Assembly (NCBI GenBank): GCA_015068935.1
Contig: SVJO01000005.1
Coordinates: forward strand, 1 to 63,380
From: Oscillospiraceae bacterium
GTDB lineage: Bacteria; Bacillota; Clostridia; UBA1381; UBA9506
Length of the DNA stretch: 63,380 bases
Direction of reading: 5' to 3'
The position numbers and the translations under genes are program-made. This document shows positions 1 to 63,380 of this stretch, one piece after another. The notes under the pieces are model-generated. The model searched no databases. It worked only from the letters and a program-made list of their open reading frames with translations, and was not told where the DNA came from. The stretch's first letter is position 1; each line of letters opens with the position of its first letter.

Positions 1-37
1 TGTTTTCCCTTTCTTTGAAAATACAATATCTAAAACA

Positions 38-1183
38 TTATTTTCTAACCTGAATAATTTGTGCACTTGTTGCCGTTACGCCTATAGCAGTAGAGGAACC
101 GCCTAAAAACAGAAAATCTGAAAGAGACATTTCTGTGCTGAGCTGGAACTTCTCACGGCATTTCGAATCCAAAATGGAAATAACTCTGTTGTTATCAACA
201 GCAATAACCCCGTCTCTTAAATCAATAAAACGTGCGGCAGAGTCAAGGTAGAACTCACCTAAAGCATCACCTTTTTGAGTGTATGAACAAACTACACTGC
301 CGTTTGCTGTTTTTGTAGAGTCGGAGTATAAAAGGGCAACAGTGCCGCCTGACATAGCATAATTTAACAGCTCTTTACCTTCATAGTCTATGGTTGAAAT
401 GCACTTTCCGTAATCATTATATATGTATGTTTTATCACTGCCAATACAATACAAGTAACTTCCTTCAAACCTCATTACTCCAAAGATTTCATCCTGAATA
501 GGTTCGTTTGTAAACGGCTTATCCTTTGTAACATTGAACATATAAACATTTGATGTTACAATGCCACCGTCTGTGTTAACAGTTGAGAGTGCGATATCTC
601 TGTTGTTGTTTGAAATATCAGCAGAAACAACATATAAAGAACCTGACTGCCATTTGAAAATTTCTTCGCCTGTAGGAGAGGTGACAATTGCAGAGTGCTT
701 ATGAACATCGCCTTCCGTGATGAAAAGAGCATATCCATTTGAGTTTACCTTTGAAATAATAATATTCTCTTCTAAAAGAATTGATTTTTCTAATTTTGAC
801 CCAAGAAACAGGTGGGCAGATTTGCCTCCCTTATCGGCAATTAATGCATATTTTCCGTCAGTAGATATTATTGGGTTCGATGCTTTTAAGGTCATGTTTT
901 GCTCAAGTTCACCTGAGTTTGATGAAATTATTACACTGTCTGTGCTGAAAAAAAAGGTTTTATTTTCTGTGACAGCATGGGAATATGAGGTTCCCGAATC
1001 AAGAGCAAGTTCCACGGCTTGTGATTTTGCATCACTTACTGTTATCGGTTTATCTTTTGACGAACTTATGTATATGACAGCGGCAGACACACACGCGACC
1101 ACTATTAACACAAGAGCTATGATTAAAATTAAACGTCCTATTCCGCTACCTGGTTTTTTATTTCCAAAATGCAGTTTTCTCAT
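38..1183 (-). CDS. DUF5711-like membrane-anchored protein
   Basis: A 381-residue protein of unknown function. A basic N-terminus is followed by one hydrophobic segment (about residues 17-40, rich in L/I/V/A), so it is probably a single-pass protein with a large exterior domain. The exterior part (about 50-380) has repeating short beta-type stretches such as 'KYALIADKGGKSAHLF' and 'GYALFITEG', which suggests a beta-propeller. The overall plan matches what I recall of DUF5711 proteins of Clostridia; this is recognition by pattern, not a search. GCGAGG lies about 5 bases before the ATG. It is the last gene of the long minus-strand chain, 40 bases after truA. Role unknown. Confidence 0.6.
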   Translation of the reverse strand: MRKLHFGNKKPGSGIGRLILIIALVLIVVACVSAAVIYISSSKDKPITVSDAKSQAVELALDSGTSYSHAVTENKTFFFSTDSVIISSNSGELEQNMTLKASNPIISTDGKYALIADKGGKSAHLFLGSKLEKSILLEENIIISKVNSNGYALFITEGDVHKHSAIVTSPTGEEIFKWQSGSLYVVSADISNNNRDIALSTVNTDGGIVTSNVYMFNVTKDKPFTNEPIQDEIFGVMRFEGSYLYCIGSDKTYIYNDYGKCISTIDYEGKELLNYAMSGGTVALLYSDSTKTANGSVVCSYTQKGDALGEFYLDSAARFIDLRDGVIAVDNNRVISILDSKCREKFQLSTEMSLSDFLFLGGSSTAIGVTATSAQIIQVRK

Positions 1184-1223
1184 AAAAGCCTCGCTTTCTG
1201 CTTTAAAAGCTTTTCATCAGATT

Positions 1224-1964
1224 TTAGTAATTAAGTTTATAGAGCATAAGACCGTGGGGCGGTGCTGTAACACCAGCTTTTTTTCTGTCCTTTGATGCAA
1301 TTATATCCGGAATTTGCGATGGAGAGATGGCCCCCTTTCCAACCCATACAAGAGTACCTGCCATTATTCTTACCATATTGTAAAGGAACCCGTCTCCTGT
1401 TACAGAGAATCTGATAATTCCATCGGCACCCTTTGTCACGCATGCATCAAGAATTGTTCTTTCAAAGTTTTTTGCAGTTGAGCCTTGAGACATAAATGCA
1501 GAGAAGTCATGAGTTCCAAGATAAGACCTGCAAGCCTCTTGCATAGCTTCTAAATCAAGCGGATATTTAAAATGCCACGCATATTTTCTCATAAAAGAAT
1601 TTCCGTATTGAGTATTGTCGATGGTGTATATATATGTTTTAGATTTAACGTCAAAACGGGCATTAAAATCAGGCGCAGTAATTTCAGCTTTTTTAACAGA
1701 TATTTCGTCTGGACATATTGCGTTAATTCCGACAACAAGTTTTTCGGGAGGAAATTCTATGTCCATGAAAAAGTTTGCAACATATTCGTTTGCATGGACA
1801 CCGGCATCTGTTCTGCTTACTCCGCAAAGCTCGACATCCTGTTTTGTAATTATTTTTATTGCACTTTCAAGCTCCCCGCATACTGTGCGGGCATTTTTCT
1901 GCCTTTGCCACCCTGAAAATGCTGACCCGTCATACATCAATTCCAGTTTGTAATTTATACTCAT
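1224..1964 (-). CDS. truA: tRNA pseudouridine(38-40) synthase TruA
   Basis: Isomerises uridines 38, 39 and 40 in the tRNA anticodon arm to pseudouridine; cytoplasmic. The N-terminal 'YDGSAFSGWQRQ' motif and the 'VSRTDAGVHA' motif with the catalytic aspartate are both present, and 246 residues is the usual family size. Two in-frame ATGs lie six bases apart. The second (1964) is chosen because GGAG sits about 7 bases before it and only 1-2 bases before the first (1970). It follows ecfT directly, an arrangement common in Firmicutes. No internal promoter is visible, so it is probably expressed with the ecf genes. Confidence 0.95.
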   Translation of the reverse strand: MSINYKLELMYDGSAFSGWQRQKNARTVCGELESAIKIITKQDVELCGVSRTDAGVHANEYVANFFMDIEFPPEKLVVGINAICPDEISVKKAEITAPDFNARFDVKSKTYIYTIDNTQYGNSFMRKYAWHFKYPLDLEAMQEACRSYLGTHDFSAFMSQGSTAKNFERTILDACVTKGADGIIRFSVTGDGFLYNMVRIMAGTLVWVGKGAISPSQIPDIIASKDRKKAGVTAPPHGLMLYKLNY

Positions 1965-1966
1965 AC

Positions 1967-2773
1967 TCATACTCCAAAGAAAGAAATAGCAATCATTATT
2001 CCTAAAAAGAGAACAACAATAGCTGCGGCAAAAAAGTCTGCCTTTTTATAATGAATTTGTTTTAAGCGAGTCCTGTTTGCTCCGCCGCGGTAGCATCTTG
2101 CTTCCATTGCAAAAGCTAAGTCATCTGCTCTTCTGAATGCACTTACAAAAAGTGGTATAAGCATTGGAATAAGCGCTTTTACCTTTTTTATAAGAGAGCC
2201 CGAATCAAAGCCTCCACCTCGTGCTTTTTGTGCTTTTATAATTTTTTCAGTTTCCTCTATCAGAGTTGGAATAAATCGTATGGCTATACTCATCATCATA
2301 GCAAGCTCGTGAGCAGGAAAGCCTATCTTAGAGAGAGGCTTTAAAAGGCTTTCAACACCATCTGTAAGCGCTATTGGCGATGTTGTGTATGTTAAAGCAG
2401 AGCTTACCAGAATCAAAAGCACAAGCCTTATTGCCATTTTTATTGCAAGGTAGATTCCTTCATATTTAATATATGTTTTTATACCAAAGACATAGACTAT
2501 TTCACCCTGAGTTAAAAACATATTTAGAACTGCTGTAAACAAGATTACAAACCATATTGGCTTTAAGCTCTTAAAATACATTTTAAAAGGCACTCCGGAC
2601 ATCAGGATAACACCTAAAATGAAAACGGAGCAAACAGCATAAGATATTTTTGAACCCGCTAAAAATATTGCAACAATTATTGCTATAAGACTCAGTATTT
2701 TTGTTCTGGGGTCCAGCTTGTGGAGAGGTGAATCTATCGGGAAGTATTGCCCGAGGGTAATATCACTGAGCAT
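1967..2773 (-). CDS. ecfT: Energy-coupling factor transporter membrane subunit EcfT
   Basis: Membrane T-component of a group II ECF vitamin/metal importer. It couples the EcfA1/EcfA2 ATPases to exchangeable substrate-binding S-components. The 268-residue protein has several hydrophobic segments (about residues 25-65, 70-90, 105-130, 240-265). It carries the cytoplasmic coupling motifs of the family: 'AQKARGGGF' near residue 182 and '[10 protein letters not shown]' near 222, both of the Ala-Arg-Gly type. The ATG overlaps the end of ecfA2 and has GGGAGGTAA 6-7 bases upstream. No S-component gene is in the window, as expected for a shared module. Confidence 0.95.
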
Positions 2774-3644
2774 TTAGATTACCTCCCTTATCATTTTTAG
2801 TGGAAATAAGCAAAGAAAGTGTTGTGCGTGCTTTTTCTACTGTGTAAATATCGGGGTTAATATTTAAACCCCTCTCGCGCAAGGAGAGAATCAGCTTGCT
2901 TATTTGCGGAATGTCAAGCCCCATTTCTATCAGTTCGCTGCTTCGCCTGAAGATTTCGTTTGGTTTTCCGTCCATAGCAATGGTACCCTTATTCATTACA
3001 ATAATACGTTCTGCGATTTTTGCAACGTCTTCCATTGAGTGAGAAACAAAAATAACAGTCATTTTTCTTGCTAAACGAAGAGCTTTGATTTGCGTAAGAA
3101 TTTCTTCTCTTCCTGCAGGGTCAAGTCCTGCTGTCGGTTCGTCTAAAATAAGCACACTCGGTTTCATTGCAAGCACTCCTGCAATGGCTACACGTCTTTT
3201 CTGCCCTCCTGATAAACTGAAAGGTGAAACGTCTGAAAAAGATTCATCAAGTCCAACGTGACACATAGCCTCTAAGACACGCTCATGTATTTCTTCCTTT
3301 GAAAGTCCCAGATTAATAGGGCCGAAGGAGATATCCTTGTAGACAGTTTCCTCAAAAAGCTGATGTTCAGGATACTGGAAAACAAGACCTACATTGCGTC
3401 TTACTAAAAGTTTATCTGTAGTTTTGGCAAATATATCTGTATCATCAACTATAACCGTGCCGCTTGTAGGCTCCATGAGTCCGTTTAAATGTTGAATAAG
3501 CGTAGATTTTCCTGAGCCAGTGTGCCCAATAAGACCAATAAATTCACCGTCGGAAATTTCCAGGTTAATATCTTTTAATGCATGCTTTTCAAAAGGGCTG
3601 CCCTGCATATATATATAATTTAAGTTTTCGATTTTAATTCCCAT
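2763..3644 (-). CDS. ecfA2: Energy-coupling factor transporter ATPase EcfA2
   Basis: One of the two ABC ATPases that power the ECF module. Walker A is 'GHTGSGKST' (about residues 41-49), the Q-loop is '[14 protein letters not shown]', the ABC signature is '[13 protein letters not shown]' and Walker B is '[13 protein letters not shown]'. An H-loop 'VSHSMEDV' follows. The Q-loop 'PEHQLF' and position second in the triplet fit EcfA2. Its ATG overlaps the TGA of ecfA1 (TGATG), so translation is probably coupled. Length 293 residues is normal. The C-terminal 40 residues are the usual regulatory tail that contacts the partner ATPase. Confidence 0.95.
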
Positions 3645-4498
3645 CAGTTTTCAGCCTTTCCTTTATCGCTTTGCAAAAATTTCATAATCTCCTCAGTGCA
3701 CTCATCAACAGTTAAAATGTCATTTTTTACAGGTATTCCTGATTTGTTTAAAAGATAGGCAAGCTCCGTAACTTGCGGAACATCAAGACCAAGTCCTTTT
3801 AACATCTTTACCTGGGAAAAGACATTTTTAGGTGTGTCCTCCATAACGATTTTCCCGTCATCCATTACAATAACTCTGTCTGCTTTAACTGCTTCGTCCA
3901 TGTAATGTGTAATGAGCACTATAGTGATTCCTTCTTCTCTGAGTTTTTCAATAGCAGCCATGACCTCTTTTCTTCCCTTTGGGTCAAGCATTGCGGTAGG
4001 TTCATCAAAAACAATACACTCAGGGCGCATAGCAATCGCACCTGCAATGGCTATGCGTTGTTTTTGTCCGCCTGACAAAAGGTGAGGAGCATGGTGGCGG
4101 TACTCATACATATCAACAGCCTTCAGAGCATCATCGACACGCCTTCTTATTTCCTCTGCAGGAACACCAAGATTTTCAGGAGCAAAAGCGACATCCTCTT
4201 CTACAACAGTTGCAACTATCTGGTTGTCAGGGTTCTGAAACACCATGCCGACCATCTGGCGTATATTCCAGTATTCCTCTGTTGATTTTGTGTTTTTACC
4301 GCTAACGTATACGTTCCCGCCTGCGGGGAGAAACAATCCATTAAAAAGCTTTGCCAAGGTCGATTTTCCACAGCCGTTATGACCGAGGATAGCAACAAAC
4401 TCACCCTTTTTAATTTCTATATCTATTCCGTTTAAGACAAACTTTATATCTTCAGTTTCTTCGCTATAAGAATATGTTACTTTTTCTGTTTTAATCAT
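3644..4498 (-). CDS. ecfA1: Energy-coupling factor transporter ATPase EcfA1
   Basis: First ABC ATPase of the ECF pair. Walker A is 'GHNGCGKST', the Q-loop is '[10 protein letters not shown]', the signature is '[15 protein letters not shown]', Walker B is '[13 protein letters not shown]', and the switch histidine is in 'ITHYMDEAV'. The 'FQNPDNQ' Q-loop is typical of EcfA1, and 284 residues is the usual size. The ATG overlaps the proA stop (ATGA). It heads the ecfA1-ecfA2-ecfT order, here placed after proline genes instead of the ribosomal-protein genes that often precede it. Confidence 0.95.
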
Positions 4499-5733
4499 CT
4501 TATCTGTCCGTTTCCGTAAATAATGTATTTTGTAGTTGTAAGCTCGTTGAGGCCCATCGGCCCTCTTGCATGGAGCTTTTGGGTGCTTATACCTATTTCG
4601 GCACCAAACCCAAACTCAAATCCGTCGGTAAAGCGTGTTGATGCATTAACATAAACGGCGGCGGCATCAACCTCATCTAAAAACTGGTTTGACTTTGAAT
4701 AATCATTAGTAACAATAGCCTCAGAATGTCCCGTTCCGTGTTCGTTAATGTGGGAAATAGCCTCGTTGGTTCCTGAGACAACCTTAACGGCAAATATCAA
4801 GTCATTATATTCAGTATAAAAATCTTCTTCTGTAGCGAGGGTAATGTCCTCTAATATTTTTTTTGTTTTGTGACATCCCCTTATTTCAACGCAATATGGA
4901 GCTAAAGCATCATATATAGCAGGGAGAAATTCTTCTGCAATGTCCTCGTCAACCAAGAGGGTTTCTGCCGCATTGCAAACAGAAGGACGGGATGTTTTAG
5001 CATTTACTGCTATGTCAAGCGCCATATTAAAATCGGCAGATTTCTCTATATAAATATGACAGTTTCCTGTTCCGGTTTCTATAACAGGGACAGTAGCTGT
5101 ATTTACCACTGTCTTTATAAGTCCCGCACCGCCGCGCGGAATTAAAACGTCAATATAATCATTCAGTTTCATCATTTCTACAGCAACACTTCTGTCTGTG
5201 TTTTTGATAAGTTGAACAGCATTTTCCGGATAACCCACGGAGGCAAGAGCCTGTGAAATTATATCACAAATAATACTGTTTGAAAGAAGTGCCTCGCTGC
5301 CGCCGCGGAGAATACAGGCATTTTGAGTTTTAATGCAAAGCGCCGCAGCATCTACAGTAACATTAGGGCGCGCCTCATATATTATTCCTATAACGCCAAG
5401 GGGAACGCGTTTTTTTCCTATTTTGAGACCGTTTGGGCGCAGAGTCATCGAAGACACTTCACCAACAGGGGAAGAAAGTCCTTCGACCTTTCTGATGCCC
5501 TCTGCCATATCGAAGATTCGCTCCTTTGTGAGCTTTAATCTGTCAACCATGGTTTTTTTGCCGCCTTTTTCAACAAACGCAGCAATGTCCTTTTCGTTTT
5601 CAGATAAAATTCTGTCTGTATTATCAATAAGTGCATCTGCTATGGCAAGGAGCGCAGCACTTGTCTTCTGAGCGCTTATATTCATCATTTCCATTGATGC
5701 TGCCTTTGCCGCTTTTCCCATTTGTTTTAACAT
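4495..5733 (-). CDS. proA: Gamma-glutamyl phosphate reductase ProA
   Basis: Second enzyme of proline biosynthesis: NADPH-dependent reduction of gamma-glutamyl phosphate to glutamate-5-semialdehyde, cytoplasmic. The 412-residue protein has the aldehyde-dehydrogenase fold. The catalytic cysteine lies in '[13 protein letters not shown]' and the C-terminal signature '[18 protein letters not shown]' is intact. AAGGAA lies about 8 bases before the ATG. It follows proB by 4 bases, as expected since ProB passes an unstable intermediate to ProA. The stop overlaps ecfA1. Confidence 0.97.
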
Positions 5734-5737
5734 ATAA

Positions 5738-6532
5738 TCATTCCTTTTTTTGCGCTTTAAATAATGTTCCTGCTTTTTTTCCGTCTAATATATCATAAAT
5801 AATTTCAGGATTATCCCCGCTTGCAATAACCATATTAATTCCTGCAGAAGTTGCTGTCTTTGCTGCTTCCAATTTTGTAAGCATTCCGCCTGTTCCTCGG
5901 TTTGTGCTGCTTTCTCCGCCAAGGGACATAAGCTCTTCTGTAATTTCATCAATTTCAGCAATAAATTTTGCGTCTTTGTTTTTATGCGGGTCTTTATCAT
6001 AGAGACCGTCAATATCTGATAAAAGAATTAACAGGTCAGCACCTATTAGCTCAGCAACAATAGCTGAAAGAGTGTCATTATCACCAAATTCAAGTTCATC
6101 AGAGCTAACGGCATCGTTTTCATTAATAATTGGGATAACTCCCCATCTTAACAAGGTATCTAAAGTATTGATTGCATTTTTTCTTCTTATTTTCAGTTCC
6201 ACAATGTCTCTTGTGAGCAGAACCTGTGCTGCTGTGCAACCATATTCAGAGAAGAATTTACTGTATATTCCAATGAGCTCACCCTGACCTACAGCACTCA
6301 TAGCCTGACGCTCTTTAATGCAGGACGGGCGCTCTTTTATTCCAAGTTTACCCATACCTACACCTACAGCACCGCTTGAAACCAGAACGACATCTTTTCC
6401 GCTGTGACGCAGGTCGCTTATTGTTCGGGCCAGTTTTTCTACACGTCTCAGATTGATAAAACCTGTGTCATATGTCAGTGTCGATGTGCCTACTTTTATT
6501 ACAATTTTCTTTGATTCATTTAAATTATGCAT
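5738..6532 (-). CDS. proB: Glutamate 5-kinase ProB, short form without PUA domain
   Basis: Phosphorylates glutamate with ATP in the first, usually feedback-controlled, step of proline synthesis. The amino-acid-kinase domain is complete: 'KVGTSTLT' at the N-terminus, 'VLVSSGAVGVGMGKLG', 'INENDAVSS' and 'GTGGMLTKLEAAK'. The start at 6532 is chosen because AGAGG lies 7 bases before that ATG; an in-frame ATG at 6565 has no ribosome site and overlaps the upstream gene. The product is then 264 residues. It lacks the C-terminal PUA domain of the roughly 367-residue enterobacterial enzyme, a short form also found in other Firmicutes. Confidence 0.95.
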   Translation of the reverse strand: MHNLNESKKIVIKVGTSTLTYDTGFINLRRVEKLARTISDLRHSGKDVVLVSSGAVGVGMGKLGIKERPSCIKERQAMSAVGQGELIGIYSKFFSEYGCTAAQVLLTRDIVELKIRRKNAINTLDTLLRWGVIPIINENDAVSSDELEFGDNDTLSAIVAELIGADLLILLSDIDGLYDKDPHKNKDAKFIAEIDEITEELMSLGGESSTNRGTGGMLTKLEAAKTATSAGINMVIASGDNPEIIYDILDGKKAGTLFKAQKKE

Positions 6533-6554
6533 TTTCGTTCCTCTTATTCGCGGG

Positions 6555-7094
6555 TTAATTATCATTATTTTCTGTAATCATATAAACTCTTTTAATAGTT
6601 GGGGTGGTCTCAACCGTTTCTGTCTTAATGGGCATTGAATCTCCTACTGCAAAATGAGTGTTTTCAACCGAGAAAAAACCTTTTTGGGTTTGTTGGCCAG
6701 AAACCTTAACGGAAAGAGTCAAAGTATATCTTTCAGGAACTGGAGCAAAAACCATTGTTCCGTCAGTTCCGGTAATCGTGTCTTTATAGGGTGTTGAATC
6801 AATTTTTGTTATCTCACCTAAAAACTTATCTGTTTCAGCAGAATATACTCTGTCGCCGACAGAAAGAAAGTTCTTTGTAATTTCTCTTACGTTTGAAAGC
6901 TCAAATTCTACGCAAGCATCGCCTAAAGCACTGTTGTGGTTTATCAGAGCAGATTCTGAAGGGGCAATTTTTCCTTGCTCTATGTTTTTGTAAACAACTA
7001 TTCCGCCAATTATGGAAACAACAATCACTAAGATTACTGCTATGTCTATAATGCTGACTTTTCCAAAGAGTTTGCCTTTTTCATCTATTATCAT
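6555..7094 (-). CDS. DUF4330 membrane protein (copy 1)
   Basis: A 179-residue protein with a short conserved cytoplasmic N-terminus ('IIDEKGKLFGKVSIIDI'), one transmembrane segment (about residues 17-36) and an exterior beta-rich domain. The plan fits DUF4330; no biochemical role is known to me. It is a clear tandem paralogue of the next gene upstream, whose first 30 residues are nearly the same, while the exterior domains have diverged. The ATG overlaps the stop of that copy (ATGA). It sits between a surface-polysaccharide group and proBA, so a role in the envelope is a guess from context only. Confidence 0.75.
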   Translation of the reverse strand: MIIDEKGKLFGKVSIIDIAVILVIVVSIIGGIVVYKNIEQGKIAPSESALINHNSALGDACVEFELSNVREITKNFLSVGDRVYSAETDKFLGEITKIDSTPYKDTITGTDGTMVFAPVPERYTLTLSVKVSGQQTQKGFFSVENTHFAVGDSMPIKTETVETTPTIKRVYMITENNDN

Positions 7095-7612
7095 CTCGCA
7101 AATCCTCCCATTTTTTCTTTGTCATATTCTATTGATGTGATGTAACCGTTTAATACTGTGTTTTCTGTACGCAAATCATAGCTCTTACCGATTTTGATTT
7201 CATCTCCGCCCACTAAAATATCGGGATAGCTGACATCGGCAATTGTTTTGATGGTGACATATCCGTCAAACTTGTTTTCTGCCTCCGTCAGTTCATAAGA
7301 CAGTCTGTTTGCATTCGGGGTAATATATTTTGCAGGCTTTATATCGCATGAAACAACCTCTCCGCCGACTTCTTTTGTATTCTTTTTAAAAACGACATCT
7401 CCCTCTTTGATGCTTTCAAAGAATTCCGCATCTTTTTTGGTAACCTCTACAGTGTATTTTACTTCAAGAGTATTTAAACTTCCCCTGCTGCCTAAAACAC
7501 CTGAGAAAATCTTTAAGGCTCCAAGAGCTATAAAGAGCAGTATAACAAGTATTATCAAAATGTCAAGAATATTTATTTTCCCGAAAAGTTTGCCTTTTTT
7601 ATCAATAATCAT
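7091..7612 (-). CDS. DUF4330 membrane protein (copy 2)
   Basis: A 173-residue paralogue of the neighbouring DUF4330 protein. It begins 'IIDKKGKLFGKINILDI', then a single membrane helix of about 20 residues (I/L/V-rich), then an exterior domain containing 'FESIKEGDVVFKKNTKEVGG'. Short loops with Gly-Asp recur, as in small beta-barrel domains. GGAG stands about 6 bases before the ATG. A perfect 18-base palindrome at 7627-7644 lies just upstream of the ribosome site. It follows the glycosyltransferase gene by 45 bases. The two copies may work as a pair, but this is inference. Confidence 0.75.
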   Translation of the reverse strand: MIIDKKGKLFGKINILDILIILVILLFIALGALKIFSGVLGSRGSLNTLEVKYTVEVTKKDAEFFESIKEGDVVFKKNTKEVGGEVVSCDIKPAKYITPNANRLSYELTEAENKFDGYVTIKTIADVSYPDILVGGDEIKIGKSYDLRTENTVLNGYITSIEYDKEKMGGFAR

Positions 7613-7626
7613 GGTTATCTCCTTTT

Positions 7627-7644
7627 TTAACTATGAATAGTTAA
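7627..7644 (-). repeat. 18-base perfect palindrome ahead of the DUF4330 pair
   Basis: Eight-base arms TTAACTAT / ATAGTTAA are separated by two bases and lie 15-33 bases upstream of the DUF4330 copy 2 start. In the minus-strand transcript it is followed by A residues, not U, so it does not look like a terminator. It could be a 5' hairpin beside the ribosome site or a protein-binding site. Confidence 0.5.
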
Positions 7645-7657
7645 TATATTTTTTTAA

Positions 7658-8755
7658 TCAATAAAGTTCCTTATAAAGTTTTTCTAAACCACTTACCATT
7701 TTTTGTGCCGTAAACTTGTTTTCGTATTCCTCCTTAGCTCCGGCGGAGCATTCAGAATACAGTTTTTTATTATCAATGAGACTAATCATAGCCTCGGCAA
7801 GCGAAGTGCTGTCACTGGGGCCGACCAAAATCCCTGTTTTCCCCGTTTGTACAAGCTGACTGTTTCCGCCGACATCAGTTGCTACCGTAGGCTTAGAAAG
7901 ACTCATTGCCTCTAAGATTGACAGGCTCATTGCCTCGGATTCGGAAGAAATGACATTAACATCAACAATATTTAAAAGCTCTGTCGTGTCCTCTACGAAA
8001 CCGGTGAAAATAATCTTGTCTTCTAAACCATATGACACGGCACTTTTTTTCAGAGAGTCTTCAAGACTTCCTGCTCCGACAATTAAAAATTTCGCTTTCT
8101 TTTCTGCTTTGTGCAGGTTTCGTGCCGCTTTAATAAAATATTTATGACCTTTGACAGGCTCAAGTCTTGCAAATATACCGAAGACCGTTTCATCTTCATC
8201 TATTCCCATAGAGTCTCTAAGCTGTTTTCTCTTTTCGCATGAAATCTCTTTTACAGCCTCAACTCCATTATATATAGTCCTGATTTTTTCTGTTGGTATT
8301 CCTGATTGTTCAAGGTTATCTTTAACAGCGTCAGCAACTGCAATATAGACATCGGTAAGAGTCTTGTTTAAAAATCCAATAACTTTTGCCTTGATGCCGG
8401 TAGGGACACTTTCAAGACAATGTCTCGTAGAAACAATTTTACCGGTTTTTGTCTGTCTTGCTGCAATTCTTGCCGAAAGGCTCGCGTGAGTATGAATTAT
8501 ATCAGGGGCAAGTTCAGAAAAGACTTTCTTCAAAAACTTCACGCAATTTCTATCATAAGACTTATCCGCCATGAATGGTGCAGGTATGAGGCTCACTTCT
8601 TCATATTTTGCTACCTGAGGTATCAGGAGGCTTCCCTCGGGAAGTATTACAGTAACAGAGTAGTTATCTCTGTCATAGTATTTAAGATAGTTAAGAAGAT
8701 ATCTCCCTGCGCCGCCGATGTTTGTATCAGAAACAACTTGCACTATCTTTATCAT
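7658..8755 (-). CDS. Glycosyltransferase family 4 (GT-B fold)
   Basis: A 365-residue retaining glycosyltransferase, probably membrane-associated, adding a sugar from a nucleotide-sugar donor. The N-terminal acceptor domain begins 'IVQVVSDTNIGGAGRYL'. The C-terminal donor domain has 'FARLEPVKGHKYFIKAA', 'LIVGAGSLEDSL' and the E-x7-E signature in 'SSESEAMSLSILEAMSLS' followed by 'ATDVGG'. Its ATG overlaps the stop of the O-antigen-ligase-like gene (ATGA). The context (ligase/polymerase, MurJ-type flippase) points to a surface polysaccharide or glycoconjugate. The sugar and acceptor cannot be read from sequence. Confidence 0.9.
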   Translation of the reverse strand: MIKIVQVVSDTNIGGAGRYLLNYLKYYDRDNYSVTVILPEGSLLIPQVAKYEEVSLIPAPFMADKSYDRNCVKFLKKVFSELAPDIIHTHASLSARIAARQTKTGKIVSTRHCLESVPTGIKAKVIGFLNKTLTDVYIAVADAVKDNLEQSGIPTEKIRTIYNGVEAVKEISCEKRKQLRDSMGIDEDETVFGIFARLEPVKGHKYFIKAARNLHKAEKKAKFLIVGAGSLEDSLKKSAVSYGLEDKIIFTGFVEDTTELLNIVDVNVISSESEAMSLSILEAMSLSKPTVATDVGGNSQLVQTGKTGILVGPSDSTSLAEAMISLIDNKKLYSECSAGAKEEYENKFTAQKMVSGLEKLYKELY

Positions 8756-10662
8756 TTGTATCCGTCCTCCTTTTTTGATGTGTTAGATTTTGACGTGGAG
8801 ATAGCAAGAACTATCCAGAAAATGAGTAATATCTTATAGTTATACCACACATAATCAGTCATCCCCTGAAGCATAAGCCCAAGTATGCCTGAAGTGCAGG
8901 CGATTGTGACAGATGAGCGCAACGTTTTTTTGTTTTCGTATAAAAGTGTTTGTACTGAGCTTTTGACATATCTCAAAAGCAACACGATGAATACTAAAAA
9001 GCCTCCTATTCCAAGCTCAACTAAAAGCTGGAGGAATAAGTTATGTGAATGAAGAGCAAATGCAACACCTGATGCTGCATACTTCTGATAAACCAGCGAA
9101 AAAGCATTTGAGCCGGGGCCTATACCGCTCAGCCAGAAGTCCCCGATAACACGCAGCGCCGATTGCCAGATTGAAACCCTGTATGCAGTTGAACTGTCTG
9201 ACATATCGCCTATGCTTGTTATTCTTCCGACAATGGCTGAATTACTTGAAAGTATAACAGGTATAAACGGAATGGCAACAAATAAAACCAAAGAACAAAT
9301 TGCCCACCTTTTGTCAGTTGCTACAAGGAATATTATCACAGCAAGCATTGCACCGAGCCATGCACCTCTTGACCATGTAAAAATCAGGCACAGAACACAT
9401 AGTGCCAAAACGGCAAAATAAACAATTTTATGCAACAGTTTTTCGCTACGCAGTAAAAAAGCCATGGCAAGTGGAATCATCATGACAAGGTATTCGCCCA
9501 AAACGTTTGGATTGTCAAAGGTTGAGTAAACTCTTAGCTTTATATCCTCAAACATTTTTTCATCAACCCACGATGATGTCGAAGAAACGCCGATAAAATT
9601 CTGCGCAATTCCATATAGGGCTACAAGACCTGCCATGAGGACAAAAGCTGACGTTATTGCCTTATATGCCTTGTCATTTCCCAGTATGTTGTAGGCCACA
9701 AAATAAAACAGAATAAAGGAGACATGAACAAGAAAAATTCCCGCACTTCCCATAAATGCGAAGGAATTGAGAGTCCCCAGAAAATATGAAAGAGCAAAGA
9801 GCAGGGTGGGAATATAAAGGGGAGAGTACATTAATTTTATATCCTTTTTTCTTATAAGCCTGAAACAAAAGGAAAAAGCACATAAAATACTTAAGCCTGC
9901 AAGCACTAAAGTAGGAAGTATCGGTGATGCTGCAGCCACGATAAAAATGCCGAGCTCTGTATATTTTAGAATAAGCAGTATAGCGATTATTCCAAATATT
10001 GAAAACACGAAATCAATGGGCGAGAGCAGCACTCCACATACAGCGAGCACAGCACCAAGTATAGTGGCGGCGATAGAGCCCTTAATATGAATCGCATCGT
10101 CAATCAAAAAAAGTCTGCTGTGTTCTCTTGCGGCATTATCATAAAACAATTCACCTGCTTTTTTTAATAGAAAACTACCCTTAAACAACGATTTAAGACT
10201 TCTGTTAATCAGAATAAAGCAGATGCCCGAAACAATAAAAAGCATACAAAAAGCTAAGGATTTAAAAGCTAATGAACCTGAAAAAAGTCTGAGTATTGCG
10301 TAGACTACGCCAAAACTGCAAAGGGCCGCTCCGTATATTCGGATACTTACAAGATTCCAGTTGTCCGTAAAGTATAAAATGTCACTTGAGGACCGAAGTT
10401 CACTATATTTTGCGCTTATCTTTTGTGATATAAAAGAAATAATTTTTATTGGCAACATTAAAAGTTTTGTAAAAACACTTTCTTTTGCAAAAGATGCATC
10501 TTTTGTTCGTCTTTTAAAGAATCTTCCTATTATGCTTTCTGCAACAGTTTGCTGAATAAAGGAACATATGGAAAAAAATACTTTTCCAAGAACACTGTGC
10601 GGAAAAATATCTGCAATTTTTTTAATATATTTTACAAAAAAACGGTAAATAGCGCTTTGCAT
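8752..10662 (-). CDS. O-antigen ligase/polymerase-like membrane protein (Wzy_C)
   Basis: A 636-residue polytopic protein. The first 85 residues form an unusual cytoplasmic-looking leader. About a dozen hydrophobic segments follow from residue 85 to 630. Near the C-terminal third is the Wzy_C/WaaL-like block: 'FTWSRGAWLGAMLAV' (conserved Arg), the exterior loop with 'GIGPGSNAF' and 'LHSHNLFLQLLVELGI' (conserved His). Such proteins join glycan repeat units or attach them to acceptors. GGAGG lies 8-9 bases before the ATG, overlapping the murJ end. Substrate unknown; polymerase and ligase cannot be told apart from sequence. Confidence 0.88.
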   Translation of the reverse strand: MQSAIYRFFVKYIKKIADIFPHSVLGKVFFSICSFIQQTVAESIIGRFFKRRTKDASFAKESVFTKLLMLPIKIISFISQKISAKYSELRSSSDILYFTDNWNLVSIRIYGAALCSFGVVYAILRLFSGSLAFKSLAFCMLFIVSGICFILINRSLKSLFKGSFLLKKAGELFYDNAAREHSRLFLIDDAIHIKGSIAATILGAVLAVCGVLLSPIDFVFSIFGIIAILLILKYTELGIFIVAAASPILPTLVLAGLSILCAFSFCFRLIRKKDIKLMYSPLYIPTLLFALSYFLGTLNSFAFMGSAGIFLVHVSFILFYFVAYNILGNDKAYKAITSAFVLMAGLVALYGIAQNFIGVSSTSSWVDEKMFEDIKLRVYSTFDNPNVLGEYLVMMIPLAMAFLLRSEKLLHKIVYFAVLALCVLCLIFTWSRGAWLGAMLAVIIFLVATDKRWAICSLVLFVAIPFIPVILSSNSAIVGRITSIGDMSDSSTAYRVSIWQSALRVIGDFWLSGIGPGSNAFSLVYQKYAASGVAFALHSHNLFLQLLVELGIGGFLVFIVLLLRYVKSSVQTLLYENKKTLRSSVTIACTSGILGLMLQGMTDYVWYNYKILLIFWIVLAISTSKSNTSKKEDGYK

Positions 10663-10663
10663 A

Positions 10664-12235
10664 TCAGTTTTCCTCCGTTTTAGTTTCTTTTTTTTGTTTA
10701 ATTAATATGTTTCTTATATCACCGAATTCTTCCGTTTTTAAAAGAGCGAGCATAATAATATAAATTATAAGTCCGGCTCCTCCGGGGAAGACTAAGGCAA
10801 GTATCTTAGCAGTAAAGCTGTCAGCGACATCAAAAGAGCATGAGACAAAATATGTGATAAGCCCCATTAAAAATGCACTGACCAACTGTTTGAGAAAATT
10901 TATTAAAAATTTTCTGTCTAAAATTTTATAACGTTTGTTTATAATAAAAACAAGTATTCCGCTGATTAAAGCAGAAGCAACTGAGGCTGAAAACGCAAGG
11001 CCCGCAATTCCTGCAGAAAAACCTTTGACAAGGACAAAGCTAAGAAGTATATTTACAGTTATGCCTGTCATAGCTACATACATAGGTGTCTTTCCGTCTT
11101 TTGATGAATAAAAAATCTTGTTCGCAATTTCCCCAATACCAAAGCCGAGCATGCCCATTGAGTAAAACCTAAGAGCAGATGCAGTTAAAGCAGTGCTTTG
11201 TGAGGTGAATTCGCCGCGCTCGTATACAAGACGGACAAGGGGAGTGCTCAGCACTAAAAACAATGCCATAACAGGAAGCACTAAAGCACATATAATGCGG
11301 AGTGCATTTTTTGAAAGCTTTTGAAATTCTGTTTTATCAGGATTTTGAGCAGCTCTTGAAAGTGAGGGGAAAATCAGATTGGAAACTGCATATGTTAAAA
11401 CCCCTACCAATATAATATAAAGCTTGTTGGCATAATCAAGAGCAGGAACAGCCTGTCCGCCTGAAAGCCCTGAGGCAAGATATATGTTGATTGTGGTATT
11501 AATCGGCTGAACCCATGAGCTTATCAGAATAGGAAGAGCCAGAAGGACGGATTTTTTAATTCCTTCGTTTTTCAGGTTTACAGTCGGCGTGAATCTATAT
11601 TTTTTTCTGATTAAGGCAGGTATTTCAATAATAAGCTGAAAAGACCATGATATAAGCATTGCAACAGATACACCAAATATTCCGAGCTTATCACCGAAAA
11701 CAAGTAAATATATTACCATAAAGCCGTTTGAAACAAGGCTGATAGCGGCAGGGACATTAAATTCCCCGAGCGATTGCAAAAGACCTGCAACAGAATAGGC
11801 AAGTGCAGTAAAAATCATTGAGGGGAAAAGCACGACAACAAGTTTAGCTGCTAGTTCCACTGTTTCAGGGCTTAGGTCATTTCCGATTAACTGAACAATA
11901 GGCTCTGAAAAAATTATGCCAATAACACATAAAGCACCTGTTATCAAGAAAACAAGTGTTATAAAGGAGTTGGCAAAAATTCTTGCATCTTCATATTTTT
12001 TTTCTTCTACAAAGCCATTATATACGGGTATGAAAGCAGCTGAGACAGCAGCGCCGAGTGTTATATCAAAAAAAAGTAACGGGATACGGCTTGCAGTAAG
12101 ATAGGCCTGTGCCGCACTGCCCGTTCCAAAAAGAGAAGCAAACAAAATATCACGGTACATTCCTGCAAACTTTGCAAGCAGGGTTGCAATTATCATGAAG
12201 CCTGCTGTCTTTAGAAGATTTTTCATGTTTAGCAT
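10664..12235 (-). CDS. murJ: Lipid II flippase MurJ (MviN family)
   Basis: Polytopic transporter of the MOP superfamily that moves lipid-linked wall precursors across the membrane. The 523-residue protein has about 14 hydrophobic segments. Family features are the N-terminal 'ATLLAKFAGMYRDILFASLFG', 'AFIPVYN', and 'YERGEFT' in the centre. The ATG at 12235 is chosen because GAGGAAAGG precedes it; an in-frame TTG at 12259 lies upstream of that site. Because it heads a glycosyltransferase and ligase chain, it could instead flip another lipid-linked glycan. It is the first gene after the strong promoter at 12311-12339. Confidence 0.88.
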   Translation of the reverse strand: MLNMKNLLKTAGFMIIATLLAKFAGMYRDILFASLFGTGSAAQAYLTASRIPLLFFDITLGAAVSAAFIPVYNGFVEEKKYEDARIFANSFITLVFLITGALCVIGIIFSEPIVQLIGNDLSPETVELAAKLVVVLFPSMIFTALAYSVAGLLQSLGEFNVPAAISLVSNGFMVIYLLVFGDKLGIFGVSVAMLISWSFQLIIEIPALIRKKYRFTPTVNLKNEGIKKSVLLALPILISSWVQPINTTINIYLASGLSGGQAVPALDYANKLYIILVGVLTYAVSNLIFPSLSRAAQNPDKTEFQKLSKNALRIICALVLPVMALFLVLSTPLVRLVYERGEFTSQSTALTASALRFYSMGMLGFGIGEIANKIFYSSKDGKTPMYVAMTGITVNILLSFVLVKGFSAGIAGLAFSASVASALISGILVFIINKRYKILDRKFLINFLKQLVSAFLMGLITYFVSCSFDVADSFTAKILALVFPGGAGLIIYIIMLALLKTEEFGDIRNILIKQKKETKTEEN

Positions 12236-12310
12236 TTTTTCGCCTTTCCTCAATCTCAACTGAATATAGTCAAAAATTTCCTTATTTTATATATACTACT
12301 ACAAAATATA

Positions 12311-12339
12311 ATTATATAGTTTTTTTCTGGAAAAGTCAA
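12311..12339 (-). promoter_or_regulatory. Sigma-A type promoter for the murJ chain
   Basis: On the minus strand TTGACT (12334-12339) is separated by 17 bases from TATAAT (12311-12316). Only one of twelve bases departs from consensus. Transcription would start near 12304, about 70 bases before the murJ ATG. No equally good promoter is visible further down the chain to position 38. Confidence 0.8.
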
Positions 12340-12480
12340 TAAAAAAAGGGTTATTTATGTTGGGTTTAAAATCAGGTAAGCATACACGCGAATAATTCAT
12401 AATTTGTTAATAATTTGTTAATAAAATTATTATATAATAAGATTTCCGGTGAATACATAAGATAATTTTTGGAGGAAAGA

Positions 12481-13356
12481 ATGAACAAGAAAAAGTTTTT
12501 AACCTCATTTGTAATAACAATTCTTGCATTTTGTATGATATTAGGTGGTCTTTTTGCTGCAACAGGCGGATTTTCTATCAGAGGAATTTCTCAGATTTTT
12601 TCAGGTATGGCTACCGAGAAATCAAATATATTGGTTATGGGACTTGATAAGGAAGCAAGACGTGCTGATGTTATTATGGTCGTTGGGGTAGACCCAAAGA
12701 GAAACAAGGTCAGCGTACTCTCAATACCGAGGGATACAAGAGTTGAGGTTGGTTCGGGGAGATATGATAAAATTAATCACACTATGGGGTATAAAAATCC
12801 TGAAGAAACTATAATAAACTCTGTTGAAAAGCTGACAGGAATCCCGATAGACTATTACTGCGAGGTTACTTTTGAAGGTTTTAGAAACTTCATTGATATT
12901 TTAGGCGGCGTAGAGTTTGATGTGCCTGTAGATATGCACTATGAGGACCCCGCTCAGGATCTTTATATTCACGTAAATAAGGGTCTTCAGGTTTTAAATG
13001 GCGAGCAAGCCGAAGGGGTTGTTCGTTTTAGGAATACTTATGCAAGGGCAGATCTGCAGAGAATAGAGGTTCAGCAGGATTTTCTTATGGCACTTTTTGA
13101 GCAGAAACTTAATGTAAAATATATTTTAAAAGCACCTGCAATTATTGAGGAGATGTATGAAAGTGTTAATACAAACCTTTCAATCAGAAATGCGCTGCGA
13201 TATGTAGGGCTTCTGGGCGATTTGACTACAGAATCTCTTTCAACAGATACACTTCCCGGAAACCCGCAGATGATAAACGGCGTCTCATATGTTGTTCCTG
13301 ACAAGGAAGCGCTTTCAGACATAGTTCTTACAGAGTTTGGCTATCCGGAAGAATAA
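12481..13356 (+). CDS. LytR-CpsA-Psr (LCP) family wall polymer ligase
   Basis: A 291-residue membrane-anchored protein. An N-terminal helix (about residues 8-28) is followed by an LCP domain: 'ILVMGLDKEARRADVIMVV' for pyrophosphate-head binding, 'SIPRDTRV', 'KINHTMGY' and the Arg/Asp-rich stretch 'VRFRNTYARADLQR'. LCP enzymes attach teichoic acids or other polymers from lipid carriers to peptidoglycan. GGAGGAAAG ends 2-3 bases before the ATG at 12481; an in-frame TTG lies upstream inside that ribosome site and is rejected. A possible weak promoter TTGTTA-17-TAAGAT lies at 12415-12443. It is divergent from murJ. Confidence 0.92.
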   Translation: MNKKKFLTSFVITILAFCMILGGLFAATGGFSIRGISQIFSGMATEKSNILVMGLDKEARRADVIMVVGVDPKRNKVSVLSIPRDTRVEVGSGRYDKINHTMGYKNPEETIINSVEKLTGIPIDYYCEVTFEGFRNFIDILGGVEFDVPVDMHYEDPAQDLYIHVNKGLQVLNGEQAEGVVRFRNTYARADLQRIEVQQDFLMALFEQKLNVKYILKAPAIIEEMYESVNTNLSIRNALRYVGLLGDLTTESLSTDTLPGNPQMINGVSYVVPDKEALSDIVLTEFGYPEE

Positions 13357-13372
13357 AAAAGGATAAAAGAGT

Positions 13373-14266
13373 TTGATTGATATGGAAAATAATTTATATT
13401 CAAAAAACAATGTTAAAGAGATGCTTCGCTCGCGTGATTTGCATTTTAAAAAGAGTCTTGGTCAGAACTTTTTAACTGATGAGAGTGTACTATCAGATAT
13501 TGTAGATGCTGCTGAAATAACAAAGGATGATTATGTTTTAGAGATAGGACCGGGGCCTGGAGTGCTTACAAGGCAGCTTGCAAAAAATGCGGGGCGGGTA
13601 GTAGCGGTAGAGCTTGATAGGGATATTCTGGGGCTTCTTATGGAAAACATTTCAGAATATGACAATGTTGAAATAATAAATAAAGATATCTTAAAAGTCG
13701 ATTTGGAAGAGCTTTCCCGTGAGTATTTTGATTCCAAGCCATTTAAGGTAATTGCGAATTTGCCCTATTATATAACAACTCCTATTGTAATGAAGTTACT
13801 TGAGAGTAAAACGGAAATCGAAAGTATAGTAATTATGATTCAGAAAGAAGTTGCTGACAGACTGACAGCAGCGCCGGGAACAAAGGATTTCGGGGCTATT
13901 TCTCTTTCTGTAAACTACTACGCTGATGCAAAGATTGTAAGACTGGTTCCGCCAGAGGCTTTTGTGCCTGCACCAAAAGTTTTTTCCGCAGTTTTGAAAT
14001 TATCTGTTTTAAAAAAGCCAAGGGTAAATGTAAGAGATGAGGCATTTTTATTTAAATTGATTAAGGCATCATTTTCAAAGAGAAGGAAAACGTTTTTAAA
14101 TGCCATATCGGGAGAAAGCGGCATTTCAGTTACAAAGGAAGAGGCAAAACAGATGCTTGAGGAACTTGGATTTAGTAATAATTTACGGGGCGAAACATTG
14201 TCACTTGTAGAATTTGCACAAATTTCCGATTTTTTGCACGAAAAACTTTGTGAAAAAACCCGTTGA
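13373..14266 (+). CDS. rsmA: 16S rRNA dimethyladenosine transferase RsmA (KsgA)
   Basis: Methylates the two adjacent adenosines in helix 45 of 16S rRNA during 30S assembly. The SAM-binding motif is 'VLEIGPGPGVLT' (about residue 56), with 'VVAVELDRDI' and the catalytic motif 'VIANLPYYITTPI'. The family size is right (about 297 residues). A TTG at 13373 has AAAAGGA 9 bases upstream and is preferred; the alternative ATG at 13382 lacks a well-placed site. It lies 16 bases after the LCP gene and is probably co-transcribed with it. Confidence 0.95.
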   Translation: MIDMENNLYSKNNVKEMLRSRDLHFKKSLGQNFLTDESVLSDIVDAAEITKDDYVLEIGPGPGVLTRQLAKNAGRVVAVELDRDILGLLMENISEYDNVEIINKDILKVDLEELSREYFDSKPFKVIANLPYYITTPIVMKLLESKTEIESIVIMIQKEVADRLTAAPGTKDFGAISLSVNYYADAKIVRLVPPEAFVPAPKVFSAVLKLSVLKKPRVNVRDEAFLFKLIKASFSKRRKTFLNAISGESGISVTKEEAKQMLEELGFSNNLRGETLSLVEFAQISDFLHEKLCEKTR

Positions 14267-14451
14267 TTTTTTGACGAAAAAGACTATGATTTTTCGGATT
14301 TTTGAAGTATAATTAATCCGATAGTGATAATTTGCCTCAATATGGCATAAAATAAAAAATGATTCTAAAGACTTTACACAGCAAAAGCTAGGAGGCTTGT
14401 TGCATTAAATACAGGTAAAGAAAAGCACAGTATTGAAAGGAGAAATAAAAA

Positions 14452-16203
14452 ATGACTGAAAACAAGGCAGTGCTCAGTTGGCTTGACGAGATGATTGCGT
14501 TAACAACTCCTGACAAGGTAGTTTGGATTGACGGATCTGAAGAACAGCGTCAGAAGCTTTATGATGAATCTGTTGCAGAGGGAGAGCTGATAAAGCTCAA
14601 TCAGGAAAAACTTCCTGGATGCTATCTTCACAGAACAGCAGAAAACGACGTTGCTCGTGTTGAGGACAGAACATTTATTTGTACAAAAACAAAGGAGGAT
14701 GCAGGCCCGACAAATAACTGGGAAGATCCTCAAGTTATGTATAAAAAATTATCAGAATTATTTAAAGGCAGCATGAAAGGAAGAACAATGTACGTTATTC
14801 CGTACATGATGGGAGCTTTCGGTTCACCTTTCTCAAAAATAGGCATTGAGCTTACAGACTCAAGATACGTTGTTCTTAACATGATGATTATGACAAGAAC
14901 AGGTAAAAAGGTTATGGAAGAATTAGGTGACAGTGATGATTTTGTACGTTGCCTCCATGCTAAGAAGGATATTGATGCGGAAAACAGATACATCTGTCAT
15001 TTCCCTGAAGATAATACAATATGGACAATTAACTCAGGTTACGGCGGAAACGTTTTACTTGGTAAAAAATGTTTTGCGCTCAGAATTGCAAGCAACATGG
15101 GTCATAAAGAAGGATGGATGGCTGAGCATATGTTAATCTTAGGTCTTGAGAATCCTCAGGGCGAGGTTAAATATATTGCTGCTGCATTCCCGTCAGCTTG
15201 CGGTAAGACAAACCTTGCAATGCTCATTCCGCCTGAAGCTTTAAAAGGATATAAGGTATGGACTGTAGGCGATGATATTGCATGGCTCAGAATAGGTGAA
15301 GATGGAAGATTATGGGCTGTTAACCCCGAGGCAGGTTTCTTTGGAGTTGCTCCTGGAACATCAACAAAAACAAATCCGAATGCTCTTGCTACAACTATGA
15401 GCAACACAATCTTTACAAATGTATTATTAAATACAGCTGATAACACTGTATGGTGGGAAGGCTTAGACGGAGAACCTCCGAAGGAAGGTATTGACTGGAA
15501 GGGCAATCCGTGGACTCCTGAAAGCGGTGTTAAGGGTGCTCATCCGAACTCAAGATTTACAGCTCCGGCTGCTCAGTGTCCTTGCATTTCTTCTGAATTC
15601 GAAGCTCCTAACGGTGTGCCGATTTCAGCTATCGTATTTGGCGGAAGACGTGCTAAGACTGCTCCGCTTGTATATGAAGCATTTGACTGGCAGCATGGTG
15701 TGTTTGTTGGTGCTACAATGGCATCTGAGACAACAGCAGCTGCTGCAGGCGCTGTTGGTGTTGTAAGACGTGATCCTATGGCTATGATTCCGTTCTGCGG
15801 ATATAATATGGCAGACTATTTTGCTCACTGGATTGAAATGGGCAAAAAAATCCCGAATGCACCGAAGATTTTCCACGTTAACTGGTTCCGTCTTGATGAA
15901 AACGGCAAGTTTATGTGGCCTGGATTTGGTGACAACTTAAGAGTCCTCAACTGGATATTAGACAGATGTGAAGGAAAGGCTGATGCTAAAGAAACAGCAA
16001 TCGGTTATCTCCCGAATGTTTCTGACATCAATGTTGAAGGTCTTAATATCGACAAAGCAACACTTGAAAATCTCTTAAGTGTTGATAAAGAGGTTTGGAA
16101 GGAAGAAATCGCTAATCAGAAAGAATTCTTTGCAAAATTCGGCAATGACCTTCCGAAAGAAATCGAAGAAGAGCTTTCAAAGCTCGAAGCAAGACTTGCA
16201 TAG
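14452..16203 (+). CDS. pckG: Phosphoenolpyruvate carboxykinase (GTP type)
   Basis: Interconverts oxaloacetate + GTP with phosphoenolpyruvate + CO2 + GDP; cytoplasmic, metal-dependent. The 583-residue length fits the GTP class. The P-loop 'PSACGKTNLAM' carries the reactive cysteine of this class, followed by 'VGDDIAWLR' and 'NPEAGFFGVAPGT'. In fermenting anaerobes it can run towards oxaloacetate to capture CO2. GAAAGGAG lies 8-9 bases before the ATG. A -10-like TATAAT at 14308-14313 has no good -35, so the promoter is uncertain. The leader (14267-14451) shows no riboswitch that I recognise. Codon choice is uniform, as in highly expressed genes. Confidence 0.96.
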   Translation: MTENKAVLSWLDEMIALTTPDKVVWIDGSEEQRQKLYDESVAEGELIKLNQEKLPGCYLHRTAENDVARVEDRTFICTKTKEDAGPTNNWEDPQVMYKKLSELFKGSMKGRTMYVIPYMMGAFGSPFSKIGIELTDSRYVVLNMMIMTRTGKKVMEELGDSDDFVRCLHAKKDIDAENRYICHFPEDNTIWTINSGYGGNVLLGKKCFALRIASNMGHKEGWMAEHMLILGLENPQGEVKYIAAAFPSACGKTNLAMLIPPEALKGYKVWTVGDDIAWLRIGEDGRLWAVNPEAGFFGVAPGTSTKTNPNALATTMSNTIFTNVLLNTADNTVWWEGLDGEPPKEGIDWKGNPWTPESGVKGAHPNSRFTAPAAQCPCISSEFEAPNGVPISAIVFGGRRAKTAPLVYEAFDWQHGVFVGATMASETTAAAAGAVGVVRRDPMAMIPFCGYNMADYFAHWIEMGKKIPNAPKIFHVNWFRLDENGKFMWPGFGDNLRVLNWILDRCEGKADAKETAIGYLPNVSDINVEGLNIDKATLENLLSVDKEVWKEEIANQKEFFAKFGNDLPKEIEEELSKLEARLA

Positions 16204-16275
16204 TCTGAATAAGTTAATTAGGCGTAGTGCCTGATGATATTAATTTGTAATCACTAAATGAGGAGGAAACTTAAC

Positions 16276-16461
16276 ATGAAAAGCAAACTTTTAACAGCTC
16301 TCGTAGCATTAATGGTAGTTGTTGGATCATTCGCTGCATGTTCTTCAGAAAAAGCTCCTGTTGTTACAGATGAGCCTACAGCTGAGGCTACAGTTGAAGC
16401 TACAGAAGAAGCTGCAGTTGAAGCTACAGTTGAAGCTACAGTTGAAGCAATAGCTGAGTAA
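16276..16461 (+). CDS. Small repeat-bearing lipoprotein, linker only
   Basis: A 61-residue product. It has a basic start ('MKSKLL'), a hydrophobic core and 'GSFAAC', with Cys22 as the lipidation site; the -3 residue is Phe, which is not ideal. The mature part is only about 40 residues: 'SSEKAPVVTDEPTA', then acidic 'VEAT'-type repeats ending in a stop. GAGGAGGAAA precedes the ATG at 16276. It looks like the signal plus linker of a larger lipoprotein with no domain behind it. The stop is 13 bases before a strong terminator, so no lost 3' part is visible. It is 72 bases after pckG and probably shares its transcript. Function unknown. Confidence 0.7.
   Translation: MKSKLLTALVALMVVVGSFAACSSEKAPVVTDEPTAEATVEATEEAAVEATVEATVEAIAE
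16381..16452 (+). repeat. Six tandem 12-base repeats
   Basis: Six consecutive 12-base units of the form GTTGAAGCTACA with few changes. Units 2, 4 and 5 are identical. They encode (V/A/E)EA(T/A/I) in the small lipoprotein. Being a multiple of three, unit gain or loss would keep the frame, so length may vary between strains. Confidence 0.85.
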
Positions 16462-16474
16462 TTCATCAAAAGAT

Positions 16475-16517
16475 AAAAAAATATCGTGCAGGCTCAAAGC
16501 CTGCACGATATTTTTTT
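16475..16517. terminator. Bidirectional rho-independent terminator
   Basis: A 13-base perfect GC-containing core stem (ATATCGTGCAGGC pairing with GCCTGCACGATAT) has a 5-base loop and is flanked by A runs on the left and T runs on the right. It can stop both the pckG-lipoprotein transcript and the convergent sigE-side transcript. Confidence 0.92.
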
Positions 16518-16550
16518 ATAAAAGCATTAATTTGGAGGATTGAGGAAGGC

Positions 16551-17705
16551 TTAATTTAAAAGCACGTTGTCAATAGTTTCTTCATCAGCAATAGATACAG
16601 AATCTAAAAGAGATTCTATTCTGTCAGATAAATCAGAAAGCCTTTGCCGTTGCTGTGAAAGCTCATCACACAAAAGTTTTATTTGTCTTTCCTGATTCAA
16701 AAGTAAATCTTCAGTTTTTTGAGGACCGGATATTTTTTTAGCGATACTTTCATGCTCTATGTGTTCTGGCGGTTTTTTTAAAATATCATGCGTTCCATAA
16801 AGAGTAATATCATTTTCTCTTGATACTCCGTAATAATATTCATATATACCATTTTTACATATGGCATATAACTTCGCCTCAGTGCTTGAGCTTTTAGCAT
16901 ACTGCATCGGCCTTGACCATTTTCCGTCAGGCTGCAGACAAGAGGACATAATATTTCCATATTCTGTCCATACCATATATTGCTTTTCGCAGTAACAGGA
17001 TATAATTGGAATGATGTCCCCTTTAAGGTCGCGATAAACGGGGCTCTTTTCGTTATTATTTTTAATGTATACAAGTGTTTTTACATTATCTGTTTCGTGT
17101 ATACCGATTAAGGCTTCGCTATCTGAGAGTTTGGTTGAAAATTTTATTGAAAGACCGTCTTCAAGAATTGTTGGTTCAAGGAATTTTTTTTGTGACCATT
17201 TGTAAATTTGCCTGCATGAAGTTCCGTTTTCATTTTTATAGTAAACATAAAAATCTGTTTCGGGACATGAACAGACACAAAAGGGAACGGAATCATTTTT
17301 TATATATGCCACAATTTGGGGAGAAGAACCAGGGTGAAGGACCTGATGAACAAGCATTACTCTTTCTTTGTTCTCTACTAAATATAAAAGATTTATAAAG
17401 CCTGAAATTTCAGTCATTACAAAATTTTTGTTATATGGTTTTGCCGTTTTGCTTTGAAGGAGTATATTTTTTTGCCATGAGGTTCCGTCATATAAAAGAT
17501 ATAATACTGAGCCTTTTTGGTCCTGACACACAATGTGAATTCTGTTTCCCGAGGAGTAAACGCAGAAATCTGCAGCAGCTCCCGCTAAAATAATTTTATG
17601 TTCTTCAAATCTGAAGCCATTTTTTTTGCGGCTGCATAGTCCTACATGAGGCTTGATAAAAAAGTGAATCCAACTTCCGCCATAGGCGATAATGTATTCT
17701 CGCAA
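16551..17705 (-). CDS. Unrecognised protein in the spoIIGA-sigE operon, C-terminal coiled coil
   Basis: A 384-residue protein I cannot assign. No signal peptide or membrane helix is evident. Residues about 1-320 have recurring short strands with Trp/Tyr and Gly ('YGGSWIHFFIKP', 'LYDGTSWQKNILL', 'WSQKKFLEPTIL', 'PDGKWSRPMQY'), which suggests a beta-propeller. Residues about 330-372 are a heptad-rich helix ('NQERQIKLLCDELSQQRQRL', then 'LSDRIESLLDSV'), probably a coiled coil. The start is TTG at 17705 with AAGGAG about 9 bases upstream. It lies 35 bases after sigE, where sigG often stands in relatives, so it is probably co-transcribed and a sporulation role is possible by context. Confidence 0.65.
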   Translation of the reverse strand: MREYIIAYGGSWIHFFIKPHVGLCSRKKNGFRFEEHKIILAGAAADFCVYSSGNRIHIVCQDQKGSVLYLLYDGTSWQKNILLQSKTAKPYNKNFVMTEISGFINLLYLVENKERVMLVHQVLHPGSSPQIVAYIKNDSVPFCVCSCPETDFYVYYKNENGTSCRQIYKWSQKKFLEPTILEDGLSIKFSTKLSDSEALIGIHETDNVKTLVYIKNNNEKSPVYRDLKGDIIPIISCYCEKQYMVWTEYGNIMSSCLQPDGKWSRPMQYAKSSSTEAKLYAICKNGIYEYYYGVSRENDITLYGTHDILKKPPEHIEHESIAKKISGPQKTEDLLLNQERQIKLLCDELSQQRQRLSDLSDRIESLLDSVSIADEETIDNVLLN

Positions 17706-17740
17706 TATAATCTCTCCTTATATAATTTAATATATGTTTA

Positions 17741-18490
17741 TTACTGAATAAGTTTTGTTATTTCCTTTTTAAGACGCGAAATTATTCTCTTTTCAAGTCT
17801 TGAGATATAAGACTGTGAAATGCCTAACATATCTGCTACCTCTTTTTGTGTTTTTTCTGTGCCTGTGTTTAAGCCAAAGCGCAGTTTAATAATCTTTCTT
17901 TCGCGTACTGACAGCTTTTCAATAGCCTCGTGCAAGAGCTTTTTATCTACCTCTTCTTCAAGGTCTTTGCTTATCTCGTTTGAATCAGTTCCCAGCACAT
18001 CCGATAAAAGAAGTTCATTACCATCCCAGTCGGTATTTAAGGGTTCATCTATCGAAACCTCTGTTTTAATATTGTGAGTTTTACGCAAAAACATCAGGAT
18101 TTCGTTTTCAATACATCTTGAAGCATATGTTGCGAGCTTAATATTTTTATCGGTATTAAATGTGTTAACTGCTTTTATAAGCCCTATAGCTCCTATAGAT
18201 ATCAAGTCTTCAATATTTATTTGTGTATTTTCAAATTTGCGTGCCACATAAACAACAAGCCTGAGATTGCGTTCAATCAATGTTTTTTTCACATCATAGT
18301 TCTTATCACTGAGTTTTTCAAGTAAAGCGTGCTCTTCTTCTGGAGAAAGCGGTTCCGGGAGAATTTCGCTCCCGCCTATGTATAACACTTCGTCATATTT
18401 CATAAAAAGACATTTAAGTCTTATGTAGTTAGTTTTAAACAGATTAAACAGGTCGCAAATCAAATAGTTCAATTTATTCAATCCTTTCAT
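17741..18490 (-). CDS. sigE: Sporulation sigma factor SigE (pro-form)
   Basis: Early mother-cell sigma factor. Region 2 is highly conserved: '[16 protein letters not shown]', '[21 protein letters not shown]' and '[15 protein letters not shown]'. Region 4 has the helix-turn-helix '[20 protein letters not shown]'. The start chosen is the ATG at 18490 (249 residues), which overlaps the end of spoIIGA. It gives a hydrophobic-basic pro-sequence of about 37 residues before 'YIGGSE', roughly 8-9 longer than the B. subtilis one as I recall it. An in-frame start at 18523 would lengthen it further. No clear ribosome site is seen, so translation is probably coupled to spoIIGA. Confidence 0.95.
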
Positions 18491-19286
18491 CAAAGTCACA
18501 GGGAAGTATTGCATCAAAGCCATCCCCGAATTTTATCTCGCTTATGGCAATAAAAACATTAATTTCTTTATTGTTAACTATTGTTTTGTCAGGCATAAAG
18601 CCATATAGTTCTCCGTATCCGGAAAGGCTTTTATATCCAATAGGAACCGGGTTTTTGTTTTCAGCAAGAAAGTCACAAACACCCTTTCTGATAATCATAA
18701 CGGGAATACCGCTTTTAGGTTCAGTAAGAAAGTTGCCGCTGTCAAGAAGGGCCTTGAAAGTCGCTTTTTCTTCTCCTGAAAACACTGATACATCATAAGT
18801 AATTTCAGCGTTCCTTCTGTATTTTTTAGAAACAGATGTAAATAAACTCATAATAAAATAGCATACAACGCATACAAAAAGCAACTTATAAATAGGCACC
18901 TTAACGTAAATAATTCCACCGGAAGAAACTGCACCAAGCCAGCTGCCAAGCGCAGTGCAGTATAAAATGCAAAAGGCTATACCGCCTGCACTGAAGGATA
19001 CTGCAAGAAAAATTAATATATACTTTAAGAATGTACGAAATGTGCCCGGCATAAAAGCTATATACACCATAAATGAGGCAATTATAATATTAAGACCGCT
19101 TTTAGCAAAGGGCAACACGGGCACAAAAAAGGCAAAGACACCATACGCAGCACCGATAGTTGCAGCTGAGATAAGCCTTAATATGTGCGGCTTTCTTTTT
19201 ATTATTTTGAGACTTATGTATAACAGTGCATAATCCATGAGCAGATTAGTAAAAAACAAAACATCTGCATAAATTTTTATCTCCAT
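18474..19286 (-). CDS. spoIIGA: Sigma-E processing peptidase SpoIIGA
   Basis: Membrane aspartic protease that cleaves pro-SigE after a signal from the forespore. The N-terminal half has five hydrophobic segments (about residues 5-150). The soluble C-terminal half has the aspartic-protease motif 'LLDSGNFL' with Asp near residue 182, close to the catalytic Asp183 of B. subtilis. The second ATG (19286, 270 residues) is preferred because AAAGG lies 10 bases upstream; the ATG at 19295 is only one base from it. It overlaps sigE by 17 bases. A Spo0A-type control region lies upstream at 19336-19382. Confidence 0.93.
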
Positions 19287-19335
19287 GTAAAGCATGCCTT
19301 TCTGCAGAAATCAAAGGAGTTTTTTTCATGATAAA

Positions 19336-19382
19336 ATTATACACCAGAGGCATTAAAAAAAATGTCATTAACAGTTGTCGAA
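19336..19382 (-). promoter_or_regulatory. Putative Spo0A-controlled promoter of spoIIGA-sigE
   Basis: On the minus strand a TATAAT (19336-19341) is preceded by ATGACA (19363-19368) with a wide 21-base spacer. A perfect heptamer TGTCGAA (plus strand, 19376-19382), the core of the Spo0A box, lies 7 bases further up. B. subtilis spoIIG is known for a similar over-long spacer (22 bases) and Spo0A boxes near -35. Start of transcription would be near 19329, about 43 bases before the ATG. Confidence 0.6.
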
Positions 19383-19405
19383 CACGCAAAAGTTAACGAC
19401 ATTTT
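19355..19405 (-). terminator. Hairpin and T run after spoVG, overlapping the spoIIGA promoter
   Basis: Two 14-base arms (19359-19372 and 19392-19405) pair at 13 of 14 positions around a 19-base loop. In the minus-strand sense the hairpin is followed by eight T, which fits a terminator for spoVG. The loop contains the Spo0A-like box and the arm contains the -35 of the spoIIGA promoter. Confidence 0.6.
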
Positions 19406-19427
19406 CTTTGCTTTTATGCCAGAAGGC

Positions 19428-19706
19428 TTAAAGAGCCTCTAAAGTCTCTTCCGCAAGGGCTGCATTATATTGCTTTAAGATAGCTTTTTCCATAGTGTCG
19501 CGCATCTCGGGAACGATAGGGTGGGCAATGTCTTTGTATTCTCCTTCGGGCGTTTTTCTGCTGGGCATAGCAATAAAAAGTTTCTCTCCGCCTGAGATAA
19601 CCTTAATATCGTGAATGACAAAGCAGTTATCAAATGTTACGGACACGACGGCTCTCATTTTTGAGTCTAAATTAATTTTTCTGATTCTGATATCTGTAAT
19701 ATCCAT
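19428..19706 (-). CDS. spoVG: Septation/sporulation regulator SpoVG
   Basis: A 92-residue member of the SpoVG family, small proteins that bind nucleic acid and affect septation, sporulation or surface-gene expression in Firmicutes. Conserved stretches include '[19 protein letters not shown]', '[12 protein letters not shown]', '[20 protein letters not shown]' and '[10 protein letters not shown]'. GGGAGAAG lies about 5 bases before the ATG. A possible promoter is TTTACA (19778-19783) with an 18-base spacer to TATATT (19754-19759), but the region is very AT-rich and this is weak. It is divergent from murC. Confidence 0.96.
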
Positions 19707-19837
19707 ATGTCTTCTCCCTGTAAAATTATTATGATAATATTATTTTTGTAAAAAATATAGAAAATATACCTTTTATTTGTAAAAAACTCTTTTATTTTTT
19801 TTTGTGTTGTAATATAATAATGGGAGAGGTGACTGAT

Positions 19838-21226
19838 ATGAATAATTTTGATTTGAGCATAATAGATTCAAAAAAGCCGATTTATTTTATTGGCATAGGC
19901 GGAATCAGCATGAGTGCGCTTGCTGTTATCCTGCATTCAGACGGATTTTGTGTAAGAGGCTCAGATTTTAAGGAAAGCGACGTTACAAGTGATTTGGAAA
20001 AAAGAGGAATAGAGGTAGCGATAGGTCATCAAGCTGAAAATGTAGGAGACCCTTCGCTTGTGGTATATACTGCGGCAATAAAGGATGATAATCCCGAGCT
20101 GATAAAAGCAAGGACTCTAAAGGTTCCTGTAATTGAGCGTGCTGTGTTGCTCGGTGCTATAATGAAAAGATACAAAAACGCAATAGCAGTTTCAGGCACT
20201 CATGGAAAAACTACAACAACATCAATGGTTGCAGAGGTACTGATGGCGGCAGAGCTTAACCCTACGGTTTTAGTTGGCGGAATGTTATCTACTATCGGGG
20301 GAAACCTGCGTGACGGCGGTAAGGAATATATGGTCACCGAGGCTTGTGAATATTGCGGAAGTTTTTTAAAATTCAGCCCGACACTTTCCATAATTTTAAA
20401 TGTTGAGGAAGACCACCTTGATTATTTTAAGGATATAAATGATATAATTGGATGTTTTTCAGATTTTGTTAAGCTCACACCCCACGACGGCGCAGTAATT
20501 GTAAATTTTGATGATGAAGCAGCTATTAAAACAGTTCATAATACAACAAGGGAAGTTATAAGCTTTGGTATTGCAAACAAAAATGCTGATTATACAGCAG
20601 AAAATATAACATATAACCATGAAGGCTGCGGACACTTCGATGTTTTATATAAGGGCAAAAAGATAATGGAGATTTCGCTCTCTGTTCCTGGCGAGCATAA
20701 TATTAAAAATGCATTGTCGGTAGTGGCGGCAGCAGAGTTTTTGGGATTAGACAAGGAAGCTATTAAAAAAGGGTTAAATTCTTTTTGTGGAACGGGAAGG
20801 CGCTTTGAAAGAAAAGGCGAGTGGGAAGGCGTTCATCTGATTGATGATTATGCACATCACCCTACAGAAATAAAGGCGACACTTACTGCGGCGCGGAATT
20901 TTGGAAACGGAAGGGTTTTTTGTATCTTCCAACCGCATACGTATACGCGTTCTTATAAGTTAAAAAATGAATTTGCGGTGAGCTTTTCAAATTGCGAAGA
21001 GGTTATTTTCGCTGACATATATGCTGCAAGGGAAAAAGATACAGGGCTAATTTCCTCAAAGGACTTAGCAGATGCTGTAAATGAAGTGAGTAAAAATGCA
21101 AAATACCTTGGAGACTTTGAGTCAATTAAAGAATATGTTATGAAAAGAGTTTGCCCGGGAGATGTTATAATTACAATGGGCGCAGGAGACATATATAAAG
21201 TAGGAGATATGATAATTAATAAATAA
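19838..21226 (+). CDS. murC: UDP-N-acetylmuramate--L-alanine ligase MurC
   Basis: Adds the first amino acid (L-Ala) of the peptidoglycan stem to UDP-MurNAc, using ATP; cytoplasmic. Three Mur-ligase domains are present: N-terminal 'IYFIGIGGISMSALA', central 'SGTHGKTTTTSMVAEVL' (ATP P-loop) with 'VEEDHLDYF', and C-terminal 'IDDYAHHPTEIKATL'. The ATG at 19838 is chosen because GAGAGGTGA lies 5-6 bases upstream; an upstream in-frame start at 19802 lacks a site. The product is 462 residues, the normal size. A terminator follows directly at 21225-21267. Confidence 0.96.
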   Translation: MNNFDLSIIDSKKPIYFIGIGGISMSALAVILHSDGFCVRGSDFKESDVTSDLEKRGIEVAIGHQAENVGDPSLVVYTAAIKDDNPELIKARTLKVPVIERAVLLGAIMKRYKNAIAVSGTHGKTTTTSMVAEVLMAAELNPTVLVGGMLSTIGGNLRDGGKEYMVTEACEYCGSFLKFSPTLSIILNVEEDHLDYFKDINDIIGCFSDFVKLTPHDGAVIVNFDDEAAIKTVHNTTREVISFGIANKNADYTAENITYNHEGCGHFDVLYKGKKIMEISLSVPGEHNIKNALSVVAAAEFLGLDKEAIKKGLNSFCGTGRRFERKGEWEGVHLIDDYAHHPTEIKATLTAARNFGNGRVFCIFQPHTYTRSYKLKNEFAVSFSNCEEVIFADIYAAREKDTGLISSKDLADAVNEVSKNAKYLGDFESIKEYVMKRVCPGDVIITMGAGDIYKVGDMIINK

Positions 21227-21267
21227 AAAACTTGGGTGTAAACGTGATTTTACACCCAAGTTTTTTT
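21225..21267. terminator. Bidirectional terminator between murC and the comM-like gene
   Basis: A perfect 12-base stem (CTTGGGTGTAAA, 21231-21242, with 21249-21260) has a 6-base loop and is flanked by A6 on the left and T7 on the right. It serves two converging genes; its T run contains the stop of the minus-strand gene. Confidence 0.93.
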
Positions 21268-22792
21268 ATCTTCTGTCTAAACTTCTGTACTGTATAGCTT
21301 CCGCTAAATGTTCAGTCCTGATGTTTTTGCTTTCTTTGAGGTCGGCAATAGTTCTTGCAACTTTAAGAATTCTGTTATGCGCACGGGCAGATAAGCCAAG
21401 TCTCTCAAATGCTGCCTTTAAAAGCATAGTTTCCGTTTCGCCCAAAGAACAATACTCTTCAACGAGGGCAGGTGTCATCTGCGAGTTTGAATATATTCCA
21501 CTTATACCCTTAAAGCGTTCAAGCTGAATTTGTCTTGCAGAAATTACCTTTGCCCTGATGGACTCTGAGGTTTCCTGCGGAGCTTTTGATTCAAGGTCAG
21601 AGTATTTTACAGAAGGTACTTCAACGTGAATATCAATTCTGTCAAGAAGAGGACCGCTTATTTTTGAAAGATATTGCTTAACCTGAGCCTCAGAACATGT
21701 ACATTTTTTGGCACTGTCTCCGTAATAACCGCATTTGCAAGGATTCATAGCCGCAACGAGCATAGTATTTGCAGGATATGTAAGTGTTGCTGAAACCCTC
21801 GCTATTGTAACAATCCCATCTTCAAGCGGCTGACGCATTACCTCAAGAGTATCTTTAGAAAATTCAGGAAGCTCATCTAAAAACAACACACCGTTATGAG
21901 CCAGACTGATTTCGCCGGGTCTTGGGACTCTTCCTCCTCCCGCTACACCTGCTGCTGATATTGTATGATGAGGCGAGCGGAAAGGTCTTGCCGAAAGAAG
22001 CGGAGTTTTTTCGGGTAGCACACCTGCTATGCTGTGAATTTTAGTGACCTCTAATGCTTCCTCGAATGAAAGCGGCGGCAAAATTGAAGGTAGTCTTTGT
22101 GCAAGCATTGTTTTGCCTGAGCCGGGGGAACCGATTAAAAGTGCGTTATGTCCACCTGCTGCGGCTACGGTCAAAGCCCTCTTTGCATTTTCCTGTCCTT
22201 TGACATCTGAAAAATCTACATTGTATTTACTGTAATTATTAAACAGCAAATCAACATCTTCTTCGTATTTTTCTAAAGGCTTCTCACCTGAAAAATGAGC
22301 AATTATTTCCCCAAGTGTTTTTGCAGGATAAATATCAGCTCCTTTTATAGCGGCTGCTTCATGCTTGTTTTCATCAGGAAGTATAATTTTTGTGATTCCG
22401 TTTTCAACAGCAGAGATTATCATCGGAAGCGCACCGCAGACAGGACGGAGTTCTCCTGTTAAGGAAAGCTCTCCCAAAAACATGTAATCAAACACTTCTT
22501 TATTCTTCAGCTGTTCTGTACACATTAAAATTCCCATGCATATAGGCAGGTCATAAAATGGACCTTCCTTTTTTATATGCGCGGGAGCAAGGTTTACAGT
22601 TATTCGTCTGAGCGGAAAATCAAGATAGGAATTTTTAATAGCGGCTCTTACACGTTCTCTTGATTCTTTAACTGCCGTATCAGGCAGACCGACAACATCA
22701 AACGCAGGAAGGCCTTTAGACACATCAGCTTCCACATCAACGATATATCCGTCTATGCCAAAAAGGCCACAGCTTTTAATTTTTGCTATCAT
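21266..22792 (-). CDS. YifB/ComM-family Mg-chelatase-like AAA+ ATPase
   Basis: A 508-residue AAA+ protein of the ComM/YifB family. In naturally competent bacteria ComM is a helicase that aids branch migration during recombination. The N-terminal Lon-protease-like fold ('GLPAFDVVGLPDTAVKESRE') precedes the AAA domain with Walker A 'GSPGSGKTMLAQRLP', Walker B 'GVLFLDELPEFS' and a zinc-type Cys cluster 'NPCKCGYYG..CTC'. The C-terminal part contains 'LDRIDIHVEVP' and 'RAHNRILKVARTIADL'. It is the second gene after pepP (20 bases apart), with no promoter between. Confidence 0.93.
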   Translation of the reverse strand: MIAKIKSCGLFGIDGYIVDVEADVSKGLPAFDVVGLPDTAVKESRERVRAAIKNSYLDFPLRRITVNLAPAHIKKEGPFYDLPICMGILMCTEQLKNKEVFDYMFLGELSLTGELRPVCGALPMIISAVENGITKIILPDENKHEAAAIKGADIYPAKTLGEIIAHFSGEKPLEKYEEDVDLLFNNYSKYNVDFSDVKGQENAKRALTVAAAGGHNALLIGSPGSGKTMLAQRLPSILPPLSFEEALEVTKIHSIAGVLPEKTPLLSARPFRSPHHTISAAGVAGGGRVPRPGEISLAHNGVLFLDELPEFSKDTLEVMRQPLEDGIVTIARVSATLTYPANTMLVAAMNPCKCGYYGDSAKKCTCSEAQVKQYLSKISGPLLDRIDIHVEVPSVKYSDLESKAPQETSESIRAKVISARQIQLERFKGISGIYSNSQMTPALVEEYCSLGETETMLLKAAFERLGLSARAHNRILKVARTIADLKESKNIRTEHLAEAIQYRSLDRR

Positions 22793-22812
22793 GATTAATC
22801 CCCCTTTAGAAA

Positions 22813-23874
22813 TTATTTCAGTTCAATTAATTCTTTCTCAGAAGTTGTAAGATTTACGTGGCCATTATATGTGACAAGCAGTAAATCCTCTATTCTCACA
22901 CCGCCAAAGTTTTCAATATAAATTCCAGGCTCAACAGTCATGAAAATTCCGCTTTTTAATTTATCTGTTGACTTTTTTGAAAGGACGGGGCTTTCATGAA
23001 CATTAAGACCTAAGCTGTGACCAAGTGCATGTCCGAAATTTCTGCCATAACCGGCATTATCTATAATGCTGCGGGCTACTGAATCAATGTATGCATTATC
23101 AATATTGGGTTTTACCTCAGAAATAGCAGCCATTTGGGCGGATAAAACAGTATTATAAATTTTCTTCTGCTCGTTTGTTGCTTTTCCGCAGACAACTGTT
23201 CTTGTCATATCACAGCAGTACCCTTCATACTTACAACCAAAATCAAGTGTGACAAAATCTCCTTTTTCTATAACCTTATCACTTGCAACTCCGTGAGGCA
23301 TTGCAGAACGCACACCCGAGGCGCAAATTGTTTCAAATGCGATTGCCTCAGCTCCTGATTTTAACATATAATAGTCAAGCATAAGTGCGATATCCTTTTC
23401 CTTTTTTCCAGGTTCAATCTTATCGAGAATGAACGAAAAAGCATTGTCTGCTATTTGAGCTGCTTTTTTTATATATTCAATTTCTTTTTCAGTCTTTATC
23501 TGGCGCTGGTGTGAAACAAAACGGCTGATTGGAACAAGCTCTGCATCATAACAGGATAAATCGCTTAAAAGCTTGTTGTATGATGAGTATGTAACAAATT
23601 CTTCTTCAAAGCCAATCAGCTTAAACCCTTCTTCTTTAATTTTTGAGGCTACAGTTTCGATTGTTATATCACAGAGTGTAAAAAAAGGTGCTTGCTTTCC
23701 TGCCTGAATAAAATATCTTGAATCGGTAAAGATGAAGCAATCGGAAGCTGTGAGCAAAAGCATTGCATCTGCACTTTTAAAACCGCTGAAATAATAAATA
23801 TTTTCAGGGGAAGTTATTATTACTGCATCCGTTTTGCTGTTTAAAAGTATCTTTTGTATTGCCGATGTATTCAA
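22813..23874 (-). CDS. M24 family aminopeptidase (Xaa-Pro type)
   Basis: A 353-residue metallo-aminopeptidase, probably cleaving X-Pro bonds in the cytoplasm. An N-terminal creatinase-like domain (about 1-125) precedes the pita-bread domain, with metal ligands in 'TLDFGCKYEGYCCDMTRT' (two Asp), 'GHALGHSLGLNVHE' (His), 'TVEPGIYI' (Glu) and 'GVRIEDL' (Glu). The TTG at 23874 is chosen because GGGAGG lies 7 bases upstream; extending to an ATG at 23934 would run through the promoter. M24 genes of this type often stand beside efp in Firmicutes, but no efp is seen here. Confidence 0.93.
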   Translation of the reverse strand: MNTSAIQKILLNSKTDAVIITSPENIYYFSGFKSADAMLLLTASDCFIFTDSRYFIQAGKQAPFFTLCDITIETVASKIKEEGFKLIGFEEEFVTYSSYNKLLSDLSCYDAELVPISRFVSHQRQIKTEKEIEYIKKAAQIADNAFSFILDKIEPGKKEKDIALMLDYYMLKSGAEAIAFETICASGVRSAMPHGVASDKVIEKGDFVTLDFGCKYEGYCCDMTRTVVCGKATNEQKKIYNTVLSAQMAAISEVKPNIDNAYIDSVARSIIDNAGYGRNFGHALGHSLGLNVHESPVLSKKSTDKLKSGIFMTVEPGIYIENFGGVRIEDLLLVTYNGHVNLTTSEKELIELK

Positions 23875-23905
23875 AAAAATTCCTCCCAAGAAAAATACTA
23901 CGGTA

Positions 23906-23934
23906 AGTATATCACTTTTTTCATATATTTTCAA
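23906..23934 (-). promoter_or_regulatory. Promoter for the M24 peptidase and comM-like gene
   Basis: TTGAAA (23929-23934, minus strand) lies 17 bases from TATACT (23906-23911). Transcription would start near 23899, about 25 bases before the TTG start with its GGGAGG site. This also supports the shorter start. Confidence 0.75.
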
Positions 23935-23980
23935 CTGTATTCATAATATAAAATATGTAATTTTTTGAGGGGAATGAGAT

Positions 23981-24442
23981 ATGAAATCAGTTTTAAAAGG
24001 TGAAAAAAACAGGATATTATTACTTGTATTTCTGACGCTTCTTTTTATCTTGTGGGCGAGAGTGATTGTATTTGAAATAAGGCAGGGGGCAAAAACACAG
24101 AATCTTGATACAGTATTAAAACGCACAGCTTGTGCTAAAGGATTTGGCTGGGAGGTTGACCCGGGGAGTGAAAAAAGCGAAAAGATAAGGATTCCCGAAA
24201 AGTTTGGAGATGTTTATAAAAATTATAATACATTGCAGAAAAAATGCGGGTTTGACTTATCACCTTATCGGGGAAAAACTGTAATTAAATATACATATAT
24301 AGTTTTAAATCCGCCAGAGAATTCAAAGGATATGTTTTATTTAAATATTCTTATTTATGATAATGAAATGATTGGCGGAGATGTACAGACAGTAGCATTA
24401 GATGGTTTCATGCTTCCTGTTGTAAGAGGAAATGACGCATAG
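23981..24442 (+). CDS. DUF4830-like membrane-anchored protein
   Basis: A 153-residue protein with one N-terminal membrane helix (about residues 12-28, 'LLLVFLTLLFILWARVIVF') and an exterior domain. The stretches 'FGWEVDPGSEKSEKIRIPE', 'CGFDLSPYRGKTVIKYTY' and 'LNILIYDNEMIGGDV' match my recollection of DUF4830 proteins of Clostridia. GAGGGGAA lies about 6 bases before the ATG. The next gene is the SpoVAF-like germination gene, 62 bases downstream in the same direction, so a spore-related role is possible, though only by association. Confidence 0.7.
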   Translation: MKSVLKGEKNRILLLVFLTLLFILWARVIVFEIRQGAKTQNLDTVLKRTACAKGFGWEVDPGSEKSEKIRIPEKFGDVYKNYNTLQKKCGFDLSPYRGKTVIKYTYIVLNPPENSKDMFYLNILIYDNEMIGGDVQTVALDGFMLPVVRGNDA

Positions 24443-24504
24443 AAAAAAATCTCCTGGACATAATGTTTATGTATTATAAAACTATTATGAAGAGGGGTGC
24501 TAAG

Positions 24505-25929
24505 ATGCCGCTACCGACAAGTATAAAGGAAAAGGAAAAGCTTATGCATGAAGCTCTGCCCTTTGAAAAGAGCTTTGATGCTGTGGAAAGAACGCTCATA
24601 ATAGGAGAAAAAAGTGCAAGACTATATTTTCTGGACGGCTTTGTCAATGGCGCTATTCTTGACAAGATTCTTGCAAACTTTATCAAGGTGACAAAGGAAG
24701 ATATGGAGAAAGTCTCATCATCTGATGAGTTTATGAGCAGGTTTGTTTCAGGAACTGAGGCTGTAGCTGAAAAAGAACTTGAGCAGGTTGTAACATATTT
24801 TTTATCGGGCTTTACTATTATAATGATTGACGGACTTTCAGATGCTATTGTCCTTGATATAAGGGATTATCCGGCGAGAGAAACACAAGAGCCTGAGAAA
24901 GAAAAGGTAATGCGTGGTGCCCGCGATGGCTTTGTAGAAACAATGATAGCAAACTGTGCGCTTATAAGGAGACGAATAAGAGACCCTCAGTTTATTTATG
25001 AGCTTATGTGCATAGGCAGACGTTCGCGGTCTGATGTAGCAGTAGCTTATATTGGAGATCTGGTAGATGAAAAGACGCTGAGCACAATTAGAAAAAAGCT
25101 CAGTTCTATAGATACACATGCTCTTACGATGAGCCTTCAGAGCCTGGCTGAATGTCTCATAAGGCAAAGATGGTATAATCCGTTTCCGAAGGTGAGAATG
25201 ACGGAGCGTCCTGATGTTGCGGCAGCATCGCTTCTTGAGGGAAATATTATAATTATGGTAGACACATCACCATCTGTTATGATATTGCCGACATCAGTTT
25301 TTGAATTTCTTCAGGAGCCGGGGGATTTTTATTTTTCTCCTTTTGTAGGAACATATTTAAGATTTGTAAGAAATGTCTCGTTCTTTTCAACTCTCTTTTT
25401 AACTCCGCTATGGCTTCTGATTCTTGAAAACATTGATAAACTTCCTAAATGGATGCAGTTTCTGGCTATCAGGGAAGAGGTTTTTGTTCCTGTGGTGTTG
25501 CAGCTGTTAATTCTGGAAGCGGCAGTAGATGTCCTGCGGCTTGCGTCGGTCAACACTCCAAGCATGCTTGGAAACTCTCTTTCCATTATAGGTGCACTTC
25601 TTTTAGGAGACTTTGCTGTAAAGGCGGGCTGGTTAAATTCCGACCCTATTTTATATATGTCATTTATCTCAATCGCAAGTTTTGCGCAGCCGAGCATTGA
25701 ATTTAACTATTCCTTAAAGGTGATGAGAATTGTTTTATTGCTCCTTACCTATATATTCAATTTATGGGGCTTTATAGGGGGATTAATCCTCTGCGTTGTA
25801 CTTGTTGCAACAAACAAGACAGTTATGGGAACAGGGTATTTATATCCGCTGATACCGTTTAACTGGGATGCTTTAAAGAAGTTTATAATAAGACCAAAAA
25901 TACAAATGAAAAAAAACAAAGGAAATTAA
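24505..25929 (+). CDS. spoVAF: GerA-family spore germination protein, SpoVAF-like
   Basis: A 474-residue inner-spore-membrane protein. The soluble N-terminal domain (about 1-270) contains 'MRGARDGFVETMIANCALIR', 'NPFPKVRMTERPDVAAASLL' and 'IIMVDTSPSVMILPT'. Four to five membrane segments follow (about 290-460). These blocks agree closely with SpoVAF as I recall it and less with nutrient-receptor GerAA proteins. The ATG at 24505 has GAGGGG upstream; the in-frame start at 24463 lacks a site. No other spoVA gene and no gerB/gerC partner is nearby, so it stands alone here. It probably acts in germination as a receptor-related channel component. Confidence 0.82.
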   Translation: MPLPTSIKEKEKLMHEALPFEKSFDAVERTLIIGEKSARLYFLDGFVNGAILDKILANFIKVTKEDMEKVSSSDEFMSRFVSGTEAVAEKELEQVVTYFLSGFTIIMIDGLSDAIVLDIRDYPARETQEPEKEKVMRGARDGFVETMIANCALIRRRIRDPQFIYELMCIGRRSRSDVAVAYIGDLVDEKTLSTIRKKLSSIDTHALTMSLQSLAECLIRQRWYNPFPKVRMTERPDVAAASLLEGNIIIMVDTSPSVMILPTSVFEFLQEPGDFYFSPFVGTYLRFVRNVSFFSTLFLTPLWLLILENIDKLPKWMQFLAIREEVFVPVVLQLLILEAAVDVLRLASVNTPSMLGNSLSIIGALLLGDFAVKAGWLNSDPILYMSFISIASFAQPSIEFNYSLKVMRIVLLLLTYIFNLWGFIGGLILCVVLVATNKTVMGTGYLYPLIPFNWDALKKFIIRPKIQMKKNKGN

Positions 25930-25940
25930 CTCAGGCCGTT

Positions 25941-26153
25941 TCAGCTTCGGCGGCGTTTGTCTAAAACGTCCAATAATAGTGAAGAAATTATGCTTTGAGC
26001 AAACAGATAAACACTCATGGTACACATATCAATACCATAAGTTTCTGAAAAAAAGGCAAGTATAAGCAAAATGGTTGCAAAAATAGTTCCGCATTTTAAC
26101 AATGTTTTAGCAAAAGGGTGTATTTCTTTTGCAATCTGCCTGAAATTTTTCAT
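25941..26153 (-). CDS. Small two-helix membrane protein
   Basis: A 70-residue protein of unknown function. A basic/amphipathic N-terminus (to about residue 16) precedes two hydrophobic stretches (about 18-35 and 43-60) and the basic end 'DKRRRS'. A textbook GGAGGT lies 8 bases before the ATG and a good promoter stands at 26185-26213, so it is a real gene despite its size. It converges on the SpoVAF-like gene with only 11 bases between. Confidence 0.75.
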   Translation of the reverse strand: MKNFRQIAKEIHPFAKTLLKCGTIFATILLILAFFSETYGIDMCTMSVYLFAQSIISSLLLDVLDKRRRS

Positions 26154-26184
26154 ATTGCCATACCTCCATGTTTTGTATATTTTA

Positions 26185-26213
26185 ATTTTAACATGAATTT
26201 AAAAACATAACAA
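26185..26213 (-). promoter_or_regulatory. Promoter for the small membrane protein
   Basis: TTGTTA (26208-26213, minus strand) lies 17 bases from TAAAAT (26185-26190). Transcription would start near 26178, followed by the GGAGGT site of the 70-residue protein. Confidence 0.5.
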
Positions 26214-26229
26214 TACAAAAAATTTTCCA

Positions 26230-26261
26230 AAAAAAACGGAGTGTTCCTATCTGAACACTCC
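26230..26261 (-). terminator. Terminator for the ferredoxin gene
   Basis: A perfect 9-base stem (GGAGTGTTC / GAACACTCC) has a 6-base loop and, in the minus sense, is followed by G and eight T. It lies 74 bases after the ferredoxin stop. Confidence 0.88.
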
Positions 26262-26266
26262 ACCTG

Positions 26267-26319
26267 GCCGCCATATTATCTATCCTTTTTAAGCAAAATC
26301 GGGTTGATAATATGGTGGC
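26267..26319. repeat. 14-base inverted repeat beside the ferredoxin terminator
   Basis: Arms 26267-26280 and 26306-26319 pair over 14 bases (one G-U) around a 25-base spacer. On the plus strand the right arm is followed by TAAATTTTTTT, so it could end plus-strand transcripts that pass the SpoVAF-like gene. On the minus strand it lies in the ferredoxin 3' leader-out region. Confidence 0.65.
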
Positions 26320-26334
26320 TAAATTTTTTTAAAA

Positions 26335-26505
26335 TTAGTCTGCAACAGGTGCGTCTACAGGACAAACATTTGCGCAGTTTCCGCAGTCAATGCATACATC
26401 TGCATCAATAACAAATGTGCCGTCTCCTTCGCTAATGCATGATACGGGACATTCTGAAGCACATGCTCCGCAACTGATGCAATCCTCTGTGATTTTATAA
26501 GCCAT
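26335..26505 (-). CDS. 2[4Fe-4S] ferredoxin
   Basis: A 56-residue clostridial-type ferredoxin, the soluble low-potential electron carrier of anaerobes. Two Cys clusters are complete: 'CISCGACASECPVSC' and 'CIDCGNCANVCPVDA', the CxxCxxCxxxCP pattern. AAGGAGGTG lies about 6 bases before the ATG. A candidate promoter on the minus strand has an extended -10 (TGATAAAAT) near 26565. It may feed or drain electrons for the [FeFe]-hydrogenase further right in the window, but no linkage is shown beyond being in the same genome. Confidence 0.96.
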   Translation of the reverse strand: MAYKITEDCISCGACASECPVSCISEGDGTFVIDADVCIDCGNCANVCPVDAPVAD

Positions 26506-26679
26506 TTATTACACCTCCTTAATGATGTATAAAATTACTCTGCCGAGCTATTTTATCATAGTATAACATATTTGAAACAATAAATAAATATGTTTTTAAA
26601 AAAATTTAAAAAAATTTTTTGTTTTAGATGTATCCTTGATTCCTCCTATCAGAAACAGAAGAAATAGAAACTGTCATTT

Positions 26680-26715
26680 TGCAACACATCTGGCATATTA
26701 AAAAAATGTGTTGCA
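26680..26715. promoter_or_regulatory. Putative operator of the LexA-like repressor
   Basis: Perfect 10-base inverted arms TGCAACACAT (26680-26689) and ATGTGTTGCA (26706-26715) are separated by 16 bases, about 26 bases centre to centre. The right arm covers the -35 of the repressor's own promoter, which suits autorepression by a dimer binding both arms. Confidence 0.65.
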
Positions 26716-26739
26716 TTTTGCATTATTTTATGCTATATT
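26711..26739 (+). promoter_or_regulatory. Promoter of the LexA-like repressor gene
   Basis: TTGCAT (26711-26716) lies 17 bases from TATATT (26734-26739). Transcription would start near 26746, 17 bases before the ATG, with AAAGGGGG between. Confidence 0.65.
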
Positions 26740-26762
26740 ATATAGAGAAAGGGGGTTTTTGC

Positions 26763-27410
26763 ATGGCGGAACAAAATATCGGGGACAGAATTAAGAATAT
26801 GAGAAAGCGCAGGGAATTGTCTCTGCAAAAGGTTGCTGACTCACTTGATGTTAACCGTTCAAGCGTTATGCGCTGGGAAAAAGGAGAAACATCTAAAATT
26901 AAACTTCCTGTTATTGAAAAGCTGGCAAGCCTTTTCGGAACATCACCTCAGTATCTTCTTACAGGTAAGGAAAGAGACAGAGAAAAAGAAGGCTGGGTTG
27001 GTGAAAATGCGCAGGAGCTGGGAGAATTCTGCTCTTTGCCGCTCGTAGGCAGAGTATGTGCAGGGAACGGTCTTCTGGCTGAAGACAACGTAATAAGATA
27101 TGAAATTGCAGATAAAAAATACAACCGAAAGGAATATTTTTATCTGGAGGTTTCAGGAGATTCAATGGCACCTAGGCTTGATAACGGAGATTTGGTTCTT
27201 ATAAAAAAACAGTCATCAATTGACAGCGGAGATGTAGGTGTTTTCCTGATTGATGGTTGTGACGGTGTTGTTAAAAAGGTTAAGTACGATAAAAATTATA
27301 TAGAGCTTCACTCCTTTAATCCATATTATCCAGTAAGGCGATTTGAAGGTGCTGAAGTTCAACGCGTCAGTGTCGTTGGCAAAGTCGTGGAAAGCAAGCG
27401 CATATGGTAA
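26763..27410 (+). CDS. XRE-S24 self-cleaving repressor (LexA-like)
   Basis: A 215-residue regulator. An N-terminal XRE helix-turn-helix (about residues 5-66, 'SLQKVADSLDVNRSSVMRWE') is joined to a C-terminal S24/LexA peptidase domain. 'GRVCAGNG' contains an Ala100-Gly101 pair at the usual self-cleavage position. 'SGDSMAPRLDNGD' carries the Ser134 nucleophile and 'GVVKKV' the general-base Lys (171 or 172). It differs from true LexA in having an XRE domain, as in phage CI and many chromosomal stress repressors. The ATG at 26763 has AAAGGGGG upstream; an upstream in-frame start would lie inside the operator. It probably controls itself and perhaps the PHP gene behind it. Confidence 0.9.
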   Translation: MAEQNIGDRIKNMRKRRELSLQKVADSLDVNRSSVMRWEKGETSKIKLPVIEKLASLFGTSPQYLLTGKERDREKEGWVGENAQELGEFCSLPLVGRVCAGNGLLAEDNVIRYEIADKKYNRKEYFYLEVSGDSMAPRLDNGDLVLIKKQSSIDSGDVGVFLIDGCDGVVKKVKYDKNYIELHSFNPYYPVRRFEGAEVQRVSVVGKVVESKRIW

Positions 27411-27438
27411 TACCATGGCATATGAAGGGAATGACCAA

Positions 27439-28281
27439 ATGGAAAAACTAATAGATCTTCATACACATTCTGTTTATTCAGATGGAACCATGACACCTTC
27501 CGAGCTTGTATGTCATGCAAAAAAAGAAGGTATATCTGCAATTTCGCTTACCGATCATGATTCTGTAGACGGGGTTTGTGAGGCGCTTGAAAAAGGCAGA
27601 GAAATAGGAATTGAGGTTGTGCCGGGGATAGAGTTTTCTGTACAGTCAGAAACAGAAACGCATATTTTAGGTTATTATATAGATGTTGAATCACAGGCTC
27701 TTAAGAACGTTTTACCTAAGATTTTAAATACAAGACGTGAGCGTGGTTTAGAGACAGCAGAAAAGTTAAAAAAGCAGGGGATTGATGTGTCATATGAGGA
27801 TGCGTTATCGCTTGCACCGGGCGGACTGGTAGGAAGAGCGCATTTTGCAAGAATTATGACAGAGAGAGGATATACCAAATCAGTTAAAGAAGCATTTGAG
27901 CTTTATCTTTCCAGTGGCAAAAAAGGGTATTCTTCGCGTCAATATCTTACTGATGAGGAGGCAATCAGGATTATAAAGGAATCCGGAGGGGTATCTTTTG
28001 TTGCACATCTGCATCTCATACGCTTACCTGATGATGAGCTTTACGAATATTTAAAAAAGCTGAAATCTGCCGGACTTGACGGTATAGAGGGGTATTATAC
28101 TGAATATACGGGCCAAATGCAAAGTACTTATCAAAAAATGGCATCAAGCCTGTCTTTGGCAATTTCCGGGGGAACAGATTTTCATGCAGAATCAAAACCG
28201 CATATTTCTATAGGCAGAGGTCTTGGAGAAATGAAAATTCCATATGACATACTGACAGGAATAAAAACTTTAGTAAAGTAA
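27439..28281 (+). CDS. PHP-domain phosphoesterase
   Basis: A 280-residue metal-dependent hydrolase of the PHP (polymerase and histidinol phosphatase) superfamily. Metal-binding motifs are 'DLHTHSVYSDGTMTP' at the N-terminus, 'SLTDHDSVDG', 'GIEFS', 'VAHLHL' and 'GTDFHAE'. The plan resembles the RNase AM/YciV group that degrades short RNA or 3',5'-nucleotides; which substrate is used here is not clear. The ATG at 27439 has GAAGGG about 9 bases upstream. Other in-frame starts reach back into the repressor gene. No promoter is seen between, so the two genes are probably co-transcribed. Confidence 0.9.
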   Translation: MEKLIDLHTHSVYSDGTMTPSELVCHAKKEGISAISLTDHDSVDGVCEALEKGREIGIEVVPGIEFSVQSETETHILGYYIDVESQALKNVLPKILNTRRERGLETAEKLKKQGIDVSYEDALSLAPGGLVGRAHFARIMTERGYTKSVKEAFELYLSSGKKGYSSRQYLTDEEAIRIIKESGGVSFVAHLHLIRLPDDELYEYLKKLKSAGLDGIEGYYTEYTGQMQSTYQKMASSLSLAISGGTDFHAESKPHISIGRGLGEMKIPYDILTGIKTLVK

Positions 28282-28326
28282 TAATTAAATTTATATAAGC
28301 AGTTACTTTGTTTTTGAAAGGAAAGA

Positions 28327-29187
28327 ATGATAATGAAAATAGCAATTGCTGTGGACAGTACATGTGATTTATCACCTGAAATTATTGAGGAAAATCATAT
28401 AAAAATTGTGCCACTTTATGTTAATCTCGGGGAGAAAAGTTTAAAGGACGGAATAGAGATTGTTCCTTCTGATATTTTTGAATTTGTCAAAGAGACAGGA
28501 GAACTTCCTAAAACCTCAGCAGTTCCGATTGGTGAATTTTTAGATGTTTTTGAAGAATTTAAAAAAGATGCAGATGCAATTATATATTTTTCAATAAGCT
28601 CAGGTTTTTCGAGTTCGTATCAGAATGCAGTTGTTGCAGCACAGGAAATGGAAAATGTTTATGTTGTAGATACAAAAAATCTTTCTACAGGTGAAGGACT
28701 TCTTGTTCTTAAGGCTTGTAAAATGGTAAAGGATGGCGCATCTGTTGAAGAGATAGTCAGGGAGATGAATGTTCTTTCTGAAAAAGTTGATGCAAGTTTT
28801 GTTATAGAAAATCTCGATTTTCTGCATAAGGGCGGAAGATGCAACGCTCTTGCTCATCTCGGAGCAAATCTTCTTGGTATAAAGCCGTGTATTGAGGTTT
28901 TAAACGGGAAAATGTCATTAGGTAAAAAGTACAGGGGAAAGTTTGCATCAATACTTGAAAAGTATGTAGCTGATAAACTGACAAATGTTGAAGTTGACGA
29001 TGAATTTGCGTTTTTTACATATTCAGAATCTGACCCTGATTATGTAAAAGCAGGAATAGAAGCAGTAAAGAAGCTGGGAAAGTTTAAGAATTTATATATT
29101 ACAAAAGCCGGCTGTACAATAACAACCCATTGCGGAGGCAACACAATGGGGGTGCTTTTCATAAGAAAAGACAAAAAGGAAATGTAA
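28327..29187 (+). CDS. DegV family fatty-acid-binding protein
   Basis: A 286-residue cytoplasmic protein of the DegV/FakB family. Members bind a fatty acid and, with a FakA kinase, present it for phosphorylation. The N-terminal motif 'AVDSTCDLSPE', the central 'FSISSGFSSSYQNA' and the C-terminal 'HCGGNTMGVLF' are typical of the family. AAAGGAAAG lies just before the ATG. No fakA is in the window, so partner and ligand are unknown. A hairpin at 29204-29238 follows. Confidence 0.93.
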   Translation: MIMKIAIAVDSTCDLSPEIIEENHIKIVPLYVNLGEKSLKDGIEIVPSDIFEFVKETGELPKTSAVPIGEFLDVFEEFKKDADAIIYFSISSGFSSSYQNAVVAAQEMENVYVVDTKNLSTGEGLLVLKACKMVKDGASVEEIVREMNVLSEKVDASFVIENLDFLHKGGRCNALAHLGANLLGIKPCIEVLNGKMSLGKKYRGKFASILEKYVADKLTNVEVDDEFAFFTYSESDPDYVKAGIEAVKKLGKFKNLYITKAGCTITTHCGGNTMGVLFIRKDKKEM

Positions 29188-29203
29188 GTAAATTTGATAT
29201 GTG

Positions 29204-29238
29204 TGTTTAAAGGAGCTTTTAATAAGCTCTTTTTAAAC
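29204..29238 (+). terminator. Hairpin with T run after degV-family gene
   Basis: The stem GAGCTT/AAGCTC has a 5-base loop, is extended by outer GTTTAAA/TTTAAAC arms and contains T5. It ends 23 bases before the next start, so it may be a partial terminator inside a transcript. Confidence 0.6.
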
Positions 29239-29261
29239 ATATAAGAAAAAAGGAGACCTAT

Positions 29262-30167
29262 ATGAAAAAACTGCTTCGTCTTGTAGTATTTCTTGTTTTG
29301 TTTTTTATAGCGATTGTTCAGATAGGGCATAAAGATTATATAAATAAGTTCTTTTCAGAAATTAAATGGGAGGAATTTAATTTTGGAGTGCCCTCCATGA
29401 GCAATACAGAAACAGGGGAAACATTAAATGTTCATTTTATAGATGTAGGGCAGGGAGACTGTAGCTTCATTGAGCTCCCGAACGGAGAAAATATGTTAAT
29501 TGATGCGGGGGAGAAGACAGAGGCAGAGAAGGTTATAGGGTACATAAAACAACTGGGAGCAGAAAAAATAGATTATCTTGTAGGAACACATCCGCACAGT
29601 GACCATATAGGCGGGCTGGCCCAAGTAATCAATGAATTTGAAATAGGGAAAATGTATATGCCAAAGGCGGGCAATTCAACAAGGACTTTTGAAAATCTGC
29701 TTGATGCAATAGAAGAAAACAATGTCGATGTTTATACGGCAAGGGCAGGCGTATTAATATACGAAGATGAGAAGATAAAAATACAGATAATTGCTCCTGT
29801 GTCTAGCGGTTATGAAAGCCTGAATAATTATAGCGCTGTAATCAAAATAGATTATGCACAGACATCATTTTTATTTATGGGAGATGCCGAGCAGCTTTCT
29901 GAAAATGAGATAGAAGCAGATGTAGATTGTGATGTTTTAAAAGTGGGACATCATGGTTCTTATACATCATCTTCTAAGCAGTTTCTCCGCCGCGCAAGAC
30001 CTGAGCTTAGCATTATAAGTGTCGGGAAGGATAATGATTATGGGCACCCGTCAAAATCTGTTCTGGACAGGCTCGGTGGGATAGGGACAGAAATTTTAAG
30101 AACGGATAAGTCAGGGGATATTGTTATTCAGTCTGACGGGACAAATATATTTGTAAAGGAAGATTAA
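29262..30167 (+). CDS. ComEC-like metallo-beta-lactamase-fold hydrolase, membrane anchored
   Basis: A 301-residue protein. An N-terminal hydrophobic helix (about residues 4-22) puts the rest outside the cell. The domain begins 'VHFIDVGQGDCSFIELPNG', and the metal motifs are 'GTHPHSDHIGG', 'FMGDAE', 'VGHHGSYTSSS' and 'YGHPSK'. This is the stand-alone form of the C-terminal hydrolase domain of the competence channel ComEC, for which nuclease activity has been proposed. No ComEC channel part is present. GGAG lies about 7 bases before the ATG. The DUF3006 gene follows after 2 bases, a recurrent pair in Firmicutes. Confidence 0.9.
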   Translation: MKKLLRLVVFLVLFFIAIVQIGHKDYINKFFSEIKWEEFNFGVPSMSNTETGETLNVHFIDVGQGDCSFIELPNGENMLIDAGEKTEAEKVIGYIKQLGAEKIDYLVGTHPHSDHIGGLAQVINEFEIGKMYMPKAGNSTRTFENLLDAIEENNVDVYTARAGVLIYEDEKIKIQIIAPVSSGYESLNNYSAVIKIDYAQTSFLFMGDAEQLSENEIEADVDCDVLKVGHHGSYTSSSKQFLRRARPELSIISVGKDNDYGHPSKSVLDRLGGIGTEILRTDKSGDIVIQSDGTNIFVKED

Positions 30168-30169
30168 TT

Positions 30170-30367
30170 ATGGATGCTATAGTTGAAAGAATAGAAAACG
30201 GCATGCTGATTTTAGAGCTTCCTGACGGAAGCATAATTGAATTTCCAAAAACTCTTTTACCACAAGCAAAAGAGGGGGATGTGGTTGACTTCTGTGTTAG
30301 TATTGAAAAGACTGAGAAAAGAAAACGACAAATAAATGAACGAATGAACAAAATATGGAATGATTAA
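30170..30367 (+). CDS. DUF3006 small protein
   Basis: A 65-residue protein of the DUF3006 family. It starts 'DAIVERIENGMLILELPDG', followed by 'LPQAKEGDVVDF', a small beta-barrel pattern of alternating hydrophobic residues, and a basic helical tail ('EKRKRQINERMNK'). It is separated from the ComEC-like hydrolase by 2 bases, so the products probably act together, but the role is unknown to me. It lacks a signal peptide, so it should stay inside the cell unless carried by a partner. Confidence 0.85.
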   Translation: MDAIVERIENGMLILELPDGSIIEFPKTLLPQAKEGDVVDFCVSIEKTEKRKRQINERMNKIWND

Positions 30368-30423
30368 CATATTTTTTATGTTTGTTTTTTACAATTTGTA
30401 ACAAAAAAGTAAAATGTTTGTGA

Positions 30424-30452
30424 TTGACCTGTTATTGTATTAATGATATAAT
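30424..30452 (+). promoter_or_regulatory. Strong promoter of the SLH-protein gene
   Basis: TTGACC (30424-30429) lies 17 bases from TATAAT (30447-30452) and the -10 is extended by TGA. Transcription would start near 30459, giving an untranslated leader of about 87 bases with a hairpin at 30483-30509 (TCACT/AGTGA with inner ATTTG/CAAAT). Confidence 0.85.
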
Positions 30453-30545
30453 CAATAATGCAATAATATAATAGTGTATTTGTCACTTCAATTTGAGGGC
30501 AAATAGTGATTGTGACTTTAAAATATTTTAACGGAGGTAAAGAAT

Positions 30546-33302
30546 ATGCAAAGAACAAAGAGAATTATTTCTGTCATTGTTGCATTGCTTATGGTTTTGA
30601 GCGTAATGGTGCCAATGGCGAGTGCGGCAGAGTTTTCTGATGTTGCTACAACACATAAGTATTATACTGCAATATCAAATCTTTCTGCTTATGGTATTTT
30701 AGATGGATTTGAAGATGGTACGTTTCATCCGGATGACAATGTAACAAGGGCGCAGTTTGCAAAAATTATTTGTTTTGCACTTAATGCAGGCGCATCCACA
30801 ACAGGACCTGTTGAGACGGGATTTTCTGATGTTGATCCTGAACACTGGGCAGCAGGAAATATTAAAATGGCTGCATCAAGAGGAATTATAAACGGTATGG
30901 GAGACGGAACATTTTCTCCCGAAGCTAACATTAAATTTGAGCAGGCTGTTAAGATGATTGTTTGTGCACTTGGCTATGGGAACCATGCTTTAAAGTCGGG
31001 CGGTTATCCGCAAGGGTACATAAATGTAGCAGTTGATTTAAAACTCTTAAAAGGATTAGCCGCTGAAGATAATAAGCAGGGCAAGGATGCATCACGCGGA
31101 ACTATTGCTAAACTTGTTGACACGATGCTCGTGACAGAACAGCTTACAATGTCCGGTGAGCAGGGTGAATCTCTTAAAGAGCAGACGGTAAAAACAATCA
31201 GTGAAAACGGACAGGTTGTTTCGGTTTACGGCTCAACAATTTTTGAAGGTGAGACGAGCGATTGCAGCAGAAACCAGATTGAGCTTTTAATAGGCTCAAG
31301 AAGATATAAATATTCAGTTGAGGAACTCGGCAGTATTAAAAACAATATTGCTGGATATTTAGGCAAACGAGTTACTGTTTACTATGACGCAGATGACGAA
31401 CTCAGAGTTCCTATTTTAACTAATCTTACACTTCAGGCAAAGAAAAACATCATAACAGATGTTGATATTTCAGATATTGAAGACTTTTCAGATTCAGCAG
31501 TAGAGTATATTATGGATGCTGATTCAGGAGACACAGATGAGATTACAATTAATTCAGATGTAAATATTCTTGAAAATGGTGTGGCTACATCAGAGGGACT
31601 CTCAGATATCATTGACCTTTCGGCTCCCGGACAGATAACATTTATCGACTCCGATGCTGATGGCAGTGCAGATGTTATCTTTATTAAGAGCTACACAACA
31701 TTAGTTGTTAAATCCAAGACGGCTTCTGCATTTAAGATTTATGGTGAAAATTCAGAAAACCTTGTTCTTGACGAAGAACTTTCAAACATTACAATCATGA
31801 AAAACGGCAAGTCCTCAGAATTTAGTAATATAAATGTCGGAGATGTTGTTTCTTATGCATCAAGTGCAGGTGACAAGGTTATTGATGTTTTAGTTTCAAG
31901 CACATCTGTTTCAGGTTCTATATCACAGATAAGAACAAATGGTCAGATTAAAATAAAGACATCATCAGGAGAGAAGACATACACAACATCATCATATTTT
32001 GATAGTAATTCTACAATAGCACTTGAGGTTGGCTTAAGCGGTAAATTCTATATCGACGCATTTGGAAAGATTGCCAAAGTTGATGTTTCTTCAGCGGCTT
32101 CTTATACATATGCATACCTTTGCGATTTTGCAGATGTAGGTGGCTCAACGGAGTCTGAATATGCAATCAGGGTTATAAAAATAAATGGTGCATCTAATCC
32201 GTCGAAGGTTACATACTCCTTAGCTAGAAAATTTAAAATAGACGGAGAGCCATTCTCTGATTCTAATGACTTAGAAGACATAGAAGATGTATTTGAAACA
32301 TCGGCTGCAAACTACGACCCTGGATTTGGCACATTCGAACACGATTCACAAATAGGTCAGGTAATCAAGTTTACTACGAATTCATCAGGTAAAATTGACA
32401 GAATTTTTACAGTGGATTATGAGACAGATGATGCTAACAAGCTAAACATTACAGAAAAGACAGAGATTAAGTGTACAACAACAGGTCAGAGACTTGCCGG
32501 CATATACAATATCAGCGGCGCGAAGGTATTATTACTCAGTGAGGAAGAAGATGGCACTGATAAAATTAAGGGAAGCTCAGCTTCATACTTTAAGGCAAGC
32601 GATTCAACTACATATGACCTCTTAATTGTAGACCTTGACGATAATTACAAGACACCTGTTGTTATAGTATATGGTGCAAATGCTACAGCTTCTGTACAAT
32701 GGGAAGACAATGCACCAATGGTTGTAACAGATAAAGGACAGGAAATAGTAGATGGAAGAGAAGATGCTGTAACTTATGTGTCTGTTATTAAGCATTCAGG
32801 AGATACAGCTACGTACTACGCAAGTGAGGATGCAGCAGAAATATTTGATTCAGTAGAAATAGGCGATGTTATCAGAGTTTCTTCAGACTCAAAAGGAAAT
32901 GTTGAAGCTAAAAAAGTGACAACAACACTTGCCAAGATGCTTGCAGCTGGCGAAGAAGGCGGTCAGGAACCAGGTGCATCAGGCGAAGGTAATAATTCAT
33001 CTACCGAAAGAGCTGAATACAGACAGATATTCGGTACAGCTATGCAATTGGGCTCAGAGACACTTCGTGTAGCCAAGGCATTCGGAACAATCAGTTCAAG
33101 TGCTGATCAGGAGCTTATAACAATAAATAGTAACACAAAAGTAATTCTTATCGACAGTGACAAGATAGGAGGAAGCAATGCTATTAGCGAAGTTGCCCTG
33201 GAAGAAATTGTTGGCTATGAAGATAAGCCTGACGAAGCATCTAAAATTTTGATTTATACATCAAATTCACAGACAGCAAAAGCAGTCTTTATCTTTAGAT
33301 AG
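30546..33302 (+). CDS. S-layer homology (SLH) domain surface protein
   Basis: A 918-residue exported protein. A signal peptide (residues 1-28, ending 'MASAAE') is followed by three SLH repeats: about 29-85 ('FSDVATTHKYYTAISNLSAY'), 93-150 ('FSDVDPEHWAAGNIKMAA') and a diverged third at about 155-200. SLH repeats anchor proteins to pyruvylated wall polymers. The rest (about 210-918) is Ser/Thr/Asp-rich beta structure with short copper-amine-oxidase-like strands and no recognised enzyme domain. CGGAGG lies about 8 bases before the ATG. Strong promoter, structured leader and strong terminator suggest high expression, as for an S-layer or abundant surface protein. Confidence 0.92.
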   Translation: MQRTKRIISVIVALLMVLSVMVPMASAAEFSDVATTHKYYTAISNLSAYGILDGFEDGTFHPDDNVTRAQFAKIICFALNAGASTTGPVETGFSDVDPEHWAAGNIKMAASRGIINGMGDGTFSPEANIKFEQAVKMIVCALGYGNHALKSGGYPQGYINVAVDLKLLKGLAAEDNKQGKDASRGTIAKLVDTMLVTEQLTMSGEQGESLKEQTVKTISENGQVVSVYGSTIFEGETSDCSRNQIELLIGSRRYKYSVEELGSIKNNIAGYLGKRVTVYYDADDELRVPILTNLTLQAKKNIITDVDISDIEDFSDSAVEYIMDADSGDTDEITINSDVNILENGVATSEGLSDIIDLSAPGQITFIDSDADGSADVIFIKSYTTLVVKSKTASAFKIYGENSENLVLDEELSNITIMKNGKSSEFSNINVGDVVSYASSAGDKVIDVLVSSTSVSGSISQIRTNGQIKIKTSSGEKTYTTSSYFDSNSTIALEVGLSGKFYIDAFGKIAKVDVSSAASYTYAYLCDFADVGGSTESEYAIRVIKINGASNPSKVTYSLARKFKIDGEPFSDSNDLEDIEDVFETSAANYDPGFGTFEHDSQIGQVIKFTTNSSGKIDRIFTVDYETDDANKLNITEKTEIKCTTTGQRLAGIYNISGAKVLLLSEEEDGTDKIKGSSASYFKASDSTTYDLLIVDLDDNYKTPVVIVYGANATASVQWEDNAPMVVTDKGQEIVDGREDAVTYVSVIKHSGDTATYYASEDAAEIFDSVEIGDVIRVSSDSKGNVEAKKVTTTLAKMLAAGEEGGQEPGASGEGNNSSTERAEYRQIFGTAMQLGSETLRVAKAFGTISSSADQELITINSNTKVILIDSDKIGGSNAISEVALEEIVGYEDKPDEASKILIYTSNSQTAKAVFIFR

Positions 33303-33313
33303 AAGAACTTACG

Positions 33314-33345
33314 TGCCGCCCGCAAATAGCGGGCGGCATTTTACA
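33314..33345 (+). terminator. Terminator after the SLH-protein gene
   Basis: A perfect 10-base GC-rich stem (TGCCGCCCGC / GCGGGCGGCA) has a 5-base loop, followed by TTTTACATTT. Confidence 0.9.
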
Positions 33346-33413
33346 TTTAGAAACACCTGTATTTTCATGAATTTTCTGCACAAAAGAGCATAACCTTTGT
33401 ATCATTAAACGAT

Positions 33414-33443
33414 TTGACAAACTATACTTAAAAATGATATAAT
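33414..33443 (+). promoter_or_regulatory. Promoter of the D,D-carboxypeptidase gene
   Basis: The perfect -35 TTGACA (33414-33419) lies 18 bases from the perfect -10 TATAAT (33438-33443), which is extended by TGA. Transcription would start near 33450. Confidence 0.85.
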
Positions 33444-33480
33444 TAAAAGGTATACATAATTGAATTTTGTGGGGTGCTGT

Positions 33481-34785
33481 ATGAAAAGGTTTTTTAAGAA
33501 TTTAACAGTCTGTTTAATACTTGGCATAATGCTGCTTTCATCATCTGCAGGGTGGGCAGAAGGAGAGCCTGAAATATCTTCAGAAGCTGCAATTTTAGTA
33601 GATTTTAATGGCGGGGGAGTTATTTTTGAAAAAAATGCCGATGAAAAGAATTATCCTGCCAGCACAACAAAGATAATGACTGCAATTCTAGCTATTGAAA
33701 ATCTTGATTATAGTGAGGTTTTGACAGCGAGCGAAACAGCAATAGATATAGACCGCGATGGCAGCAATATGGGGATTTTATCAGGAGAAACCTTTACGGT
33801 AGAAGACCTTTTGTATGGGCTGATGGTTCACTCTGCAAACGATGCGGCAAATGTATTGGCAGAAGGTGTGGCAGGAACAATAGCTGATTTTGTTATCATG
33901 ATGAACGAAAAAGCAAGAGAACTTGGCATGACAAATACAAATTACGTAAATCCGCACGGATATCACCATGAAGACCACTACATGTCTGCAAGGGATTTAG
34001 CCACACTCGGCTCATATGCAATGAAAAATGAGAAGTTTAGAGCTATTGTTTCAACCCCTACATATGAGATTGCGCCTACTGAAAAATATAAAGAAATCAG
34101 ATACCTCTCAAGCAACAACATGCTGATTAACCCAATGAAGGGAAGAAAATATATCTATTCTCCTGCGAAGGGAATCAAGACGGGACATACAGGCGATGCA
34201 GGATATTGTCTTGCTGCATTTGCTGAAAAAGATGGTGTTTCATATGTATGCGTTACTATGAATGCTCCCATTGATGAAAATGATAATCATTCCTTTAAGG
34301 ATACAATAAACATTTTTGAGTATGGCTTTAAAAACTATAAAATGCAAACTATCTCAGATGCCGGTAAAATTCTTGCAACCTCTCCTGTGAAATGGGCAAA
34401 AGGGAATAAACATGCTGTGCTTACGACGAATAATACTGTAGAAGTTCTTCTTCCCACTGATTTTAAGGAAGCTGAACTTAAGACAAACATTATACTAAAA
34501 GAAAAAGTTACTGCACCTGTTAAAACGGGTGACGTTTTAGGCTCTATAGAATATATATATAACGAAAAATCTATAGGTGTTGTTGACCTTGTTGCCTCTG
34601 AAGATGTGAAGAGAAGTTTTATTAAAATGATTTTTGGCTCTCTTCTTGATTTTATCTTCAGTATATGGGTGATGGGACCGTTATTTGTTATAATTATTAT
34701 TCTGCTCATAATTCGCTCATATAATCTCAGGAAAAGACGTAAGATGCGACAGATGAGGAGAAGACAAAACAGGGAATATTTCTAA
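33481..34785 (+). CDS. D-alanyl-D-alanine carboxypeptidase (PBP5/DacF-like)
   Basis: Removes the terminal D-Ala from peptidoglycan stem peptides outside the membrane. The 434-residue protein has a signal peptide ending near 'GWAEGE' (about residue 27). Active-site motifs are 'PASTTKIM' (SxxK), 'HSANDA' (SxN) and 'IKTGHTGDAG' (KTG). A second beta-rich domain (about 280-370) is followed by a membrane helix ('FVIIIILLIIRSY') and a basic tail, which anchor it at the C-terminus. The ATG at 33481 has GTGGGG upstream; an in-frame TTG at 33460 lies before that site. DacF is the sporulation-linked form, but the class cannot be settled from sequence. Confidence 0.93.
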   Translation: MKRFFKNLTVCLILGIMLLSSSAGWAEGEPEISSEAAILVDFNGGGVIFEKNADEKNYPASTTKIMTAILAIENLDYSEVLTASETAIDIDRDGSNMGILSGETFTVEDLLYGLMVHSANDAANVLAEGVAGTIADFVIMMNEKARELGMTNTNYVNPHGYHHEDHYMSARDLATLGSYAMKNEKFRAIVSTPTYEIAPTEKYKEIRYLSSNNMLINPMKGRKYIYSPAKGIKTGHTGDAGYCLAAFAEKDGVSYVCVTMNAPIDENDNHSFKDTINIFEYGFKNYKMQTISDAGKILATSPVKWAKGNKHAVLTTNNTVEVLLPTDFKEAELKTNIILKEKVTAPVKTGDVLGSIEYIYNEKSIGVVDLVASEDVKRSFIKMIFGSLLDFIFSIWVMGPLFVIIIILLIIRSYNLRKRRKMRQMRRRQNREYF

Positions 34786-34857
34786 AATAGCGGCTTTTTC
34801 GCCTGATAGCTTCGGCGAAAACGGAAAAATGATATATTGATTTAGGAAGTGTGGAAT

Positions 34858-37236
34858 TTGAGTTTTAATGAGCTTTTAAATAATAAGTATGTAATGCTTG
34901 ACGGTGGAATGGGAACAATGCTTCAAAAAAGCGGATTGGAGCTTGGAGCTCTCCCTGAAATTCTGGGGATTACCAATCCCGAGCTTATTATTGATATTCA
35001 TAAAAAATATATTGATGCAGGCGCTCAAATAATTTATGCAAATACATTCGGTGCTAATCGTTTTAAGCTTGAAGGCACTGATTATAGTGTGTGTGATATA
35101 ATTAAAGCAGCTGTAAAAAATGCTAAAGCTGCAGCTGAGGGAAAAGATGTTTATGTTGCTCTTGACTTAGGACCAACCGGAAAACTTATGGCTCCGTCAG
35201 GTGAGCTTTCATTTAGCGAGGTATATAATACATATAAAGAACAGATTGAAGCGGGATTTGACGCAGATGTCATTGTTATAGAGACCATGACTGATTTGTG
35301 TGAACTGAGGGCGGCTTTGCTTGCTGCTAAAGAAAACAGCACAAAGCCCGTTATGTGTACAATGACGTTTGAGGAAAACCTTCGTACGTTTTCAGGATGC
35401 AGCATTTCATCTTTTGCAATAGTTGCAGAGGGGCTTGGTGCAGACGCAATAGGAATAAATTGCTCGCTTGGACCTGTTCAGCTTTTAAAAGCGACAGAGG
35501 AGCTTGTGAAATTTACTTCTCTTCCCGTAATAATAAAACCCAATGCCGGACTTCCAAATCCCATTGATAATTCGTATGATATAACATCAGACGAGTTTGC
35601 ACAGGAAATGGGAAAATATGCTTCTTTAGGAGTAAAGTTTTTTGGCGGATGTTGCGGAACATCTCCTGAATATATAAAAAAGACAAAGGATGCTCTGTCT
35701 GATGCAGAGTTCAAAACAGCTCAAAAAACAGAAGTTGTTCCTGTTGTGTGCAGTGCCGCAAAAACTGTTTTAATAGACTCTCCGCGTGTTATAGGTGAAA
35801 GAATAAATCCGACAGGAAAGAAAAAATTCCGTCAGGCTTTAATAGAAAACGATATAGGATATATTTTAAATCAGGCGATTGAGCAGGAGGCAGCAGGTGC
35901 AGAAATTTTAGATGTTAATGTAGGTCTTCCTGAAATAGACGAAAAAGCTATGATGATAAAACTTGTTACTGCACTTTCTGCTGTGACGACTCTGCCGCTG
36001 CAGATTGATTCAACAAATCCTGAGGTAATCGAAGCGGCGCTTCGCATATATCCGGGAAAAGCAATTGTAAATTCGGTAAATGGTGAAGAAAAATCAATCC
36101 GCGAAATTCTTCCTGTTGTAAAGAAGTATGGTGCCTGTGTTGTGGCATTGACTCTTGATGAGGGCGGAATTCCCTCAACGGCTGAAGGAAGAGTAGAGAT
36201 AGCTGAGAAAATTTTAAAAGAGGCTATGGACTTAGGCATTAAAAAGGAAGACGTCTTCATAGATTGTCTTACACTTACTGTTTCTGCAGAGCAGGAGGCG
36301 GCGAAAGTAACACTTGAGGCGCTTTCTAGAGTGAAAAACAGACTCGGGCTTAAAACTGTTCTTGGTGTTTCAAATATTTCGTTCGGATTGCCCGCTAGAG
36401 AGCTTGTAAACAGTACATTTTTAACCATGGCACTCTCATCGGGCCTCGACCTTCCTATTATTAACCCAAATGCAACGGCTATGATGGGAGCGGTAAGAGC
36501 CTATAGGGTGCTGAGCGGGGAAGATAAAAATTCAGAGGCATACGTAAAAGCATATGCTGATGCCGTTATCACGATGGGGCAGACAACAAGTGCGAAAACG
36601 GAGCAAAAAAAGGACGAAAAAAAGGACATTAAATATTGTGTACGTTCAGGGCTTTGTGAGGAAAGTGCAAGGCTTACAGAAGAGGCATTAAAGACAGAGG
36701 AAGCCTTAAATATAGTAAATAACTGTCTTATACCTGCACTTGATGAGGTGGGAGCTGATTTTGAGACAAACAAGATATTTCTTCCACAGCTTATTCTTTC
36801 TGCAAATGCTGCACAGAGTGCCTTTGAGGTAATAAAAGAGCATATGGAAGCGAGCGGGAAGAAAAGTGTGTCAAAAGGAAGTATTATCTTAGCTACAGTC
36901 AAAGGCGACATTCATGATATCGGTAAAAATATTGTAAAAGTCCTTTTGGAAAACTATGGCTATGATGTAATAGACTTAGGTCGTGATGTGGACCCTGAAC
37001 TAATTGCAAATACGGCAAAGGAAAAGAATATTATGCTTGTCGGATTATCGGCTCTGATGACGACAACACTTCCGTCAATGGAAGAGACAATCAAAAAATT
37101 GCGGGAAAGTCATGACTGCAAGGTGGTAGTAGGCGGAGCAGTGCTGACAGAGGAGTATGCAAAAAAAATCGGCGCGGACTTTTATGCAAAAGATGCAAAA
37201 ACTGCAGTAGATGTAGCAAAAAAGGTATTTAAATAA
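34858..37236 (+). CDS. metH: Cobalamin-dependent methionine synthase MetH, without reactivation domain
   Basis: Transfers a methyl group from methyltetrahydrofolate through cobalamin to homocysteine. Domains in order: homocysteine/zinc domain (about 1-290; 'GINCSLGP' and 'GGCCGTSPEYI' hold the zinc cysteines), folate domain (about 310-570; 'GERINPTGKKKF', 'DVNVGLPEIDE'), cobalamin cap (about 600-670) and cobalamin domain ('GDIHDIGKNIV', the His being the lower axial ligand). At about 792 residues it lacks the C-terminal AdoMet reactivation domain of the 1,227-residue E. coli enzyme, a form known in other anaerobes. The start is probably TTG at 34858 (AGGAAG 8 bases upstream); GTG at 34849 is possible. 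Confidence 0.93.
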   Translation: MSFNELLNNKYVMLDGGMGTMLQKSGLELGALPEILGITNPELIIDIHKKYIDAGAQIIYANTFGANRFKLEGTDYSVCDIIKAAVKNAKAAAEGKDVYVALDLGPTGKLMAPSGELSFSEVYNTYKEQIEAGFDADVIVIETMTDLCELRAALLAAKENSTKPVMCTMTFEENLRTFSGCSISSFAIVAEGLGADAIGINCSLGPVQLLKATEELVKFTSLPVIIKPNAGLPNPIDNSYDITSDEFAQEMGKYASLGVKFFGGCCGTSPEYIKKTKDALSDAEFKTAQKTEVVPVVCSAAKTVLIDSPRVIGERINPTGKKKFRQALIENDIGYILNQAIEQEAAGAEILDVNVGLPEIDEKAMMIKLVTALSAVTTLPLQIDSTNPEVIEAALRIYPGKAIVNSVNGEEKSIREILPVVKKYGACVVALTLDEGGIPSTAEGRVEIAEKILKEAMDLGIKKEDVFIDCLTLTVSAEQEAAKVTLEALSRVKNRLGLKTVLGVSNISFGLPARELVNSTFLTMALSSGLDLPIINPNATAMMGAVRAYRVLSGEDKNSEAYVKAYADAVITMGQTTSAKTEQKKDEKKDIKYCVRSGLCEESARLTEEALKTEEALNIVNNCLIPALDEVGADFETNKIFLPQLILSANAAQSAFEVIKEHMEASGKKSVSKGSIILATVKGDIHDIGKNIVKVLLENYGYDVIDLGRDVDPELIANTAKEKNIMLVGLSALMTTTLPSMEETIKKLRESHDCKVVVGGAVLTEEYAKKIGADFYAKDAKTAVDVAKKVFK

Positions 37237-37250
37237 AAAGGGTGATAGTT

Positions 37251-37436
37251 TTGGCTGAAAGGATTACGCAGTGTGAAACGTGTGCGTATTATGATTATGA
37301 TGAAGAACTGGAATGTTATGTATGCTCAATAAATTTAGATGAAGATGAGGTTTCTTCTTACTATTCAGGCAACTCCAGGGATTGCGGATATTACAGGTTC
37401 AGCGATGATTATAAAATAGTAAAAAAGCAAAATTAA
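37251..37436 (+). CDS. DUF6472-like small Cys-rich protein
   Basis: A 61-residue protein with four spaced cysteines ('QCETCAYY', 'ECYVCSI', 'RDCGYY') and many acidic and tyrosine residues; it may bind a metal. It agrees with my recollection of DUF6472. The start is probably TTG at 37251 with GGGTG 6 bases upstream; GTG at 37242 is an alternative. It follows metH by 14 bases and a terminator comes right after, so it is in the metH transcript. A helper role for methionine synthase is conjecture. Confidence 0.7.
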   Translation: MAERITQCETCAYYDYDEELECYVCSINLDEDEVSSYYSGNSRDCGYYRFSDDYKIVKKQN

Positions 37437-37474
37437 TAAAAAAGACATTATTCAAATGAATAATGTCTTTTTTT
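37437..37474. terminator. Bidirectional terminator between DUF6472 gene and tRNA-Leu
   Basis: A perfect 12-base stem (AAAGACATTATT / AATAATGTCTTT) around a 6-base loop is flanked by A6 and T8. It serves the metH-side transcript and, on the minus strand, the tRNA. Confidence 0.92.
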
Positions 37475-37475
37475 C

Positions 37476-37562
37476 TGGTGCCGCTGGCCGGAGTCGAACC
37501 GGCACGGTGTCGCCACCGGCGGATTTTGAGTCCGCTACGTCTGCCAATTCCATCACAGCGGC
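37476..37562 (-). tRNA. tRNA-Leu, anticodon CAA, CCA encoded
   Basis: The acceptor stem GCCGCTG pairs with CAGCGGC, then discriminator A and an encoded CCA (37476-37478). The anticodon stem GCGGA/TCCGC closes the loop CTCAAAA, giving anticodon CAA, which reads UUG. The long variable arm CGGTGGCGACACCG is the class II arm expected for leucine. The T arm is GCCGG-TTCGACT-CCGGC. Length is 87 bases with CCA. Confidence 0.95.
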
Positions 37563-37578
37563 AAGTGATTACTAAAAC

Positions 37579-37607
37579 ATTTTAGCACTAAATCAGCAGT
37601 TTGTCAA
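37579..37607 (-). promoter_or_regulatory. Promoter of tRNA-Leu
   Basis: The perfect -35 TTGACA (37602-37607, minus strand) lies 17 bases from TAAAAT (37579-37584) and the -10 is extended by TGC. Transcription would start near 37572, 10 bases before the mature 5' end. Confidence 0.8.
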
Positions 37608-37625
37608 CAACTATTTAAATAAAGA

Positions 37626-38612
37626 TTACAAAAGCTCTTTTCTTAGTTCTTCTGCAGACTTTGGAGAAAGATATGCAGGGGGAACATCAAAAACAGATTT
37701 TGCGCCGAAGTTTCCTTCTTTTTTAAATCTGTATGCCGCCCTTGCATAGCACAGTAGAACACTTGATGTAAATTCAGGATTGGAGTCGAGCTTTAAGGAA
37801 AATTCCATAACATGATTTTTGTCTAAATTTTCGCCTGTTTTACCGCTTCTGATAACAAAACCGCCGTGCGGAATTCCTGAGTGGTTTGCATTAAACTCCT
37901 CTTCCGAGATAAAGTGTACAGTTGTGTCATAGTCAGCAAAATAGTTAGGCATTGTCTTGATTTCATTTTCAATTCTATTTCTATCTGCCCCTTCTTCTAA
38001 AACAACAAAACATTCACGAAGATGTTTTTCACGTGTTGAAAATTCAGGATTTTTACCGCTTCTTGCACCTTCCATTGCTGATTCAATAGGTATTGTGTAT
38101 TGCTTTGCATTTTTTACGCCTTCAATTCTTCTGATGGCATCTGAGTGTCCCTGGCTTACGCCTTTTCCCCAGAACGTGTATGTCCTGCCGTCTGCAAGAA
38201 CGGACTCAAATAACAGTCTTTCAAGTGAGAAAAGACCGGGGTCCCAACCTACAGAAATTATGCTAACAGTATTAGCCGCTCTGCAGGATTTGTCAACTGC
38301 ATCGAAATACTGAGGTATTTTAGCATGTGTATCGAAGCTGTCTATACAGTTAAACATAGCGGAATATTTAGGGCCTTGCTCGGGAAGGTCTGTAGCAGAG
38401 CCGCCGCAAAGCATTAAAACATCAATTTTATCTTTAAATTTCTCAATATCATCTACTCTGTAGACAGGCACATCTGCATATATGGGCTTGACAGTTTCAG
38501 GATTGCGCCTTGTGAATATAGCACACAGCTCCATATCACTGTTTTGTGCGATTGCATTCTCAAGCCCTCTGCCAAGGTTTCCGTAGCCTAAAATTCCGAT
38601 TTTTATAGTCAT
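37626..38612 (-). CDS. ddh: meso-Diaminopimelate D-dehydrogenase
   Basis: NADPH-dependent amination of tetrahydrodipicolinate to meso-diaminopimelate in one step, for peptidoglycan and lysine. The 328-residue protein has the Rossmann motif 'GILGYGNLGRGLE', the conserved 'CIDSFDTH', 'SVGWDPGLFSLERLL', 'WGKGVSQGHSDAIRRI' and 'NHSGIPHGGFV'. It is a bypass of the succinylase or acetylase routes, common in Clostridia. The consensus promoter at 38648-38676 drives it alone; the tRNA downstream has its own. GGAG lies about 10 bases before the ATG. Confidence 0.96.
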   Translation of the reverse strand: MTIKIGILGYGNLGRGLENAIAQNSDMELCAIFTRRNPETVKPIYADVPVYRVDDIEKFKDKIDVLMLCGGSATDLPEQGPKYSAMFNCIDSFDTHAKIPQYFDAVDKSCRAANTVSIISVGWDPGLFSLERLLFESVLADGRTYTFWGKGVSQGHSDAIRRIEGVKNAKQYTIPIESAMEGARSGKNPEFSTREKHLRECFVVLEEGADRNRIENEIKTMPNYFADYDTTVHFISEEEFNANHSGIPHGGFVIRSGKTGENLDKNHVMEFSLKLDSNPEFTSSVLLCYARAAYRFKKEGNFGAKSVFDVPPAYLSPKSAEELRKELL

Positions 38613-38647
38613 TTATCTTCATCTCCATTTGGTTTTTTAACAATATA

Positions 38648-38676
38648 ATTATAACTCTAATATAAATTCATGTCAA
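38648..38676 (-). promoter_or_regulatory. Consensus promoter of ddh
   Basis: On the minus strand a perfect TTGACA (38671-38676) and perfect TATAAT (38648-38653) are 17 bases apart. Transcription would start near 38641. Confidence 0.88.
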
Positions 38677-38689
38677 TTTATTTTTTCAG

Positions 38690-38718
38690 TTGACATATTA
38701 TTTTTACAGTTATATAAT
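38690..38718 (+). promoter_or_regulatory. Consensus promoter of the MATE-AraC pair
   Basis: A perfect TTGACA (38690-38695) and perfect TATAAT (38713-38718) are 17 bases apart. The -35 boxes of this promoter and of the ddh promoter are 13 bases apart, back to back. Confidence 0.88.
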
Positions 38719-38775
38719 AAATATAGACAAAATAGCAGATAATATTAAAAAACATGTAACGAAAGAAGAACAATA

Positions 38776-40167
38776 ATGCAAAAATATGATGAAAAAAATC
38801 CTTTGGGACACAAAAAAATATCAGGTCTTTTGCTGTCTTTTGCAATTCCAAGTATAATTGCGATGCTGGTAAATGCACTTTATAATATGGTTGACCAGAT
38901 TTTTATTGGGAACAAGTTTGGCTTTTTGGGAAATGCTGCAACAAATGTTGCATTTCCGCTTACAACAATTTCTACAGCTTTTGCGCTTCTTCTCGGTCAT
39001 GGCGGAGCTTCTAAACAAAATTTAGAGCTTGGAGCGGGGAACAGAGAGAAAGCAGAAAAAACACTGGGAATGGTTTTAATACTTGCTACAGTAATATCTC
39101 TTATTTTGTTAATCTCAGAGGCATCATTTCTTGCTCCGCTTTTAAAAATTTTTGGTGCAACAGATGACGTTTATCCTTATGCTTATGATTATACAAAAAT
39201 AATAATATTCGGTTTGCCGTTTATGATATTTTCAACAGCAATAAATAATACAATCCGTGCAGACGGAAGTCCTACATATTCTATGTTTAGTATGCTCTTT
39301 GGTGCAGTTTTAAATACTATACTTGACCCTGTTTTCCTTTTTGTGTTCGATATGGGAATTGAAGGTGCTGCAATAGCAACTGTAATTGGTCAGGTTGCAG
39401 GATTTATAATTTCAGTGGCATATCTTCCCAGATTTAAACACATAAAACTGACGAAGAAATGTCTGAAGTTTGACTTTTCATTAGTGCGTGCTATATTTGT
39501 GCTTGGAATTGCAAGTTTTTTCAATCAACTGGCAATGGCATCTGTTCAGGTGGTTTTAAATAACAGTATAAAATATTACGGCGCGCTTTCTGAGTTTGGA
39601 AGCGATATACCTCTTGCCTGTATAGGTATAATGATGAAGGTTAACATGATATTTATGTCAGTTGTTATAGGTATAGGTCAGGGGTGTCAGCCTATAGCAA
39701 GTTTTAATTACGGGGCAAGACAATTTGACAGGGTAAAGGAAACCTTCAAAACAGCAGTAAAATATTCAACAGTTATTTCTGTGGTTTTCTTTCTGATATT
39801 CCAGATTTTTCCCAGACAGATTATGTATATTTTCGGCGAGGGAAGTGACACATATTTCATGTTTGCCGAAAAATGTTTCAGAATATATCTCTTTGCGTCA
39901 TTTGTGAATGGTTTGCAACCCGTAACAACAGGATTTTTCACATCAATAGGCAAGGGTGTAAAGGGTATGTTTATAGCACTGACACGTCAGGTGCTTTTCC
40001 TGATGCCGCTGATTATAATTTTTCCGCTTTTCTGGGGGATTGACGGAATTATGTTTGCAGCGCCTCTGGCAGATTTCGGCGCGTTTGTAACTGCAATGCT
40101 TTTTGTAAAAAAAGAATTTAAAAATATGGACCTGATTTCAAACAATGAATCTGAGAAGGTGAAATGA
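38776..40167 (+). CDS. MATE family efflux transporter
   Basis: A 463-residue polytopic exporter with about 12 hydrophobic segments, driven by Na+ or H+. The N-terminal 'ISGLLLSFAIPSIIAMLVNALYN', 'VDQIFIGN' and 'GHGGASKQNLELGAGNREKAE', and the mid-protein 'GIGQGCQPIASFNYGA', are typical of the MepA/NorM-like branch. Substrate cannot be told. The stop overlaps the start of an AraC-family gene by 4 bases, so the regulator and pump are made together. GAAAG is a weak ribosome site about 11 bases before the ATG. Confidence 0.93.
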   Translation: MQKYDEKNPLGHKKISGLLLSFAIPSIIAMLVNALYNMVDQIFIGNKFGFLGNAATNVAFPLTTISTAFALLLGHGGASKQNLELGAGNREKAEKTLGMVLILATVISLILLISEASFLAPLLKIFGATDDVYPYAYDYTKIIIFGLPFMIFSTAINNTIRADGSPTYSMFSMLFGAVLNTILDPVFLFVFDMGIEGAAIATVIGQVAGFIISVAYLPRFKHIKLTKKCLKFDFSLVRAIFVLGIASFFNQLAMASVQVVLNNSIKYYGALSEFGSDIPLACIGIMMKVNMIFMSVVIGIGQGCQPIASFNYGARQFDRVKETFKTAVKYSTVISVVFFLIFQIFPRQIMYIFGEGSDTYFMFAEKCFRIYLFASFVNGLQPVTTGFFTSIGKGVKGMFIALTRQVLFLMPLIIIFPLFWGIDGIMFAAPLADFGAFVTAMLFVKKEFKNMDLISNNESEKVK

Positions 40168-41075
40168 TGAATGAAGCAAGACTCCCTAAAGTGTGGGACG
40201 AAATGATGGAAAAACTTATCTATATGCCCGCCATTGTAAAAACAATTGAAAAAATCCATGACACAAACTGGTCTATGAACGCAAGTAAGCAAGATTATTA
40301 TGAGATGGTTTATGTAAAAAAAGGGAATGCAGTTTTTCAGGTTGAAGGGGCAGAGGTAAACATGGTCCCTCATTCTGTGATAATAATAAAACCGCAGAAG
40401 TCTAATAAATTTGTAGTCAAATCAGAAAACTGCGAGCTTATTGTTCTGTATTTTATGTTTAAAAACAGAAAAAATGAGGGAAACAGCCATGTTGCTCTGA
40501 CGGATTTTATGGAATATGTTGAGGACGAGGCAAACGGAGATTTCCTCTTTTTGAAGCTGGGCAGAAAAAATGATATCATCCATGTTATGAACAGAATTTT
40601 AAGAGAACGTGTAAAATATCAGGTGTGGGGAGATTTCTTAAGCGCAGTTTTAGTTATAGAACTTTTTGTTCTTCTGTCACGTGCACTAAAACTTGAGTGG
40701 GAACAGAGTGCAAAAAACAGAAATTTAAAGCTTGTTGAGCTTTTAAATATAGCCAAAGAATATATTGATAATAATTATTCTCAGGACTTATCACTTTCAC
40801 AAATATCAAAATATATTTATCTGTCTGACAGTTATTTTGCACATTCTTTTAAAAACAAGTTTGGAATCAGCCCCAAGAGTTATATTTTAAAGGTGCGGAT
40901 AGATGCTGCGAAGGAATTGCTCGAAAATACGGACATGAAGGTTTCTGATGTTGCGGCATCTGTAGGGTTTTCCAGTCAACAACGATTTAACGATATTTTC
41001 AGAAAGCATGAAAATATTACTCCGCTTAAATACAGACAGATATGTAAGAAGGCAAAAATGAATCAGGAGATATAG
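40164..41075 (+). CDS. AraC family transcriptional regulator
   Basis: A 303-residue regulator. The N-terminal cupin-like sensor domain (about 30-110, 'YEMVYVKKGNAVFQVEG') is followed by a linker and a C-terminal pair of helix-turn-helix units (about 195-295: 'LSLSQISKYIYLSDSYFAHSF' and 'MKVSDVAASVGFSSQQRFN'). AraC-type cupins usually sense a sugar or other small ligand. The ATG overlaps the MATE gene stop. It may control its own transcript and ddh through the shared divergent region, but no operator is proven. A hairpin at 41123-41148 lies downstream. Confidence 0.92.
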   Translation: MMNEARLPKVWDEMMEKLIYMPAIVKTIEKIHDTNWSMNASKQDYYEMVYVKKGNAVFQVEGAEVNMVPHSVIIIKPQKSNKFVVKSENCELIVLYFMFKNRKNEGNSHVALTDFMEYVEDEANGDFLFLKLGRKNDIIHVMNRILRERVKYQVWGDFLSAVLVIELFVLLSRALKLEWEQSAKNRNLKLVELLNIAKEYIDNNYSQDLSLSQISKYIYLSDSYFAHSFKNKFGISPKSYILKVRIDAAKELLENTDMKVSDVAASVGFSSQQRFNDIFRKHENITPLKYRQICKKAKMNQEI

Positions 41076-41122
41076 GTGTAATTTTGTATTTAATAACTAA
41101 ATTTTATGTAAGACATAAATAG

Positions 41123-41148
41123 GAGCTGTGACTAATTTGTCACAGCCC
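41123..41148. terminator. Hairpin between convergent AraC and hydrogenase genes
   Basis: The stem GCTGTGAC / GTCACAGC (41125-41132, 41139-41146) has a 6-base loop. There is no long T run on either side, so termination strength is uncertain. Confidence 0.45.
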
Positions 41149-41162
41149 TTATTATTATAAGG

Positions 41163-42647
41163 TTATATTTTTTTATGCTGGCCAGCAATTTTTTTGTCCG
41201 ATATTTCTTTATATTTATCTACCTGAGCCATTGCTTTTTTCTGGTGAAGCGTTGTGCCTGCACCGCCAATGCAACCGCCGGGGCATGCCATCCCCTCCAG
41301 AATATAACCGTCTCTTTTTCCTGCCCGTGCTAGGTTAAGCATTTTTTTGCAGTCTGATAAATTATCGGCACATTCTGTTTTTATTACACGCTCAGGCGCC
41401 TTTTCTTTGATAACGTTTACAATAGCCTCAGCAACACCGCCGCTTTTAGCGTAACCTCTTCCTGCAGCTGTTGCCATATTAAAAGGCTCGGCGCGGCATC
41501 CAAAATCTGATACAATTCCTTTGGCTGTAAACATTCCCAGCATTTCCTCAAAGGTTATAACAAAATCAACGTCACTCCTGACACTTTTTCTCATTGCCTC
41601 AAGTTTTTTGGCAGAACAAGGTCCGATAAATACAATTTTTGAATCAGGATGTTTCTTTTTAATCATTCTTGCAGTTGTAACCATTGGGGTAAGACCTTCT
41701 GAGACGCAATGTGCTATATCAGGAAAAAGTTTTTTTGCCATAGATGCCCATGACGGACAGCATGATGTTGCTAAGAAGGGCTGTTTTGACGGGACATCTT
41801 TTAAGAAAAGCTCTGCCTCATGCACAGCGGAAATGTCAGCCCCAAGTGCTACCTCATAAACCTCTTCAAACCCAAACTCCTTTAAAAGAGGAGCAACTTT
41901 TTCAGGGGGGATATTTTCTCCGAACTGTCCAACAAATGCAGGCGCTACTTCTGCTATTACCTTATCGCCTGCCATCATAGAGTTAATAAGCTGGAAAATT
42001 TGAGATTTATCACTTATTGCAGCAAATGGGCAGTTTACAAGACACATACCGCAGGCTACACATTTATCATAATCTATATCAGCTCTGCCGTAGTCGTCAC
42101 TTCCTATAGCATTCACACCGCAAGCCTTAGCGCATGGTCTGTCATAATGGGTTATGGCATTATAGGGACAAACGGCAGCACACTTTCCGCATCTGATACA
42201 CTTTTTTAAATCTATATGGGACTTTCCCTTTTCCATATAAACGGCATTTGTAGGGCATGTAAAGACGCAGGGATGAGCCAGACAGCCTCTGCAGTTATCT
42301 GTTACATAATAAGATTTTTCAGGGCAAGCCTCACATGCAAATTTAATAACATTAATAAGAGGATGGTTATAGTATGTCTCACTTATGGCGCTTTCCTCTA
42401 TACCTTCATCAAGCGGAGCATGTCCGTTGTGCTCACGAAGATCAAGGCCAAGGGCAAGGCGGATACGTTCGCCCACGATGGCGCGTTCTTTAAAAACACT
42501 GTCGCGATAACGTGCTATTTCGCCAGGAATAATCCTATAGGGAATTTTTTCTAAATCTGAAAACGGGGCTCCAGACAATGCAAATTTTGCAACCTCTGTA
42601 AAAACCTGACGTCTTATCTTAGTAACGGGTGTATATATTCCTCTCAA
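41163..42647 (-). CDS. [FeFe]-hydrogenase, probably group B, monomeric
   Basis: Catalyses H2 production or uptake with electrons carried by ferredoxin-type clusters. The 494-residue protein has an N-terminal Cys-rich region (about 105-210) with at least three 4Fe-4S motifs ('CIRCGKCAAVCP', 'CVACGMCLVNCP' and a further cluster around 105-131). The H-cluster domain has L1 'TSCCPSW' (294-300), L2 'GPCSAKKLE' (342-350) and L3 'EGMACPGGCIGG' (451-462). Gly for Met in L2 and the cluster layout fit group B as I know it, a class with little biochemistry. The start is TTG with AAGGAG 7 bases upstream. It follows a small membrane-protein gene by 14 bases. No hydF/E/G maturases are in the window. Confidence 0.9.
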   Translation of the reverse strand: MRGIYTPVTKIRRQVFTEVAKFALSGAPFSDLEKIPYRIIPGEIARYRDSVFKERAIVGERIRLALGLDLREHNGHAPLDEGIEESAISETYYNHPLINVIKFACEACPEKSYYVTDNCRGCLAHPCVFTCPTNAVYMEKGKSHIDLKKCIRCGKCAAVCPYNAITHYDRPCAKACGVNAIGSDDYGRADIDYDKCVACGMCLVNCPFAAISDKSQIFQLINSMMAGDKVIAEVAPAFVGQFGENIPPEKVAPLLKEFGFEEVYEVALGADISAVHEAELFLKDVPSKQPFLATSCCPSWASMAKKLFPDIAHCVSEGLTPMVTTARMIKKKHPDSKIVFIGPCSAKKLEAMRKSVRSDVDFVITFEEMLGMFTAKGIVSDFGCRAEPFNMATAAGRGYAKSGGVAEAIVNVIKEKAPERVIKTECADNLSDCKKMLNLARAGKRDGYILEGMACPGGCIGGAGTTLHQKKAMAQVDKYKEISDKKIAGQHKKI

Positions 42648-42661
42648 AAGAATGCTCCTTT

Positions 42662-43102
42662 CTATGAACAGAAGTCTTCTGTAAATGATAAAAGTTCATC
42701 CTTAGTTCTCAGTAAAACGCCCTCGCGGAGCATAGATAGGTCCTCCTGCCTTAAGGACGCAGGTTCTATCGGTAGGGTATGGCTGAAAGTCTTTTTCCCT
42801 TCGGAAATATTGAAAACCCTTGTTTCTCCTTCTTCATACTTTACAAGATAGGTAAAATTTTCTTCATAAGAAGGGGTATTTATAGGCTCATCTACTGAGG
42901 ATTTGGAAGCGGCCTTGCTTTCAGCAAGCTCAGGCTCAGGAGCTATTGTTGGTGCTATTTTCTGCACATATTCTCCTTCAGGGGTACGTCCTGATAGCTT
43001 ACCTCCCGCATATCCTACGCCGAGTCCGACTGCTGCAAGAGCAAAAAAAGCAACTATAAATCTAAAAAAGGACCATGGTCTTCTCTGTTTTATTTTATAC
43101 AT
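42662..43102 (-). CDS. Small membrane-anchored protein, BofC-like C-terminus
   Basis: A 146-residue protein. A basic start and one membrane helix (about residues 13-33, 'FRFIVAFFALAAVGLGVGY') are followed by a Pro/Glu/Ala-rich linker (about 45-75) and a C-terminal domain of about 65 residues containing 'TYLVKYEEGETRVFN' and 'EDLSMLREGVLLRTKDELLSFTEDF'. The latter resembles the C-terminal domain of BofC and other Firmicute membrane proteins; this is a pattern match with modest confidence. The ATG at 43102 has AAAGGAA 9 bases upstream. It leads the hydrogenase gene, so the two are probably co-transcribed. Confidence 0.6.
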   Translation of the reverse strand: MYKIKQRRPWSFFRFIVAFFALAAVGLGVGYAGGKLSGRTPEGEYVQKIAPTIAPEPELAESKAASKSSVDEPINTPSYEENFTYLVKYEEGETRVFNISEGKKTFSHTLPIEPASLRQEDLSMLREGVLLRTKDELLSFTEDFCS

Positions 43103-43125
43103 AAACAAAATTTCCTTTCAGCAGG

Positions 43126-43150
43126 GGTCAAATAAATTTTGTATTTGACC
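43126..43150. promoter_or_regulatory. Perfect inverted repeat upstream of the hydrogenase pair
   Basis: Nine-base arms GGTCAAATA / TATTTGACC are separated by 7 bases. It lies 24-48 bases upstream of the small membrane-protein start and just below weak -10-like sequence on the minus strand, where an operator would act. It does not match Rex, FNR or Fur boxes that I know. Confidence 0.5.
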
Positions 43151-43286
43151 GCTTATTTATATTATGTATTTTTGCCGAAGAAACCAGTTTTATCCGTAAC
43201 TAAAATAAATTGCTTTCGTAATACTTTTGTAACTATTATCATTTATAATATAAATGGATATATTTGATATTGAACGGAGGGATTTA

Positions 43287-45614
43287 ATGGAAGAAAATAA
43301 CAGAACCCGTAAACCCGCGCAAAAGAAAAGAAAAAAGAGTGAATCCTTAAAAAGAATACTTTTGGTTATACTTATAATTGCAGTTCTTATGACATCAGTT
43401 GTGGCAGGAGCCTTTTTAGGTTTTGTTGACAACAGCACAGATCTTATAGCCCGTGAATACAATCTTGATTTCTCATCAATGATATATTATATAGATGAAG
43501 AAACAAATGAGGCTGTTGAGATTGACAGACTGTATTCTGAACAAAACAGAATATGGGTAGATATTGAAAACACTCCACCTCTGCTCCGTGATGCATTTGT
43601 GGCAATTGAGGACGAAAGATTTGATTCACACAAAGGTGTTGATTGGAAAAGAACATTTAGTGCCGTGATTACATATTTCTTTAAAGGAAATAAATCACAC
43701 GGCGGCTCGACCATTACCCAGCAGCTCATTAAGAATGTTACGGGCGAGGACGAGCGTTCACCTATCAGAAAAGTTCAGGAAATTGTAAGAGCATTAAATC
43801 TTGAAAAGAAAATGAGTAAAGATGATATTATAGAAATGTATATGAATACCATATACTTAGGGCAGGGGTGTCATGGAGTTCAGGCTGCTTCAAATGTATA
43901 TTTCAGCAAGGATGTGTCAGAACTCACATTAGCAGAATGTGCATCAATAGCGGGAATTACACAGTATCCTTCTAAATATGATCCTATCTTAAATTATGAA
44001 GAGCATAAAAAGAAACAGGAACTTGTTTTAGACAAGATGCTTGAACGCGGATTTATTAATGAAGAGGAATGTGTTGCCGCAAAGAAAGAAGAGCTAAAGC
44101 TTATTAAGGGAACAGCAAAAACTGCTACAACAAAAATCCAGTCATATTTTGTTGACCAGGTTGTAATTGATGTCATGAATGATTTAATGACAAAAAGGAA
44201 TATGTCTGAGAGTGCCGCAACAAAGCTTTTATTTAAAGGCGGACTTAAGATTTATACAACAATGGACCCGAAAGTTCAGTCATCTATAGAGAAGGTATTT
44301 GAAAACAATCGTAATTTTCCTGGTGCAAACGGGGCAAACGGACCTCAGTCTGCAATGATAGTTATTGACCCGTATACAGGACAGATTAAGGGTCTGGTAG
44401 GCGGCAGGGGAGAGAAAACAGGTAACAGAGTCTTAAACAGAGCGACGCAGACAATTCGTCAGCCCGGTTCATCTATTAAGCCCGTTGCTGTTTATGCTCC
44501 TGCTATAGAATATGGTGTAATTACACCTGCAACTATCGTTGATGACTCGCCTCTTAAAATAGGGGATTGGAGTGTAAGAAATTCAGATGGTAAATTCTTA
44601 GATAAAATAACAGCCAGAGTAGCACTTGAAAAATCAAGGAATATTCCTGCAGTCAGAATTCTTGACAAGCTGACAGTTGATAAATCATTTGATTTTATGA
44701 CTAATAACTTAGGTTTTACCACCCTTGTTTCCAGCGAAAAAAGGGAAGATGGGAAGATATATTCCGATAAATATTACAGTTGTTTGGGACTCGGAGGTCT
44801 TACAGACGGAATTTCTGTTAAAGAGCTTGCCGCTGCATATTGTCCGTTTGTTAATTCAGGCATATATACAGAGCCCATATCATATACTAAGGTTATAGAC
44901 TCAAACGGAAAGGTTATTCTTGAAAATAAATCTAAAACTCACCAGGCAATGAGTAAGGAAACGGCGTATGCTGTTGCCAACATGATGACAGGTGTCATTA
45001 CGAGTGGAACGGGTACGGCAGCACGACTTTCAAATCCTGCTATTATGGCAGGCGGTAAAACGGGTACAACAACAAACGATATTGACAGATGGTTCGCCGG
45101 TTTTACTTCAAATTATGTAGGTGTTGTATGGTTTGGATATGATACTCCTAAAAACATGTCAGGGCTTGGAAATCCATGTGTAACTAACTGGAAAAGGGTT
45201 ATGGATTTAATTCATGCTGACGAGGAAATAAAAACTATAGCTGTACCAAGCAGTATGATTTCAACTAAGGTATGTCAGATAAGTGGCAAGATAGCTACTG
45301 CTAAATGTACAAATACAAGATATGATTATTTCAAATCAGGAACTCAGCCTGTGTCCTTCTGTTCGTCACATGAGCAGACAGAAACAGATGATGAGCTTGA
45401 TGATAACATTGAAAATGCTGAATCAGCAATAGGAAATACAGAGCCGGGAGCAGGAGCTGTAAATCCGCCTGCAGAGGGGGATGCTATATCGCCTGGCAGC
45501 AGTACAAATGCACCTGATTCAGCAACTAAAGTTCCGTCAACAGTTCCGTCCGCTGCACCTGATATTACAGTGCCGGTTGATAATGCAGATGATTTCTGGT
45601 ACAGTGGAGAGTAA
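43287..45614 (+). CDS. Class A penicillin-binding protein (PBP1A-like)
   Basis: Bifunctional peptidoglycan synthase. The 775-residue protein has a short cytoplasmic basic tail, a membrane helix (about 23-47), and a GT51 glycosyltransferase domain ('EDERFDSHKGVDW' with catalytic Glu, 'GGSTITQQLIKN', 'YMNTIYLGQG'). Its transpeptidase domain has 'GSSIKP' (SxxK), 'KSRNIPAV' (SxN) and 'GGKTGTT' (KTG). A Pro/Ser/Thr-rich exterior tail (about 700-775) may lie in the wall. The ATG at 43287 has CGGAGGG about 5 bases upstream; the ATG at 43254 lacks a site. The phosphohexomutase gene follows after 25 bases. Confidence 0.95.
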   Translation: MEENNRTRKPAQKKRKKSESLKRILLVILIIAVLMTSVVAGAFLGFVDNSTDLIAREYNLDFSSMIYYIDEETNEAVEIDRLYSEQNRIWVDIENTPPLLRDAFVAIEDERFDSHKGVDWKRTFSAVITYFFKGNKSHGGSTITQQLIKNVTGEDERSPIRKVQEIVRALNLEKKMSKDDIIEMYMNTIYLGQGCHGVQAASNVYFSKDVSELTLAECASIAGITQYPSKYDPILNYEEHKKKQELVLDKMLERGFINEEECVAAKKEELKLIKGTAKTATTKIQSYFVDQVVIDVMNDLMTKRNMSESAATKLLFKGGLKIYTTMDPKVQSSIEKVFENNRNFPGANGANGPQSAMIVIDPYTGQIKGLVGGRGEKTGNRVLNRATQTIRQPGSSIKPVAVYAPAIEYGVITPATIVDDSPLKIGDWSVRNSDGKFLDKITARVALEKSRNIPAVRILDKLTVDKSFDFMTNNLGFTTLVSSEKREDGKIYSDKYYSCLGLGGLTDGISVKELAAAYCPFVNSGIYTEPISYTKVIDSNGKVILENKSKTHQAMSKETAYAVANMMTGVITSGTGTAARLSNPAIMAGGKTGTTTNDIDRWFAGFTSNYVGVVWFGYDTPKNMSGLGNPCVTNWKRVMDLIHADEEIKTIAVPSSMISTKVCQISGKIATAKCTNTRYDYFKSGTQPVSFCSSHEQTETDDELDDNIENAESAIGNTEPGAGAVNPPAEGDAISPGSSTNAPDSATKVPSTVPSAAPDITVPVDNADDFWYSGE

Positions 45615-45639
45615 AACCACAGGAGGGCTGAAAATAATA

Positions 45640-47355
45640 ATGAAATATAAAGAAGAGTATAAATACTGGCTTGAGAAAACTGCCTTTGACACAAAAACTT
45701 ATGATGAGCTCTTAAAAATAGAAGATAACGAAACTGAAATCAAAGAAAGATTTTATAAGAATCTCGAGTTTGGAACAGGCGGCTTAAGGGGCATTTTAGG
45801 CGCAGGAACAAACAGGATGAATGAATATACTGTAGGTCGTGCAACTCAAGGGTTAGCAGATTTTATAAAGGCAGAAGGAAAGCAAAAAGAGGGTGTTGTA
45901 ATTTCGTATGATTGCCGCCATTTCTCAGAGGAGTTTGCTTTAAGAGCGGCTGGAGTTTTAGTTGCAAATGGAATAAAGGCATATGTTTTTGATAAAATGA
46001 ATCCGACACCAATATTGTCTTTTGCAGTAAGACAACTTAAAACATTCATGGGAATAATGATAACGGCAAGTCATAATCCCGCTGATTACAATGGTTTTAA
46101 GGTGTATGGTTCTGACGGTGCCCAGCTAAACGTTGCTGCATCTAATGAAGTAATTAAAATTATAAACAGGCTTGATGTGTTTGAAGATGTAAAATATCTG
46201 TCATCAGATGAAACAAAAAAGAGCGAGCTTTTTGAGTTCGTAGGAGATGCTTTAATAGAGGAATTTGAAAAAGTAGCTCTCTTTCATCAGGTAAGGCATG
46301 ATGCAGACCCGAAAAATTTAAAAATAGTTTATACACCTTTTCATGGCACAGGATTAATTCCTGTGACAGATGTGCTTAGAAAAGCAGGATATGAGAATGT
46401 ATTCGTTGTAGAAAAACAGGCAATAAAAGACCCTGATTTTTCAACTGTCAAATCGCCAAACCCCGAGGAAAAGGAAGGCTTTTATCTAGCCATAGAACTT
46501 GCAGAGAAGGAAAATGCAGACATTATAATAGGCACAGACCCAGATGCTGACAGAATAGGTGTTTTAGTGAAAAGAAGCGACGGAAGTTATGAACCTATTT
46601 CAGGAAATCAGATTGGTGTTTTGCTGGCAGATTATATTTTAAGCGCTAAATCGGAAAAAGGTGAGCTTTCGCCAGAGGATTATGTTGTTTCAACTATTGT
46701 TACAACAGATTTAATAGGAAAGCTTTCTAGGTCCTATGGGGTACAGTTTTACAAGGTTTTCACAGGATTTAAATTCATTGCTGAAATTATTAAAATGAGG
46801 GAAGAAACCTCAGAAGGTGATTTCATCTTTGGATTTGAGGAAAGCTACGGATATCTCCCGGGGGCATATGCAAGAGATAAAGACAGCATTACAACAGCGC
46901 TTTTGATTTGTGAAATGGCAGCGAGCCTAAAAGAAAGCGGAAAGACAATTTTTGATGCACAAGAAAGTATTTTTAAAAGATTTGGCTACTATACTGAAAA
47001 AACAGTTTCTGTTTATATGCATGGTATAAGCGGAATGGAAGATATGAAAAAACTCATGGAGAACGTGAGAGAAAATCCTATGAAAGAAATAGGACACGTT
47101 AAGTTATCTGCGCTGAATGATTATAAAAAGAGATTAAGATTTGATTTTAATACAGGAAATCAAGCGCCGATTGAAATGGATTCAGCAAATGTCCTGATTT
47201 TTGAAATAGAGGGCGGCGGATTCTTTGCCCTAAGACCGTCAGGTACTGAGCCTAAGATGAAGCTCTATTATTCTGTAGTGGCAGAGAATGAAAAAGCAGG
47301 TAAAGAGAGAATTGAATATATTGACAGAGAAGTAAAAAAGATGCTAAATCTGTAG
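45640..47355 (+). CDS. Phospho-sugar mutase (phosphoglucomutase/phosphomannomutase)
   Basis: Interconverts hexose 1- and 6-phosphates through a phosphoserine enzyme; cytoplasmic. The 571-residue protein has the four domains of the alpha-D-phosphohexomutase family. The active-serine loop is 'MITASHNPADYNG', the metal loop 'GTDPDADRIG', the sugar loop 'GFEESYGYLPG' and the phosphate-binding loop 'RPSGTEPKMK'. Length fits the Firmicute PgcA/Pgm branch that makes glucose 1-phosphate for wall polymers. The ATG at 45640 has AGGAGGG 12 bases upstream, a rather long gap. An N-terminal extension into the PBP gene is in a different frame and is rejected. Confidence 0.93.
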   Translation: MKYKEEYKYWLEKTAFDTKTYDELLKIEDNETEIKERFYKNLEFGTGGLRGILGAGTNRMNEYTVGRATQGLADFIKAEGKQKEGVVISYDCRHFSEEFALRAAGVLVANGIKAYVFDKMNPTPILSFAVRQLKTFMGIMITASHNPADYNGFKVYGSDGAQLNVAASNEVIKIINRLDVFEDVKYLSSDETKKSELFEFVGDALIEEFEKVALFHQVRHDADPKNLKIVYTPFHGTGLIPVTDVLRKAGYENVFVVEKQAIKDPDFSTVKSPNPEEKEGFYLAIELAEKENADIIIGTDPDADRIGVLVKRSDGSYEPISGNQIGVLLADYILSAKSEKGELSPEDYVVSTIVTTDLIGKLSRSYGVQFYKVFTGFKFIAEIIKMREETSEGDFIFGFEESYGYLPGAYARDKDSITTALLICEMAASLKESGKTIFDAQESIFKRFGYYTEKTVSVYMHGISGMEDMKKLMENVRENPMKEIGHVKLSALNDYKKRLRFDFNTGNQAPIEMDSANVLIFEIEGGGFFALRPSGTEPKMKLYYSVVAENEKAGKERIEYIDREVKKMLNL

Positions 47356-47358
47356 TGA

Positions 47359-47406
47359 AATAGTAAGGCAGAGACAAATTCTTGTCACTGCCTTACTATT
47401 TTTTTA
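47359..47406 (+). terminator. Terminator after the phospho-sugar mutase
   Basis: A 13-base outer stem (AATAGTAAGGCAG / CTGCCTTACTATT) and inner GACAA/TTGTC are followed by T6. It ends the PBP-mutase transcript. Confidence 0.92.
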
Positions 47407-47581
47407 GTGGGTTATTGATAGGCGATAGCGAGGTCCTTTCATAGCTTTTATAGTTTTGCGTCCAATAATATTCTATAAAATAAAGACAATGGTCATAATA
47501 TCTTTCAATTTCGTGTTCGTACTTTCCAAACTCTATTCTTGCATGTTCATAAAGTTTGGATAATTTTATAAAATCGGGAAA
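47396..47581 (-). pseudogene. Possible remnant of a protein-coding gene
   Basis: An open frame of 61 codons lies on the minus strand, bounded by stops, with no ATG, GTG or TTG near its start. Its translation ('YEHARIEFGKYEHEIERYYD', then 'HCLYFIEYYWTQNYKSYERT') has a protein-like, helix-type composition. It ends inside the mutase terminator. It may be the 3' end of a decayed gene or chance. The remaining part of this 266-base gap is the leader of rbr. Confidence 0.25.
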
Positions 47582-47620
47582 TTATATAATATACAAATTA
47601 AATTATAGGGAGAGATAATT

Positions 47621-48154
47621 ATGGATTTGAAGGGTTCAAAAACAGAAAACAATTTAATGGCTGCTTTTGCAGGGGAGTCTATGGCAAGAAATAAATATAC
47701 ATTTTTTGCATCAGTTGCAGATGAGGCAGGTTATAAGCAGATTGCAGATATTTTTAGAATGACTGCAGCAAACGAAAAAGAACATGCAGAAATTTGGTTT
47801 AAGCTATGGGGCGGTTTGTCCGATACTAAGGAAAATCTTATTACTGCGGCTGAAGGAGAAAAAAGCGAGTGGACCCAGATGTATGCTGAATTTGCAAAAA
47901 CGGCGAAAGAAGAGGGATTTACAAACATAGCAAATCTTTTTGAAAAGGTAGGCCTGATTGAAAAAGAACACGAACAGCGTTTCAGAGATTTAATAACCAA
48001 TATAGAGAAAAACGAAGTATTTAAAAAGTGTGAGCAAAAAGAATGGATATGCCGCAACTGCGGACATGTCCATAGCGGAGAGGAAGCACCTCTTGCATGC
48101 CCTGTATGCGGAAAACAACAGGGATATTTTGAGCTTAAGGTTAAAAATTATTAA
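47621..48154 (+). CDS. rbr: Rubrerythrin
   Basis: Non-haem di-iron peroxidase that reduces H2O2 in anaerobes. The 177-residue protein has a four-helix ferritin-like domain with iron ligands in 'FAGESMARNKY', 'ANEKEHAEIW' and 'EKEHEQRF', followed by a C-terminal rubredoxin-type Fe(SCys)4 knot ('CRNCGHVH' and 'CPVCGKQQGYF'). GGGAGAG lies about 6 bases before the ATG. The AT-rich leader has no convincing PerR box or promoter that I can defend. A long hairpin follows at 48166-48215. Confidence 0.97.
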   Translation: MDLKGSKTENNLMAAFAGESMARNKYTFFASVADEAGYKQIADIFRMTAANEKEHAEIWFKLWGGLSDTKENLITAAEGEKSEWTQMYAEFAKTAKEEGFTNIANLFEKVGLIEKEHEQRFRDLITNIEKNEVFKKCEQKEWICRNCGHVHSGEEAPLACPVCGKQQGYFELKVKNY

Positions 48155-48165
48155 TAGTAAAGGCG

Positions 48166-48215
48166 AAACAGATAAACACCCCGAAACATCTAACTTTTGG
48201 GGTGTTTATCTGTTT
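48166..48215 (+). terminator. Long hairpin after rubrerythrin
   Basis: A perfect 17-base stem (48166-48182 with 48199-48215) and a 16-base loop, in which GAAA/TTTT may pair further, are followed by a modest T tract (TCTTTTTA) 6 bases on. It probably terminates rbr and protects its 3' end. Confidence 0.7.
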
Positions 48216-48272
48216 GTAGGTCTTTTTATATTATATAATAATAGAGAAGTCCAAAGTGATTTTATAATTTTC

Positions 48273-48301
48273 TTTACAAAGCATATAAAAGAGATTATAA
48301 T
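48273..48301 (+). promoter_or_regulatory. Promoter of the CBM9-like gene
   Basis: TTTACA (48273-48278) lies 17 bases from TATAAT (48296-48301). Transcription would start near 48308, giving a leader of about 122 bases. A 15-codon reading frame (48309-48356) starts at the predicted 5' end. Confidence 0.75.
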
Positions 48302-48429
48302 AAAAGATATGGAGAGAGAAAATACCTTCGATTTTAGAGGTAGCGGGGCTTTATAATATACAGACAGTATGTCCTGCATAAAATCTATCAATATTTAAAT
48401 TTTTAAATAAAAACAGAAAAGGAGACAAA

Positions 48430-49032
48430 ATGAAGACATATTACATTAAAAAAACAGAGATTACAAATGTAGCGGTACAATCTCCAGAATGGGAAAAGGC
48501 AAATGTGGCGGAAATTAATGTTGCTTCACCTGACAGTGAGTCTGCGCCAAATGCAACAGCAAGACTTCTATATTCAGAAGACGGAATTACGGTTAAGCTG
48601 GAAACAGATGAAAAACCTCTCCTAGGCAGGGAGAAAAGACGTAACGGAGATATCTATTTAGATAGCTGTCTTGAATTTTTTGTAAAACCTTTTGGAGAAG
48701 AAAAATATCTTAATTTTGAGGTAAACCCCTTAGGCACACTTCATTTAGGTTTTGGAGAAGGAAGACACGATAGAACATTCCCTGAAATTGCCGATGAAGT
48801 TTTTGACATTAAATGCAGCTTTGAAAATGATAAGTGGCAGCTCAAAATTTATATTCCATTCGCTGTTTTTGATGAACTCTACGGAAAGCATACAGATACA
48901 TTTGAGGGAAATTTATATAACTGCGGAGAAGAAACTGAAAAAGTGCATTTCCTTATGTGGAACAAGGTAGAAAGCGAAAAGGCTGACTTCCACAGACCTG
49001 AATATTTTGGCAAGTTTATATTGGAGAAGTAA
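48430..49032 (+). CDS. CBM9-like carbohydrate-binding domain protein
   Basis: A 200-residue single-domain protein. The stretches 'ARLLYSEDGITVKLETDEK', 'DIYLDSCLEFFVKPFGEEKY', 'LNFEVNPLGTLHLGFG' and 'YFGKFILEK' match the family-9-type carbohydrate-binding fold often seen alone in Clostridia and Bacteroidetes. No signal peptide is present, so it seems to be cytoplasmic, which is odd for a glycan-binding module; its ligand is unknown. AAAAGGAGA lies about 6 bases before the ATG. It has its own promoter and terminator. Confidence 0.85.
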   Translation: MKTYYIKKTEITNVAVQSPEWEKANVAEINVASPDSESAPNATARLLYSEDGITVKLETDEKPLLGREKRRNGDIYLDSCLEFFVKPFGEEKYLNFEVNPLGTLHLGFGEGRHDRTFPEIADEVFDIKCSFENDKWQLKIYIPFAVFDELYGKHTDTFEGNLYNCGEETEKVHFLMWNKVESEKADFHRPEYFGKFILEK

Positions 49033-49047
49033 ATATTTCATACATAA

Positions 49048-49087
49048 AAAACCGCCCGGACAAAGCGTCGGGCGGAAGAATTTTTTA
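49048..49087 (+). terminator. Terminator after the CBM9-like gene
   Basis: The stem CCGCCCG / CGGGCGG (49052-49058, 49069-49075) has a 10-base loop and T6 begins 5 bases after it. Confidence 0.75.
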
Positions 49088-49114
49088 AACAGTGAATTTA
49101 AATCCAGACAAACA

Positions 49115-49138
49115 AAAACCCCGAGGGATCATCGGGGC
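49115..49138 (-). terminator. Terminator of the rpe-cdaA-cdaR transcript
   Basis: In the minus sense CCCCGA-7-TCGGGG is followed by TTTTTG. It lies about 170 bases past the cdaR stop. It may also weakly stop plus-strand transcription. Confidence 0.7.
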
Positions 49139-49171
49139 TTTTCAGTTTTCCTTTATTTAAAAAGGAGGGAA

Positions 49172-49216
49172 ATGAAAAAAGTTTTATATTGTGTTAGTTG
49201 TGGTATGTATATATAA
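49172..49216 (+). CDS. Possible 14-residue CxxC micro-ORF
   Basis: AAAGGAGGG stands directly before an ATG that opens a 14-codon frame, MKKVLYCVSCGMYI. The gap between GGAGG and ATG is only 3 bases, shorter than usual. A perfect 9-base hairpin (TTGTGGTAT / ATACCACAA, 49198-49206 and 49216-49224) overlaps its end. No promoter is evident. The rest of the 276-base gap (49033-49307) holds two terminators and nothing else I can support. Confidence 0.3.
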   Translation: MKKVLYCVSCGMYI

Positions 49217-49307
49217 TACCACAATATATGCTAAATTGCAATGCAAAACTTAAATAAATATGCATAAAACTATCAAAATGTTTTTGTGCAACTTTACACA
49301 ATCGTTA

Positions 49308-50261
49308 TTAATCTGAAACATTTCCATTCGGAGATTGCTTTATATATCGTATAGTAAAGGTATCTCCATCAACAGATGACACACCTTCAGGTAAAATTAA
49401 TCTGACTCTGGCTTCACCTGATTCATTAATACCTGATATAAAAACTGCATCTACAAAAGTAAGTTTTTCAAGGAGGTCTGCAGAGCCCTTAACATTTATT
49501 GTAGGCAAACTGTTTTTATCAAGCTGATAAATAAATTCATCTGTTGTTACCTCTTCTATAATGCTTGGTTTCATTTTTACAGATTTTGTTCTTAGAATTT
49601 CACATCTTACATTAATACTGTCTGTGCCGAATTTTACATATGACAGATTAATTTCTTTCCCGTTGGAATCAAAGATTTTAGGGCTGGCTGCAGAGGTAAA
49701 ATCTGTAGATGCACCTGTTACATCTACCTCGGCAACGACAGAATGAATTCCTCCGAGAATAGTTTTAGCCCCTGTGACTGTTATTTCCTCAGGCGTTATT
49801 TCTGCCTTGTTAAATATGAAACCTTCCTTGGTGGTGCCAATTGGACTCACAGAAATGGGGAAAACCTCTGTTTCTAAATCGTCAACCTCTACTTTAAGTG
49901 TTGACGGTTTTTTACTAACAACTTCAAGATTGCCGTAAGGAAGCATAACAGTAGTCACTACTGTATGTGTTCCCTTTTCCTCAATAGTACTCAAATCTGC
50001 TACGACAGTAATATCTGTCGGTGCGAGACTCATTATATTTTTTCTGTTGCCTTTGATTTCAACATCTATTGTTATGTCTTTATCATTGAGAAGGGTAAGT
50101 GCGTTATTTTCAAGGTCTGCTTTCTGCGCAAATACAACAGGAATATTTCTGAAGGTTTTTTCCATATCAGGATTATGAACCTGAACAACATAAAACCAAA
50201 GACCTATTGCAATTACAACAGAAAGAATTTTTAAAAATCCATCAGTTTTAAAGAATTTCAC
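49308..50261 (-). CDS. cdaR: CdaR (YbbR-domain) regulator of CdaA
   Basis: Membrane-bound partner that modulates the c-di-AMP cyclase. The 317-residue protein has an N-terminal membrane helix (about 9-27, 'ILSVVIAIGLWFYVVQV') followed by about three exterior YbbR repeats of roughly 85 residues, rich in beta strands ('FRNIPVVFAQKADLENNAL', 'VFPISVSPIGTTKEGF', 'SVKMKPSIIEEVTTDEF'). The start is GTG with GGGAGG about 8 bases upstream, overlapping the end of cdaA. glmM, the usual third gene of this cluster, is not next to it here. Confidence 0.93.
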   Translation of the reverse strand: MKFFKTDGFLKILSVVIAIGLWFYVVQVHNPDMEKTFRNIPVVFAQKADLENNALTLLNDKDITIDVEIKGNRKNIMSLAPTDITVVADLSTIEEKGTHTVVTTVMLPYGNLEVVSKKPSTLKVEVDDLETEVFPISVSPIGTTKEGFIFNKAEITPEEITVTGAKTILGGIHSVVAEVDVTGASTDFTSAASPKIFDSNGKEINLSYVKFGTDSINVRCEILRTKSVKMKPSIIEEVTTDEFIYQLDKNSLPTINVKGSADLLEKLTFVDAVFISGINESGEARVRLILPEGVSSVDGDTFTIRYIKQSPNGNVSD

Positions 50262-51106
50262 TCTTTATCCCTCCCTTTAAATAAAGACTTAATAGCTATG
50301 TGAGAGGCGTGTTTCTCGTTTTCCGGAGCAGTGAGCAGTTTATTTAAGAGCTTACTCAGGCTTGAGATTGAGAGATTTCTTATAAGGTCTCCGCCTACTG
50401 CAACCGAAATTTTTCCTGTTTCCTCAGAAACAACTAAAGCAACGCAGTCAGACATTTCAGTAATTCCAAGAGCGGCACGGTGACGTGTTCCGAATTCCTT
50501 GCTTAAATTTTTGTTTGAAGAAAGAGGGAGTACAGCCGCAGCTGTGTGAATTCTTTCATTCCTGACAACGACGGCTCCGTCATGAAGCGGAGTGTTGGGA
50601 ACAAAAATGTTTTCCAAAAGTTCTGACGAAAGGACTGCATTTATAGGTGTTCCGCCTGTTAAATATTCATCAATTATATTGTTTCGTTCAAATACTATAA
50701 GCGCACCCGTCTTTGTTTTTGAAAGAGATGCTGCAGCAACACAGGTTTCGTCTATTAAGTCTGCTGTTTCGTGGGGATCATCTGCTGTAAATAGATTGCC
50801 GAATTTTGTTCGCCCCATATGCTCCAAACCGCGCCTGAGTTCAGGCTGAAAAATAATTAACAGAGCAGTAGCACCAATCTGCATTGTATTTATTAAAATA
50901 TAATGCACAACTGAAAGTCTCAGCCAATCGCTGACAATCATTATAACAAGTAAAATACCAATACCCTTTAAAAGCTGTGCTGCACGTGTTTTGTGTACAA
51001 ACTTCATAAGAGTATAGACAGCAAAGGCAACTATGATAATATCAATGCAGTCAGATATTCTGATACTTCCGATGAACGGATATATGTACGATGTAAATAC
51101 ATTCAC
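50258..51106 (-). CDS. cdaA: Diadenylate cyclase CdaA
   Basis: Makes cyclic di-AMP from two ATP; c-di-AMP controls potassium and osmolyte balance and wall stress. The 282-residue protein has three N-terminal membrane helices (about 12-85) and a cytoplasmic DAC domain with 'GALIVFERNN', 'LHDGAVVV' (DGA motif) and 'GTRHRAALGITE' (RHR motif). The start is GTG with AGAGGTGA upstream. It overlaps cdaR by 4 bases. Preceded by rpe at 35 bases, with the shared promoter at 51836-51864. Confidence 0.96.
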   Translation of the reverse strand: MNVFTSYIYPFIGSIRISDCIDIIIVAFAVYTLMKFVHKTRAAQLLKGIGILLVIMIVSDWLRLSVVHYILINTMQIGATALLIIFQPELRRGLEHMGRTKFGNLFTADDPHETADLIDETCVAAASLSKTKTGALIVFERNNIIDEYLTGGTPINAVLSSELLENIFVPNTPLHDGAVVVRNERIHTAAAVLPLSSNKNLSKEFGTRHRAALGITEMSDCVALVVSEETGKISVAVGGDLIRNLSISSLSKLLNKLLTAPENEKHASHIAIKSLFKGRDKE

Positions 51107-51141
51107 AGCTTGTCACCTCTTTAATTAATCTTTAAATTTTA

Positions 51142-51780
51142 TTAAAACTGTTTGAATTTCTTAACTGTTTCAGCGGGATTTTCACTTCCAAAAACAGCGG
51201 TTCCTGCAACAATCACGTTTGCTCCTGCCTCGACGGGAACATGAAGATTTTCAAGATAAACTCCGCCATCAACCTCTATATCAAAGTCGGGGCCGAAGAT
51301 TTGGCGTGCCTCTTTGATTTTTGCGTTTACATCATTTATATAGCTCTGACCGCCAAAGCCTGCATAGACACTCATAATCAGCACCATATCGAAAAGGCCT
51401 TTGTAAGGAAGGATTCTTGAAAGAGGAGCATCGGGATTTAATGCAATTCCTGCTTTTTTGCCGAGCGAGCGTATTTCCTTTAATGTAGATTCAATGTCGC
51501 TTGAACATTCAATATGAATTGTTATTATGTCAGCCCCTGCATCTGCAAATGCTTTAATATATTTATGGGGCTCGCTTATCATAAGATGCGTATCGAATAT
51601 AATGTCACTTGTTTTTCTTAGGCTTTTAATAACTGGTATACCAAAGGATATATTAGGAACGAGATGTCCATCCATAACATCTAAATGGAGCATGTCCGCT
51701 CCGGCATCAGCTATTTTCTTAATTTCGCTGTCAAGTTTTGTAAAATCTGCCGCTAAAAGCGAAGGTGATAATTTAATCAT
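51142..51780 (-). CDS. rpe: Ribulose-phosphate 3-epimerase
   Basis: Interconverts ribulose 5-phosphate and xylulose 5-phosphate in the pentose phosphate pathway. The 212-residue TIM barrel has 'SLLAADFTKLDSEI', 'LHLDVMDGHLVPNISFG', 'DTHLMISEPHKYI', 'VYAGFGGQSYI' and 'VDGGVYLEN', with metal-binding His/Asp pairs intact. AAGGAG lies about 6 bases before the ATG. rpe often lies after rsgA in Firmicutes, as here, but it has its own promoter. Confidence 0.97.
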   Translation of the reverse strand: MIKLSPSLLAADFTKLDSEIKKIADAGADMLHLDVMDGHLVPNISFGIPVIKSLRKTSDIIFDTHLMISEPHKYIKAFADAGADIITIHIECSSDIESTLKEIRSLGKKAGIALNPDAPLSRILPYKGLFDMVLIMSVYAGFGGQSYINDVNAKIKEARQIFGPDFDIEVDGGVYLENLHVPVEAGANVIVAGTAVFGSENPAETVKKFKQF

Positions 51781-51835
51781 TGTTTTCTCCTTGTGATAAA
51801 ATATTAAAATTTCAGATTTGTTTCTTTAAACAAAT

Positions 51836-51864
51836 ATTATACTACGATATAAAAGTAATTGCAA
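51836..51864 (-). promoter_or_regulatory. Promoter of rpe-cdaA-cdaR
   Basis: TTGCAA (51859-51864) lies 17 bases from TATAAT (51836-51841) on the minus strand. Transcription would start near 51829. The first bases of the transcript can form a hairpin (ATTTGTTT/AAACAAAT). Confidence 0.75.
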
Positions 51865-51890
51865 CAAAATATGCTTAAGGAATTATAAAA

Positions 51891-52766
51891 TTAATACTCA
51901 GGTTTTAAGTTATCTATTTCCTGTGAAAGAGCTTTGTAGCTTTCATAGCGGCATGGAGCAATATCTCCCCTTTTAAGTGCTTCTTTGACTGCACAGTCAG
52001 GCTCAGTAAGATGTTTGCAGCCTGTAAAGCGACAATCAGAAGAATATTTTGATATTTCAGGAAAAAGTGAAGATGGGTTTTCCTGTGTAATAAGTGAAAT
52101 ATCAAAAGATGAGAAGCCGGGAGTATCTAAAATAAAACCGCCGAAGCTAAGCGGAAAAAGCTCACAGTGGCGCGTTGTATGGCGCCCTCGTTGAATTTTT
52201 TTGCTTAAATCACCTGTTTTTAAATTCAGATTCGGGTCAATAGTGTTAATAAGACTAGATTTGCCTACACCGGAGTTTCCTGCCAGAGCAGAAACTTTGC
52301 CTTTTAATACGTCTTTTAAAAGGTGAGTTCCGATATTTTCAGTACTGCTTGTTAATATGACCTTAAACCCTGCTTTTTCATATGCTTCTCTATATTCCTG
52401 TGCTTTTTTGTTATTTAGGTCTATTTTATTTATACATATTATACACTCAACGTTCATAGCAACGGCGGCTGTTGTGAGCTTATCTAAAAGGAGCAGATTA
52501 GGTTCAGGGTTTTCCACAGCAAAAGTAGCTATAATGCTGTCAATGTTGGCAACGGGAGGTCTTATAAAAATATTTTTTCTCGGCATAATATTTTCAATAC
52601 TACCTTTGAAGGCCTCGTTTTCAGAGAGCTCTATCTCCACATTGTCGCCAACCTGTGGTGAAAGATTCATTTTGCGAAACTTTCCGCGTGCGCGACATTC
52701 AATCAGTCCCTTATCTGTCTGTACATAGTAGAAACCGCCTATTCCTTTTGTGATAACACCATTCAT
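51891..52766 (-). CDS. rsgA: Ribosome small-subunit-dependent GTPase RsgA
   Basis: Circularly permuted GTPase that checks late 30S assembly. The 291-residue protein has an N-terminal OB fold, G4 'CINKIDLNN' before G1 'GNSGVGKSSLIN', G3 'DTPGFSSF', and the C-terminal zinc motif 'CRFTGCKHLTEPDCAV'. The ATG at 52766 follows GAAGGG by 11 bases; an in-frame GTG at 52778 overlaps that site. It closes the rsmB-rlmN-stp-prkC-rsgA chain, a conserved order in Firmicutes. Confidence 0.96.
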   Translation of the reverse strand: MNGVITKGIGGFYYVQTDKGLIECRARGKFRKMNLSPQVGDNVEIELSENEAFKGSIENIMPRKNIFIRPPVANIDSIIATFAVENPEPNLLLLDKLTTAAVAMNVECIICINKIDLNNKKAQEYREAYEKAGFKVILTSSTENIGTHLLKDVLKGKVSALAGNSGVGKSSLINTIDPNLNLKTGDLSKKIQRGRHTTRHCELFPLSFGGFILDTPGFSSFDISLITQENPSSLFPEISKYSSDCRFTGCKHLTEPDCAVKEALKRGDIAPCRYESYKALSQEIDNLKPEY

Positions 52767-52809
52767 TTGTATAGTCACCCTTCAGTCAATTAATTATATA
52801 TTTTTTTAT

Positions 52810-54576
52810 TTATTGAGCTGCCGCGTGATTAGGTGAAGTGGAAGCGGTAGGCACCTGCGTCGGAACAGGTGAATTAGTAGGAATGCTTGGAGGGGGCGGT
52901 GTTGTAGCCGGTCCTCTTGAAACTCTTAAGTCTATGCTTGTTTTTTCCTTTACTTCTTTTTGAGGTTTTATCTCCTGAGATATAACTGTATTTACAGGTT
53001 TGTCGCTTTCAACAAAAATTATGCTGCCCCAGACAAGCCCTTCTTCCAGGAGTTTGGATTTTGCATCTTCGAGCGGAAGATTAATGAGGTTTGGAACACT
53101 TACGATTGTTTCCTCTTTTCCTGTTGAAACGTAGATAGTGATATAACCATCTTTTGAAACTCTGCTTCCTGCCTCAGGAGTCTGGCTGATAACATGCCCT
53201 TCAGCTACTGTATCACTTGGTTCTGTTCTGACAGAAACGTGAAGTCCTAAGTCAGAGAGCATTTTTTCTGCGGCCTTTTCTTCAGCATTTACGACACTGG
53301 GAACACTGAATTGTTTTGCCGCACCGTTAACAACAACTTTAACAGTAATATCAGAGGCTACCATTTCACCTGCTTTTGGGCTTTGTGAAAGTATTTCACC
53401 TTCGTCCTTTGATTCATCTCTATCTTCTCGCTCTACTTCAATTTTAATATCTGACTCAACAACTGTGCCTTGTGCTTCTTTTACAGTCATTCCTACAAAA
53501 TCAGGAAGTTCTAGTTCACCTTTTCGTCCGTTCCTTGAACAGGAAACAGGATTTAATATAAACAGGCTTACAATTGCGATTAAGAGAATTCCTGTTGCTA
53601 TTCCTGCCAGAATGCTTAAAGTATCATTTTTCTTTGTTGAAGTTGTTGTTTTTTGTTTTTCCGACATTTGTGTCTGGGCATAATCTATGCCATGCTTTAT
53701 TTTCGGAAGAACGGTAGTATCTTTTGATACAACATCAAATTCTGCAGGTATTTCAGCACCGATATATACTTTCTTTAAGTCAACCAGCATTCTTGTAGCC
53801 GATTCGTATCGGGAAGTCGGTGATTTGCACATTGCCTTTAATATAACGTTTTCAAATGATGCAGGGATATCAGGGTTAATTTTTCTCGGGGAAACAGGTG
53901 TTTTTTCAATGTGCTGCATTGCGATTGACACAGCCGTATCTCCCTCAAAAGGAAGTCTTCCTGTTACCATTTCATAAAGAAGAACACCAAGCGAATAAAT
54001 ATCTGTTTTGTTATCTGTATATCCGCCACGTGCCTGTTCAGGTGAAAAATAGTGAACAGAACCTAAGGTTGCCGTATTTGAAGCAATTGTTCCTGCATTC
54101 ATGGCTTTGGCGATACCAAAATCGGTTATCTTAAGCACCCCTTCGCGAGTTATCATAATATTGTGGGGTTTAATATCTTTATGTACAATGCCCTTCTTAT
54201 GAGCACATTCAAGACCTGCGCATATCTGCGCGGCATAATCAACGGCTTCCTTCCACGGAATAATTCCTTTTGCGTCAATATAATCCTTTAATGTAACACC
54301 TTCAACATATTCCATAACAATATAATCGAGCTCGCCGTCTTGTGCAACATCATATATGGAAACAATATTTGTGTGCGAAAGACTTCCTGCCGCCTGTGCT
54401 TCTGCACGGAAACGTTTGATAAATGCGGCATCAGTTCTGTATTCGGGACGAAGGACCTTAATAGCAACATATCTGTTTAAAACGAGACATTTTGCTTTAT
54501 AAACAATAGCCATACCGCCCTGACCGATTACTTCTGTAATCTCATATCTGTTATCTATAATATTGTTGTTATTCAT
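52810..54576 (-). CDS. prkC: PASTA-domain Ser/Thr protein kinase PrkC/Stk1
   Basis: Membrane kinase that senses wall fragments or lipid II and phosphorylates proteins for wall synthesis, growth and germination. The 588-residue protein has a kinase domain (about 10-270: 'VIGQGGMAIVYKAK', 'AIKVL', 'HKDIKPHNIMI', 'DFGIAKA'), a membrane helix (about 320-342) and three PASTA domains (about 350-555), with a Pro/Thr-rich tail. Here 'HKD' replaces the common 'HRD', as in bacterial kinases. The start overlaps the phosphatase stop by 8 bases, so the pair is co-expressed. Confidence 0.96.
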   Translation of the reverse strand: MNNNNIIDNRYEITEVIGQGGMAIVYKAKCLVLNRYVAIKVLRPEYRTDAAFIKRFRAEAQAAGSLSHTNIVSIYDVAQDGELDYIVMEYVEGVTLKDYIDAKGIIPWKEAVDYAAQICAGLECAHKKGIVHKDIKPHNIMITREGVLKITDFGIAKAMNAGTIASNTATLGSVHYFSPEQARGGYTDNKTDIYSLGVLLYEMVTGRLPFEGDTAVSIAMQHIEKTPVSPRKINPDIPASFENVILKAMCKSPTSRYESATRMLVDLKKVYIGAEIPAEFDVVSKDTTVLPKIKHGIDYAQTQMSEKQKTTTSTKKNDTLSILAGIATGILLIAIVSLFILNPVSCSRNGRKGELELPDFVGMTVKEAQGTVVESDIKIEVEREDRDESKDEGEILSQSPKAGEMVASDITVKVVVNGAAKQFSVPSVVNAEEKAAEKMLSDLGLHVSVRTEPSDTVAEGHVISQTPEAGSRVSKDGYITIYVSTGKEETIVSVPNLINLPLEDAKSKLLEEGLVWGSIIFVESDKPVNTVISQEIKPQKEVKEKTSIDLRVSRGPATTPPPPSIPTNSPVPTQVPTASTSPNHAAAQ

Positions 54577-55354
54577 CTTCGTTCATTCCTTTCTCATCTT
54601 GATTAAGAATGTCTGCGTATTTGAGTACAACTGCTGTTATATTGTCATTTCCTCCGTTTTCATTTGCCCTGTCAACCAGATTTTTCGGAGAGATTATAAC
54701 ATTTTCGCTCTCTGTGATGGTCGTTAATATTTCTTCGTCTGTGAGCATATTCGACAAGCCATCTGTACACAGAAGAATGTAATCCCCATCATATAAATCA
54801 AATTCACACATGTCGATATCGACCATAGTATCTGTGCCCAAAGCCCGCGTGATAACATTTTTTTGCGGATGATTGAGGGCTTCCTTTTCGGTAATTTTTC
54901 CCTCTTCAACCAGCTGAGCAACAAGAGAATGGTCTTTTGTTATCTTGTAAATTGTATTTTTCCGTACTATATAAACTCGTGAGTCCCCAACGTGTGTGAC
55001 AATAACTTTGTTGTTTATTACGAAACACATAACAAGAGTAGTTCCCATCCCAGTTCTTTCCTTGGAATGTAAACTCTCGGCAAAAATCTTCGTGTTAGCT
55101 TCTTCAACTGCTTTTAAAAGCATGCCTTTAAGTTCGTCGTATGAGAGTTTATCAGAGTAGCGGTTATTTATGTATTCGCTTATGGTAGTTGTTGCAATAT
55201 TGGATGCAACTTCACCTGCGTTATGGCCGCCCATACCGTCTGCAACAATTGCATAAAAAGTCTTGGAAGTGGGTGAGGGCTCATTGACATACCAGTTGTC
55301 CTCATTGATTTCCCTTATTAAGCCTTTGTCTGTGTATCCACTTGAAATAATCAC
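54569..55354 (-). CDS. PP2C-type Ser/Thr phosphatase (PrpC/Stp)
   Basis: Cytoplasmic Mn2+-dependent phosphatase that reverses the PASTA kinase. The 261-residue protein has 'SDKGLIREINEDN'-type start (here 'YTDKGLIREINEDN'), 'VADGMGGHNAGEVAS', 'THVGDSRVYI', 'LCTDGLSNMLTDEE' and 'GGNDNITAVV', with the metal-binding Asp residues present. The start is GTG with AGAGGTGA upstream. It begins 3 bases after the rlmN stop. Confidence 0.95.
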   Translation of the reverse strand: MIISSGYTDKGLIREINEDNWYVNEPSPTSKTFYAIVADGMGGHNAGEVASNIATTTISEYINNRYSDKLSYDELKGMLLKAVEEANTKIFAESLHSKERTGMGTTLVMCFVINNKVIVTHVGDSRVYIVRKNTIYKITKDHSLVAQLVEEGKITEKEALNHPQKNVITRALGTDTMVDIDMCEFDLYDGDYILLCTDGLSNMLTDEEILTTITESENVIISPKNLVDRANENGGNDNITAVVLKYADILNQDEKGMNEDE

Positions 55355-55357
55355 GGT

Positions 55358-56401
55358 TTAATCACCTCTGCTTTCCATTGTTTGCTTTCTTAACTGTCCG
55401 CATGCCGCATTAATATCGCTTCCCATTTCGCGGCGAAGTGTTGCAGGCAGTCCGTTATTATTAAGATAATCCATAAAAAGTTTTATCTGTTTTTGTGAAC
55501 TTTTCCTGTAGCTGCGTTCAGTGACCTTGTTTACAGGAATAAGATTAACATGAAAAAGTCCTCCTTCTAACAGAGACAGGAGTTTTTTTGCAAAATCTAA
55601 GCTGTCAGTTTCGCCGTTTATCAGTGCGTATTCTATACTGACCCTGCGTCCTGTTTTTCGGATATAGTCTTTAGCTGCATCTAAAAGAACTTCTATCGGA
55701 TATTTTTTATTTACAGGCATTATCTCGCTTCGTTTTTCATTTATGGGACAGTGAAGTGAAACAGAGAGTGTAACAGGCAGTCCCAAATCAGCAAGAGAGG
55801 AAATTTTGTCTGCTATACCGCATGTTGAAACCGTGATGTGACGAGCGCTTATATGCAGGCCGTTTTCGTGGTTTGCATTTTTTAAAAATGACGACACATT
55901 TAAAAAGTTATCCAAAGGCTCGCCTATTCCCATCATAACAATATTGGAAATTTTAAGTCCCGAATCCTTTTGAGCTTTTAAAACCTGGTCAGTAATCTCG
56001 CCGGTTTCAAGGTTTCTGAGCTTTCCGCCTATGGCTGATGCACAAAAACGGCAACCCATATTACAGCCTACCTGTGAAGAAACACATATTGTATTGCCAT
56101 GCTTATATTTCATGACAACACTTTCTATAAAACTTCCGTCATAAAGACGAAAAAGATATTTAATTGTTCCGTCTATGGACGAAACAAGTTTTTTTTCAAT
56201 TTTCAGGTTGTCTATACGATAAACAGAAGAAAGTTTTTCTCTTAAAGTTTTTGAAAGGTCAGTCATTTCAGAGAAATCTTCTACACCTTTGTGAAGCCAT
56301 TTAAAAATCTGTTTTGCACGAAAGGATGCCTCGCCCAGCTCTTTCATTATTGAGATAAGCTCGGACTCTGTAAAATTTCTCAGATTCGGTTTTGTGCTCA
56401 T
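55358..56401 (-). CDS. rlmN: Dual-specificity rRNA/tRNA methyltransferase RlmN
   Basis: Radical SAM enzyme that methylates C2 of A2503 in 23S rRNA and A37 in some tRNAs. The cluster motif 'CNMGCRFCAS' (CxxxCxxC), 'GIGEPLDNF', 'SLHCPINEKR' and the C-terminal 'INAACGQLR' with a reactive Cys are all present in 347 residues. The ATG at 56401 has GGAGGA 7 bases upstream and overlaps the rsmB stop (TAATG); an upstream in-frame ATG at 56425 is rejected. Confidence 0.96.
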   Translation of the reverse strand: MSTKPNLRNFTESELISIMKELGEASFRAKQIFKWLHKGVEDFSEMTDLSKTLREKLSSVYRIDNLKIEKKLVSSIDGTIKYLFRLYDGSFIESVVMKYKHGNTICVSSQVGCNMGCRFCASAIGGKLRNLETGEITDQVLKAQKDSGLKISNIVMMGIGEPLDNFLNVSSFLKNANHENGLHISARHITVSTCGIADKISSLADLGLPVTLSVSLHCPINEKRSEIMPVNKKYPIEVLLDAAKDYIRKTGRRVSIEYALINGETDSLDFAKKLLSLLEGGLFHVNLIPVNKVTERSYRKSSQKQIKLFMDYLNNNGLPATLRREMGSDINAACGQLRKQTMESRGD

Positions 56402-57729
56402 TAATCTATCCTCCGCAATCTGCATATGAAAAATCCGTCGCTCATTCCCGGAAAAAAAGTTCCGCAGCCTGATTTTAGAACTGACTCTGCATATGGAGAT
56501 AACATGCCCGCTTTAGGGCTGTCAATACAAAAATTAGGGTGAGTCTTTAAAAAATTATTTATTACTTCCATATTTTCAGCAGGATTAATTGTACAGGTTG
56601 AGTAAACCATTACACCATCAATTTTAAGATATTTCGAACAAATATTCAATATATTTGTCTGGATTTTCACCAAATGTTCAAATTTTAGAAGGTCTTCTTT
56701 ATATTTTATATCAGGCTTTCTTCTTATTATGCCGAGTCCTGAGCATGGAACATCTAAAAGAATTCTATCTGCTTTTCCGTATAACTCAGAGAGAGGAACC
56801 TGTGCATCATGCACTTTGGCGGTTAAAACATTGTCAACCTTAAGTCTTTTTGATTGTGCTTTTACATCATCAAGTCTTTTTTCGTACAAATCAAATGCAA
56901 GGATTTTTCCCTCGTTTCCCATAAGCTCTGCTATATGAGTCGTTTTGCCACCAGGAGCAGAGCACATGTCCAGAACGAAATCGCCCTTTTCAGGAGATAG
57001 CATTACTGCTGCAAGCTGAGATGCCTGGTCCTGTATGGTACACAGTCCGTTTCTATAGGCTTTTGTTTTAGTTATATCTCCACCTGATTTTATAAAAACA
57101 GCATATTTAGAAACGGGGGCGGGTTCAGCTTCAAATCCTTCATTACGAAGAAGAAGAATCAGTTCCTCACGGCTTATATAAAGTGAATTTGCACGCAGGC
57201 AAACAGGCGCAGCAGCAAGATTTGCTGCAAGAATTTCTTCTGCCTTTTCTAATCCGAAGTTGCTTATATAAAAATCAATGAGCTCCTGGGGATGAGAATA
57301 CTTTACACAAAGAGCCTCAGCCCCGGAAGGATAATTTATATTTTCTAAAAGAGATATTTTACGCAAAACAGCATTTGCAAAACCTGATGATGCATTATGA
57401 CCATACTTTTTTGCAAGTTTTACACCTTCGTTGACAGCCGCGCTTTTTGGAATTTTATTCATAAAAAGCATCTGGTAGGCACTCATTCTTAAAATATTTA
57501 AAATATATGGAGAAATTTTTTTGAGTCTTACAGTTGAAAAACTGCGTATAACATAATCAAGCGTGAGTTTATATTTGACTGTACCAAAAACGAGCTCTTT
57601 TACAAAGGCTGAATCTTCCCTTGAAAGTTCAGACGATGAGAGTAAATTTTTAAAAGCAATATTAAGATATGCATTTTCTTTATCATAGCGGTAAAGAATT
57701 AAAAGAGCTGTTTCTCTTGCAGATTTCAT
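56401..57729 (-). CDS. rsmB: 16S rRNA m5C967 methyltransferase RsmB
   Basis: Methylates C967 of 16S rRNA. The 442-residue protein has an N-terminal NusB-like RNA-binding domain (about 1-140) and a Rossmann methyltransferase domain: 'VLDMCSAPGGKTTHIAELM' for SAM, 'LLDVPCSGLGIIRRKPD' with the Pro-Cys motif, and 'STCTINPAEN' with the second catalytic Cys. Length is normal. A promoter lies at 57763-57791, so this is the first gene of the five-gene chain ending at rsgA. Confidence 0.96.
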   Translation of the reverse strand: MKSARETALLILYRYDKENAYLNIAFKNLLSSSELSREDSAFVKELVFGTVKYKLTLDYVIRSFSTVRLKKISPYILNILRMSAYQMLFMNKIPKSAAVNEGVKLAKKYGHNASSGFANAVLRKISLLENINYPSGAEALCVKYSHPQELIDFYISNFGLEKAEEILAANLAAAPVCLRANSLYISREELILLLRNEGFEAEPAPVSKYAVFIKSGGDITKTKAYRNGLCTIQDQASQLAAVMLSPEKGDFVLDMCSAPGGKTTHIAELMGNEGKILAFDLYEKRLDDVKAQSKRLKVDNVLTAKVHDAQVPLSELYGKADRILLDVPCSGLGIIRRKPDIKYKEDLLKFEHLVKIQTNILNICSKYLKIDGVMVYSTCTINPAENMEVINNFLKTHPNFCIDSPKAGMLSPYAESVLKSGCGTFFPGMSDGFFICRLRRID

Positions 57730-57762
57730 TTTATTTCTCCGTTTCCTGACATCTATTCTATA

Positions 57763-57791
57763 AGTATATCACAAACCAACGAAATTTTCCA
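57763..57791 (-). promoter_or_regulatory. Promoter of the rsmB-rsgA chain
   Basis: TGGAAA (57786-57791) lies 17 bases from TATACT (57763-57768) on the minus strand. Transcription would start near 57756, 27 bases before the ATG. Confidence 0.55.
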
Positions 57792-57890
57792 CTATTTTTT
57801 TTGCTGCAAACCGATTTTCAAACAGTTTCATAAAAATTAAAAAACTTCATATACTTATTATTACAAAATAATAAAAAAGGGATGATAATT

Positions 57891-58385
57891 TTGAGTTTGA
57901 AAGTCCAGACAGTCAGCTTAAGAAAAATTATAAGATTAATAGTTTCGTGCGCAATTCCGCTTTTAGTGGGTGTTCTTGCACAGTTTTTGTCAGGCGGGAC
58001 AGAGCTTTACGAAACAATAAAGCAGCCTCCTCTATCTCCGCCTGCAATCGTTTTTCCGATAGTGTGGACAATACTTTATGTACTTATGGGGTTCGCGGCC
58101 TTTTTAATTTATGAAAAAGGGTTTGTGAAAGACTATGTGCGGGATGCACTGAAATTTTATGCAATACAGCTTGCGGTAAACTTTATATGGCCAATAGTTT
58201 TTTTCAGATTTGAAATGTTTCTTGCAGCATTTTTTGTACTTGTTCTTTTATGGGTTTTAGTAGGAATAACAACAGCTAAATTTTACCGTATCCGACACAG
58301 TGCGGGCATTATTATGATTCCGTATTGGCTTTGGTGTACCTTTGCTGCATATTTGAATTTTGGAGTGTGGTTTTTAAACAGATAA
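57891..58385 (+). CDS. TspO/MBR family membrane protein
   Basis: A 164-residue five-helix membrane protein of the TspO family, which binds porphyrins and other ligands. Signature stretches are 'IKQPPLSPPAIVFPIVWTILYVLMG' shortened to its core 'PPLSPPAIVFPIVWT', and 'VNFIWPIVFF' in helix 3. The start is probably TTG at 57891 with AAGGG 9 bases upstream; the ATG at 57882 is only one base from that site. It is divergent from rsmB and stands alone before the VanW-family gene, which has its own promoter. Confidence 0.92.
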   Translation: MSLKVQTVSLRKIIRLIVSCAIPLLVGVLAQFLSGGTELYETIKQPPLSPPAIVFPIVWTILYVLMGFAAFLIYEKGFVKDYVRDALKFYAIQLAVNFIWPIVFFRFEMFLAAFFVLVLLWVLVGITTAKFYRIRHSAGIIMIPYWLWCTFAAYLNFGVWFLNR

Positions 58386-58419
58386 AATTTACTAAAAACA
58401 AAAAAATCTAATAAAACAG

Positions 58420-58448
58420 TTTACAAACTGCCGAGAAAGTTTTATAAT
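58420..58448 (+). promoter_or_regulatory. Promoter of the VanW-family gene, with a palindrome on the -35
   Basis: TTTACA (58420-58425) lies 17 bases from TATAAT (58443-58448). A 14-base palindrome, CAGTTTACAAACTG (58417-58430), covers the -35 and could bind a regulator. Confidence 0.7.
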
Positions 58449-58506
58449 AGAGGAAATAGTAATATTATGCGTATAACAATTTTTTTATGCGCAAGGGGGA
58501 GTTTTA

Positions 58507-60192
58507 ATGCAACTTGAGGCAAAAGCAAAAAAAGGCAGTCTTAAACTGATTATTTTAATAATGGTTTTGATAATTTGTGTAGCTTTCGCTGCCTTTATAT
58601 GTGTTTATGCTGTGAACTCATCTAAACTCAATTATGATAAAATATATGAAGGAATATATTTAGGCGAGGAAAATGTAGGCGGATTGACTGTAGAGGAAGC
58701 AGCACAGAGGCTCAAGAGCACAATCAGTATAGATGAAGACAGAGTTTTAACTCTTTCATGTGATGATGCAGAAACAAGTTTTGCACTTAAAGAGACAGGA
58801 GTAACCGTCGATGCTTTAAAAACAGCAGAACTGGCATTTAAAGCAGGTCGTGAAGGAACAAGAAAAGAAAGACTTTATAAAATAAAAGATATTAAGAAAA
58901 ACGGCTTGCACCTTGATATAATTTTTGCTTATGAAAATGATTTTGTTATTGAGAAAATAAATGAGATTGCAAATCAGGTAGATATTGCAGAGAGAGAACT
59001 CACAGTAGAGATTGCAGAAAATGAGATTATTGCAACAAGAGGAGCAGACGGAGCAAGGATTATTGAGGCAAATGCAATAAAGCTTATTGAAAAAACTATT
59101 TTAGATTCAGATGAAGACAGGGTTTTGCTTGAGAAGGAAGTAGTAAAGTCACCCGAGTTGACACTTGAATATCTTAAAAAAGAGGTATGCAGTGAGCCGC
59201 AGGATGCGACTTATGAAATAGTAGAACACCGCCTTAACATAATACCCGAGAAAATAGGGATAAAAATTAATGAAGAAGAGGCTCAAGCGATTATTGACCA
59301 GTCTTCAGGAGATGTTGTAAGAATTCCTGCCGTGATAACTCAGCCTGAGATTACGGCTGCGAGAATAGAGGCAGAGCTTTTCCCCGATTTGCTTGGCTCA
59401 TACAGGACAAAATATAATGCAGGAGATGTTGCAAGGTCACATAACGTAGCTTTGGCATCATCAAAAATTTCAGGCGTAATCCTGGCTCCAGGTGAAGTTT
59501 TCTCATACAATGACATAGTGGGCCCGAGAACAGCAGCACGCGGATTTAAAGAAGCCGGCGTATATGTAGGAAATAAAGTTGAAAAAGGACTCGGTGGAGG
59601 AATATGTCAGGTTTCTTCGACTCTTTTTAATGCTGTCGTATTATCAGATTTAAAAATTGTTTACAGAACAAGCCATTCGCTTCCTGTATCTTATGTGCCT
59701 CTTGGCAGAGATGCAACCGTTTCGTACGGAAGTATAGATTTTAAATTCTCAAATGATACAAAAAGCCCTGTTAAAATCGTTGCCTCGGCAAGCGGCGGTA
59801 TAAATGATGTTCGCATCTACGGGATTAAAGAGCATCCCGCAAGAACTATTGAAATGCAGACACAATGCACAGGAACGTATGCACCTAAAGTAGAGAGAAT
59901 TGAAGACCCGACCCTTCCTGCAGGAGAAGTTAAGATTGAGCAGAAGGGCTCAAACGGGAGCACATATATTACATATAAAATTACAAAGGAAAACGGTAAC
60001 GTAATAAAGACAGAAACACTTACTAAAAGCAGTTATTCAGCACAGGACACAATAGAACGTGTCGGAACCCGCGAACAGGTTCCGACAACCGCTCCTTTAG
60101 AAGAAGAAGGAGATAAGGAGGAGGCTTTAACACCTGAAATGCCTGAGGTCACTCCTGATTCTGAAGATGGAGGGCATCGATTTGAAGAATAA
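58507..60192 (+). CDS. VanW-family exported protein with G5 domain
   Basis: A 561-residue membrane-anchored exterior protein. An N-terminal helix (about 14-36) is followed by peptidoglycan-binding-4-type repeats (about 45-290), a VanW domain (about 310-440: 'AARGFKEAGVYVGNKVEKGL' and 'GGGICQVSSTLFNAVV'), a G5 domain (about 450-520) and an acidic Pro-rich tail. VanW domains occur in some vancomycin-resistance clusters, but most family members, like this one, are housekeeping proteins of unknown role. Nothing here suggests resistance. GGGGGAG lies about 5 bases before the ATG. Confidence 0.92.
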   Translation: MQLEAKAKKGSLKLIILIMVLIICVAFAAFICVYAVNSSKLNYDKIYEGIYLGEENVGGLTVEEAAQRLKSTISIDEDRVLTLSCDDAETSFALKETGVTVDALKTAELAFKAGREGTRKERLYKIKDIKKNGLHLDIIFAYENDFVIEKINEIANQVDIAERELTVEIAENEIIATRGADGARIIEANAIKLIEKTILDSDEDRVLLEKEVVKSPELTLEYLKKEVCSEPQDATYEIVEHRLNIIPEKIGIKINEEEAQAIIDQSSGDVVRIPAVITQPEITAARIEAELFPDLLGSYRTKYNAGDVARSHNVALASSKISGVILAPGEVFSYNDIVGPRTAARGFKEAGVYVGNKVEKGLGGGICQVSSTLFNAVVLSDLKIVYRTSHSLPVSYVPLGRDATVSYGSIDFKFSNDTKSPVKIVASASGGINDVRIYGIKEHPARTIEMQTQCTGTYAPKVERIEDPTLPAGEVKIEQKGSNGSTYITYKITKENGNVIKTETLTKSSYSAQDTIERVGTREQVPTTAPLEEEGDKEEALTPEMPEVTPDSEDGGHRFEE

Positions 60193-61537
60193 GACGGTTT
60201 ATGTTTGTACAGAATGTGGATATGAATCGGCAAAATGGATGGGCAAATGCCCCGCATGTGAGAGTTGGAGCACGCTTACAGAAGAAATTCAGGTAAAGAC
60301 TGCGGCAAAAAGCGGAGTTCTATCTAAGGGAAAAGCAGTTCCCGTTAAACTTTCAGACGTGTCTGTAGATGACTATGAGCGAACAAAATGCAATATAGGT
60401 GAGCTTGACCGCGTTTTAGGCGGGGGTATAGTTAAGGGCTCATTAATCTTGGTGGGCGGCGACCCCGGTATTGGTAAATCCACTTTGCTTTTACAGCTTG
60501 CAAAATTTCTGGACAAGTCTGTCTCGGTATTTTACATATCCGGAGAAGAATCGGAAAAGCAGCTAAAAATGCGTGCAGACAGAATATCTGTTAAAAATGA
60601 GCTTTTTACAGTTTTATCTGAAACTGATATAAATGTGGCACTGTCATATGTTGAAAAAAATGAGCCTGATATTTTGATTGTAGATTCTATACAAACTATG
60701 TATAATCCTGAGATATCATCTGCTCCAGGAAGTGTTGCACAGGTAAGAGACATAACTCTTTCGCTCATGAGACTTTGTAAGGACACAAAAACTGCAGTGT
60801 TTATTGTGGGACATGTTACAAAGGATGGAGCTATAGCAGGCCCTAAGGTATTAGAGCATATGGTGGACTGTGTGCTTTATTTTGAGGGAGAGAAAAATCA
60901 GACCTACAGGGTTTTGCGTGCTGTAAAAAACAGGTTTGGCTCAACAAATGAAATAGGTGTGTTTGAGATGACGGACGAAGGTCTTGCTGAGGTTAAGAAT
61001 CCATCTTTAATGATGCTTTCGGGGAGACCGGAAAACGCACCGGGCTCTGCGGTTTGCTGTTCTGTTTCAGGAACACGCCCTGTGCTTTCTGAAATTCAGG
61101 CTCTCGTTTGTTCATCGAATTTCGGCATGCCGAGGAGAATGGCAACGGGAACAGATTACAACAGAGTCAATTTAATTATTGCGGTGCTTGAAAAACGTGT
61201 AGGATTTAATATGCAAAATCAGGATGCATATGTAAATGTAGTCGGCGGAATAAAGCTTGATGAACCGGCGGCAGATTTAGCTATTGCTGCTGCAGTTGCC
61301 TCATCATTTAAAAACAGAGCAATAGACATGAACACAGCGGTAATAGGAGAAATTGGATTAACGGGAGAGCTGCGCGGTGTAAGTCAGCTCGAAAAAAGGT
61401 TATATGAAGTGGAAAAACTTGGCTTCTCAAGATGTATAATTCCTGAGGCAAATGAAAAATCAGTAAAAAAGATGAAAACCCTACAGGTAATTACAGCTAA
61501 AAATGTGGCAGAAGCCCTTGCTTTAATTTTGATATAA
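60182..61537 (+). CDS. radA: DNA repair protein RadA (Sms)
   Basis: DnaB-like helicase that helps RecA-driven branch migration. The 451-residue protein has an N-terminal zinc finger ('CTECGYESAKWMGKCPAC'), a RecA-like core with Walker A 'GGDPGIGKST' and the RadA motif 'KNRFGSTNEIGVF', and a C-terminal Lon-like domain ('GGIKLDEPAADLAIAAA', 'EIGLTGELRGV'). The TTG at 60182 is chosen because GGAGGG lies 7 bases upstream inside the VanW-gene end; an ATG at 60167 has no site. Confidence 0.95.
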   Translation: MKNKTVYVCTECGYESAKWMGKCPACESWSTLTEEIQVKTAAKSGVLSKGKAVPVKLSDVSVDDYERTKCNIGELDRVLGGGIVKGSLILVGGDPGIGKSTLLLQLAKFLDKSVSVFYISGEESEKQLKMRADRISVKNELFTVLSETDINVALSYVEKNEPDILIVDSIQTMYNPEISSAPGSVAQVRDITLSLMRLCKDTKTAVFIVGHVTKDGAIAGPKVLEHMVDCVLYFEGEKNQTYRVLRAVKNRFGSTNEIGVFEMTDEGLAEVKNPSLMMLSGRPENAPGSAVCCSVSGTRPVLSEIQALVCSSNFGMPRRMATGTDYNRVNLIIAVLEKRVGFNMQNQDAYVNVVGGIKLDEPAADLAIAAAVASSFKNRAIDMNTAVIGEIGLTGELRGVSQLEKRLYEVEKLGFSRCIIPEANEKSVKKMKTLQVITAKNVAEALALILI

Positions 61538-61580
61538 TTTTTTAGACAGGATAAATCTTTTTATAAAAGGGAGAATTCAA

Positions 61581-61991
61581 ATGAAAAGAAAAGATGCGCG
61601 CGAATGTGTATTTAAATTAATATTTGAATATGAGGTGCAAAGAGGGGAATTTGACGAGCTTATATCTCAGTTTTTCAGCTTGAATCCTGATGCTGACAAG
61701 CAGGAAGAATATATAAAAGCAACAGTAAGTTTAGTTTTAGATAATATTAATCAGCTTGATATGCTGATAGCAGAAAATTCAAAGAGCCGTGTTCATGACA
61801 GAATTTCAAGAGTCAGCCTTGCTTCTTTGAGAGTAGGACTTGCTGAAATGCTTTATTCAGACTTAGAGGACAGCATTGCAATAAGTGAAGCTGTCAGAAT
61901 TGCAAAAAAATATGAGGGTTCAAAGGCATCATCTTTTGTAAACGGACTTTTATCAACTGTTTATAAAAAATCTGGGGGAAAAGGCGAATGA
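61581..61991 (+). CDS. nusB: Transcription antitermination factor NusB
   Basis: All-helical RNA-binding factor of the rRNA antitermination complex, binding boxA with NusE. The 136-residue protein has 'KRKDARECVFKLIFEYE', 'RISRVSLASLRVGLAEMLY' and 'ISEAVRIAKKYEGSKASSFVNG', typical of the family. GGGAG lies about 8 bases before the ATG. Its stop overlaps the next gene by 4 bases, giving nusB, TsaD-like gene and xseA as a coupled set. Confidence 0.95.
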   Translation: MKRKDARECVFKLIFEYEVQRGEFDELISQFFSLNPDADKQEEYIKATVSLVLDNINQLDMLIAENSKSRVHDRISRVSLASLRVGLAEMLYSDLEDSIAISEAVRIAKKYEGSKASSFVNGLLSTVYKKSGGKGE

Positions 61992-62923
61992 GCCATTTGT
62001 TTTTGGGGATAGACACAAGCAACTATACAACCTCAGCAGCTGTTACAGACGGAAATGGGCTGATTCTTTCGGACAAGCGCAAATTGCTCAGAGTAAAAGA
62101 AGGGGAACGCGGACTAAGGCAGAGTGATGCTCTTTTTTTACACATAAAAAATCTGCCTGAATTGATAGAAACACTTGATGTTGACATGAAAAATATTTGT
62201 GCTGTGGGAGCAAGCTTTGCACCCAGAAATATCCCCGGTTCATATATGCCTGTTTTTCTGGGAGGCTCAGGGGCAGGTAAAATGATTGCTAAGGCCCTTT
62301 CTGTTCCATATTTTGAGTTTTCTCATCAAGAAGGACATTTAAGAGCTGGGTTATATCAGCAAAACTGTGATGACAGCGAGTTTTACAGTGTGCATATGTC
62401 AGGGGGAACAACTGAAATTCTAAAGGTTGAAAAACATGGCATTGGGTTTAAGACCGAAATAGTTGGCAAAACTCTTGATATAAGTGTCGGTCAGCTGATT
62501 GACAGGACAGGGGTCAGGCTCGGGCTTGCATTTCCATGTGGAAAAGCCTTGGACGAGATTTGTTCAGATGGCTCAGATGTTAAAATTCCGCCTGTTTGTG
62601 TCAAGGGGTCAGAAATGAATTTTTCAGGCACGGAAACACAATTTTTACGTCTTATAGAATCAGGAGTGCCTGCTCCCGAAATAGCCTACCTTGTTTTTTC
62701 ATCAGTAGCCGAAGCATTAATCAAAAGTATTTTAAATGTATTTAATGAATATGGCAGAAAGCACGTGCTATTTGTTGGCGGCGTGGCATCTAATTCGCTC
62801 ATAAGAAACAAAATAGAAAATGCTCTCACAAGCGACGCGTTCTTTTCGATGCGGGAGTATTCCACAGATAATGCTGTCGGAATATCGCTTCTGACAGGGG
62901 AGGCATTTAAGAGAGGTTTATAA
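61988..62923 (+). CDS. TsaD/Kae1-like M22 family paralogue
   Basis: A 311-residue protein with the ASKHA/Kae1 fold: 'LGIDTSNYTTSAAV', the metal-type motif 'FSHQEGHLRAG' (His113, His117), 'MSGGTTEI', 'GKTLDISVGQLIDRTGVRL' and 'VGGVASNSLIR'. True TsaD, which makes the t6A modification of tRNA, is usually about 335-345 residues; this looks like the shorter Firmicute paralogue found between nusB and xseA. It has the nucleotide- and metal-binding parts but its substrate is unknown. It overlaps nusB (4 bases) and xseA (1 base). It could be the only TsaD of this genome, which cannot be excluded from the window. Confidence 0.8.
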   Translation: MSHLFLGIDTSNYTTSAAVTDGNGLILSDKRKLLRVKEGERGLRQSDALFLHIKNLPELIETLDVDMKNICAVGASFAPRNIPGSYMPVFLGGSGAGKMIAKALSVPYFEFSHQEGHLRAGLYQQNCDDSEFYSVHMSGGTTEILKVEKHGIGFKTEIVGKTLDISVGQLIDRTGVRLGLAFPCGKALDEICSDGSDVKIPPVCVKGSEMNFSGTETQFLRLIESGVPAPEIAYLVFSSVAEALIKSILNVFNEYGRKHVLFVGGVASNSLIRNKIENALTSDAFFSMREYSTDNAVGISLLTGEAFKRGL

Positions 62924-63380
62924 TGGAAACTGTTAATGTAATGACTGTGACTGTCTCGGCGCTTAACAACTATATAAAAAGAGTCATGGATAATAATTCA
63001 TACCTGAAGGATATATGTGTCAAGGGTGAGATTTCCAATTATAAGGCACATTCATCAGGACATATATATATGACATTAAAGGATGAAGGTTCTGTGATAA
63101 AAGCAGTAATGTTTAAAGGTGCTGCAAAACTTTTGCGCTTTAATATGGAAAATGGCATGAAAATTATAGCGCGCGGAAGAGTTTCCGTCTATGAGGCAGG
63201 CGGTCAGTATCAGATGTATATAGAAAGTGTTCAGCCTGATGGCGTAGGCGCTCTGTATGTAGCCTATGAACAACTTAAAGCAAAGCTTGAGGAGGAAGGA
63301 CTCTTTGACAAAAAGCATAAAAAGCCAATTCCAAAGTATCCCCAAGTAATAGGAGTTGTTACAGCGGCAAGCGGGGCAGC
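62923..63380 (+). CDS. xseA: Exodeoxyribonuclease VII large subunit (5' part)
   Basis: Large subunit of the nuclease that degrades single-stranded DNA and works in repair. Only the first 152 codons are in the window; it runs off the right edge. The N-terminal OB fold is clear: 'VSALNNYIKRVMDNN', 'VKGEISNYKAHSSGHIYMTL', 'MFKGAAKLL', followed by 'LFDKKHKKPIPKYPQVIGVV', which begins the catalytic domain. The ATG overlaps the stop of the TsaD-like gene (TAATG). xseB should follow outside the window. Confidence 0.94.
   Translation, partial: METVNVMTVTVSALNNYIKRVMDNNSYLKDICVKGEISNYKAHSSGHIYMTLKDEGSVIKAVMFKGAAKLLRFNMENGMKIIARGRVSVYEAGGQYQMYIESVQPDGVGALYVAYEQLKAKLEEEGLFDKKHKKPIPKYPQVIGVVTAASGA

Follow-up and report, generated by a model that had tools for sequence, protein, structure and literature searches.

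A spoIIG-type Spo0A promoter overlapping a terminator-like hairpin downstream of spoVG in an Oscillospiraceae genome

Genes and elements between spoVG and spoIIGA

The DNA analysed here (63,380 nucleotides, referred to as the window) is MAG sequence of an Oscillospiraceae bacterium, and gene neighbours were determined by simple ORF calling. With the help of NCBIfam models the order spoVG, spoIIGA, sigE was established on the minus strand, where spoVG and spoIIGA are separated by a gap of 132 nt. The genes and the elements recognised in the gap are as follows.

19428-19706, minus strand: spoVG, 92 amino acids, reading towards spoIIGA (PRK13259.1, 135 bits, above cut-off)
19355-19405, minus strand: terminator-like hairpin, with arms at 19405-19392 and 19372-19359, a 19-nt loop, and eight T residues (T8) at 19362-19355
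19395-19401, minus strand: box A, TGTCGTT, a 0A box in inverted orientation within the hairpin's 5' arm
19376-19382, minus strand: box B, 0A box TTCGACA (TGTCGAA on the plus strand), in the hairpin loop
19363-19368, minus strand: -35 element ATGACA, also half of a 0A-like box (box C), within the hairpin's 3' arm
19342-19362, minus strand: spacer of 21 nt, opening with T8
19336-19341, minus strand: -10 element TATAAT
18474-19295, minus strand: spoIIGA, 273 amino acids from the first ATG; alternative ATG at 19286
17741-18490, minus strand: sigE (pro-sigma-E), start predicted at 18490, overlapping the end of spoIIGA

The spoIIGA product is divergent and matches TIGR02854 below the curated cut-off (E 2.7e-35), with sigE next downstream; the latter scores above cut-off with both PRK08301.1 (388 bits) and TIGR02835.1 (370 bits). 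The open frame of sigE runs over the end of spoIIGA (window 18474-18523), and the pro-sequence of its product is presumably longer than that of B. subtilis pro-sigma-E. An ATG at 19329-19327, 7 nt past the -10 element and thus at or beside a possible transcription start, could open a leaderless short frame overlapping the start of spoIIGA, and probably occurs there by chance.

Read on the minus strand, the region between spoVG and spoIIGA-sigE contains TTCGACA, 7 nt, ATGACA, 21 nt and TATAAT in this order. A preliminary description of this DNA had drawn attention to the two hexamers 21 bases apart and to a perfect TGTCGAA just upstream of them, and both are indeed present, the latter as TTCGACA at 19382-19376. 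Box A, located 12 nt upstream of TTCGACA, had been missed. In the host genome (1.3 Mb) TTCGACA occurs only 86 times. The genome also encodes Spo0A, whose intact DNA-binding domain aligns without gaps to 1LQ1 and 1FC3 (E about 1e-44).

The spoIIG promoter of B. subtilis is recognised by sigma-A, activated by Spo0A~P, and characterised by an over-long spacer of 22 nt and weak 0A boxes; its relation to Spo0A was reportedly the subject of work by Baldus in 1994, which is cited in PMC3485338 and PMC12090719. The window shares with it the spoIIGA-sigE operon, the sigma-A hexamers, an over-long spacer, and 0A boxes located upstream of and overlapping the -35 element. Compared by description only, the promoter in the window differs in having a spacer of 21 rather than 22 nt, an inverted box A combined with a consensus box B at a fixed spacing of 12 nt, and an overlap with a terminator-like hairpin of spoVG. 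The B. subtilis spoIIE promoter (sigma-A, Spo0A, 21-nt spacer) belongs to the same class but drives a different gene, and we know of no terminator fused to it. In C. difficile, spoIIGA is preceded by a sigma-A promoter with the hexamers GTGACA and TATAAT, similar to ATGACA and TATAAT in the window, and its start was mapped by RNA-seq (PMC3789822). Spo0A binds this promoter in vitro with low affinity, and a consensus 0A box was not found at early sporulation genes of that species (PMC3485338), whereas the window carries a perfect one.

Conservation of the promoter and of the 0A box pair

As the genus is represented by a single genome, comparisons were made within the family and the order. The spacing of the hexamers was determined in 73 spoIIGA upstream regions of the order with the distance between -35 and -10 left free (14-26) and the boxes unscored. 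A spacing of 21 was chosen in 62 of them and 22 in one; in a letter-shuffled control, 21 was chosen 1.2 times per 73. Among the 63 promoters with a spacing of 21 or 22, exact TTCGACA lies 7 nt ahead of the -35 hexamer in 41, and TGTCG is found in the register of box A (TGTCGNN-N12-TTCGACA, i.e., 14 nt ahead of TTCGACA) likewise in 41; these counts, like the 62 of 73, come from related species and are not mutually independent. The start of the spacer is T-rich in many relatives as well. Promoter-like words arising by chance are ruled out by the order-wide conservation of the 21-nt spacing. Alignment of the gap across relatives had been suggested earlier as a check, and the comparison of upstream regions revealed conservation of both box and spacer in the order.

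Further, 84,980 species genomes (GTDB) were scanned with the pattern TTCGACA-N8-TGACA-N21-TATAAT. This yielded 81 stretches, 80 of which were examined; from the number of specified bases, fewer than ten are estimated to be chance matches. SpoIIGA is encoded directly downstream in at least 53 of the 80 (HMM), and several other matches precede open frames which, judged by eye, read as SpoIIE or SpoIIAA. Box A, which was not part of the pattern, was found in 24 of the 53 SpoIIGA matches as compared to 3 of the 27 others. In two matches from Neobacillus/Bacillus (L120, L183) the layout of box and spacer lies ahead of an open frame that by eye looks like KbaA, a protein of the KinB pathway.

Together with the presence of Spo0A, these data support the earlier proposal that the promoter logic of spoIIG is kept here, and thus the assignment of the promoter to the known Spo0A-driven, long-spacer spoIIG type, conserved across the order. 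Binding of Spo0A and the transcription start are predicted from sequence comparison. The unusual long-spacer Spo0A promoter known from Bacillus would thereby have been preserved with hardly a base changed throughout an order of gut Clostridia, most of which are uncultured.

In the host genome, the exact arrangement TGTCG-N14-TTCGACA is present only at spoIIG and, with the same spacing, upstream of a gene read as spoIIAA (spoIIA). The spoIIE promoter of this genome has TTGTCGT in the register of box A, a degenerate box B, and TTTACA-21-TATAAT. Given its occurrence at spoIIG, spoIIA and spoIIE, the box pair seems to be a building block that early Spo0A promoters of the genome have in common, and a fixed inverted pair of this kind could help to find Spo0A targets in genomes for which experiments are lacking. 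Ten relatives of another genus in the same family (g6; L003-L007, L010-L013, L015) have kept Spo0A, with an unchanged DNA-binding domain, and the 21-nt spoIIGA promoter, in which no recognisable box A or B is present; the boxes are therefore not indispensable everywhere. An altered specificity of Spo0A as the reason for this loss is unsupported, the helix around RVERAIRHAIEVAW being identical in all. Two further observations concern the arrangement of 0A boxes: at L111 (genome position C23:59432-59457) spoIIA is preceded by a perfect palindromic TGTCGAA-N12-TTCGACA followed by sigma-H-like AGGATTG ... GAAT, and at L109:675-691 (C34:7674-7690) tandem direct 0A boxes (TTCGACATTATTCGACA) are found in an intergenic region near a gene for a foldase-like lipoprotein.

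The hairpin at the end of spoVG

In the 5' to 3' direction, arm 1 of the hairpin (AAAATGTCGTTAAC) is followed by a loop of 19 nt that includes TTCGACA, and then by arm 2 (GTTAATGACATTTT), which leads into T8. The stem consists of 13 Watson-Crick pairs and one G-U pair, and reaches up to 18 pairs when extended into the T run and by one inner pairing. The hairpin with its T8, the box in the loop and the -35 element in an arm had been described before with 13 of 14 positions paired; this structure was confirmed, with 14 of 14 paired if G-U is counted. The fold has an energy of -18.2 kcal/mol (z = -5.6; none of 200 shuffled sequences as good). In the comparison with other gene-end hairpins in the window, its energy of -19.4 kcal/mol is within their range (-16 to -30 kcal/mol). 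A stable stem directly followed by T8 at the end of a gene is what intrinsic terminators look like. In contrast to the usual ones, for which a short loop and a G+C-rich stem are typical but not strict features, this hairpin has a 19-nt loop and an A/T-rich stem with 3 G-C pairs out of 14, and its arms are made of promoter and operator elements. Because of the loop size and the few G-C pairs it is referred to as terminator-like. A standard terminator scan for loops of 3-8 did not report it, and an A run further upstream is able to pair with a large part of the T run.

With box A located in arm 1 and the -35 element in arm 2, the promoter by its very layout includes a short dyad. Among 67 promoters of the order, the in-register stem comprises 18 pairs in the window as compared to 0-12 in the others, and the fold is the strongest of the 67 (-19.5; mean -7.3, sd 3.0 kcal/mol). 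A generally conserved terminator hairpin is ruled out, as most relatives have only short stems, and pairing is interrupted in those with TCTACA as the -35 element. These comparisons suggest that the hairpin grew from the conserved operator dyad. The strongest fold among the matches of the genome scan (L145) turned out to be an unrelated palindrome that is not followed by SpoIIGA.

No separate terminator-like hairpin is present between spoVG and the promoter in the window. Such a hairpin precedes the promoter in the other tested cases with an upstream gene on the same strand, except in L009, where the upstream gene abuts the promoter, and in L056, where there is only a weak hairpin. In all 20 family genomes spoVG and murC are divergent neighbours, and in several of them a classical terminator follows right after spoVG. 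None of the other genomes in this set of 20 has spoVG directly upstream of spoIIGA; in G003 and G004, spoIIGA shares the strand of spoVG and precedes it by about 2.3 kb. The adjacency of spoVG and spoIIGA as an old arrangement is thus unsupported, being found in one family genome as opposed to spoVG-murC divergence in 20 of 20. The proposed fusion of the promoter with the spoVG terminator is supported for the genome of the window only, where spoVG has no other terminator and the stem exceeds all others in the set of 67.

Proposed recruitment of the operator dyad and alternative readings

The explanation we favour, with a probability of about 0.72, is that an ordinary spoIIG-type promoter of Spo0A and sigma-A had its dyad recruited as the spoVG terminator, in this lineage only. 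Spo0A~P would bind boxes A (inverted) and B as well as the half box overlapping the -35 element, and would activate RNA polymerase that is retained on the two hexamers with their 21-nt spacing. A rearrangement would have placed spoVG, devoid of a terminator of its own, directly upstream on the same strand, whereupon the dyad of box A and -35 element was presumably lengthened and joined to the T run of the spacer. The same 51 nt would then bring about intrinsic termination of spoVG, so that its transcription is kept out of spoIIGA-sigE. Sequence comparison shows that boxes and spacing are conserved, that Spo0A is present, that the stem extension is unique and that another terminator is absent; termination of spoVG at the hairpin and any mutual interference with Spo0A are inferred. 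If so, the operator of a promoter has here apparently been put to use as a terminator. A literature search returned nothing directly relevant on an inverted 0A pair or on a terminator overlapping such a promoter, which does not prove that no such report exists.

Alternatively, the locus might be a spoIIG promoter only, with the hairpin a by-product of inverted 0A boxes and a T run, and spoVG transcription reading through into spoIIGA-sigE. This would agree with the complementarity of box A and -35 element and the T-rich spacer start in many relatives whose upstream gene is divergent, and with mean fold energies that do not differ between promoters with a same-strand (-6.9) and a divergent (-7.7) upstream gene. 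However, the stem extends far past the boxes in this genome alone. With the boxes fixed and all other bases random, at least 14 pairs arose in 0.14% of simulated sequences and 18 pairs in 0.0045% (4.5e-5). Considering also the rank of the fold among the 67 and the lack of another terminator behind spoVG, we regard a mere by-product as improbable.

Recruitment of the dyad may in addition have coupled the two functions, a possible extension of the favoured explanation rather than a full alternative to it. Transcription of spoVG would carry RNA polymerase over the -35 element, so that promoter occlusion, or a roadblock by Spo0A~P at boxes A and B, could let the two processes affect each other and form a switch. 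From the sequence, termination inside the spacer implies that the arriving polymerase must cover the -35 element. Yet physical overlap by itself is no proof of regulation, and the arrangement is repeated in no relative; such a switch is therefore considered only tentatively. A composite proposal, in which the 51-nt element became both Spo0A operator/-35 region of spoIIG and spoVG terminator by lengthening of the dyad after the rearrangement, and in which termination and Spo0A~P occupancy compete at one site and thereby tune the timing of sigma-E synthesis, is a rather speculative scenario.

Finally, the element could be a terminator of spoVG and nothing else, its promoter-like words being accidental. 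The hairpin and T8 are real, but this reading is extremely improbable, as the boxes and the 21-nt spacing are deeply conserved in genomes in which spoVG is not located upstream.
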